Below, one piece after another: positions 1 through 40,388 of a DNA stretch of 40,388 nucleotides. Where the stretch lies: NCBI GenBank assembly GCA_003551965.1, contig PUOC01000176.1, positions 1-40,388 of the forward strand, in the 5' to 3' direction. The stretch's first letter is position 1. Each line of letters begins with the position of its first letter. The notes beneath the pieces are model-generated. The model was not told the DNA's origin. It saw nothing but the letters and a program-made list of their open reading frames with translations, and made no database searches. The DNA comes from Clostridiales bacterium. GTDB taxonomy: Bacteria; Bacillota; Limnochordia; Darwinibacteriales; B1SED10-159. Position numbers and translations under genes: made by a program.

Positions 1-2
1 GA

Positions 3-503
3 GAGCTGGGTCACGTACCAATAGCGATGGATGGGCCCACGTGCAGCTGCGGCCAACGCGGTTGTTTGGAGGCATTTGTCTCAGGGCCTGCCATTGCAGC
101 GGCAGCAGAGTTTCAGCTGGAAAGAAGCGATGCCGACTCTGGGCTGACGACGGTTTTGGAAAGGCGAGGACGGCTGACGGCTGAAGACGTGTTCTCGGCT
201 GCACAGTCAGGGGACAGGTTGGCCGGCCATGTAGTCGACGAGGCAAGGGAAGCTTTTCGGCGCAGTGTGTGGGGAGTCGTCAGTGTGTTAGACCCGGAGA
301 TTGTTGTTGTCGGCGGAGGCGTTGGTTTAGCCCCTGGTTTTTTGCAGGGTACGGAGCAGTGGGTGAATGAGCATGCAGTGGTGTCGGAAGAGGAACCGGT
401 GCGGGTTGTGCCGGCAGCTCTAGGAGACCATTCGGTCCTGCTTGGGGCCGCAGCCCTAGCCTGGGAGATTGTAGAGCAAGGCAGCATGGGCGGACCCAGG
501 TGA
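3..503 (+). CDS. ROK family protein (sugar kinase or repressor), C-terminal part, 5' truncated
   Basis: The reading frame is open from the window edge, so the N-terminal half (ATP site and start) is missing. The first visible residues carry the ROK zinc signature: a GELGH motif followed by CSCGQRGCLE, giving the His and three Cys that bind zinc in the family. A later IVVVGGGV stretch fits the second conserved glycine-rich strand. ROK proteins are sugar or N-acyl-sugar kinases, or XylR/NagC-type repressors; the part that would separate these (presence of an N-terminal HTH) lies outside the window. It stops before a hairpin at 506-532 and just ahead of a sugar-phosphate operon, so a sugar kinase role is plausible but unproven. 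Confidence 0.88.
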   Translation, partial: ELGHVPIAMDGPTCSCGQRGCLEAFVSGPAIAAAAEFQLERSDADSGLTTVLERRGRLTAEDVFSAAQSGDRLAGHVVDEAREAFRRSVWGVVSVLDPEIVVVGGGVGLAPGFLQGTEQWVNEHAVVSEEEPVRVVPAALGDHSVLLGAAALAWEIVEQGSMGGPR

Positions 504-505
504 GT

Positions 506-532
506 GGGAAACGCCTCGAAGAGGCGTTTCCC
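506..532 (+). terminator. Perfect 12-bp hairpin after the ROK gene, terminator-like without T tract
   Basis: The arms GGGAAACGCCTC (506-517) and GAGGCGTTTCCC (521-532) pair perfectly around a 3-nt loop, starting three bases after the ROK stop codon. No T run follows, so it may act as a weak or factor-assisted terminator or as a 3'-end stabiliser. It separates the ROK gene from the gmhA-like gene. Confidence 0.6.
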
Positions 533-595
533 CGGCTTGGAAGAGAGGGAAGGGGAGGAGTGGAGGGTTAGGGACAACCTAGGGGAGGCGCAACT

Positions 596-1198
596 GTGAA
601 GCGAGAAACCAAACAGACTAAGTATCTGGAAGACTATATCCAAGACCTCAAGGGTTGCATCGATCGGATCGACAGGACCCAGATATCGGCGATTTTGGAT
701 ATCTTGGACGATGCCCGGGACAGACAGCGGAATATATGGGTGATCGGCAATGGAGGCAGTGCTCTTACGGCGTCGCATTTTGCTACGGATCTTGGAAAAG
801 GAGCCTCTGTGGGCCGCAGACAGCGATTTCGTGTCCAGGCACTGACGGAGAGCGTTGGAATTATCACAGCCATGGGCAATGACATTGATTTTGACGACAT
901 TTTTGTCGAGCAGTTGAAGAACCACGCCCAGTCAGGCGATGTGCTTGTGATCTTCAGTGGCTCGGGAAGTTCAGAGAATGTACTCCGTGCGGCACGGTGG
1001 AGCCGGAAGAACCGCTTGACGGTTGTCGGTATTACGGGGCAAAGCGGCGGACAGCTCCCGTACGAAGCCGATTGTGTCTGGAAGGCAGCTTCGGATCACA
1101 TGGGACGCATTGAAGACATGCACATGATAGCCGCACACATCCTCAGTTATTTTTTCATAGAAGAGGAGTTGGAAGATGCAGAGCGTGCAGTGGATTAA
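596..1198 (+). CDS. gmhA: SIS-domain phosphoheptose isomerase (GmhA-like)
   Basis: The 200-residue protein is a single SIS domain. It has the GmhA-type phosphate-binding loop GNGGSALTASHFATDL around residues 51-66, a second serine-rich loop SGSGSSENV, and a C-terminal IEDMHMIAAHIL helix like the Glu/His helix of GmhA. Known GmhA converts sedoheptulose 7-phosphate to D-glycero-D-manno-heptose 7-phosphate in the cytoplasm. The start is GTG with a GGGGAGG ribosome site about 8 nt upstream. The HAD gene starts inside its 3' end, so translation is probably coupled. A HAD phosphatase and a PfkB kinase downstream support a heptose-type pathway, although SIS isomerases for other sugar phosphates look similar. 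Confidence 0.85.
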   Translation: MKRETKQTKYLEDYIQDLKGCIDRIDRTQISAILDILDDARDRQRNIWVIGNGGSALTASHFATDLGKGASVGRRQRFRVQALTESVGIITAMGNDIDFDDIFVEQLKNHAQSGDVLVIFSGSGSSENVLRAARWSRKNRLTVVGITGQSGGQLPYEADCVWKAASDHMGRIEDMHMIAAHILSYFFIEEELEDAERAVD

Positions 1199-2009
1199 GA
1201 AACCCGAACCGACCTCGTACACCGCAGCTCTCTTTGATTTCGATGGTACGATTTCCCTGATTCGTGAAGGCTGGCAGCCTATCATGTACGGATATTTCGT
1301 GGAGGTCCTTAAAGAGACCCCAAGGGCTGAAAAGGAGCAAGAACTGCAGGCTGTAGTGCAGGAATTTGTCGACCGACTCACAGGACAGCAGACCATCTAC
1401 CAGTGCATACAGCTGGCAGAAGAAGTGCAGGCACGGGGTGGAGAGCCCCAGGATCCTTTGGATTACAAAAAGGAATACAATCATCGTCTTCTGCGACATA
1501 TTCAAGATCGCGTCCAGGGCCTGCAAGAGGGTAGAATAGCCAGGGATGAGCTGCTAGTTCCAGGCGTCGAGGCGGTTTTGTCGGACATGTACCAAGGAGG
1601 CCTGCAGCTCTATCTGGCCAGCGGGACCGATGAGGAATACGTGATCGCCGAGGCCCAGGCTTTGGCCGTGGACAAGTACTTCAACGGTGGTATCTTTGGT
1701 GCCCTAGATGACTATCGTCGGTTTTCCAAAGCCATGGTCATCCAGGACAGAATTCTGCCAAAAATTGGTTCCAGCAAGGAGTTCATCGGGTTCGGCGACG
1801 GATTTGTTGAAATTGAGAACGTGCAGAATGCCGGCGGTCTGGCCGTTGGGGTGGCATCCGATGAAGCAAATCGCAGCGGTATCGACCGCTGGAAGCAGAA
1901 GCGTTTACTCGAAGCTGGCGCTCACTGCATCATCGCCGATTTCCGCTGCTGGCCGCAACTGCGGCAGGAACTTTGGGGAGGGAATGAGCATGCCGTATTC
2001 CATGTTTGA
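1176..2009 (+). CDS. HAD-superfamily phosphatase
   Basis: The 277-residue protein shows HAD motif I as DFDGT (nucleophile Asp21, acid/base Asp23), motif II around LYLASGT, and motif IV as GFGDGFVEIE, so the Mg-dependent phosphatase core is intact. A helical cap of about 100 residues lies between motif I and motif II (class C1 layout). It overlaps the gmhA-like gene by 23 bp, with AGAGGAG just ahead of the ATG. By position it could remove a phosphate from a heptose bisphosphate, but it is longer than typical GmhB (about 180-190 residues) and belongs to another HAD subgroup, so the substrate is unknown. Confidence 0.8.
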   Translation: MQSVQWIKKPEPTSYTAALFDFDGTISLIREGWQPIMYGYFVEVLKETPRAEKEQELQAVVQEFVDRLTGQQTIYQCIQLAEEVQARGGEPQDPLDYKKEYNHRLLRHIQDRVQGLQEGRIARDELLVPGVEAVLSDMYQGGLQLYLASGTDEEYVIAEAQALAVDKYFNGGIFGALDDYRRFSKAMVIQDRILPKIGSSKEFIGFGDGFVEIENVQNAGGLAVGVASDEANRSGIDRWKQKRLLEAGAHCIIADFRCWPQLRQELWGGNEHAVFHV

Positions 2010-2955
2010 TCCCAGTGCGTTGACAGTACGTCCCTTGGCCGAACGCGAACATGATATGTCCAGCGACGAGATCAAACCCCTAATCTGTTTGGAAGAGAAT
2101 CGTGATCCTAATTTGCGGGCTGTCGCCGATGCAGTTTTCGCAGCTCGTCAAGGCGGATCGCCGGTGTTGTTTATGATGGGCGCGCACGTAATAAAGACAG
2201 GTATGAGCCGCTTTGTGATTGATCTTATGGAGGCTGGCTGCATCACCCATGTAGGTTTCAACGGCGCCTGTGCCATACACGATTTTGAACTAGCTTTAAT
2301 CGGGGCAACGACGGAGTCTGTGGAGAAGTATATCGCCGCTGGGCAGTTTGGACTGTGGTGCGAAACGGGTAGGATGAACGATATTGTCAGAGACGGTTCC
2401 GCGGACGGTCTCGGGTTTGGTGAAGCGGTGGGGAAAGCTATCTGTGAGGGCGAATTTCCATACCGCGATGTCAGCATCTTGGCGGCCGGTTATCGTTTGG
2501 GTATTCCTGTCAGCGTGCACGTGGCTCTGGGTCAGGACATCATCCATGAACATCCTAATTTTGACGCCGCTGCGACCGGGATCGCAAGTTATCGCGATTT
2601 TCTGATCTTCACCAATGCTGTCTCCCAACTTGAGGGGGGAGTATTCCTCAATGTGGGAACGGCGGTCATGGGTCCCGAAGTGTATCTGAAAGCACTGAGT
2701 ATGGTTCGCAACCGTGCGCACCAGCAGGGTCAGCAGGTAACGGATTTCACGACCGCCGTATTTGATCTTCAGCCAATGCAGGGCAAGGATGTTCATACGA
2801 CTCCTTCCAAAGACCAGCCAGAGTATTACCATCGCTTCTGGAAGACCGTCCTGGTGCGTACAGTAAAGGATGGAGGCAGGAGTTTCTATGTGGAAGGGGA
2901 TCATCGGCAGACTGTATCTGGCTTGTGGAAACTTCTGAAGGAGGGGCAGCGGTAG
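1984..2955 (+). CDS. Deoxyhypusine synthase-like protein
   Basis: The 323-residue protein resembles the deoxyhypusine synthase fold: an NAD-type Rossmann region with HVIKTGMSRFVIDLM followed by GFNGACAIHDFELALIG, then a GLGFGEAVGKAI segment. True deoxyhypusine synthase modifies a lysine of eukaryotic/archaeal eIF5A, which bacteria lack; bacterial homologues use other substrates (for example homospermidine formation) or are uncharacterised. I cannot find the conserved C-terminal catalytic-lysine motif (WGK type). The ATG at 1984 follows GGGGAGGG and overlaps the HAD gene by 26 bp, so it belongs to this operon. An in-frame extension upstream to 1708 exists but lies over the HAD gene and is unlikely. 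Specific function unknown. Confidence 0.7.
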   Translation: MSMPYSMFDPSALTVRPLAEREHDMSSDEIKPLICLEENRDPNLRAVADAVFAARQGGSPVLFMMGAHVIKTGMSRFVIDLMEAGCITHVGFNGACAIHDFELALIGATTESVEKYIAAGQFGLWCETGRMNDIVRDGSADGLGFGEAVGKAICEGEFPYRDVSILAAGYRLGIPVSVHVALGQDIIHEHPNFDAAATGIASYRDFLIFTNAVSQLEGGVFLNVGTAVMGPEVYLKALSMVRNRAHQQGQQVTDFTTAVFDLQPMQGKDVHTTPSKDQPEYYHRFWKTVLVRTVKDGGRSFYVEGDHRQTVSGLWKLLKEGQR

Positions 2956-3971
2956 TGGATGAAGCAGTGCTGGAGCAAATACTGCAGTCGGCGCCGAAGA
3001 TGAAAATACTGGTCTTGGGAGATTACTTTCTCGACCACTATCTCTATGCCGATTCCGCCCTCGATGAGGTGTCCCGCGAAACGGGCCTCACTGCGTACCA
3101 GGTAACGAGAGTTCAGTCATCTCCGGGAGCAGCGGGAACCGTGGTCAACAACCTTCATGCCCTTGGCGTGGGAACGATATACGCCATCGGGGTGATTGGT
3201 CGCGACGGTTACGGGTATCAGCTGAAACAAGGTCTGCTGGAGCAAAACGTGAAGTTGGACGGAATGGTGGAAACGGCACTTCGCGTAACGCCCGCCTACA
3301 TCAAACCCATGTACGGCACCGGCGAGTCCTATGCCGAGCTCAATCGTCTAGACATCAAGAACTGGCACCCTTTGGAGGGGCCTATTGAGGAGGATTTGAT
3401 CCATCGTCTGCGGGGCCTGATGTCCGACGTGGATGCTGTCTTGGTGATGGATCAGGTGGAAGAAGACGAGAGAGGAGCCATAACAACCAAGGTACGGGGT
3501 GTGTTGGCGGACGAGGCCAAACGGCTGACTGGAACGCCGGTACTCGTAGACTCGCGCAGCCGGATTGGCGAGTTCAGAAATGTAATGCTCAAACCGAATC
3601 AGCAGGAAGCGCTGGCGGCTGTGAACAACGACAGCTCCTTGGATATTGAAACCGCAGCCAAGGTCCTATACAGCAGGGTAGGACGGCCCGTGTTTGTCAC
3701 CTTAGGCAACCGCGGCCAACTAGTACACGATGGGACGAAAACCGTTTTTGTGCCGGCCTTTGACGTAGATGGGCCCACGGATCCAGTGGGGGCCGGGGAC
3801 AGTGTCAGTGCAAGCATGGCGGTTGCCCTATGTGCCGGCCAGTCAGCCTTTAACGCAGCCGTGTTCGGCAATCTGACTGCATCCGTAACGGTGGCCAAGA
3901 TTGGAACAACAGGCACAGCGTCTCCCCAGGAACTGCGGAACCGCTGCCGGGTGCACCAGCGCCGAGATTGA
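2955..3971 (+). CDS. PfkB-family sugar kinase, HldA/RfaE-like
   Basis: The 338-residue PfkB kinase has an N-terminal KILVLGDYFLDHY strand like the RfaE/HldE kinase domain, a GAAGTVVNNLHALG substrate loop, and PfkB signature 2 as DPVGAGDSVSAS with the catalytic Asp in GAGD. In HldE the kinase domain makes heptose 1,7-bisphosphate from heptose 7-phosphate. Here there is only the kinase domain; no nucleotidyltransferase domain follows. GTG at 2955 is preferred because GGAGGGG lies about 9 nt upstream and the TAG of the previous gene overlaps it (TAGTG). A longer frame to 2925 has no such site. With GmhA and HAD partners a heptose phosphate is the best substrate guess. Confidence 0.8.
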   Translation: MDEAVLEQILQSAPKMKILVLGDYFLDHYLYADSALDEVSRETGLTAYQVTRVQSSPGAAGTVVNNLHALGVGTIYAIGVIGRDGYGYQLKQGLLEQNVKLDGMVETALRVTPAYIKPMYGTGESYAELNRLDIKNWHPLEGPIEEDLIHRLRGLMSDVDAVLVMDQVEEDERGAITTKVRGVLADEAKRLTGTPVLVDSRSRIGEFRNVMLKPNQQEALAAVNNDSSLDIETAAKVLYSRVGRPVFVTLGNRGQLVHDGTKTVFVPAFDVDGPTDPVGAGDSVSASMAVALCAGQSAFNAAVFGNLTASVTVAKIGTTGTASPQELRNRCRVHQRRD

Positions 3972-3998
3972 ACTGGCGAGGTATTGAGGTGATCGGAG

Positions 3999-4895
3999 TT
4001 GACAAAATTAGAAACTGCTGTGGCGGTGTTTGCAGAACATGCGGAGCTCTTCCAATGCCCATTATGTACAGCACCGCTTGCCGTTTCACACCCGAGAAGC
4101 TTGGTCTGCAGCCGAGGACATTGCTTTGACTTTGCGAGGAACGGCTATGTCAATTTACTCACCCACCCTCACAAAAGCGGTGTATATACGCGGCAGATGT
4201 TCGGCAGTCGACAAGAGCTGCATCGGCGGGGATTTTTCCAGCCGGTGGTTGATGTTATGGCGGAGTTATGGACGGGGTGGATGTGGACGGCGTCGGCTCC
4301 GGTTGTTTTGGATGCCGGTTGCGGCGAGGGATCCAATCTAGCGGCGCTCAGAAGAAGTCTGGCCCGAGCTGGCCATGACTGCACTGCCATCGGAATGGAC
4401 CTAAGCAAAGAGGCGGTGCATTTGGCGGCCCGAGAATATCCGGGCTCGATGTGGTGTGTGGCGGACCTGGCACGCTGTCCGCTTACTTCAAACTCTACAG
4501 ACCTTATACTGAATATATTGTCTCCCGGAAATTATGCAGAATTCCAGCGAGTTCTAAAGCCCGGCGGTGTTCTGCTCAAGGTAATTCCCAATGCCGGACA
4601 CCTAAGCCAACTACGGCAGGTGATTGAGACAAAGGCCCCGGAGGACTACTCCAACATCCAGGTCCGTGAACGGTTTGCTGCGAACTTCTCGCCGGTGACA
4701 GAACGACGGGTTCGGTATACGAGAGAACTGGAGGATGAGGAATGCCTGCTGCTGGCAGCCATGACGCCGCTGGCGTCTGACCAAGAATGGAACGCTGTTG
4801 CTGCGGCTCTGCAATCAGCAGCTGCATATGTGAGTTTTGACATGACTGTCCTGGCAGGGCGGCCCTTTGGAACATCGAATCCTGGGAGGGAGTAG
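3999..4895 (+). CDS. RlmA-type rRNA (guanine-N1)-methyltransferase
   Basis: The 298-residue protein begins with a zinc finger (Cys20, Cys23, Cys37, His41, then a CFDFARNGYVNLL block) that is diagnostic of the RlmA/TlrB family. These enzymes methylate N1 of a guanine in 23S rRNA helix 35. A class I SAM-binding motif VLDAGCGEG follows near residues 103-110, and LSPGNYAEFQRVLKPGG gives the later Rossmann motifs. The start is TTG with GAGGTGATC 5 nt upstream. It follows the kinase by 27 nt and precedes a secreted protein, so it looks like a passenger of the operon and not part of the sugar pathway. Whether G745-type or G748-type activity applies cannot be told. Confidence 0.85.
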   Translation: MTKLETAVAVFAEHAELFQCPLCTAPLAVSHPRSLVCSRGHCFDFARNGYVNLLTHPHKSGVYTRQMFGSRQELHRRGFFQPVVDVMAELWTGWMWTASAPVVLDAGCGEGSNLAALRRSLARAGHDCTAIGMDLSKEAVHLAAREYPGSMWCVADLARCPLTSNSTDLILNILSPGNYAEFQRVLKPGGVLLKVIPNAGHLSQLRQVIETKAPEDYSNIQVRERFAANFSPVTERRVRYTRELEDEECLLLAAMTPLASDQEWNAVAAALQSAAAYVSFDMTVLAGRPFGTSNPGRE

Positions 4896-4897
4896 AC

Positions 4898-5503
4898 ATG
4901 AATACCAGATTGTGTGCGTTTACATGGATGTGGGTGTTGGTTAGTTTGGCTTTGGGTTGGGCAGCTGCAGTTCCTGGCTATGCGGGAGATGCCGGAGATT
5001 TGGCTGCGGTATTGGAACGTATGGAGAGCGCGGCAGAGGCCGAGGATTATGGCGAACTTGAGACATTGCTGGAAGAAGCCTCACTTTTGGTTTGGAATCT
5101 GCGTGATTTGGAGGTAAGGCAGATCATGCATGTGGAGAGGGCTCCCCGGTTTTACGGTGATGCTGTAGAACGAGATCACCACCGATACGCCGCAGGAGAC
5201 ACCCTGCGCCTCTATATTGAGCCCCGGAACTACACGATTGCGCTCGAAGCTGGGGAATATGCCATCCATCTGAAGGTCGGTGTCAAAATGGTCCATGAAG
5301 AGGGCGCCGTTGTCTACGACGAACCGGATTTTCTGGACTATCCTGGGGCGGGCATTCGTCCCATGAAAGAGTTTTATGTGGATATGAGCTTTGACTTGGG
5401 TCCCGGAATTCCGGAAGGCAGCTATTCCTTGGAAGTATTTGTCACGGATCAGATGACCGGCGAGGAAGTGACAGCGGAAACAGGCTTTCAGTTTGAACAC
5501 TAG
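4898..5503 (+). CDS. Secreted protein of unknown function
   Basis: I do not recognise this 201-residue protein. It has a Sec-type signal peptide: a short basic start, a hydrophobic stretch over about residues 8-25 and an Ala-rich cleavage region near PGYAGDAG. A short acidic helical segment follows (about 30-65), then a probable beta-rich domain (from HVERAPRFYGDAV to the end) with alternating hydrophobic strands. No lipobox cysteine is present, so it is likely soluble and exported. It starts two bases after the methyltransferase stop with GGGAGG upstream, so it is co-transcribed with the preceding genes. An envelope role is only inferred from export. Confidence 0.7.
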   Translation: MNTRLCAFTWMWVLVSLALGWAAAVPGYAGDAGDLAAVLERMESAAEAEDYGELETLLEEASLLVWNLRDLEVRQIMHVERAPRFYGDAVERDHHRYAAGDTLRLYIEPRNYTIALEAGEYAIHLKVGVKMVHEEGAVVYDEPDFLDYPGAGIRPMKEFYVDMSFDLGPGIPEGSYSLEVFVTDQMTGEEVTAETGFQFEH

Positions 5504-5797
5504 CACCGGTCGATAGCAGAGATTGGCAAGAAGCTAGAGGAACCAAGGGACAGCGCGCTTTATCTTGGGAAGATGGCAACACCTTCGTTGGAACGGATAA
5601 TACCTGCTGTGCGGCTCTGGCGCTCTTCAGGCCTATGGTTTCTGAGGCGCTCGGCCTGCACAGGCGGTCTATTCTCTGCCGATGCCGCCGCATTCGGGTG
5701 TAGGAAGCTCTTGCTTCGGATATCCTCGACCACCGAATGATGGAAAACCCGCTCCGCATTTGAAGGCTCACTATAGCCTCCGATTGCCTACGTATGG
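5504..5797. other. Gene-free stretch upstream of the CsgG-like gene
   Basis: There is no convincing gene between the secreted protein and the promoter at 5798. The overlapping frames have no ribosome sites and no protein-like composition. A small hairpin (GGCT, 6-nt loop, AGCC) lies near 5764-5777. I see no T-tailed terminator for the upstream operon. Confidence 0.5.
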
Positions 5798-5826
5798 TTG
5801 TCAGGGGCTTACAGCCGCAATATAAA
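5798..5826 (+). promoter_or_regulatory. Sigma-70-type promoter of the CsgG-like gene
   Basis: A -35 box TTGTCA (5798-5803) and a -10 box TATAAA (5821-5826) are separated by exactly 17 bp. Five of six bases in each match the consensus. The predicted start near 5833 gives a leader of about 85 nt before the ATG at 5920. Confidence 0.65.
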
Positions 5827-5919
5827 TATCGGATAAAGGGCAAAGTTGATTGGGGAAAGAACTATCACAATACGTTCCATAAATTTGGCAGAAAAAAGGG
5901 AAATCGGAGGTGGAGTTAA

Positions 5920-7707
5920 ATGGGTATTGAGAAAAGAGCGGTCAAGGTTTGGGTGTCGTTTTTGCTGGTGCTGTGTTGTCTCGGATTGGCAGTTTCGGTA
6001 GTGCCGGTGAAAGCTGAGGAGTGGGAGCCGGAGTCATTGGGGCCGAAAAAACGGGTGGCTGTTTTAGATGTGGATGTAACCTTTTCGCGAGCACCGAGAG
6101 GTCTCGCCGAAACCGTACAGGTCGTTATGATAAACGCCCTGGTCGACAGTGGACGGTATATCGTACTGGAACGTCGGGCCATGGCCGATATATTTGAAGA
6201 ACAACGGCTGGGGCTCACGGGTGCCATTACCCCAGAGACCGCCGTCCAAGTCGGCGAACTGCTCGGAGCCCAGGTGCTGGTCAAAACGGTCGTCACGGAG
6301 TTCTCGGAGGAACGGACAGCCAGCGGTCGCGTGGGCCCTGTGGTGATACAGGCGACGACAGGGCGCATTACCATGGATGTGCGGCTAATCGATGCGGCCA
6401 CCGGCGTAATACTGCACAGCAAAACTGTCTCAGCAGATAAGACTGTGGTTGGCGGTGGATTGGTTGTGCGCGATGGCGCTATCGGCATCGACAGTTTGTC
6501 GGGTACTCCCATGGGTGAAGCTGTCCAAGAAGCGGTGGAACAGGCAGTGAGCTTCGTTACCGCTGAAACAGAGGCTGTTCCATGGCAAGGGCAGGTTGTG
6601 TTGGCTGATGCGGACGGAACCTATGTTAATGCCGGACGAGACCTGGGTCTGCTTGAAGGTGATCATCTGAAGGTTTATAGACGCGGCCAGGAGCTAGTCG
6701 ACCCTGCGACCGGCCTTTCACTGGGTTTTCAGATGACGGGAATTGGTCTTGTGCGAATCAACCGGGTGGAGGATAGCTTTTCTATTGCATCATTGGTCAG
6801 CGGCCTGCCTGGATCGCGCAATGATATTGTCGAGTACGTGACGAGCCGTCAAGCGAGGCAGCTGACCTGGGACTTCCCGGAGCCCGGTGATCTCCATGCG
6901 CGGGAAGACCTATCGTCTGTTGCAGCCCTTTCGACGGTGATGCAGGACAAGACCATTGTGGTCATTATCCCGGAACACCATCTGCGGCGCACCATTCGGC
7001 GCACCATACCCGATCCGGCAGCGGAAACGGAAATCATCCGTCTGTTGGCAGAGAACGGGTTCGCAGTGGTTGATCAGCTCCAGGTGGCTGATATGCGCTA
7101 TGATGGAGCCACAATGCGTGCCATCGACGATGTTCGCGCTGCCATCTCTTTGGCCAGAAGGTTTGATGCGGATATGGTTATTATCGGTGAAGCGTTCAGT
7201 GAATGGGCAGCTGATCTGCAGGGATTGGTTTCATGCAGGGCTAGGGTGGAGGCAAGAATCATTGACATGGAAAGCGGCCGCATCGTGGCTGCCGATGCCC
7301 GGGAAGCTTCTGCACTGAACATCAGTGAAAACCTTGCCGGGAAAGCAGCGCTGCAAGAGGCTGGCGGGCTGTTGGCCGAATATTTCGTGGAGCAGCTCTA
7401 CGCCTACGGGCAGACCGAGGCGCTGGCGGACGACACTTCCTCAGACTTGTTCACCACCGAAATCGAGATATTTGGGCTGCAGAACTATGGGCAGCTGCTG
7501 GAGTTCGAGCACGCTGCCGCTGCCCTTCGCGACGTGGACTCGCTGGAAAGACAGTATTTCGCCGGCGGCACTGCCGTGATTGTGGTGGAAAGTTGGATAC
7601 CGCCTGCGTCTCTGACGGATCTTATCTACACCATGCAGCTTACATCGATGGATTTGGATATTGTGGGGTTCTCGGGTTCAAGGGTGGAGCTTGAAGTGCT
7701 TCCGTGA
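5920..7707 (+). CDS. CsgG/FlgT-like exported envelope protein
   Basis: The 595-residue protein has a signal peptide (hydrophobic residues about 10-30, cleavage near VKAEE). A CsgG-type domain spans about 43-215: KKRVAVLDVDVTF, GRYIVLERRAMADIFEEQ, LLGAQVLVKTVVTEF and a VRLIDAATGVILHSK strand. Residues about 220-300 look like the FlgT C-terminal barrel (GRDLGLLEGDHLKVYRRG). A second alpha/beta segment, about 320-480, resembles another CsgG/LPP20-like unit (ADMVIIGEAFSEW, ARIIDMESGRIVAAD). No lipobox is visible, unlike CsgG itself. CsgG forms outer-membrane export pores; FlgT belongs to the H-ring of sodium-driven flagella. A periplasmic or outer-membrane scaffold is likely. It has its own promoter and a downstream hairpin, so it is probably monocistronic. 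Confidence 0.72.
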   Translation: MGIEKRAVKVWVSFLLVLCCLGLAVSVVPVKAEEWEPESLGPKKRVAVLDVDVTFSRAPRGLAETVQVVMINALVDSGRYIVLERRAMADIFEEQRLGLTGAITPETAVQVGELLGAQVLVKTVVTEFSEERTASGRVGPVVIQATTGRITMDVRLIDAATGVILHSKTVSADKTVVGGGLVVRDGAIGIDSLSGTPMGEAVQEAVEQAVSFVTAETEAVPWQGQVVLADADGTYVNAGRDLGLLEGDHLKVYRRGQELVDPATGLSLGFQMTGIGLVRINRVEDSFSIASLVSGLPGSRNDIVEYVTSRQARQLTWDFPEPGDLHAREDLSSVAALSTVMQDKTIVVIIPEHHLRRTIRRTIPDPAAETEIIRLLAENGFAVVDQLQVADMRYDGATMRAIDDVRAAISLARRFDADMVIIGEAFSEWAADLQGLVSCRARVEARIIDMESGRIVAADAREASALNISENLAGKAALQEAGGLLAEYFVEQLYAYGQTEALADDTSSDLFTTEIEIFGLQNYGQLLEFEHAAAALRDVDSLERQYFAGGTAVIVVESWIPPASLTDLIYTMQLTSMDLDIVGFSGSRVELEVLP

Positions 7708-7718
7708 GCAAAGCGTTG

Positions 7719-7741
7719 AGAGGCCCCCTGCGGGGTCTCTT
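7719..7741 (+). terminator. Hairpin after the CsgG-like gene
   Basis: AGAGGCCCC (7719-7727) pairs with GGGGTCTCT (7732-7740) with one G-U pair and a 4-nt loop, 12 nt after the stop codon. Only a short T-rich tail follows. Confidence 0.6.
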
Positions 7742-7765
7742 CTGCGCCTTGGACGAATGGCTGTA

Positions 7766-7798
7766 CCGTGCCCATGGAAGATCAGGACATGGGCACGG
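7766..7798. repeat. Perfect 11-bp inverted repeat
   Basis: CCGTGCCCATG (7766-7776) pairs with CATGGGCACGG (7788-7798) around an 11-nt loop. It lies 25 nt beyond the CsgG-like gene's hairpin and has no T tail. Confidence 0.7.
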
Positions 7799-7913
7799 AC
7801 ACAGTGAGCGAGCTTTCCTCCGCTGCTGCTTTGGCGGCGGCTTTAAACCGCGTGGCCAAACTGTTCACCGCTGCAACTACAGGGCGTTTTGGACTCATGA
7901 AGGTGAGGAAAAC

Positions 7914-7942
7914 AAGGAAGGACAGCACTGCGGTCCTTCCTT
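7914..7942. repeat. Perfect 10-bp inverted repeat
   Basis: AAGGAAGGAC (7914-7923) pairs with GTCCTTCCTT (7933-7942) around a 9-nt loop. Together with 7766-7798 and 7830-7860 it gives three stems within 180 nt. Confidence 0.7.
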
Positions 7943-8879
7943 GGACGCGGCCACGGCGGAAACAAATATAGTGAACAAACCGCTAAAGGGTCGGCTTAGC
8001 AGTCGCAGAAGACGTTAACTGCCGTACCAAGCTGTTTTGTGCAGACGAAGGCGATAAGGTCTGCAGCACCGTGGAGACGGATACGCCTTAATACCACTCA
8101 TAGTGCATGGTGTCGACGGGAAACCTTTGGCTACACGGCTGCCGCAGCATTCCTGGACAGGGATCAGACACCTCAAGCGCAGATTGGTAAGGTATGGTCT
8201 CCATCATCAATGCACAGGAAGCTGTGCATGGGGCAGTGAAGCCGTTCTAACTGGTGCGTGCTTGTCCCACAGCTTAGCAGCGCCGATCTCCGGTTTACGC
8301 TGGCGGCACCTGTTCCGCGCCCAGCGCCCGCGCGGGAACCCTAGAGACAAAGAATACCAATACCGACGCATCTGGCTCGCCGTCAGACCGCAGGGTTTCA
8401 TAGAAAGGGGCATCCGAGCCTTAGGCATTTCAGGCATGGGACGGAACCGATTTCAGACTGTCGGCGGATTCTGGATACTGCTTGGAAGGGTACGATGATA
8501 TCAATCGGTTAAACACTTGTGTCGACGTCAAGCCCATTGTCTTTAGATACTACAATACGACGGAGGTGCTTATCTTTCGCCGGCGAACCTGACTGCCAAC
8601 GGCAGACCCCTGATATGGGCTGCTCTAAAACGGTCGGCATACGCCGATGGGATGTTGTGTCCATGCCCGAGGAGAACCCTTGCAGTCCCACCCGTGGCGA
8701 TAGGCCACAGGCGTCCCTGAGGTTTGCACGCCGACGACAGGGCAGGTATCATCCCTGTCCGGTGTGGGTTGGCCGAGGGCTGGCGGATCTGCACACTTCT
8801 ATGTCATCGGACTCCCGTGGCGCAGCTCGGTGCTGACCCAGAGCTTTTGTCACGCAAAAACCAGAGATGAGGTGCAAAT

Positions 8880-10229
8880 ATGTGCCGTATGATCACCATC
8901 GACAACTTTGCTAGCCGCGCTTTGCAGAACACTCGTTCCCTGCGAATCCATCTTCCGCCCGGTTACCGATCAAACGGGACGAAGCGCTACCCGGTTTTGT
9001 ATGTACATGATGGCCAAAACTTATTTTCCAATGAAACAGCGTTTGCCGGCACGGCATGGGATATTCACAGAACGGCGGATAGTCTCATAGAGCGTAATCT
9101 GATGCGGGATATTATTATTGTCGGAATCGACAACACGCCCAATCGCTTTGGCGAATACACCTACCCCGCTGCGGCCATGGATGCTGAACAGCGGGCGCAG
9201 GCCCAGGGCGATGGTTATGCCCGGTTTTTGATCGATGAAGTGATTCCTTTCGTGGATGGGCGTTTCCGGACGCTGCCAGTGCCCGAACACCGTGCCGTTA
9301 TGGGCTCATCCATGGGAGGGTTAATCTCCCTCCATCTGGCTCTGCGCCACCCCAGCCACTTCAGCATGGCCGGGTGTCTTTCGTCGGCCTTTCGCTGGGC
9401 TGACAACTATACATTGGCGGCACTGCGCCGCAATGAGTTTTCCCATGGCTCGCGGCCTAAGATCTGGATGGATCTAGGTGATGCCGAAGAAGCTCCCATA
9501 TTGGAGACCCGAGAAATAGCCCTTGAGCTTCTGCGCCAAGGATGGGAGCTGGGCAAGACCTTAGGCTACTATGAAGCCCCTGGAGCCGGGCACTTTGAGG
9601 TTGACTGGGCGCGCCGCGTCCATATGCCCCTGTTGTTCTTCTTTGGTGCCATCGGCGATCCGGTGGAGATGACCCTTATGGGATCGAAGCAAGCAGCGAT
9701 TGCCGGTATGGCGCAATGGATTAACCCGGTGGTGCAGACAGACAATGATGTAAGGCTGACGGATCTTACGGCTGAAATAGAGAGCATGGACCCGAACACG
9801 CTAACCGTGGATACCTTGGGACAGCTGCAGGCAAATCATCTGGGGACCTGTGAGGTGAAGGCTCGCAGTCATGGCTTCGAGACCATGGCCCGGTATGCCA
9901 TTGCCGAACGCATGGACCCCATGCTTTCCGTCCGGATCACCGTATCCGTACCGGAGGAAACTCCCGCCGACCAGCCGGTATATGTGGGATTGGTTACACA
10001 GCCGGATTTTCTTCCCCTGGAGAAGCTCGATCAAAAAACCTATACCGTACAGACGCAGATTCCGCGATCGATGAAGATAGCCTTCGCCTTTACTCGCGGC
10101 ACGCGGGAAACCATGGAGGTTGTGCAGAGCAGTGAGTACGGCATGTACCGTCAGCTGGCCGTATCGGAAGATAAGGCCGAGTACAGATTCTGTGTCCAGC
10201 AATGGGCAGATATTCCAAACGTCATGTAG
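8880..10229 (+). CDS. Esterase (Esterase D/enterochelin esterase-like) with a possible C-terminal carbohydrate-binding domain
   Basis: The 449-residue protein has an N-terminal alpha/beta-hydrolase of the putative-esterase family (about 1-260): YPVLYVHDGQNLF, the nucleophile elbow GSSMGG with Ser144, an acidic residue in WMDLGDAEEA, and the His in GAGHFEVDW. The remaining ~180 residues are an extra region. Its last part (RITVSVPEETPADQPVYVG, later FAFTRGTRETMEV) resembles a CBM20/CBM48 starch-binding sandwich. No signal peptide is seen, so it is probably cytoplasmic. Substrate unknown; acyl-sugar or ferric-siderophore esters are family options. The ATG follows GAGGTG by about 7 nt. The gene stands alone between gene-poor stretches. 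Confidence 0.8.
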   Translation: MCRMITIDNFASRALQNTRSLRIHLPPGYRSNGTKRYPVLYVHDGQNLFSNETAFAGTAWDIHRTADSLIERNLMRDIIIVGIDNTPNRFGEYTYPAAAMDAEQRAQAQGDGYARFLIDEVIPFVDGRFRTLPVPEHRAVMGSSMGGLISLHLALRHPSHFSMAGCLSSAFRWADNYTLAALRRNEFSHGSRPKIWMDLGDAEEAPILETREIALELLRQGWELGKTLGYYEAPGAGHFEVDWARRVHMPLLFFFGAIGDPVEMTLMGSKQAAIAGMAQWINPVVQTDNDVRLTDLTAEIESMDPNTLTVDTLGQLQANHLGTCEVKARSHGFETMARYAIAERMDPMLSVRITVSVPEETPADQPVYVGLVTQPDFLPLEKLDQKTYTVQTQIPRSMKIAFAFTRGTRETMEVVQSSEYGMYRQLAVSEDKAEYRFCVQQWADIPNVM

Positions 10230-11241
10230 GTCAGCACAAGACAGGACGGGTGCTTTACCTAGCCCGATGGCCATCGGGCGAGGCTGGGCGGGGGCCGATC
10301 GGAATACATGGCTTGGGCGAGCCGAAAGTACCTTAAGAGTGGTCACGGCCATCCGGGGCCCAGCCAGTTGTTGGCAGCGGCACAGACAGAAACCACGGTG
10401 GTATGCCCCGGCGCTTGAGAGCCGAAGACAATGCAATGCCAGCTCGGATGGTTGTGGAAAGCCAAGCCATGAAGCACCACTGCGCTGTTAGGGGGATCTG
10501 CCTAGCGCCGTGCTGCACTGTATGAAGACCATGGGACCTGCCAAGGCCACGGACTAGGCGAAGTCTGTCTCTCGTCATCCTCTGCTGTATCCGTCCATTC
10601 CCGAGAACGGTCGGCTCACCGTGGGAGCAGTCAACCGTCTCCGCTTTGTCCAGATCCTTGCCACCTGGTTGGCTGGTACATGATCACTTTCAGCATTGGT
10701 TTTGGCCTTCTCCGGTCCGCGGCACGGCAACGGATTGCACAACCCGGGCAACTGTAGGGTACGCTTGTCCATAGGGGCGAAGCCTGTGTTTCACTAGGTC
10801 TAATGGTCCCCGGCAATGCATGATATTAACACAGACGCGACGCTGTGCTACTGCCCCAGTGCCGCCATGCCCAGGAATGGTCTTTTATCCACTTTGACAT
10901 GCTACTGTGATCGTGTAATTACACTTTTTGAGAACTGAAGGACCAGTAGACAGTCGCAGTACTTCGGAGTCAGTGGACGACAACAATCGTTGCGTTTGCT
11001 GGCTGATTGGGAGGCTGCAAGTTCGGACGAACGGGATTTTTCAATAAGCTGTGGCGCTGACGTGGTGCACATAGGAGGATGCGCCTGTGTTCTGGGTTTG
11101 TTGGCGCAACTCGAAAGCCACATTGCCCTGTGGTTTGGTGCCGAACAATGGTTGTCAGCAGTCCCGCCGCTCGGCAATAACCTAGAGTGCTCTCTTATTT
11201 GTCCCAGAGACCCAAACCTTAGTCAAAGTACTTAGGCAATG
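10230..11241. other. Gene-free stretch downstream of the esterase
   Basis: About 1 kb has no gene I can support. Small frames exist (for example 10990-11235 +), but none has a ribosome site or recognisable motif. The only strong structure is the palindrome at 10262-10279. Base composition resembles the flanks, which suggests decayed sequence and not a recent AT-rich insertion. Confidence 0.45.
10262..10279. repeat. Perfect 18-bp palindrome downstream of the esterase gene
   Basis: GCCCGATGG (10262-10270) is followed directly by its reverse complement CCATCGGGC (10271-10279), 32 nt after the esterase stop. With no spacer it can form only a strained hairpin, and no T tract follows. It could be a protein-binding palindrome or a 3'-end structure. 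Confidence 0.6.
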
Positions 11242-11272
11242 AACAAGCCACCCAAGTGCAGGGTGGCTTGTT
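11242..11272. terminator. Perfect 12-bp hairpin, terminator-like
   Basis: AACAAGCCACCC (11242-11253) pairs with GGGTGGCTTGTT (11261-11272) around a 7-nt loop. The A-rich left and T-rich right edges let it work in either direction. It separates the gene-free stretch from the - strand tRNA unit. Confidence 0.6.
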
Positions 11273-11322
11273 AGTGCTCCCAAAATATGATTGCCGGCCA
11301 ATTGATGATAAACCCTATCTGG

Positions 11323-11347
11323 AACAACAAAACCCCAGCTTAGGGGT
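11323..11347 (-). terminator. Rho-independent terminator of the tRNA-Leu gene
   Basis: On the - strand ACCCC and GGGGT (11347-11343 and 11336-11332) form a 5-bp stem with a 6-nt loop followed by TTTGTTGTT. It lies about 15 nt after the tRNA 3' end. Confidence 0.6.
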
Positions 11348-11362
11348 CCATTTGTTAGGTGT

Positions 11363-11450
11363 TGGTGCCGAAGGTGGGAGTCGAACCCACACGAGCGTAA
11401 AGCCCACTGCGCCCTGAACGCAGCGCGTCTGCCAGTTCCGCCACTTCGGC
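11363..11450 (-). tRNA. tRNA-Leu, anticodon CAG
   Basis: Read on the - strand the 88-nt gene has a 7-bp acceptor stem (GCCGAAG with CTTCGGC), a D arm, a 5-bp anticodon stem CTGCG/CGCAG holding loop TTCAGGG (anticodon CAG, codon CTG), a long class II variable arm expected for leucine, a T arm with GTTCGA and an encoded CCA end (TGG at 11363-11365 on +). A consensus promoter and a terminator flank it, so it is a single-gene transcription unit. Confidence 0.95.
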
Positions 11451-11471
11451 CCGGATGTCATTGACTCTGCT

Positions 11472-11500
11472 ATAATAGCACGGCCCGAAAGGGCTGTCAA
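11472..11500 (-). promoter_or_regulatory. Promoter of tRNA-Leu(CAG)
   Basis: On the - strand TTGACA (11500-11495) is a perfect -35 box, followed by a 17-bp spacer and TATTAT (11477-11472) as -10. The start would fall near 11465, about 15 nt before the mature tRNA end. Confidence 0.85.
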
Positions 11501-11957
11501 CACCCAGGGAAATTTTTGCGTAGCCTCATGACTCCTCATGACTCGGAAGGGGCTTTGCCTGGTTTTTTGTTAAGCTCCTTGCCGGGCATCACGAATAGAG
11601 GGTACCCTGATGTCTTTCGCCATGTTTTGGCCGAGGCTCCCCTAAAGCGGACCGTCGAAAAGCCAGCGTCGTCATGGGCGGAAAATTCGTCCTATCGCAT
11701 TATCCACAGTCCTGATCTCGGTGTCTATCTCTGACGCTTTTGGAGACAATTTTGTTCTTGCTTGACCTCGGGCAGTTTTCGAGAAGTTTTTGACTTGTTT
11801 GCCCTTGACGTAATACGCGAACTGTAGTAGCTTTACTTACGGATTGCTTCGACGGGAGATGAGGACCCCCACAGTCAGATCACTTCTAACGAATATACTA
11901 ATAAATACAAGACTCCCGCCAACGGACAATTTTGTATTGATTTCATAAAGACAAGGA
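11501..11957. other. Gene-free stretch between the tRNA promoter and the codY promoter
   Basis: About 450 bp becomes more AT-rich towards codY. No gene or T-tailed hairpin stands out. It has room for regulatory sites acting on codY. Confidence 0.45.
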
Positions 11958-11986
11958 TTGACAAAAGTTGGCGCTTTTACTATAAT
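11958..11986 (+). promoter_or_regulatory. Consensus sigma-70 promoter of codY
   Basis: TTGACA (11958-11963), a 17-bp spacer and TATAAT (11981-11986) match the housekeeping consensus at all twelve positions. The start near 11993 leaves a leader of about 90 nt before the chosen codY ATG. Confidence 0.9.
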
Positions 11987-12011
11987 GGTATTTGATAAAA
12001 GATTTTAGTCA

Positions 12012-12027
12012 ATTTTATAAATAAAAT
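12012..12027. promoter_or_regulatory. AT-rich palindrome in the codY leader, possible operator
   Basis: ATTTTAT, a 2-nt spacer and ATAAAAT form a perfect 16-base inverted repeat about 20 nt after the predicted start of transcription. Its outline (AATTTT on the left, AAAAT on the right) recalls the Gram-positive CodY box AATTTTCWGAAAATT but differs in the centre. Autoregulation is a guess. Confidence 0.35.
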
Positions 12028-12081
12028 GTATAAATGAAATGTCAACGACACAGAGACAAATTAGAAAGGATGAAGACAAGC

Positions 12082-12837
12082 ATGATTTTGAGAAGAAGCA
12101 AAGCTTTTATGGATCTGCTCCAGCGAGAGGGAAACGAGGTCAACTTTGGACAGCTTTGTGAAGCTCTGCGTCAAGGATTTGACAATACCAGTGTATATCT
12201 GGTCAGCCGGCGGGGCAAACTGCTCGGTTATTCTTTGGAGACCGGGTTTGAAAAGACTCCGTTTGACCAGGATTGGCTGCACTTGGGCGTAATGCCCGAC
12301 ACCCAAAACAGTAATCTTCTGAAGGTTGGTGCATTGACCCAGACCACCGCCGAAACCGGCGAAACGATGATGGTTGTGCCGGTCATTGGTGCAAACAAGC
12401 GAGTTGGCACGCTGCTGTTTGTTACAGACCAACCTTCGTTCACGGAAGAAGATACCATCATCGGCGAGTTCAGCGCTACGGCCATAGGAATGGTCATCTC
12501 CCACGCGCTGGATGAGGAAGAAGAAGATGAGGCACAGGAAAGCAAGTTGGCTCGGTCAGCCATCAACAGCCTTTCTTATTCCGAGATCATTGCCATGCAG
12601 CGCATTTTTGATGAGCTAGATGGCGATGAAGGTTTGCTCGTGGCCAGCCGGATTGCCGACGAAGCCGGAATCACTCGCTCGGTGATTGTGAATGCCCTTC
12701 GGAAACTGGCTTCCGCCAACGTCATTGAGTCTCGCTCACTGGGCATGAAAGGCACTTACCTGCGGGTGTTGAACAAGGAAATCCGCAAGGAGTTCGAAGA
12801 GCGCCGCTATCCCTATCCTTCAAACAAACTTGGTTAA
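12082..12837 (+). CDS. codY: CodY, GTP- and branched-chain-amino-acid-sensing global regulator
   Basis: The 251-residue protein has the CodY layout: an N-terminal GAF ligand domain (about 1-150), a long acidic linker helix and a C-terminal winged HTH. The HTH carries the near-invariant CodY block ITRSVIVNALRKL and ESRSLGMKGTYLRVLN. In Firmicutes CodY represses nutrient-limitation genes when GTP and isoleucine/valine are high. ATG 12082 is chosen because AGAAAGGA (12063-12070) lies upstream and the length fits (B. subtilis CodY is 259 residues). ATG 12070 overlaps that site, and ATG 12034 has none. A consensus promoter precedes it and a hairpin follows, so it is monocistronic. Confidence 0.93.
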   Translation: MILRRSKAFMDLLQREGNEVNFGQLCEALRQGFDNTSVYLVSRRGKLLGYSLETGFEKTPFDQDWLHLGVMPDTQNSNLLKVGALTQTTAETGETMMVVPVIGANKRVGTLLFVTDQPSFTEEDTIIGEFSATAIGMVISHALDEEEEDEAQESKLARSAINSLSYSEIIAMQRIFDELDGDEGLLVASRIADEAGITRSVIVNALRKLASANVIESRSLGMKGTYLRVLNKEIRKEFEERRYPYPSNKLG

Positions 12838-12846
12838 GCGTAACAA

Positions 12847-12871
12847 GGCGAGCCTCTTAGCGAGGCTCGCC
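12847..12871. terminator. Hairpin between convergent codY and dinB
   Basis: GGCGAGCCTC (12847-12856) and GAGGCTCGCC (12862-12871) form a perfect 10-bp stem with a 5-nt loop, nine nt after the codY stop and seven before the dinB stop on the other strand. It lacks a clean T tract but is placed to end both transcripts. Confidence 0.65.
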
Positions 12872-12878
12872 GCCGCGT

Positions 12879-14045
12879 TCACCGACTCTTTTTCCTGTTG
12901 TACAGCAGCGAACGACCTTTGGTCAATGCGGTGGTTTTATACCGTTCATTGACTGTATCCATCACTTTGCTGAGCTGTTGTTCCCTGGCATCGTCGTCGA
13001 AAAGAGATAGCTGCCGTTCTTCGGGCCCTAGATTGGATGCCGTTACTCCCACAAGCCGCAGGGGGTGGCCCCGGAACTCCCTGAACAAATGCCAGGCAGT
13101 ATGGAATATGGTATCGTTGTCATTGGCCGAGTGCTTCAGGGTATAGCTGCGGGTAAAGGTGGAAAAATCAGGGGTTCGGGCCTTGAGAGTAATGGTTCGG
13201 GCATAGAGTCCGTGGCTGCGCAGCCGCCACCCGACCTTGTCGGCAAGCTGGGCTAGTATTCCCTTGAGAAGGTCTTCGTCTGCATAGTCTTCGGGGAAGG
13301 TCTGCTCTTGACCGATGGACTTGGCCTGCCCCGGCGCTTCCACGGCACGGTTGTCTATCCCCCAGGACAGCCGATAGATGTGCTGGCCCAGACTGCCCAA
13401 CATTTTGGTAAGCCACTGTTCTGAACAATTCCGTATGTCTTTTACCGTATGGATTCCATGCCTGCGCAGCTCTTTTTGGGCCGCTTGACCAACGCCCCAG
13501 AGCTTTTTAACCGGCAGTTCCATGAGAAAGCTGTCTACCTCCGTCGGGCGCAGAACGAGGAGTCCGTCCGGTTTATTCCAGTCTGAGGCTAGTTTGGCCA
13601 AGAATTTGTTGGGCGCGATGCCTACGGATGCTGTTACGCCGGACACATCGCGAATGCGTTCTTTTACGGAGCGGCCCATGGATTCTAAGCCGTCGTAGAA
13701 GTGTTCGCAGCCTGTCATGTCCAAAAATGCTTCATCCACAGACAGCGGTTCAACCATCGGGGAGAACTCAAAGAACGTTCGGTGGATGTCTTTGGAAACA
13801 GCTTGGTAGCGGTGCATGCGGCCCGGGATAAATATGCCATGGGGGCAGAGGGCCACTGCTCTGGGGATACTCATAGCACTGTGCACGCCGTATTTTCTGG
13901 CCTCATAGGAACAAGTAGACACAACGCCGCGCCGGGCACTTTTGTCACCGCCGATGATCAAGGGTTTGCCGCGGTACTCAGGGTGGTCTAGGATTTCCAC
14001 CGCTGCGAAAAATGCGTCCATATCCACATGCAGAATGACGGCCAT
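12879..14045 (-). CDS. dinB: DNA polymerase IV (Y-family translesion polymerase)
   Basis: The 388-residue protein begins MAVILHVDMDAFFAAVE, giving metal ligand Asp8 and the aromatic steric-gate position. The second catalytic motif is SVDEAFLDM (Asp104, Glu105). The thumb and little-finger regions follow to normal length. Near the C terminus QLSLF matches the sliding-clamp binding motif. Pol IV extends or bypasses damaged DNA. The ATG at 14045 follows AGAGGTGAAAG; an upstream in-frame extension to 14180 has no family similarity. A candidate promoter lies at 14151-14180 on the - strand. I see no clear LexA box. Confidence 0.94.
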   Translation of the reverse strand: MAVILHVDMDAFFAAVEILDHPEYRGKPLIIGGDKSARRGVVSTCSYEARKYGVHSAMSIPRAVALCPHGIFIPGRMHRYQAVSKDIHRTFFEFSPMVEPLSVDEAFLDMTGCEHFYDGLESMGRSVKERIRDVSGVTASVGIAPNKFLAKLASDWNKPDGLLVLRPTEVDSFLMELPVKKLWGVGQAAQKELRRHGIHTVKDIRNCSEQWLTKMLGSLGQHIYRLSWGIDNRAVEAPGQAKSIGQEQTFPEDYADEDLLKGILAQLADKVGWRLRSHGLYARTITLKARTPDFSTFTRSYTLKHSANDNDTIFHTAWHLFREFRGHPLRLVGVTASNLGPEERQLSLFDDDAREQQLSKVMDTVNERYKTTALTKGRSLLYNRKKSR

Positions 14046-14150
14046 GGCTTTCACCTCTAACCCAGATATTCGAGAAGGTTGGGCGGGATCCTTTATGAAG
14101 GGGGCCCGTCGGCCGTTTTTTTCCGAAGATATGGTCAGAGAGGCCGACAT

Positions 14151-14180
14151 ATAGTACACTAGAGGGAGACCTTTTGGCAA
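14151..14180 (-). promoter_or_regulatory. Candidate dinB promoter
   Basis: On the - strand TTGCCA (14180-14175), an 18-bp spacer and TACTAT (14156-14151) resemble a housekeeping promoter, about 100 nt upstream of the dinB start codon. It lies close to the hflX start on the other strand. The match is moderate. Confidence 0.35.
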
Positions 14181-14202
14181 CCTCGAAGAAAGGTGGGCCC
14201 CG

Positions 14203-15471
14203 ATGCAGAATGTTTATTTGGTCGCGGTGCAGACCCCTGGCCGAGAGGACTGGCAGACGAAAGACCATCTGACCGAACTGACAGATTTGGCCAGTGATGC
14301 TGGTCTCGCAGTGGCCGGCAGTTTCACCCAAAAGCGCGGCTCTCCTCATCCGCGTACCTACATCGGAACAGGGAAAGTTGAAGAAATCCGCGAAGTCCTG
14401 CAAGAAGACGATATGGTAATATTTGATGACGAACTGTCGCCGTCCCAGCAGGGCCACCTATCAGAGCAGCTTGATGCTCCCGTGTTGGACCGGACCCAGC
14501 TGATTCTCGATATATTCGCCCGTCGAGCCCAAACCAAGGAAGGAAAAATCCAAGTGGAATTGGCGCAGCTCAATTACCTGCTTCCGAGGCTTAGGGGCAA
14601 GGGAGAAGCGCTGTCCCGTCTCGGGGGCGGCATTGGCACTCGCGGTCCCGGCGAGACAAAGTTGGAGACCGATCAGCGCCATATCCGCAGACGGATCACT
14701 GAGCTGAACGACGAACTAGAGCAGATCAGACAAGCCCGGCAAATCCGACGGGGCAGCCGTGAACGTTTTGGCGTTCCCACGGTCGCCTTAGTGGGTTATA
14801 CGAATTCGGGCAAATCGACGCTGCTCTCGGCTCTAACCGGGGAGCCCACCCACATTGCCGACCAACTCTTCGCCACACTAGACCCGACCATTCGCCGTTG
14901 GGAAGTGCAGGACAATCTTTTGGTGTTTTTGACGGACACCGTTGGTTTTATCCGGAAATTGCCCCATACTTTGGTGGCCGCCTTCAGGGCAACGCTAGAA
15001 GAAGTGCTGTACGCCGACCTTCTCCTGCATGTTGTGGATGCCAGCCATCCGCAGATGGATGCCCAGCAGCGAGCGGTCAAAGAGGTCTTGGCAGACATCG
15101 GTGCGTCCCAGCCCCAGATCCATGTCTACAACAAGGTCGATGTTCTGGAGGACTCTTTGGTCCTAGAGCCCAGCAGCGAGGAGCGGGTGGAAGTTTCGGC
15201 ACTGACCGGGCACCAGTTGGACCTGCTGGAGTCAAAGGTATACCAGTTCTTCACCAAAAACAATACTGTGCGGGAATATTTCTTTTCCTTTCAGGATATG
15301 GGCGAGCTTCCCATGCTCCGTGAGCATGGACGGATATTGAAGGAAACATTCACACCCGAGGGAGTGCAGCTGACAGCCGAAGTTGGGCCAGCCATGGCTC
15401 AGCGGTTTCAGCCCTTTGAAAACGGCCAAGACCGTTCCCGACGACAGAGCGAAATAGGCAGAAATCCTTAG
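14203..15471 (+). CDS. hflX: HflX ribosome-associated GTPase
   Basis: The 422-residue protein has the HflX N-terminal domain ([21 protein letters not shown]), a long coiled region with the hallmark [15 protein letters not shown], then the G domain: G1 GYTNSGKS at 198-205, G3 DTVGF, G4 NKVD and a G5-like SALTG. HflX splits stalled or stress-inactivated 70S ribosomes in a GTP-dependent way. GAAAGGTGGG precedes the ATG. It is divergent from dinB and ends 17 nt before tdk, so it may lead the downstream housekeeping operon. Confidence 0.95.
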
Positions 15472-15488
15472 CAGAGCATACAGATAAG

Positions 15489-16097
15489 GTGGTTGCTGGC
15501 AGAGTGAGACTATCCAATGTGCCATGGTTAGAGATGATTGTAGGGTCCATGTTCTCCGGCAAGAGCGAAGAATTGATACGCAGGGTAAAGAGGGCGCAAA
15601 TAGCCCGCCAAGAAGTTCTAGTCGTCAAGCCTGAAATTGACACCCGTTCCAAGCAGGAGCGTGTGGTGGCGCACAATGGGCATTCCGTAGACTGCAGTTC
15701 AGTTCGGCATTCCAGTGAAATTCTACGCTGCGTGGGACCGCAGACCCATTTTGTGGCTGTGGATGAAGTGCAGTTTTTTGATGATGAAATCATCCGGGTA
15801 TGCCAAACGCTGGTAAACCAAGGCAAACGGGTGGTGTGCGCCGGTCTCGATCAAGACTTCCGCGGCGAACCGTTTGGTGCCGTGCCGATCCTCTTAGCCT
15901 TGGCTGAAGATGTAACGAAGTTGAATGCGATTTGTGTTGTTTGCGGTAGTGCAGCCAGTAGAACACAGCGCTTAATTGACGGCCGGCCCGCGAATTACAG
16001 CGATCCGATTATACTGATAGGAGCCGAGGAACACTATGAAGCTCGCTGCGTCCGCTGTCACCAGGTACCGGGGCGCCCGAAAACGGGGAGCGAGTAG
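15489..16097 (+). CDS. tdk: Thymidine kinase (type II)
   Basis: The 202-residue enzyme phosphorylates thymidine in the salvage pathway. It shows the P-loop GSMFSGKS (about 19-26), the DEVQFF Walker B segment, the [10 protein letters not shown] loop and a zinc site made of CVVC and a C-terminal CVRCH. The start is uncertain: GTG 15489 and GTG 15504 are both possible and neither has a strong ribosome site. It leads the conserved tdk-DUF1385-prfA-prmC cluster of Firmicutes, with a membrane gene inserted between tdk and DUF1385. Confidence 0.93.
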
Positions 16098-16098
16098 C

Positions 16099-17004
16099 AT
16101 GCGAGCGAAGAAGAGACAAAATCGCTGGGCTATCCGCTTTCTAATTGCCGCCCGGGCCTTTACGGTCGGCCTGTCCTATTACGTTGTTGCAGGTCTGCCG
16201 GGATTGACATCGAGTTTTGTGGCTGTGTTTGTGTCCCTGCTTCCGTTTGATCTGATTGTCGCCATGCCTCGGTTTTCCTTGCGGCTGAAGGATTGGAAGC
16301 AGATGGTCATCACAGTTCTGCCGCGCATCAGTGCCACTGCCGTTACCCTAGTGATTGGCCTGCTTCTAGGTACAGGATTTGGTGCCCTTACAAAATGGGG
16401 CCTGCCGGTTTTCCTCGGAGCGGTGTTTACCGTCGGGTTGGCTTATACGGCGGCGGAACAGACCAAGGCAAATATCTCGGCTTATGTGGGTATCATCGGG
16501 GGATTAGCAGTCTTTGATCAAGTGATGCGTTTGGAAGGCATGCAGCTAGATGATCGGCTCTTAATGGATATCAGCGGTACAGGCCTGCGGGCCTTCTATG
16601 CTACCTTTGCCGCTTTGTTTGCAGGATGGGCTGTCGGTGTGTCCGTGGGAATCGTCACCCGTCTTATCCTGCCGAGAGGATATCGTACGACCAAAAGCGA
16701 AGCCTATGCTCGGCCGTTATACCTGCGCTCATTGAAAGAAGTGGCGCAACTCGATGAGAACGCCGTTGTTATGAAAATGCAGGTAGGCGACGATTCAGAT
16801 ATTCTGTACAAACCGCTCAGCGAATCCGGGCTGCGCTCGGAGTATGATGCCGCGGTCATGAGTATTCAACGCCGGCCAAAAGACATCACATCGCCTAGGG
16901 GAAGTGATATTATCTATCCCGGTGATGTGCTTGTAGTTCTGCTTCCTGCTGACCAGACAGCAGCGGTCGTGGAGCATGTGAAGGGGCGTGTCATGGATGA
17001 ATAG
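16099..17004 (+). CDS. Six-helix membrane protein with C-terminal TrkA_C (RCK_C) domain
   Basis: The 301-residue protein has about six hydrophobic segments in residues 12-190 (for example FVAVFVSLLPFDLIVAM and LPVFLGAVFTVGLAYTAA). Residues about 215-290 are cytosolic and look like a TrkA_C domain (LDENAVVMKMQVGD, SDIIYPGDVLVVLLP). TrkA_C domains bind small ligands such as cyclic dinucleotides and gate ion transport. The membrane part matches no transporter I know. ATG 16099 follows GGGGAG by about 8 nt and lies one base after the tdk stop; the longer frame overlapping tdk is unlikely. It overlaps the next gene by 8 nt. Confidence 0.65.
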   Translation: MRAKKRQNRWAIRFLIAARAFTVGLSYYVVAGLPGLTSSFVAVFVSLLPFDLIVAMPRFSLRLKDWKQMVITVLPRISATAVTLVIGLLLGTGFGALTKWGLPVFLGAVFTVGLAYTAAEQTKANISAYVGIIGGLAVFDQVMRLEGMQLDDRLLMDISGTGLRAFYATFAALFAGWAVGVSVGIVTRLILPRGYRTTKSEAYARPLYLRSLKEVAQLDENAVVMKMQVGDDSDILYKPLSESGLRSEYDAAVMSIQRRPKDITSPRGSDIIYPGDVLVVLLPADQTAAVVEHVKGRVMDE

Positions 17005-17911
17005 ATTCAGCTACGGCGGCCAAGCGGTCGTTGAAGGTGTTGTGATGAAAGGGAAGCATTATCTGACCATGGCTATCCGCTGCTCGGATAACGATGTTCG
17101 CGTTCGCCGTGACCCTTTCCGTTCTTGGAGTCATCGCTTTCCACTGCTGCGCCGGCCCTTGGTCCGCGGCGTTGTGATTCTCATGGAAACGCTGGCCTTG
17201 GGTGTGCGGTGCTTGGCTCGTTCTGCGGCTGAGCAGGAAGCGCACAAACCCGATGAAGACAGGGTGTTTTGGAAAACGCTGTCAGTCTCGTCCGCCGGGA
17301 CCATCGCTGGTGTGCTATCGCTCTTCGTACTGCCCGCAGTCGTTGTTAGTTTGTTGGAAAGCTTGTTTGCGGCGAATCTAACCCTGAATGCCGCCGAAGG
17401 CATTATACGGCTAGGACTGTATCTGGCCTATCTGGCGGTCATATCCACCTTGCCGGGTACCCGCCGCATGTTTCAGTATCATGGGGCCGAGCATCAGGTC
17501 ATCAACTGCCATGAGGCGGGAGAATGTCTGACGTTGGACAATGTCCGGAAATATCCTCTGATCCATGCCCGCTGCGGAACGAACTTCCTGTTTGTTCTCA
17601 TTGTCGTCGGAGTTGTGCTGTTCGGTGTCCTAGGCCGGCCGCTCTTTTTTGAGCGAGTCCTGCTGCACTTGGCCATCACGCCTCTAGTGGCTGGCATCGC
17701 CTTTGAAGTCATACGGGGACTGGGGCGCATGGAAAGCCCGCTGCTGCGGTTGGCGTGCCTTCCAGGCATGGCCCTGCAGTATTTCACGACCCGTCCGCCG
17801 CAAGACGATCAACTGGAAGTAGCTATCCGGGCCTTGGAGACGGTAGTCCAAGAAGACGCTGCCCACCATGAAGAACAGAAGGTCAAGCCGTTTCCGGTTC
17901 CGGTTTCATAA
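16997..17911 (+). CDS. DUF1385 (YqhQ-like) membrane protein
   Basis: The 304-residue protein opens with the family signature YGGQAVVEGVVMKG, has several hydrophobic segments (VLSLFVLPAVVVSLL, YLAYLAVISTLPG, FVLIVVGVVLFGVLG) and carries the conserved FQYHGAEHQVINCHEAGE and HARCGTNFLF blocks. The His/Glu/Cys pattern suggests a metal site but the function is unknown. ATG 16997 is chosen because AAGGGG lies 10 nt upstream; GTG 16988 is too close to it. DUF1385 next to prfA is a common Firmicute arrangement. Confidence 0.85.
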   Translation: MNRFSYGGQAVVEGVVMKGKHYLTMAIRCSDNDVRVRRDPFRSWSHRFPLLRRPLVRGVVILMETLALGVRCLARSAAEQEAHKPDEDRVFWKTLSVSSAGTIAGVLSLFVLPAVVVSLLESLFAANLTLNAAEGIIRLGLYLAYLAVISTLPGTRRMFQYHGAEHQVINCHEAGECLTLDNVRKYPLIHARCGTNFLFVLIVVGVVLFGVLGRPLFFERVLLHLAITPLVAGIAFEVIRGLGRMESPLLRLACLPGMALQYFTTRPPQDDQLEVAIRALETVVQEDAAHHEEQKVKPFPVPVS

Positions 17912-17929
17912 AAAGGAGCGACCGAATTT

Positions 17930-19000
17930 ATGATCGACAAACTGCAAGCGATGGAAGAGAAGTACCTGGATCTCAATGATAAACTCAGTGATCCAGAAAT
18001 TATGCAGGACCAGAAGCGCTATCAGAAGTTGGCCAAACAGCATTCCGACCTGGAAGAAGTTGTTGTTCCGTTCCGGGAATACCAAGAAGTGACCAAAGAA
18101 CTGGAAGAAGCAAAAGAGATGCTCCGCGAAACCAAGGAAGCCGAGTTCCGCGAACTGGTGGAGACGGAAATGGAAGAACTGGAGCAGCGTAAAGAGCAGC
18201 TAGAAGCCAAACTCCAGCGTCTTTTGATTCCAAAGGATCCCAATGATGACAAGAACGTTATTGTGGAAATTCGCGGCGGAACCGGCGGCGAGGAGGCAGC
18301 ACTATTCGCCGGGGTTCTATTTCGCATGTATTCTCGCTATGCCGAGCTGAAGCGCTGGAATGTGGAATTGATGCATTCCAACCCCACGGAGTTGGGCGGC
18401 TTTAAAGAGATCATTTTTATGATTGAAGGAAAAGGCGCTTACAGCCGTTTGAAGTACGAGAGCGGCGTCCACCGTGTGCAGCGGATTCCGACCACCGAAT
18501 CCGGAGGCCGGATCCACACATCTACAGCCACCGTCGCTGTACTTCCCGAAGTGGAAGATGTGGAAGTGGATGTGGATCCCAATGACTTGCGGGTCGATGT
18601 CTATCGTTCTTCTGGACCCGGGGGACAGAGTGTCAATACCACCGATTCGGCGGTTCGAATTACGCACGTTCCGACCGGTCTGGTCGTATCATGCCAAGAC
18701 GAAAAATCCCAGCACAAGAACAAAGACAAGGCTATGAAAATATTGCGGGCCCGTCTCTACGAGGTTGTCCAAGAAGAGCAGAACAAAGAACTGGCTGAGA
18801 CCCGCCGCTCGCAGGTGGGCACCGGCGAACGCTCCGAACGCATTCGAACCTACAACTTCCCCCAGGGGCGGTTGACCGACCACCGCATCGGATTTACCCT
18901 CTATAAGTTGGAACAGGTGGTTGGCGGCGAGCTTGACGAGGTTATTGATGCCCTTGTTGATGCCGAACAGGAACAGCAGTTGAAAGCAATGGAGTCATAG
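17930..19000 (+). CDS. prfA: Peptide chain release factor 1
   Basis: The 356-residue protein has the GGQ peptidyl-hydrolysis motif in [10 protein letters not shown] and the RF1-type PxT codon-recognition tripeptide, here PTT in [10 protein letters not shown], which reads UAA and UAG. RF2 would have SPF there. N-terminal coiled-coil helices and length are normal. AAAAGGAG precedes the ATG. It is followed after 3 nt by prmC, whose product methylates the GGQ glutamine. Confidence 0.97.
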
Positions 19001-19003
19001 GGT

Positions 19004-19858
19004 ATGGAAAAACCAAAGACGGTTATGGATTATATCAAAACAGCCGGCGCGTATCTGGAACGATGCGGCTGTGAGTCGCCGCGGCTCGATGCCGAGCTGC
19101 TGCTGGCACATGTGCTGTGTACCAACCGGACGCGGCTGTATATGGAGTTTGACAAACCGCTGACGGCCGAAGAAGTGGATGGCTACCGGGAGGTCATTGC
19201 CAAACGGGCCCGACGAGTTCCCGCCGCTCAGATCATGGGTCAGCGGGAATTTCTTTCCCGCCCCTTTGGCGTAACGGACGCGGTTTTGATACCGCGCCCA
19301 GAAACCGAACTGGTGGTGGAAGCAGCCCTGGAGCTGTTGGGTGAACAGGCCCAACCGGCTGTATTGGATGTGGGCACGGGCAGCGGCATTATTGCTGTGT
19401 CCATAGCCTGCCAGCGTCCCGACGCTAGGGTAAAGGCAGTGGACGTATCTTCTGCTGCTCTGTCTGTGGCCCTGGCCAATGCACAGCGTTCCGGAGCAGC
19501 CGTGGATTTCGTGGAAAGCGATCTCTATGCGGCACTGGAGGAAGGCGAACGCTTCCACTGTATTGTGTCGAATCCACCCTATATTCCTTCGCAGCAGCTG
19601 GAATCGCTGCAGCCAGAGATCCGGCATGAACCTGTGCTGGCTCTCGATGGCGGGCCCGATGGCCTGCGCTTTTATCGGCGGCTCATCAATCAGGCGGCAG
19701 ACTTTCTCCATCCTTCAGGGTACCTGGTGCTGGAAATCGGTTGGGACCAGGCCGACGCTGTATTGGCGCTGATAGAACAGTCGCAGCTGCAGCGGTCCGA
19801 GGTTCGAAAGGATTACGGCGGATTGGATCGGGTGGTGGTGGCGTCGTGCCCTGGGTAA
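19004..19858 (+). CDS. prmC: Release factor glutamine methyltransferase PrmC (HemK)
   Basis: The 284-residue protein has the N-terminal helical RF-binding domain, the SAM motif VLDVGTGSGIIAVSIA, and the catalytic NPPYIPS motif, followed by the PrmC-typical YRRLINQAADFL region. It methylates the glutamine of GGQ in RF1 and RF2. It follows prfA by three bases and overlaps the start of the Sua5 gene by 13 bp, so the three are translationally linked. Confidence 0.96.
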   Translation: MEKPKTVMDYIKTAGAYLERCGCESPRLDAELLLAHVLCTNRTRLYMEFDKPLTAEEVDGYREVIAKRARRVPAAQIMGQREFLSRPFGVTDAVLIPRPETELVVEAALELLGEQAQPAVLDVGTGSGIIAVSIACQRPDARVKAVDVSSAALSVALANAQRSGAAVDFVESDLYAALEEGERFHCIVSNPPYIPSQQLESLQPEIRHEPVLALDGGPDGLRFYRRLINQAADFLHPSGYLVLEIGWDQADAVLALIEQSQLQRSEVRKDYGGLDRVVVASCPG

Positions 19859-20877
19859 CGAAGCGTTTTTCAGGCGATGATCTGTCTGAGCCTGCAGGGA
19901 TGCTGCGGGACGGCTATTGTGTCGCCTTTCCCACGGAAACGGTGTACGGCCTCGGAGCCAATGCGCTGGATTCGGAAGCAGTCCAGAGAATTTTTGCTGC
20001 CAAGGGGAGGCCCGCAGACAATCCCCTGATTGTGCACTGCTGCAGTGTTGAACAGGTGTGCTTGGTGGCACGTCCTTGGCAAGAACGCGTGCAGCGCCTG
20101 ATGGACACGTTTTGGCCCGGACCTTTGACGCTGGTGCTTCCCAAACAGCCCGTAGTACCGCTGACCGCCACGGCTGGACTGGATACTGTGGCTGTTCGCA
20201 TACCGGATCACCCGGTGGCCTTGGCTCTGTTTCGATTGGCCGGCGTCCCGGTAGCGGCGCCTAGTGCGAATGTTTCCGGCCGACCAAGCCCCACCAGGGT
20301 CGAGCATGTAATGGACGATCTAGATGGGCGCATTCCAGGCATTGTGGACGGTGGTCCCACAGGATGGGGTGTAGAGAGCACTGTTCTGGATTGTTCTGTG
20401 TACCCTTATCGTCTGTTGCGTCCGGGTGGAGTGACCTTTGAAGAACTATCGGCATATGCCGAAGTGGAGCTCGATCCTGGCATGTTTTCCGAAACGATCG
20501 CCAGTCCGCGCTCGCCCGGCATGAAATACAAGCACTATGCACCGGAGTGCCGAGTGGTTATTGTGACGGGCAGACAGGCGGCTCCGGTGATTCGAAAGCT
20601 GGCCGCCAAGGACATGGTTCTGGGAAAACAAGTGGGAGTTATGGCTTTCAGCGAGCATTCGGCCCGATATCCGCACCTGACTGTGTTAGATCTTGGGTCG
20701 AAATATGCCCTCCAGGAAGGGGCTTCGCGGTTGTACCATCTGCTGCGGGAGGCCGACGCCTTGGGCCTGGACATCTTGTATGTAGAAGGGCTGCCAGAGA
20801 AAGAACTTGGCATGGCCATCATGAACCGGCTGCGGCGGGCTGCAGGCTATCATGTGATCGACAGCGAACGCGATTGA
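19846..20877 (+). CDS. L-threonylcarbamoyladenylate synthase, full-length Sua5 type
   Basis: The 343-residue protein has the YrdC domain (FPTETVYGLGANA, KGRPADNPLIVH, PSANVSGRPSPT) and then a linker and C-terminal Sua5 domain beginning SPGMKYKHYAPE. It makes threonylcarbamoyl-AMP from threonine, bicarbonate and ATP for the t6A37 tRNA modification. The GTG at 19846 fits the family N terminus; a longer frame lies over prmC. It matches B. subtilis ywlC in position. Confidence 0.93.
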   Translation: MPWVTKRFSGDDLSEPAGMLRDGYCVAFPTETVYGLGANALDSEAVQRIFAAKGRPADNPLIVHCCSVEQVCLVARPWQERVQRLMDTFWPGPLTLVLPKQPVVPLTATAGLDTVAVRIPDHPVALALFRLAGVPVAAPSANVSGRPSPTRVEHVMDDLDGRIPGIVDGGPTGWGVESTVLDCSVYPYRLLRPGGVTFEELSAYAEVELDPGMFSETIASPRSPGMKYKHYAPECRVVIVTGRQAAPVIRKLAAKDMVLGKQVGVMAFSEHSARYPHLTVLDLGSKYALQEGASRLYHLLREADALGLDILYVEGLPEKELGMAIMNRLRRAAGYHVIDSERD

Positions 20878-20922
20878 AAGCCATTGACAGACAGTACAGA
20901 TTTGTGCAAGGGGTGTATTGGC

Positions 20923-21429
20923 GTGATAAAAGTACTGATGGTCTGTACGGGGAACACCTGCCGCAGCGTCATGGCCGCGGCTTTGATGCAGAAGATAGCC
21001 GAGGAACGGGGCATAGGAATATCGGTGTCTTCGGCTGGGCTGGCCGCTTTTGGGGGAGACCCGGCCACATCCCCGACCCAGCAGGTCATGGACGCCTATG
21101 GGATAGACGTTTCTACCCACCGATCGCGCCGGGTGCAGCAGCCTTTGATTGACGAATCTGACTATATCTTTGTGATGACTGAGGCCCATTGCAGACAGCT
21201 TACAGCGATGTTTGGCGAACAGGCAGCCGCGAAAACTTACGTACTCAAGGCCTATGCTCGGATGGCAGAAGAAAATGCACCGACCCAGGAGGAGAAAGAT
21301 TGCGGTGAAGCGAATACAAATACGGATATGGATATACCGGATCCCTTTGGGGATACGGTGGAAGCCTATCGCCGCACGGCTGAGGAGATCGAATGTGCGG
21401 TACGCATGATCATAGATTCCTGGAGGTAG
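20923..21429 (+). CDS. Low-molecular-weight phosphatase, protein-arginine phosphatase (YwlE) type
   Basis: The 168-residue protein starts with the LMW-PTP loop VCTGNTCRS: C(X)5R with a Thr after the nucleophile Cys, as in B. subtilis YwlE, where this Thr gives preference for phospho-arginine. The general-acid loop is DIPDPFGD near the C terminus. GTG 20923 is chosen because AAGGGG lies upstream and the family starts close to the motif; TTG 20884 gives an unneeded extension. Its place between the Sua5 gene and rpiB matches ywlE. No McsB arginine kinase is in the window. Confidence 0.88.
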   Translation: MIKVLMVCTGNTCRSVMAAALMQKIAEERGIGISVSSAGLAAFGGDPATSPTQQVMDAYGIDVSTHRSRRVQQPLIDESDYIFVMTEAHCRQLTAMFGEQAAAKTYVLKAYARMAEENAPTQEEKDCGEANTNTDMDIPDPFGDTVEAYRRTAEEIECAVRMIIDSWR

Positions 21430-21442
21430 GCGGAGGTGTGTT

Positions 21443-22527
<1,085 letters not shown>

Positions 22528-22538
22528 TGCATCGACAG

Positions 22539-22560
22539 GCACCGGCAAGGGTGCTTTTTT
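22539..22560 (+). terminator. Rho-independent terminator after upp
   Basis: GCACC (22539-22543) and GGTGC (22550-22554) pair around a 6-nt loop and are followed at once by six T residues, 12 nt after the upp stop. Confidence 0.8.
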
Positions 22561-22926
22561 CCATGGGAGGTCATAGACCTCGCGGCTAAAGCCGGGGGCT
22601 TGTGGTGAAAGCCAGACACAAGCCTGCCATGACCCCAGCCTGAGCCTTCATTGGCTGCGTTATCTTAGTCATGATACGTTCTGCGTGCTTCTCCAGCCCG
22701 TTTTGCTATCGTCTGGCATTACACAGCAAGTTGGGGTGTTTGCAAGCAGTGTGCTAGGCATGACAAGCTAAGATAACATAGCGAGGAGAGATGGCCCTAT
22801 AGGGCCGCGTCACAAGCCCCTTACGGGGTACTGGCAGGAGTTGCCGTTAGCGGTAACCCCTACCACCCAAAAATATAGCGGTTTCCTCCCCATAGCTAAA
22901 GCGAGGGGCATCCAACCGTTTGGAAA
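22561..22926 (-). mobile_element. Probable non-autonomous IS200/IS605-like element (palindrome-associated repeat)
   Basis: About 360 bp without a gene is densely folded. Two same-direction imperfect hairpins sit near the ends, around GCTAAAGCCGGGGGC (22585-22599) and GCTAAAGCGAGGGGC (22895-22909), 13 of 15 bases alike. Read on the - strand each has the CCCC...GCTTTAGC...GGGG look common at TnpB-type element ends and omega-RNAs. Between them lie GAGGTC/GACCTC (22567-22581), GGCTTGTG/CACAAGCC (22597-22624), GTTATCTTAG/CTAAGATAAC (22659-22777) and a 14-base palindrome (22793-22806). No transposase frame is present. Exact borders are not known. Confidence 0.5.
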
Positions 22927-23397
22927 GTGGTGAAAGGCGTGAGGCAGCGCCCGTCGTGGGACCAGTATTTTATGGAGATCTCGGCGTTGGTGTCCAGCCG
23001 CTCCACGTGTCTGCGCCGTCAGGTCGGCGCTGTTCTGATTCGTGATCGGCAGATTATCTCGACGGGATACAATGGAGCGCCCAGCGGCACAGCACACTGT
23101 TCTGAAAAAGGCTGTCTGCGAGAACGGCTAGGGATCCCCAGCGGTGAACGGCACGAAATTTGCCGGGGAACCCATGCCGAGCAGAACGCAATTATCCAGG
23201 CGGCCCGCCACGGCGCTGAAACGGATGGCAGTACACTGTACTGCACCCATCTTCCGTGTCTGCAGTGCGTCAAGATGCTGATCAACGCCGGAGTGGGGTC
23301 TGTTGTCTACTGCGGGGGCTATCCGGACCCTCTGGCTGAAGAACTGCTTGACGAAGCTGGTGTCCATGTAGTTTGCTGGAAGGAGGGGCAGCCGTGA
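22927..23397 (+). CDS. dCMP deaminase family protein (ComEB-like)
   Basis: The 156-residue protein has the cytidine/deoxycytidylate deaminase zinc site: HAEQNAI with the catalytic Glu, and PCLQC. Before it is the ComEB-type auxiliary cysteine cluster (HCSEKGC and [10 protein letters not shown]). It likely deaminates dCMP to dUMP for thymidylate synthesis. GTG 22927, 22930 and 22939 are all in frame and none has a good ribosome site; the family start near RPSWDQYFM leaves only a few residues in doubt. The probable mobile element ends right upstream and may have replaced its original leader. Confidence 0.9.
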
Positions 23398-24401
23398 GTC
23401 AGATGGGTTTGGCCATTGGGCTGACATTCCTGTTTTCGCTGCTGTTGACTCCGGCAGTTCGGATCTTGGCCGAGAGGGTTGGCCTGGTGGATGTTCCTAA
23501 TGCACGTAGAATCAACAAAGCAGCAATGCCTACCGGCGGCGGCATTGCGATCTTCCTTAGTTTCATGGCTGCGTCATTGATTATGGATGCACCTATGCAG
23601 GTGCCGTTGGTGCTAGGCGGAAGCATGATTTTGCTCATCGGTATTCTGGATGACTATTTTGAACTGCAGGCCAAGCAGAAGTTTCTGGGACAGGTTTTGG
23701 CTGTGGCTGTGTTTGTCTGGTTTGGGCCCCGGATTGAGTTTGTGACCAATCCCCTGGGCGGGATGATCTACTTAAGTTACCTGGCTGTGCCGGTCACGAT
23801 GTTTTGGATGTTGGCGGTAGTCAATATTATGAACTTCATCGACGGATTGGATGGCCTTTCTGCGGGAATAGCACTGATAAGCAGCACGGCACTGCTGTCG
23901 ATTGCCTTTGACTTGGCCCGCATGGACGCGGCACTACTGGCGGCTCTGCTGGTGGGCGCGATTGCCGGGTTTCTGCCGTATAATTTCAACCCGGCCCGGA
24001 TTTATTTGGGCGACGCGGGTGCCCTCTTTCTCGGGTTCATGCTCGGTGCTGTGGCCGCGGAGGGTGCATTGAAAGGTGCTGCCACCATCGGTCTGACCAT
24101 ACCGTCACTGATCCTCGTGGTTCCGGCCATGGATACCTTCTGCAGTATTACGCGGCGGATGCGTCAGGGAACGCCGGTCTACCAGGCAGATAAAGGACAT
24201 TTTCACCATCGTCTGCTGGCATTGGGCTTTTCCCAGCGGCAAGTGGTGCTCGTGCTTTATACCGCCAGCATTGCTGCCGCCGCTGCCGCCCTGTATCTGA
24301 CGAGAAGCCCCCAGCACAGCTGGGGTGTATTGGGATTGGTGGGTGCTGTGTTGATGACAGTGGCTTGGCGGTTTGGCTGGCAGAGCCAGGATCACCCTTA
24401 G
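23394..24401 (+). CDS. Undecaprenyl-phosphate GlcNAc-1-phosphate transferase (WecA/TagO/MraY family)
   Basis: The 335-residue integral membrane protein has about ten hydrophobic helices and the family's acidic motifs: [37 protein letters not shown] and the cytoplasmic [10 protein letters not shown] loop seen in WecA/TagO. It would transfer a sugar-1-phosphate, probably GlcNAc, onto undecaprenyl phosphate to start a surface glycopolymer. GTG 23394 overlaps the deaminase stop (GTGA) and follows GGAGGGG. The next gene makes the ManNAc donor, in line with a linkage-unit or O-antigen-like pathway. Confidence 0.92.
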
Positions 24402-24438
24402 GGAATGAGTCCATAGAAAATGCTGGAGTGTGAAAACC

Positions 24439-25560
24439 ATGAATCGTGTTGGGATCGTGTTTGGAACGCGGCCGGAAGCTGTAAAAATGGTACCGGTTAT
24501 CCAAGCACTGAAGAAATACCGGGAACTGCACGTGGCCGTGATCAACACTGGCCAGCACCGAGAAATGGTGGACCAGGTTCTCGACGTGTTTGACGTGGCC
24601 GTGGATTACAGATATTCTGCCATGGCCTCGGGACAGTCACTGCCGAGCCTGACAGCGAAGATCCTGCAGTATATGGACGTGCTGCTGTCGCAACAGGCCT
24701 TCGATTTGCTGTTGGTCCACGGAGATACAGCCACTGCACTGGCTTCGGCCTTGGCCGCGTTTTACCATCGGATTCCCGTCGGCCATGTGGAGGCCGGTCT
24801 GCGGACGCCCTCCATTGACTCGCCCTTTCCTGAAGAGGCCAACCGGCGTCTGATTGATACAATTACCCAACTGTACTTTGCCCCGACGGAAGCAGCTGCC
24901 GCCAATCTCTACCGGACAGGCACAGACCCAGACCAGGTCTACGTCACCGGCAATACCGTGATTGATGCCCTCTACAGCGTGGTCAAGCGTGAAACTGTGT
25001 TTACAAACTCAGTACTATCGAATCTGGATGATGCCCATCCGCTAGTGGTGGCTACCGTTCACCGGAGGGAAAACTGGGGACAGCCTCTGCAAGAAATATG
25101 CGAAGCCCTTAGGGAAGCTGTGGATAGGTTCTCGCTGCAGATGGTATTCTGCATGCATAAAAATCCTGCTCTGCAGACCGCGGTTACGGGGTTGCTCGGC
25201 GGGCATCCGCGGATTCACCTTGTGGATGCTCCCGGTTATCGGGAGTTTGCTCACCTCCTAAAGCGCAGTTGGCTGGTGCTCACCGATTCCGGCGGACTGC
25301 AAGAAGAAGCGCCGGCCCTGGACATACCTGTATTGGTTTTGCGCAGGAGCACCGAACGTCCCGAGGGTGTCGAAGCTGGTACTCTGCAGCTGGTGGGAAC
25401 CGACAAACAGGATATTCTGGGCTGGATTGACAAGCTGACGGTCGATCATCGGGCATACAGACAGATGCAGCAGGCAAAAAATCCTTATGGTGACGGTCTT
25501 GCCGCCGAACGAATAGCCGAAGTGGTGGCGGCCAAGCTGAAATATTGGGGGGGATCGTAA
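24439..25560 (+). CDS. wecB: UDP-N-acetylglucosamine 2-epimerase (non-hydrolysing)
   Basis: The 373-residue GT-B fold enzyme begins [14 protein letters not shown], has [21 protein letters not shown] and EEANRRLID blocks and the C-terminal [11 protein letters not shown] nucleotide site. It interconverts UDP-GlcNAc and UDP-ManNAc. ATG 24439 is preferred because GGAG lies 10 nt upstream; the GTG at 24430 is too near. Its TAA stop overlaps the atpA ATG (TAATG), so atpA translation is coupled to this sugar gene. Confidence 0.96.
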
Positions 25561-27068
25561 TGGCCATTCGGCCGGATGAAATTACCGCGATTTTAAAGCG
25601 GCAGATTGAAGAGTTTGAAAGCGATCTGAAGGTGGAAGAAACCGGTTCAGTGCTGATGGTTGGGGATGGCATAGCCCGCGTCTATGGGCTTGAGGACGCC
25701 ATGGCCGGGGAACTTCTGGAGTTTCCCCGTGAAACCTATGGAATAGCCCAGAATCTGGAACAGGACAATATCGGCTGCGTGATCATGGGGTCCTTTGACC
25801 ATATCAAAGAAGGCGATCCTGTGAAACGAACCGGACGTATTGTCCAAGTTCCTACAGGCGATGCCATGGTCGGCCGCGTTGTCGATCCTCTAGGTCTGCC
25901 TTTAGACGGAAAGGGGCCTATCCAGACTGAACAATATCGGCCCATAGAGGCGCTGGCTCCAGGAGTCATGGCCCGCCAGGGAGTGCACGAACCTCTGCAG
26001 ACCGGCTTGAAGGCTATAGATTCTATGGTTCCCATTGGCCGAGGCCAGCGGGAACTGATCATCGGCGACCGGCAGACGGGAAAGACAGCTATTGCTGTCG
26101 ATACCATTCTCAATCAAAAGGATACCGACGTAATTTGTGTCTACGTGGCAATCGGACAAAAGGCTTCGACGGTGGCGGGTGTCGTGGACGTTTTTGAACA
26201 ACACGGCGCTATGGATTACACTATTGTTGTTTCGGCCACAGCCAGTGAACCAGCCCCGCTGTTGTTCGTGGCGCCATATGCCGGTGTTTCCATGGCCGAG
26301 GAATTCATGTATCAGGGAAAACACGTCTTGGTGGTCTATGATGATCTCTCAAAACATGCAGCTGCCTATCGAGAACTGTCCCTGCTTTTGCGGCGGCCAC
26401 CGGGAAGGGAAGCCTATCCGGGCGACGTGTTCTATCTCCACAGCCGCTTGCTGGAGCGGGCTGCCAAGTTGAACGAATCCATGGGCGCGGGATCCATTAC
26501 GGCTCTGCCCATTGTTGAGACCCAGGCCGGCGACATATCCGCATACATTCCTACCAACGTTATTTCCATTACCGACGGACAGATTTTCTTGGAATCGGAT
26601 CTGTTTTATTCTGGAATTCGTCCAGCGATTTCGGTCGGCCGCTCCGTATCCCGGGTAGGTGGTGCGGCACAGGTTAGAGCCATGAAGAGGGTCGCCGGCC
26701 CCCTGCGCCTTGATCTGTCGCAGTATCGGGAGTTGGCTGCCTTTGCACAGTTCGGATCTGACTTGGACAAGGCAACGCAGCAGAAACTCGGGCGCGGCGA
26801 ACGCACCTATGAAATGCTTAAACAGGCCCAGTACCAGCCAATGCCCGTGGAAGAACAGGTGGTGGCTTTGTTCATTGTGACCAAAGGCCATATAGACGAC
26901 ATTGACACTGAGCAGGTGGCTGCTTTCGAACGTGAATTCATCGACTATCTGCGCCGTGAACAGCCTGAACTGCTGCAGCAGCTGAAGCAGGAGTCTAACC
27001 TAGACGAGGAAATGACGGAGTCACTGACGGAAGCGGCCCAAGAATTCAAGAAGACGTTTGTTGAGTAG
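25560..27068 (+). CDS. atpA: F1F0 ATP synthase subunit alpha
   Basis: The 502-residue protein has the Walker A loop GDRQTGKT, the alpha-signature region [14 protein letters not shown] and normal N- and C-terminal domains. It forms the non-catalytic nucleotide site in F1. The ATG overlaps the wecB stop by one base, with a G-rich ribosome site about 8 nt upstream. The usual upstream genes atpI, atpB, atpE, atpF and atpH are absent at this place; the gene is preceded directly by surface-sugar genes. Confidence 0.98.
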
Positions 27069-27082
27069 GGGGAGGTGGCCTC

Positions 27083-29390
<2,308 letters not shown>

Positions 29391-29392
29391 CG

Positions 29393-29794
29393 ATGAGTAC
29401 CTTTCGCTTAGAAGTGGTCACTCCGGAGCGAACTGTGTTGGATCAAGACGTGGAATCGGTGCTGCTGCCGGCTAAAGGCGGGCAGTTGGGCATATGGGCC
29501 AACCATGCGCCCATGATAGCTGCCTTGGAAATCGGGGTAGCACAGTATGGCCCTAAGTCTGGCCGTAAGGAAAATTTGGCCGTGGGCGGCGGGTTCATAG
29601 AAATGGATGGAACGACCCTGCGCGTCTTTGCCAATACTGCCGAGACGGCTGAGGAGATTGATGTCATGCGGGCACAGGAAGCGAAGGACCGGGCCGAGCA
29701 GAGGCTGCAGGATATGCAGTCGGAATGGGGCCACTACAGAGCAGAGATTGCACTGCAGAAAGCACTGACAAGGCTGCGTGCAGTCGGCGAATAA
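29393..29794 (+). CDS. atpC: F1F0 ATP synthase subunit epsilon
   Basis: The 133-residue protein has the N-terminal beta sandwich (LEVVTPERTVLDQDVESV, PAKGGQLGIWANHAPMI) and two C-terminal helices that can inhibit rotation. It starts two bases after the atpD stop and ends the short atp group. No T-tailed terminator is obvious before mreB. Confidence 0.96.
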   Translation: MSTFRLEVVTPERTVLDQDVESVLLPAKGGQLGIWANHAPMIAALEIGVAQYGPKSGRKENLAVGGGFIEMDGTTLRVFANTAETAEEIDVMRAQEAKDRAEQRLQDMQSEWGHYRAEIALQKALTRLRAVGE

Positions 29795-29966
29795 CGGGAC
29801 GCAAAGCAAATGGGGCACATTTTCCGGGGCTTGCCGGAACCTGTGTTCCGTATTGTCGTGCGTTCTGTTGGGTGACCAGACACGTAAGAAGGGCTTCCCG
29901 AAATTGACAAAGGAAATGCCCCTGTCCTGTCGAATAGCCCATACAGAGTAATGGAAAGGGGCAAGA

Positions 29967-30989
29967 ATGTCCATGTTTGTATCGGATATCGGAATTGATC
30001 TGGGGACAGCCAACATCTTGGTCTATGTCAAAGGTAAGGGTGTTGTGGTCCATGAGCCATCGGTGGTGGCCATGGAAGTGGAAACAGGAAAAATCCGGGC
30101 AATCGGTGAAGAGGCCAGGCAGATGATTGGCCGCACCCCCGGTAACATACAAGCGATTCGTCCGCTCAGTGACGGGGTGATCGCGGATTACGAGATCACC
30201 GAGAGTATACTGCGCTATTTCATTGAGAAGGCAGCCGGTAAACGGCGTCTTTTCCGGCCGCGGGTCGTGATCTGTGTTCCTTCGGGAGTCACGGGTGTGG
30301 AGAAGCGGGCGGTGCTGGAGGCTGCCTCACGGGCTGCGGCCAAAGAAGTATATCTCATTTCCGAACCGATGGCTGCTGCCATTGGTTGCGGCTTGGATAT
30401 AGCAGCGCCGGCGGCCAACATGATCGTGGATGTGGGAGGCGGCACAACCGACATTGCTGTCATTTCCCTAGGCGGCGAAGTGGTGGCCGAATCATTGCGC
30501 ATCGGCGGCGACCATTTTGAGGAAGCGATTGTCCGCCATGTTAAGCGGGAATACAATGTGGCCATCGGTGAGCGGACTGCGGAGGAAATCAAGATTAACA
30601 TTGGTTCTGCATATCCCAATACCGATAAGCACATGGCCGTCCGGGGACGGGATCTGGTGAGCGGCTTGCCCTGCACGATTCAGCTTTCTTCGGGGGATAT
30701 CTATCAGGCGATTGAAGAACCCATTCTCAATATCGTTGAGGCGATTAAGAATGTCTTAGAGATAACCCCGCCGGAGTTGGCCGCCGATATTGTCAACAGC
30801 GGTATGATGATGACGGGCGGCGGCGCTCTATTGGATGGGTTAGTGCGGCTGTTTACGGAGGCGACGAAGGTGCCGGTGCACCTAGCCGACGATCCATTGA
30901 CCTGTGTGGCTAAAGGGACAGGCCAGGTGCTGAACAATATCGACAAGATTAAGAGTGGTGTGCTCATGACGTCCAATAGCTTCCGATAA
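29967..30989 (+). CDS. MreB/Mbl-type actin-like cell-shape protein
   Basis: The 340-residue protein has the actin-fold phosphate loops DIGIDLGTANILVY and VDVGGGTTDIAVISLGG and the MreB-typical EPMAAAIG and MMTGGGALLDG segments. MreB filaments guide side-wall peptidoglycan synthesis. Its place before flgF/flgG matches mbl before flhO-flhP in Bacillus, so it is closer to the Mbl position than to the mreBCD locus. AAAGGGG lies 8 nt before the ATG; Met3 is an alternative start with the same core. Confidence 0.92.
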   Translation: MSMFVSDIGIDLGTANILVYVKGKGVVVHEPSVVAMEVETGKIRAIGEEARQMIGRTPGNIQAIRPLSDGVIADYEITESILRYFIEKAAGKRRLFRPRVVICVPSGVTGVEKRAVLEAASRAAAKEVYLISEPMAAAIGCGLDIAAPAANMIVDVGGGTTDIAVISLGGEVVAESLRIGGDHFEEAIVRHVKREYNVAIGERTAEEIKINIGSAYPNTDKHMAVRGRDLVSGLPCTIQLSSGDIYQAIEEPILNIVEAIKNVLEITPPELAADIVNSGMMMTGGGALLDGLVRLFTEATKVPVHLADDPLTCVAKGTGQVLNNIDKIKSGVLMTSNSFR

Positions 30990-31033
30990 ACGTACCACCG
31001 CTGTTCCGGGACGAAAGACGCACAGTCTCCCAT

Positions 31034-31074
31034 GCCCAATAGTGCCTGGAATAGGGCGCATTGGGCGTTTTTTG
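31034..31074 (+). terminator. Rho-independent terminator after mreB
   Basis: GCCCAAT (31034-31040) pairs with ATTGGGC (31060-31066), with a partly paired interior, followed by a run of six T residues (31068-31073). It separates mreB from the flagellar operon. Confidence 0.8.
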
Positions 31075-31174
31075 TGCTTTCTTTTTTTGAGGGATGTTTC
31101 GTCGCGGGAACGTACCAGGGCAGGGTTCCTTTCCTGGTTGCATGCAAAAGCGGCAGTTGATAGTGATTTTTTGC

Positions 31175-31200
31175 TAAAGGATCAGGGACTCGCTGCCGAT
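31175..31200 (+). promoter_or_regulatory. Sigma-28 (SigD/FliA)-like flagellar promoter
   Basis: TAAA (31175-31178), 16 bases and GCCGAT (31195-31200) closely fit the flagellar sigma consensus TAAA, about 15 bases, GCCGATAA. It lies between the mreB terminator and flgF, with the start expected near 31208 and the flgF ribosome site at 31223-31230. Confidence 0.6.
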
Positions 31201-31236
31201 GAATGCAATAAAGATTTCTTTAAAGGGGGGTTGTGG

Positions 31237-31977
31237 GTGATTCGAGGACTGTACACAGCGGCATCGGGCATGTTAGTCGAAAGCCAGCGCACAGACGTGA
31301 TCAGCAATAACTTGGCCAATGTCGATACGCCGGGCTATCACCGCAAGACATCCAATGTGCGTGCCTTTCCGGATATGCTTGTGGCGAGAATGCACGGCCA
31401 AGAAAAGGTAAATATCGGACACATGGGAACGGGGGCAGTGGTAGACGGTGGAGAACATTCTTTTCGATCGGGGCGTCTGCAGAGTACGGGTAATCCACTG
31501 GATTTGGCCTTGGCTGGCCACGGTTTTTTTGCGGTGGATGCGCCAGGCGGGACGCACTACACTAAGGACGGAAGCTTCACCCGAAACCAAGCCGGCTGGC
31601 TGGTGACGCAGGCGGGACAGCGGGTGTTAGGGCAGAACGGCCCCATTCACCTCGGTGAAGGCTCGGTGGATGTCAACGCGGACGGCGATTTATTTGTGGA
31701 CGGGAGATACGTGGACAGCCTCTTGGTTGTGGAGTTCAATGATCGCAGCGGCTTGCAGCGGGTAGGAGACAATCTCTATCGGGCTGTGGCCGAGGCCGGC
31801 GACCCGATGCGCTACAATGGAGCAGTCATGCAGGGTGCCGTGGAAATGTCCAATGTAAACGTGATTCGGGAAATGGTCAATATGATCGAAGTGCATCGTT
31901 CCTATGAAGCCAATCAAAAGGTCATTCAGGCCCACGACGAAACGTTGGGCCGTGCAGTCAACGACATTGCTGGTTAA
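31237..31977 (+). CDS. flgF: Flagellar rod protein FlgF (FlhO-like)
   Basis: The 246-residue protein begins IRGLYTAASGML and SNNLANVDTPGYHRK, the rod/hook N-terminal signature, and ends with the MSNVNVIREMVNMIEVHRSYEANQ helix shared by rod proteins. It is one of two FlgF/FlgG-type rod genes in tandem. GTG 31237 follows AAAGGGGGG by 6 nt and matches the family start; longer frames upstream run through the terminator and promoter. The tandem corresponds to flhO-flhP of Bacillus. Confidence 0.9.
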   Translation: MIRGLYTAASGMLVESQRTDVISNNLANVDTPGYHRKTSNVRAFPDMLVARMHGQEKVNIGHMGTGAVVDGGEHSFRSGRLQSTGNPLDLALAGHGFFAVDAPGGTHYTKDGSFTRNQAGWLVTQAGQRVLGQNGPIHLGEGSVDVNADGDLFVDGRYVDSLLVVEFNDRSGLQRVGDNLYRAVAEAGDPMRYNGAVMQGAVEMSNVNVIREMVNMIEVHRSYEANQKVIQAHDETLGRAVNDIAG

Positions 31978-32091
31978 ACGACAACAATAAGACAAGAAGG
32001 GTACACGGGCCGGACTGGTTTACAGAAGCCCCTTTTGCTGCCGACCGACGGAGGCAGCGTCCCTTCTCAACGATGAGGAGGAAGTACAGTT

Positions 32092-32880
32092 ATGATGCGT
32101 TCTCTGTGGACGGCCGCGTCAGGAATGACGGGCCAGCAGTTTAAGATTGATACGGTATCCAACAATTTGGCCAACGTCAATACCACGGGGTTCAAAAAGA
32201 GCCGCGTAGATTTTCAGGACTTGCTTTACCAGACGATGCGATTTGCCGGCACCCCAGTAACAGCCGGCGCGCAGGTTCCAACGGGGATCCAAGTGGGCCA
32301 CGGCGTTCGCCCGGTGGCAACGCAGAAGATCTTCTCTCAGGGTACGTTCCAGCAGACCGACAATGCGCTGGACCTGGTGGTTGAAGGCAACGGATTCTTC
32401 CAGGTTCTGCTTCCGGACGGTAATGTCCGCTATACCAGAGACGGTGCCTTTAAGAAGGACAGCGACGGGCGTATTGTTACCTCCGATGGTTTTCCCCTGG
32501 AACCAGAGCTCATTGTTCCCGATGATGCCACCGATTTGAGCGTTGGCTCGGACGGAACGGTGTCCGTCATGCGGCCAGGGCTGGACGCACCGGAAAACAT
32601 AGGAGAAATAGAACTGGCCCAATTCGTCAATCCTGCCGGGTTGAAGAGTGACGGCAACAATCTGTTCACGGCCACAGCGGCCAGTGGAGAGCCTAATGTC
32701 GGTATTCCCGGGGTTGACGGTTTCGGCGCGTTGGCCCAGGGGTTCCTGGAAATGTCCAATGTGCAGGTGGTCGAGGAAATGGTGGACATGATCACTGCCC
32801 AAAGGGCTTACGAAACAAATTCCAAGGCCATTCAGGCGTCCGACGACATGCTCCAAACGGCCAATAATCTGCGGAGGTAA
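32092..32880 (+). CDS. flgG: Flagellar distal rod protein FlgG
   Basis: The 262-residue protein has the FlgG N terminus ([29 protein letters not shown]), the [23 protein letters not shown] block and the C-terminal [21 protein letters not shown] helix. It builds the distal rod on which P- and L-rings sit. Two ATG codons in a row (32092, 32095) follow GAGGAGG. It is 114 nt after flgF and 6 nt before flgA. Confidence 0.95.
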
Positions 32881-32886
32881 TGGAAC

Positions 32887-33738
32887 ATGGGCGGAGCTTT
32901 GAAGATGTTTGGATGCTTGTTGTTGTGCGTTAGTTGTTTTCCCATCTCAATAGCGGCCGAATGTGGCCTTCCCCAGATTGAAGTCCAAGAGTCGGCCGCC
33001 GTTTCTAAGCGGCAGATTTTTCTCGGGGACATTGCGCGTCTGGATGCCGACGAGGAGTGGACCGCCCGTCTCAAGGACGTACACGTGGGCACGGCACCCG
33101 TGGCGGGAAATACCCGGTCCCTTTCGGTGCCGCAGATCGAGACCCGTCTGCGCCAGGCAGGCATTCATCCGTCCGAGGTGGCTTTTTCCGGTTCGGAGAG
33201 GGTTGAGGTGCTGCGAGAACAGGGGCAGCTGCTCCCGGAGAAAGAAGGGGAGCAGCCGGAAGCCGCAGACTCGACGGAACCAACGTCTGGTGACGATTCG
33301 GTGGAAAATGGACAGGCGGAGGAGTCTGGAGCTGAACCGCCGCAGACAATCTTCGTGGCAGCCCGAAACATTGCACCGGGAGAGATCCTAAGCGGAGAAG
33401 ACTTGAAGACCGAAGAGGTGAATTCCCACGTCAATTACCGCAATGTCGGCACCGAGGCTGACTACTTGGGCATGCAGGCCGTGCGTCACATCAGGGAAGG
33501 CAGTCGTCTGGCTACCCATGCCTTTCAAGTGCCCCCCACCATTGAACGCGGTGATCGGATTTGGATCCAGGTATCAGTGGGAGGCATCTTGGTGGAAGCC
33601 AAGGGAACGGCACGCGGATCCGGAGAGATAGGCGAGTACATTCGCGTGGTCAATGAAAGTACGAACCAACAGATGGAAGCTCGAGTTATTGATTCCGATA
33701 CTGTGGAAGTGCCGCTAAAGGAGGCAGGCCAGCCATGA
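32887..33738 (+). CDS. flgA: Flagellar P-ring assembly chaperone FlgA
   Basis: The 283-residue protein has a signal peptide (about 1-22), an N-terminal region, an acidic low-complexity linker (about 115-150) and a C-terminal SAF domain (FVAARNIAPGEILSGEDL, DYLGMQAVRHIREGSRL) ending in the FlgA-type tail QMEARVIDSDTVEV. FlgA helps assemble FlgI in the periplasm. The linker is unusual in length and acidity. It overlaps flgH by 4 bp. Confidence 0.9.
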   Translation: MGGALKMFGCLLLCVSCFPISIAAECGLPQIEVQESAAVSKRQIFLGDIARLDADEEWTARLKDVHVGTAPVAGNTRSLSVPQIETRLRQAGIHPSEVAFSGSERVEVLREQGQLLPEKEGEQPEAADSTEPTSGDDSVENGQAEESGAEPPQTIFVAARNIAPGEILSGEDLKTEEVNSHVNYRNVGTEADYLGMQAVRHIREGSRLATHAFQVPPTIERGDRIWIQVSVGGILVEAKGTARGSGEIGEYIRVVNESTNQQMEARVIDSDTVEVPLKEAGQP

Positions 33739-34328
33739 AGCCTTACCGTAAGTGTATCGCTGCAGCGGCGTTCAGCGCGGCCTTGATGATAGTCATGTTA
33801 TCGGCTGTGTCCGGGGCGTCTCTGTTTCAGACCAGTTCCCAGTCCATGTTTGCCGATGACAAGGCCAGGGATGTGGGTGATCTTGTGACACTGATCATTG
33901 TCGAACAGGCCCAAGCCAGCCAGTCTGCCGGTACAGACTCAGGCCAGAGCACCTCTACTGAGGTTGGGCCGGGCCTTGGCGTACTCTCGGACCTGATACC
34001 GCTTTTAGGCTTTGGAGCCAGTCGTTCCTTTGACGGGGGAGGCTCTACTTCCAGGAGTGGCAGCTTGGATGCCCAGCTGACCACTCGTGTGGTAGAAGTG
34101 TACCCCAACGACACCCTGAAAATTGAAGGGCGGCAGAGCATCACGGTGAACGATGAGGAACAGGAAATCGTGGTTTCTGGGGTTGTACGAAAGCGGGACA
34201 TTCAGCCGGACAATTCGATTGTTTCACCGCTGGTGGCCGATGCCAATATCGAATTCGCCGGCAGCGGGATGGTGGATGACGATCAAAAGCAGGGTATCAT
34301 CACCCGCATTCTGCAGTGGCTGTTTTGA
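33735..34328 (+). CDS. flgH: Flagellar L-ring protein FlgH
   Basis: The 197-residue protein has a signal peptide, the FlgH block LFQTSSQSMFADDKARDVGDLVTLIIVE, a Ser/Gly-rich middle and the C-terminal GVVRKRDIQPDNSIVSPLVADANI region. FlgH rings the rod in the outer membrane. In proteobacteria it is a lipoprotein, but here no lipobox cysteine is visible around the cleavage site (AVSGASLF), so anchoring may differ. It overlaps flgA (ATGA) and is followed by flgI after 13 nt. Confidence 0.94.
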   Translation: MKPYRKCIAAAAFSAALMIVMLSAVSGASLFQTSSQSMFADDKARDVGDLVTLIIVEQAQASQSAGTDSGQSTSTEVGPGLGVLSDLIPLLGFGASRSFDGGGSTSRSGSLDAQLTTRVVEVYPNDTLKIEGRQSITVNDEEQEIVVSGVVRKRDIQPDNSIVSPLVADANIEFAGSGMVDDDQKQGIITRILQWLF

Positions 34329-34341
34329 GAGGGGTGGTGCA

Positions 34342-35451
34342 GTGAAACGCTTGATGTTGACAGTGCTCGTTCTAGCTGCAGTGTTGACGGCGGCCGTGCC
34401 GGAAACTGGCGCTCAGGAAGGGCCGACGGTAAGAATCAAAGATATTGCCCGTATAGATGGTGTGCGCGACAATCAATTGTTTGGCTTGGGTTTGGTTACG
34501 GGCCTTGATGGAACCGGAGACGGAGCCGGTGCTCAGGCTAATGTGCAGATGATTGCCAATATGCTCGAGCGATTCGGTATAACGGTCTCGTCGGATGATC
34601 TGCGTCTGCGGAACGTTGCGGCGGTGATGGTTACAGCCGATGTGCCCTCCTCCCTGCGCGAGGGCGATAGAACGGATGTCACCATCTCTAGTGTTGGCGA
34701 CGCCCGCAGCCTGGCCGGCGGCTATCTGCTGCAAACACCTTTGGAAGCGGGCAATGGGGAAATCTACGCAGCGGCACAGGGATCTATTTCCTTGGGACAG
34801 GACGACTCGAGGCGGGGCGGACATACAACGACCGGTACAATACCTAATGGGGCCATCGTTGAAAAGGATATCCCAAGCAGCTTTCGTCATGATCAGGACC
34901 TGGTCACGCTTGTCCTGCAGCGGCCGGATTTTTCCACTGCGTCTCGTTTGACAGAGGCCATCAATGCTGCGTTTACTGCCAACACGGCCTTTGCTGAAGA
35001 CAGTGCTACGGTCCGCGTTGGCGTGCCGTCCGAGTACGAGGGGAATGTTGTCGGGTTCATTGCCGCCTTGGAAGAACTTCCCGTCCAACCGGACACCGCG
35101 GCCCGGGTCGTCGTCAACGAGCGGACTGGAACGGTGGTCATGGGTGCCAGTGTGAGAATCGCTCCTGTAGCGGTGGCCCATGGTGGCCTTAGTGTACGGG
35201 TAGGTGTATCCCAATCAGCTGAGCCAGCGGAATCGGAGCTCGATGGCCAGATCGGCTCTGTTCCCGACGGGTCGGAACCTGGGGGGACCTCAGCGGCCGA
35301 CATGGACCGTTTCGCCGTTATCGGGGGCAGCAGTGTTGAAGAACTGGTCAATGCTCTCAATGCCATTGGTGCAGGCCCCCAGGATGTCATATCGATCCTG
35401 CAGGCGATCAAGGCAGCCGGAGCACTTTTTGGTGAGCTTGTAATCATGTAG
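34342..35451 (+). CDS. flgI: Flagellar P-ring protein FlgI
   Basis: The 369-residue protein has a signal peptide, then the FlgI core: RIKDIARIDGVRDNQL, GLVTGLDGTGDG, RNVAAVMVTADVP, DVTISSVGDARSLAGG and the C-terminal INAIGAGPQDVISILQAIK-type ending. It forms the periplasmic ring around the rod. GTG 34342 follows GAGAGGGG; a longer frame runs back into flgH. P-ring genes are absent from monoderm Firmicutes such as Bacillus. Confidence 0.96.
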   Translation: MKRLMLTVLVLAAVLTAAVPETGAQEGPTVRIKDIARIDGVRDNQLFGLGLVTGLDGTGDGAGAQANVQMIANMLERFGITVSSDDLRLRNVAAVMVTADVPSSLREGDRTDVTISSVGDARSLAGGYLLQTPLEAGNGEIYAAAQGSISLGQDDSRRGGHTTTGTIPNGAIVEKDIPSSFRHDQDLVTLVLQRPDFSTASRLTEAINAAFTANTAFAEDSATVRVGVPSEYEGNVVGFIAALEELPVQPDTAARVVVNERTGTVVMGASVRIAPVAVAHGGLSVRVGVSQSAEPAESELDGQIGSVPDGSEPGGTSAADMDRFAVIGGSSVEELVNALNAIGAGPQDVISILQAIKAAGALFGELVIM

Positions 35452-35466
35452 GGGGGCGGGAATTCT

Positions 35467-35775
35467 ATGAAGACAGCTTGGAGTCCCAACGACAATGTGG
35501 CCGCCCGGGCACAGCAGGCCGAACGGCAGTCCACATCCCAACGTCAGCTGCAATCCGTGTCGCAGGAGTTTGAGGCCTTGTTTCTGCAGCAGATGTTGGG
35601 AGCCATGCGCAGTACCGTTCCGGACAGCGATCTCCTCGGCGACAGTAGGGCGGAAGAAACCTTCGAAACCATGCTCGATGAAGAAATGGCCAAAGAAATG
35701 TCGCAAGCCGGCGGCATCGGCTTGGCGGACATCCTGTATAAGCAGATGGTGCACTTCGTCTCCCACGACGATTAA
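35467..35775 (+). CDS. Rod-binding protein FlgJ, N-terminal domain only
   Basis: The 102-residue protein is the rod-binding domain of FlgJ: QEFEALFLQQMLGAMR, a variable charged middle and FETMLDEEMAKEMSQAGGIGLADILYKQM. The muramidase domain of enterobacterial FlgJ is absent, as in many other bacteria, so the wall opening for the rod must come from another enzyme. It lies 15 nt after flgI and its stop codon is built into the terminator stem. Confidence 0.9.
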   Translation: MKTAWSPNDNVAARAQQAERQSTSQRQLQSVSQEFEALFLQQMLGAMRSTVPDSDLLGDSRAEETFETMLDEEMAKEMSQAGGIGLADILYKQMVHFVSHDD

Positions 35776-35798
35776 CCGCTCACAGGAGCGGTTTTTTT
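35775..35798 (+). terminator. Strong terminator of the flagellar operon
   Basis: ACCGCTC (35775-35781) and GAGCGGT (35786-35792) form a perfect 7-bp stem with a 4-nt loop, followed by a seven-T run that overlaps the stem end (35792-35798). Confidence 0.92.
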
Positions 35799-35814
35799 CT
35801 TGGCATGGAGGAAC

Positions 35815-35842
35815 TTGTCAGGCAGGCAAGAAGTTATATAGG
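35815..35842 (+). promoter_or_regulatory. Candidate promoter of the glycosidase-S55-BamA group
   Basis: TTGTCA (35815-35820), a 16-bp spacer and TATAGG (35837-35842) form a moderate match, just after the flagellar terminator and 24 nt before the next start codon. Confidence 0.4.
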
Positions 35843-35866
35843 GTACATTTGCGAGGAGGAACTGCC

Positions 35867-37258
35867 ATGAAACCATTACGCCTGGGATGTTTGACGCTGG
35901 CCGCATGTATCCTGCTGACGGGGTGGGTTGCCGCTTTTGAAGTACGCGAGGAAAAGGAATATGTGCAGCTAGAACTGCCGGTGCAGCAGTCCCGGGAGTT
36001 TCGAGTTTGGCATACGGCGAATCCTATGAAAGTTATCGTCGATCTAGACTGGGTAGTTCCAGAACTGCACGGTACCAGCGAATACGAAGATATTGCTCTG
36101 GAGAAGGTCCGTGCTTCGGAACGTCCCGATGCCGAGGGCACGCGACTTGTAATGGACTTCAAATACCAACTGCCGGAACCCAGTTATACCGTGGAAGATG
36201 GGCAGCTTCTGGTCCGAGTGGACAAGGTCTTCAACTGGGCTTCTGAAAGCGGTATTTCCCAAGGCGTACGGTATGGACACCAGCGTCGGGGCAGCGCGGC
36301 CGGCCCGCTGATTGTCAATTACCTCAAGGCGCGCATCACGGATCCCGACATCGAATTCAGCAGTGTGCTGGCTAGAGATGAGGTGTTTGAACGGGAACTG
36401 GTGAGTTCCATGGCTGACAGGAGCCAAGCGATTGCAGCGGTCAATGGGGCCTATTTTGCTCCCGATGGCAGACCTCTCGGTGTCTTGGCCATCGACGGGC
36501 AATTGGTCAGCGAACCCTTTGCCAAGAGAACGGCCATTGGTTTGGGCAAGAACACGGTGGTCATGGGGTCGGTGGATTCCAATGGTTTTGTGGAGACAGC
36601 CCATGGGCGCATGGACATTACCGGCATGAATCGACCGAGGATGCAGGATGACCTGATCGTCTATACATCTCACTATGGAAGTGCAACAGAAACCAACGTC
36701 TATGGCCTGGATGTGTTGGTGCGAAATGGGCGGGTGGAAGCTGTGCAGGAAGGGAGCATGGATATTCCCGAAGACGGCGTGGTGCTAAGCGGCCACGGGG
36801 CCGGCCGTGACTTCCTCATGGGACTGCAGCCGGGCGATGAGGCCGACTGGCATGTGGCTTTGGAACCCAATTGGTTTGATGAAGGCATAACCGAAATTAT
36901 CGGCGGCGGTCCAAGAATTGTCAAGGATGGAGAAGTATATATATCAGGGGAAATAGAACGCTTTCAGCGGGACATTACCCGGGGACGTGCACCGAGAACG
37001 GCGTTGGGTATAACGGAAGATGATCGGCTTCTGATCGTGACGGTGAACGGGCGAAATCCCAATATCAGTGTGGGAATGACGCTGGAGGAACTGGCGGACT
37101 TGATGCTGGAATTGGGTGCAGTCGATGCCATGAATCTTGACGGAGGCGGGTCAACGACCATGATCGTCCGCAACCGCATTCTGAATATCCCTTCGGATGG
37201 CGTGGAGCGGAAGGTCAGCAACGCTTTGGTAATCAGTACACCGGAGAGCAGAAAGTAG
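35867..37258 (+). CDS. Exported AMIN-domain phosphodiester glycosidase-family (NAGPA/DUF2233) protein
   Basis: The 463-residue protein has a signal peptide (about 1-24). An AMIN-like domain follows (about 25-125: REFRVWHTANPMKVIVDLD, EGTRLVMDFKY), of the kind that targets peptidoglycan or outer-membrane machinery. The C-terminal domain (about 150-460) is the NAGPA type: AAVNGAYFAPDGRPLG, RAPRTALGI and MNLDGGGSTTM. NAGPA in animals removes GlcNAc from phosphodiesters; bacterial members probably act on wall or surface glycans. GAGGAGG precedes the ATG. Confidence 0.85.
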   Translation: MKPLRLGCLTLAACILLTGWVAAFEVREEKEYVQLELPVQQSREFRVWHTANPMKVIVDLDWVVPELHGTSEYEDIALEKVRASERPDAEGTRLVMDFKYQLPEPSYTVEDGQLLVRVDKVFNWASESGISQGVRYGHQRRGSAAGPLIVNYLKARITDPDIEFSSVLARDEVFERELVSSMADRSQAIAAVNGAYFAPDGRPLGVLAIDGQLVSEPFAKRTAIGLGKNTVVMGSVDSNGFVETAHGRMDITGMNRPRMQDDLIVYTSHYGSATETNVYGLDVLVRNGRVEAVQEGSMDIPEDGVVLSGHGAGRDFLMGLQPGDEADWHVALEPNWFDEGITEIIGGGPRIVKDGEVYISGEIERFQRDITRGRAPRTALGITEDDRLLIVTVNGRNPNISVGMTLEELADLMLELGAVDAMNLDGGGSTTMIVRNRILNIPSDGVERKVSNALVISTPESRK

Positions 37259-37272
37259 GAGGCATGGCGCCA

Positions 37273-39084
37273 GTGAAAAAAGCTGCATGCATACTCTTTA
37301 TCGCACTGATGGGATCCATCATGGTGCTTCCTGTCTCGGCCTTCGAAGTATATCCGTTGGATGATCTGGAACCGGGCATGCGGGGACAAGGTCTGACTGT
37401 GATTAAAGGGTATAACGTAGAAACATTTTTTGTCGAGATTATCGATGTCATTCCACAATCGCCGCCGACGCCGCCGCTTATCATGGTCCGCGCCACCGGC
37501 GATGTCATTGAACGGTCCGGGGGCATTGCGTCGGGTATGAGCGGCAGTCCCATCTATGTGGATGACAAGTTGCTGGGTGCCATTGGATATGGCTATGCCA
37601 AAACCGATCATCGAGTGGGGTTGGTTACACCGGCCGAGCCCATGGTGGAACTGCTGGATCGGCTTCCGGATCACCATCTGTCTGTGGATGCCGTGTCACT
37701 TCCCGACGGGTTTCGTCCCCTGGAGACTCCACTAATGCTCTCGGGAATTTCCGGCCGTGCCAAGAAGCTGTTGGAGAGTCGTTTGGATCACCTGGATCTG
37801 GCCATTATGGCAGGGCTGTCCGGGGATGCACGCAACGATGAAGCCCCCCCCTTGACTGCTGGCAGTGCCTTTGGTGTGCAGCTCTTGCGGGGAGATTTTC
37901 AAGCAACCTCCTTCGGCACGGTGACGTTAATCGATGGCCACAGGTTTGTTGGGTTCGGACATCCATTCATCCACAAGGGCAATGTGGGGATGTTTGTTAC
38001 CCCGGCTAGGGTTCACTATACCATGGAGAACATGGAGTTTCCCTTCAAAATCGCATCGGCCGGTCAGACGGTGGGTTCACTCCTAGAGGACCGGGCAGCG
38101 GGTATTGCCGGTGTTCTGGACCGCGAGCCCCCCTTCTTGCCTGTGGATATGCGGATAACGGATCTGGAAGGGGATACGCACAAGCAGTATTCGGTAGAGT
38201 CTGTGGTGGAGCCGTCGCTGATGGAGTCGCTGATTATCAGCAGTGCCTATCAAGCCATTGACGCCACACTGGATCGCGTTGGCAGCGGTACGGCCTACGT
38301 CCGCATCGAGTTCCACGCTGATGAATTTGCCAACCGGGTCATTCGAGACAATATGCATTTCAGCGATTCGGACATTGCAGTATGGACCCTCGTAGATTTG
38401 ATGGAAGGGATGGAGCTGTTCATCCACAATGCCCTCCAGGAAGTGAATTTATCCCAAATCGAGGTGGATATCGACATTGAACGAGATCGCCGGACAGCGG
38501 CGATAGAAAAGGCCACGCCCCGCCAATTCGATGTTGAGGCGGGAGACAGTGTCGAGGTGGAAGTGCAGATAAGGCCGTACCGTGAGGAAGTGCAAACGCG
38601 GATCTTGACGATGGAAGTACCCGATGATACGCTGCCGGGGACCATGACGGTAACGGCACGCGCGGGCGGAAGCGATTACTATTTTGGTAAGCCCTCGGTC
38701 CATACCACCTTTCAGGATATTGAGAACGGTGATCAGCCGATGCGAGACGTTCCCACAGGTATAGAAAGCCTTGACATGCTGATTGAGCATTATATGAACC
38801 GCGAGCGCAATAATGAAATCGTCGTTGAATTTTTTCCTTTCCTGGATTCGTTTCCGGTAGCGGAAGAGCCGGAGGCCGAGGAAGCACCTCCGCCGGACAT
38901 CGTTCCCGACGAAGAACCGCCCCTTGATGAAGGTGAAAATGACGTGCCAGACGCTGGGGAGGAAGAAGGGTATCATTGGCAGTGGGGTGAGACAAGTCAT
39001 GAGCCAATTCGGGTTCGGCTTGATACCAGCTATGTGATGGAAGGTATGGCTTCATTTGATCTTGAGGTTCAGGACCAGCCGTAG
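37273..39084 (+). CDS. SpoIVB-like S55 domain exported protein
   Basis: The 603-residue protein has a signal peptide (about 1-23) and the S55 region with YPLDDLEPGMRGQG, then GGIASGMSGSPIYVDDKLLGAIGYG, in which the GMSGSP serine (about 90-92) would be the nucleophile. A second conserved block reads DGHRFVGFGHPF. No His lies before that serine, unlike SpoIVB, and there is no PDZ domain, so this is the long non-sporulation S55 group and its activity is open. The tail (about 535-590) is rich in Glu, Asp and Pro. GTG 37273 is chosen because AGGAGG lies 10 nt upstream; ATG 37264 is too close. Confidence 0.8.
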   Translation: MKKAACILFIALMGSIMVLPVSAFEVYPLDDLEPGMRGQGLTVIKGYNVETFFVEIIDVIPQSPPTPPLIMVRATGDVIERSGGIASGMSGSPIYVDDKLLGAIGYGYAKTDHRVGLVTPAEPMVELLDRLPDHHLSVDAVSLPDGFRPLETPLMLSGISGRAKKLLESRLDHLDLAIMAGLSGDARNDEAPPLTAGSAFGVQLLRGDFQATSFGTVTLIDGHRFVGFGHPFIHKGNVGMFVTPARVHYTMENMEFPFKIASAGQTVGSLLEDRAAGIAGVLDREPPFLPVDMRITDLEGDTHKQYSVESVVEPSLMESLIISSAYQAIDATLDRVGSGTAYVRIEFHADEFANRVIRDNMHFSDSDIAVWTLVDLMEGMELFIHNALQEVNLSQIEVDIDIERDRRTAAIEKATPRQFDVEAGDSVEVEVQIRPYREEVQTRILTMEVPDDTLPGTMTVTARAGGSDYYFGKPSVHTTFQDIENGDQPMRDVPTGIESLDMLIEHYMNRERNNEIVVEFFPFLDSFPVAEEPEAEEAPPPDIVPDEEPPLDEGENDVPDAGEEEGYHWQWGETSHEPIRVRLDTSYVMEGMASFDLEVQDQP

Positions 39085-39184
39085 AACGGCAGGCCGGTAA
39101 AATCGTCTGATAAGGGCAGGAATCCTCGGGAGCAGATAGAATGTATTTGACGATGTCCAATCGACAGTTAGGAGGCAGAACCAT

Positions 39185-40388
39185 ATGAATACGGCTCGTA
39201 AACGGCCCCGTTGGGCGGCAATGTGCGTACTCTGCATTTTTCTTGTAGCTGCTCCCGCGGGAGCCCAGATAGGAAACGAAGTCGACACCAACGATGTGCT
39301 CGTGAAAGAGATTGAAGTAACCGGTAATCAAAATATTGATACTCGTCTCATTGAAGGCGCCATTTCCAGAACCGAAATTGATGAGCCGCTGGTCGAGGAC
39401 AAGATTCTTGACGATCTGCATGCCATTTACGATCTTGGATATTTCTATGATGTCTCTGCGGAGTTTGAGCCAGTTCTTGAGGGTGTCCGAGTGATCTTCG
39501 TGGTAGACGAAAATCCGATTGTTCAGGACATAACGTTCACCGGAGCGGAAAAGGCGCCGGTGGACGAATATAAGAGGGAGATGGACACCCAGCCTGGAGA
39601 GGTACTTAATGTCGACAGACTGATGGCCGATGTGCGCGCCCTTCCTGACTGGGTATTGATGGAGCACGGTATCGCTCTGCGGCCGGAGGATTTGAAGGCC
39701 GACGAAGATGGCTTCATTGAGATCGTTGTCGTAGAAACGATCATTGAAGAAATTCGCATCGAAGGCAATGAAAAGACGCAGGACTTTGTGATTGAACGGG
39801 AACTCACCTTGGAACCTGGGGATGTTCTGGACATGAATGAGGTCAACCGCAGTCTGCGCCGGATCTTGATGCTCGGTTTCTTCGACGAGATTGACCGGTC
39901 GTTCCAGGATGGCGCCAGCGAAGATGAACAGATTATGACGATCCATGTGAAGGAACGCCGCACGGGAACCGCGACCGGGGGCATCGGCTACGGTTCCAAT
40001 GAAGGCTGGATGGTATTCGCAGAGATCGCTGAAGATAACTTCCTTGGACGGGGACAGCGTATTGACGCATCGGTGGAATTCAGCGCCAAACGACGCACGT
40101 ACGAGTTGGGATTCTACGAACCCTATATCGATGACGCCGGAACATCGCTGGGTGTCGATCTCTACCGCCGTATTTCCGCTGTCGCTGAGGAATCAGAGCG
40201 GCGCACCACAGGCGGCGAAGTAAGTGTCGGCCGTCCCCTGGGAGAGTTTACCCGGGGGAACCTGACCCTGCGGGCGCAGAACAACGTCTACGATGTGGCA
40301 GAGGTTGATGAAGACAGTCCATTGGATTTGACCGATTACAGTACACGTACCATTGGCGCTAACGTAAGGACGGACACCACGGATCATC
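39185..40388 (+). CDS. BamA/Omp85 outer-membrane assembly protein, 3' truncated by the window
   Basis: The frame is open from ATG 39185 (AGGAGG upstream) to the window edge, 401 codons, without a stop. It has a signal peptide (about 1-27, ending APAGAQ) and three POTRA-like repeats at about 38-110, 111-184 and 185-258, with markers VKEIEVTGNQNI, VQDITFTGAEKAP and EEIRIEGNEKTQ. The start of the beta barrel follows: GGIGYGSNEGWMVFAEI and EDNFLGRGQ. BamA folds and inserts outer-membrane proteins; TamA-like paralogues are the alternative. It lies 100 nt after the S55 gene. Three POTRAs is fewer than the five of E. coli BamA. Confidence 0.93.
   Translation, partial: MNTARKRPRWAAMCVLCIFLVAAPAGAQIGNEVDTNDVLVKEIEVTGNQNIDTRLIEGAISRTEIDEPLVEDKILDDLHAIYDLGYFYDVSAEFEPVLEGVRVIFVVDENPIVQDITFTGAEKAPVDEYKREMDTQPGEVLNVDRLMADVRALPDWVLMEHGIALRPEDLKADEDGFIEIVVVETIIEEIRIEGNEKTQDFVIERELTLEPGDVLDMNEVNRSLRRILMLGFFDEIDRSFQDGASEDEQIMTIHVKERRTGTATGGIGYGSNEGWMVFAEIAEDNFLGRGQRIDASVEFSAKRRTYELGFYEPYIDDAGTSLGVDLYRRISAVAEESERRTTGGEVSVGRPLGEFTRGNLTLRAQNNVYDVAEVDEDSPLDLTDYSTRTIGANVRTDTTDH

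Follow-up and report, generated by a model that had tools for sequence, protein, structure and literature searches.

A GSU2086-family protein with a predicted deoxyhypusine synthase fold in heptose-type operons, a candidate sugar epimerase complementary in distribution to HldD

The stretch of DNA analysed in this study (the window; 40,388 nucleotides of contig PUOC01000176.1 from a Clostridiales bacterium) begins with a run of sugar-metabolism genes that encloses a gene for a 323-residue protein resembling deoxyhypusine synthase (DHS). What such a protein does between an isomerase, a phosphatase and a kinase is the question addressed here. A preliminary description placed four overlapping or abutting genes with a ROK gene upstream within 1-3971; this arrangement was reproduced, the four genes overlapping head to tail at 596-3971. 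All features lie on the forward strand:

3..503, +: ROK-family sugar kinase, C-terminal part (Pfam ROK, E 8e-29)
507..533, +: hairpin with a perfect 12-bp stem in the ROK-SIS intergenic gap, without a T tail (from the sequence; fold -24.1 kcal/mol, z -2.8)
596..1198, +: GmhA-like SIS isomerase of a divergent subfamily (SIS_2, 7e-18; GTG start)
1176..2009, +: HAD phosphatase with a C1 cap (beta-phosphoglucomutase/AlnB/phosphonatase-like), not GmhB (motifs and predicted fold)
1984..2955, +: GSU2086-family protein, 323 aa, predicted DHS/LOR-SDH fold (NF052581, 380.5 bits; model pLDDT 93.6)
2955..3971, +: HldA-like PfkB sugar kinase, divergent from HldA/HldE (PfkB, 4e-25; GTG start)

The SIS, HAD, GSU2086-family and kinase genes overlap successively by 23, 26 and 1 bases and therefore form one translation unit; a longer start of the kinase at 2925 is possible. 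The 5′ part of the ROK gene is missing because the window begins at base 1 of its contig. A gap of 92 bases, containing the hairpin, separates this gene from the SIS gene, and it may be a separate unit; ROK genes also adjoin the module at loci L030, L062 and L065. Scanning for promoters and terminators gave no signal clearly above chance.

The isomerase, phosphatase and kinase had been taken to cover the known steps to a heptose 1-phosphate, and this assignment was not supported. The isomerase scored 96 bits against the gmhA model TIGR00441 (cut-off 209), and its active site reads His-Asp/Glu-His where GmhA has His-Glu/Gln-His, thereby replacing the catalytic Glu and Gln of GmhA (E65 to D, Q172 to E). 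No GmhB model matched the phosphatase in the profile search; GmhB is an HAD-IIIA enzyme of the histidinol-phosphatase type, whereas the window protein is predicted to have a C1-capped fold of the beta-phosphoglucomutase/AlnB type (model pLDDT 93.3) and keeps the DxDGT, S/T, K and GDxxxE motifs. The kinase retains an intact GAGD motif and reached 149 bits against the HldA model TIGR02198 (rfaE_dom_I; cut-off 345). The enzymes around the window gene are of the kinds seen in the ADP-heptose pathway (GmhA/HldA/GmhB/HldC), but the isomerase and kinase fall below the cut-offs, the phosphatase belongs to another class and the genome has no detected nucleotidyltransferase. The absence of a nucleotidyltransferase, noted earlier for the window, holds for the whole genome (98% complete), in which no match to the HldC/HldE model TIGR02199 was obtained at E 0.001. 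Neither HldD nor LpxC was detected in this genome, and a role in LPS was rejected there on the absence of LpxC. The DHS model PF01916 also had no match in it, and a polyamine role was dropped for that reason.

The 323-residue protein falls in the NCBIfam GSU2086 family (NF052581; 380.5 bits against a cut-off of 250, residues 8-316), as does Geobacter GSU2086. No other model matched in the search that included the SDR-type HldD model TIGR02197; PF01916 gave no match at E 0.001, and LOR/SDH (PF21570) scored 21.9 bits, below the gathering score of 27. The structure modelling suggested earlier was carried out, and the AlphaFold (AF2) model (pLDDT 93.6) confidently predicts a DHS/LOR-SDH fold. Foldseek (E about 1e-7, probability 1.00, TM about 0.5) matched this model to ArgZ/AgrE (6lrf, 6juy), 3c2q and DHS (7cmc, E 4e-7). 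With LOR/SDH, the ornithine cyclodeaminase domain of AgrE/ArgZ and 3c2q, the window protein shares the fold and an A-x-HD-x-E motif in the Rossmann part; however, sequence alignment with LOR/SDH is limited to the N-terminal Rossmann part and below the Pfam cut-off, and the neighbours are sugar rather than amino-acid genes. Deoxyhypusine and homospermidine synthases (PF01916) are alike in fold at a TM of about 0.5, but their profile, WGK lysine motif and polyamine context are all missing here. On this model, the GSU2086 family forms a third branch within the NAD-enzyme fold common to DHS and LOR/SDH ornithine cyclodeaminase, and its members, judged from the fold, may bind NAD. The earlier label of DHS-like stands for the predicted fold and not for the sequence family; the existing family name and the relatives in complete ADP-heptose operons had been missed.

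The family splits into clade I, which includes the window copy and comprises I-A and I-B, and a main clade of groups II and III; the window protein is 36-44% identical to group III, and the ADP-heptose enzymes are canonical in groups II and III. Within clade I, the window protein carries Lys287-Thr288, FGLW and a loop inserted at about 264-283; groups II and III have Asn288 and FGM instead. The preliminary description saw no catalytic lysine motif of DHS, and the WGK motif is indeed absent from the window protein; Lys287, on the other hand, is plausibly placed. Lys fills the aligned position in 50/50 clade I, 1/9 group II and 0/28 group III sequences, so Lys287 does not serve the whole family as a catalytic lysine. 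When two Bacillota DHS sequences were compared with the protein profile to profile, only residues 48-102 aligned (probability 31%), too weakly to locate the lysine. H68, N93, H99, E102, E111, D185 and H188 are invariant across the family alignment, and E232, K236, R242, R284 and R292 are invariant except where the alignment has gaps; these residues would fit a polar, phosphate-bearing substrate. More than 20 polar and glycine residues are invariant across 90 family sequences.

Gene neighbourhoods link the family to heptose sugars in both bacterial and archaeal operons. In clade I-A, a HAD gene adjoins the GSU2086-type gene at 33/44 loci and a kinase gene likewise at 33/44, across many phyla; the gene order whose conservation had been in question therefore does not recur by chance. 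ROK kinases recur among 135 neighbours of clade I-A loci in a Pfam tally, and no glycosyltransferase family is among the 25 most frequent, leaving a polysaccharide cluster unsupported for this clade. A Woesearchaeota locus (L095) carries the row gmhA-GSU2086-hldA-gmhB-hldC (gmhA, hldA, gmhB and hldC at 203, 370, 175 and 188.5 bits against cut-offs of 209, 345, 178 and 181.5, respectively), and in Omnitrophota the gene is paired with hldA (385 bits, cut-off 345) and Kdo genes. It is fused to a GmhA with canonical motifs in one Anaerolineae protein and to an HldC-like domain in another protein. By locus numbering, Geobacter GSU2086 lies between hldE and gmhA. It shares their phenotype in Tn-seq of G. 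sulfurreducens (hldE -3.1, GSU2086 -3.2, gmhA -3.7), in which polar effects were reported to be relieved (PMC5585712). Our literature search found no paper tying DHS-like proteins to heptose.

HldD (TIGR02197, ADP-glyceromanno-heptose 6-epimerase) is an SDR protein acting on ADP-heptose and unrelated to GSU2086 in sequence, but the two are complementary in distribution and share an operon slot. The GSU2086 family is present in 104/148 Nitrospirota genomes. Among 126 HldC/E-positive Nitrospirota genomes, 92 have GSU2086 only, 23 HldD only, one both and 10 neither (Fisher 2e-16); HldC is not anticorrelated. Across many phyla, 29/33 GSU2086-positive genomes have no HldD. The X position of the block gmhA-X-hldC-mfd is occupied by GSU2086 in ten genomes and by hldD in two (G178 and G204; 399 and 339 bits, cut-off 275). 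An independent-pairs test on a RecA tree gave about three informative pairs, all opposite (p 0.25), too few to be significant alone. HldD coexists with a main-clade protein in G141 and G252, and with a clade I protein in G109, G132 and G134. Many LPS heptoses remain in the D,D form, so absence of HldD need not imply its replacement.

We put at about even odds (roughly 0.5) the reading that the GSU2086 family is a NAD-dependent, redox-neutral heptose epimerase in HldD's place, and that the substrate of the window copy is a sugar phosphate lacking nucleotide activation, in a pathway outside LPS. In the main clade, GSU2086 would do the job of HldD: a hydride from heptose C6 would pass to NAD and then return to the opposite face, thereby converting D-glycero- to L-glycero-D-manno-heptose without net redox change. 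DHS and ornithine cyclodeaminase likewise use NAD without net redox. In clade I, the partner SIS isomerase, kinase and HAD phosphatase have diverged together. The window copy may act after the isomerase and before the kinase, epimerising heptose 7-phosphate, sedoheptulose 7-phosphate or a closely similar compound. Since no heptose nucleotidyltransferase, HldD or LpxC was detected in the window genome, the substrate is probably unactivated and outside LPS, and the pathway would yield a product other than LPS. The NAD-dependent step on a sugar phosphate proposed earlier remains the best reading.

Exact isofunction with HldD on ADP-D-glycero-D-manno-heptose, the window copy having drifted to an unrelated role, would account for the occupied hldD slot and for the complementary distribution where HldC is present. 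We consider it unlikely, as Bacillota genomes with clade I modules (G000, the window genome, and G101-G103, G119 and G120) gave no HldC/HldE nucleotidyltransferase match, and as the GmhA fusion in L093 and the position between gmhA and hldA in L095 suggest a step before ADP-heptose. It is quite unlikely that the family catalyses a different reaction of a C7 sugar phosphate (for example NAD-assisted sedoheptulose 7-phosphate supply, or another oxidation, aldol or cyclisation) and that the exchange with HldD is coincidental. Clade I-B loci point in that direction, with a radical SAM gene as well as split transketolase or E1-type TPP genes, and Lys287, specific to clade I, might act through a Schiff base. 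Such a reaction would leave unexplained why two lineages have hldD in the GSU2086 slot and why the distribution is 92/23/1/10. Fusion or adjacency to SIS/GmhA would suit a protein that assists or regulates the isomerase without catalysis of its own, but this is very improbable given the many invariant residues, which are typical of an active site. Least probable of all is an amine enzyme of the deoxyhypusine, homospermidine or ornithine cyclodeaminase type placed in sugar operons by chance, for which the common fold and a sequence resemblance, though weak, to the C-terminal domain of ArgZ/AgrE speak, and against which stand the profile scores, the unconserved position of the candidate DHS-type lysine and sugar-gene neighbours that are constant over phyla.

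Taken as a whole, the epimerase reading would make the family a sugar epimerase class that is new and built on the DHS fold. The family would have displaced HldD across much of Nitrospirota and in other lineages, and the divergent clade of the window protein would serve a parallel heptose-phosphate pathway that lies outside LPS and dispenses with nucleotide activation; we hold this broader proposal tentatively, at somewhat less than an even chance. If true, it would supply the last step of heptose biosynthesis, now missing, for many lineages that lack HldD, give a function to the large GSU2086 family, extend the chemistry of the DHS fold to sugar epimerisation, and point to a heptose-like sugar-phosphate pathway, so far undescribed, in Bacillota, Planctomycetota and Armatimonadota.

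The operon at the start of the window contains the following genes:

3-503, forward strand: ROK gene (Pfam), cut by the contig start
596-1198, forward strand: SIS gene (Pfam; GmhA model, 96/209 bits)
1176-2009, forward strand: HAD gene (Pfam; GmhB models unmatched)
1984-2955, forward strand: GSU2086 family gene, NF052581 (NCBIfam, 380.5 bits, cut-off 250)
2955-3971, forward strand: PfkB kinase gene (Pfam; HldA model, 149/345 bits)

The four overlapping genes noted in the preliminary description were recovered, with overlaps of 23, 26 and 1 bases, and its assignment of the SIS, HAD and kinase genes to the known heptose steps was not supported by these model scores. The ROK gene is cut because the window, the first part of contig C273 (assembly 3.87 Mb, 98% complete), begins where that contig begins. 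A perfect 12-bp hairpin without a T tail (507-533) separates the ROK and SIS genes and may serve in processing or attenuation. Immediately 3' of the kinase lies a TTG-started gene for an RlmA/Erm32-like 23S rRNA (guanine-N1) methyltransferase (3999-4895), and an RlmA-like gene is likewise found 3' of the module in relatives, such as locus L030. Elsewhere in the window, a protein with a SpoIVB-type S55 peptidase domain (37264-39084) adjoins a phosphodiester glycosidase (35495-37258), a pair that suggests sporulation-related genes.

No Pfam match above cut-off was obtained for the 1984-2955 protein. The 323-aa protein was modelled using AlphaFold2 from 59 sequences (alignment A1), and a fold of the deoxyhypusine synthase (DHS) and LOR/SDH type was predicted (pLDDT 93.6, pTM 0.92). 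Foldseek matched ArgZ/AgrE, the archaeal LOR/SDH protein 3c2q and DHS in the PDB (E 1e-7 to 1e-5, TM about 0.5). A profile search of PDB sequences recovered ArgZ/AgrE and 3c2q, aligned over the N-terminal Rossmann part and sharing the motif A-x-HD-x-E; DHS was not among its matches. These matches make the GSU2086 protein a predicted third branch of the fold that these NAD enzymes share. In 90 sequences, H68, N93, H99, E102, E111, D185 and H188 are invariant, as are E232, K236, R242, R284 and R292 save for alignment gaps. The preliminary description could not see the catalytic lysine motif of DHS; the window protein has Lys287 (RFWKT), the obvious candidate for the imine lysine of DHS. Its distribution in this sequence-based comparison (50/50 in clade I, 1/9 in group II and 0/28 in group III) rules it out as a family-wide catalytic residue.

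The family tree comprises two deep clades, each with full SH-aLRT support. Clade I includes the window, other Bacillota, Planctomycetota, Armatimonadota, Aminicenantes and a Nitrospirota/delta 'B' set; clade II+III includes Chloroflexota, Woesearchaeota, Omnitrophota and Nitrospirota. In one genome (G129), a clade I-B copy coexists with one from group III. The clade I genes of two metagenome-assembled genomes of candidate phyla, Daviesbacteria (L074) and Nealsonbacteria (L058), cluster with unrelated phyla, through transfer or mis-binning.

The gene surroundings of clade II+III are those of the ADP-heptose pathway. In a woesearchaeotal locus (L095), gmhA (203/209), GSU2086, hldA (370, >345), gmhB (175/178) and hldC (188.5, >181.5) are contiguous. 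In Omnitrophota, GSU2086 and hldA (385 > 345) are followed by KdsA/KdsD/KdsC-type genes, and the kinase of L102 carries a fused KdsB-type domain. Open-frame fusions join GSU2086 to a SIS domain bearing canonical GmhA motifs (L093, Anaerolineae, 2204-3877) and to an HldC-like domain (L082, 7968-9560). In Geobacter sulfurreducens, Tn-seq electrode fitness was -3.1 for hldE (GSU2085), -3.2 for GSU2086 and -3.7 for gmhA (GSU2087), with polar effects relieved by cassette read-through according to the authors (PMC5585712).

The known final step of this pathway, ADP-D,D-heptose to ADP-L,D-heptose, is catalysed by HldD (PMC10221265), which appears to be replaced by GSU2086. Among 148 Nitrospirota genomes, GSU2086 was present in 104, HldD above cut-off in 25 and both in 1. 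Within the 126 that have a heptose adenylyltransferase, which is itself weakly positively associated with GSU2086, 92 had GSU2086 only, 23 HldD only, 1 both and 10 neither (Fisher 2e-16, with statistics clustered by phylogeny). On a RecA tree of 100 adenylyltransferase-positive Nitrospirota, HldD without GSU2086 occurred in about five places; the paired test could draw on about three supported pairs that were informative, and although every one was opposite, this number is too small for significance. Across many phyla, HldD was found in only 4/33 GSU2086-positive genomes, in three of which every GSU2086 copy identified belongs to clade I. Most of the genomes were assembled from metagenomes and may lack parts, and the absence of HldD is also consistent with retention of D,D-heptose. 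The strongest single point for replacement of HldD is an exchange within the block gmhA-X-hldC-mfd. X is GSU2086 in ten genomes (G150, G160, G169, G162, G288, G189, G146, G274, G166 and G147; the G160 contig begins at GSU2086, leaving gmhA out of view). In G178 and G204, where GSU2086 was not found, X is hldD, which scores 399 and 339 bits, respectively, against a cut-off of 275. The mfd gene lies downstream of X in 12/12 block genomes, with extra genes ahead of hldC in some. G178 clusters with G150, G160 and G169 in the RecA tree (support 88), and G204 falls elsewhere.

In DHS and ornithine cyclodeaminase, NAD takes and returns a hydride inside one cycle, and HldD epimerisation uses the same take-and-return with its own NADP. 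Because an epimerase needs this hydride cycle, we propose that GSU2086 catalyses NAD-dependent C6 epimerisation of a heptose. Both its position next to GmhA, or fused with it, and the existence of clade I genomes without a nucleotidyltransferase favour a sugar phosphate over ADP-heptose as substrate. An NAD-dependent step on a sugar phosphate, as first suggested for the window, is therefore our preferred reading. The analysis established family membership, the predicted fold, the linkage to heptose genes, the distribution relative to HldD and the slot exchange, while we infer the cofactor, the reaction, the substrate and what the window's organism makes. Transfer of function from group III to the window protein is uncertain because identity is 36-44%.

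A search for the gene order across genomes showed that, in 44 clade I-A loci, HAD and kinase genes each lie beside GSU2086 in 33 and both in 27. Clade I-B neighbours (Nitrospirota/delta) are HldC-like domains and a divergent kinase resembling HldE (85-105 and 116 bits), along with a divergent SIS protein, with radical SAM and split TPP-enzyme genes close by; another HldC, above cut-off, often lies elsewhere in the genome. Clade I-B loci such as L083 (7998-11592) and L068 (8001-15201) combine GSU2086, a lone HldC-like domain, a second such domain joined to a divergent kinase, a divergent SIS protein, a radical SAM/SPASM protein and E1/transketolase-type subunits. This set resembles an undescribed route to a nucleotide sugar that would run in parallel with ADP-heptose. 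In the GmhA alignment, clade I SIS partners mostly carry Asp in place of the catalytic Glu65 and Glu in place of Gln172 (Escherichia coli GmhA numbering; exceptions L008/L034 and L029). The HAD protein has a C1 cap, as do beta-phosphoglucomutase and the AlnB phosphatase, and retains all four of its motifs, so either a phosphatase or a mutase role is possible. The window also encodes a CsgG-domain protein with weak FlgT-like domains (5920-7707), unusual in a genome without LpxC. In the entire window genome, HldC and HldE were unmatched, which extends the earlier remark that the window holds no nucleotidyltransferase; LpxC was absent and no HldD exceeded cut-off. Each of the three window proteins, the isomerase, the GSU2086 protein and the kinase, has thus moved away from its heptose counterpart and probably functions without the usual nucleotide activation.
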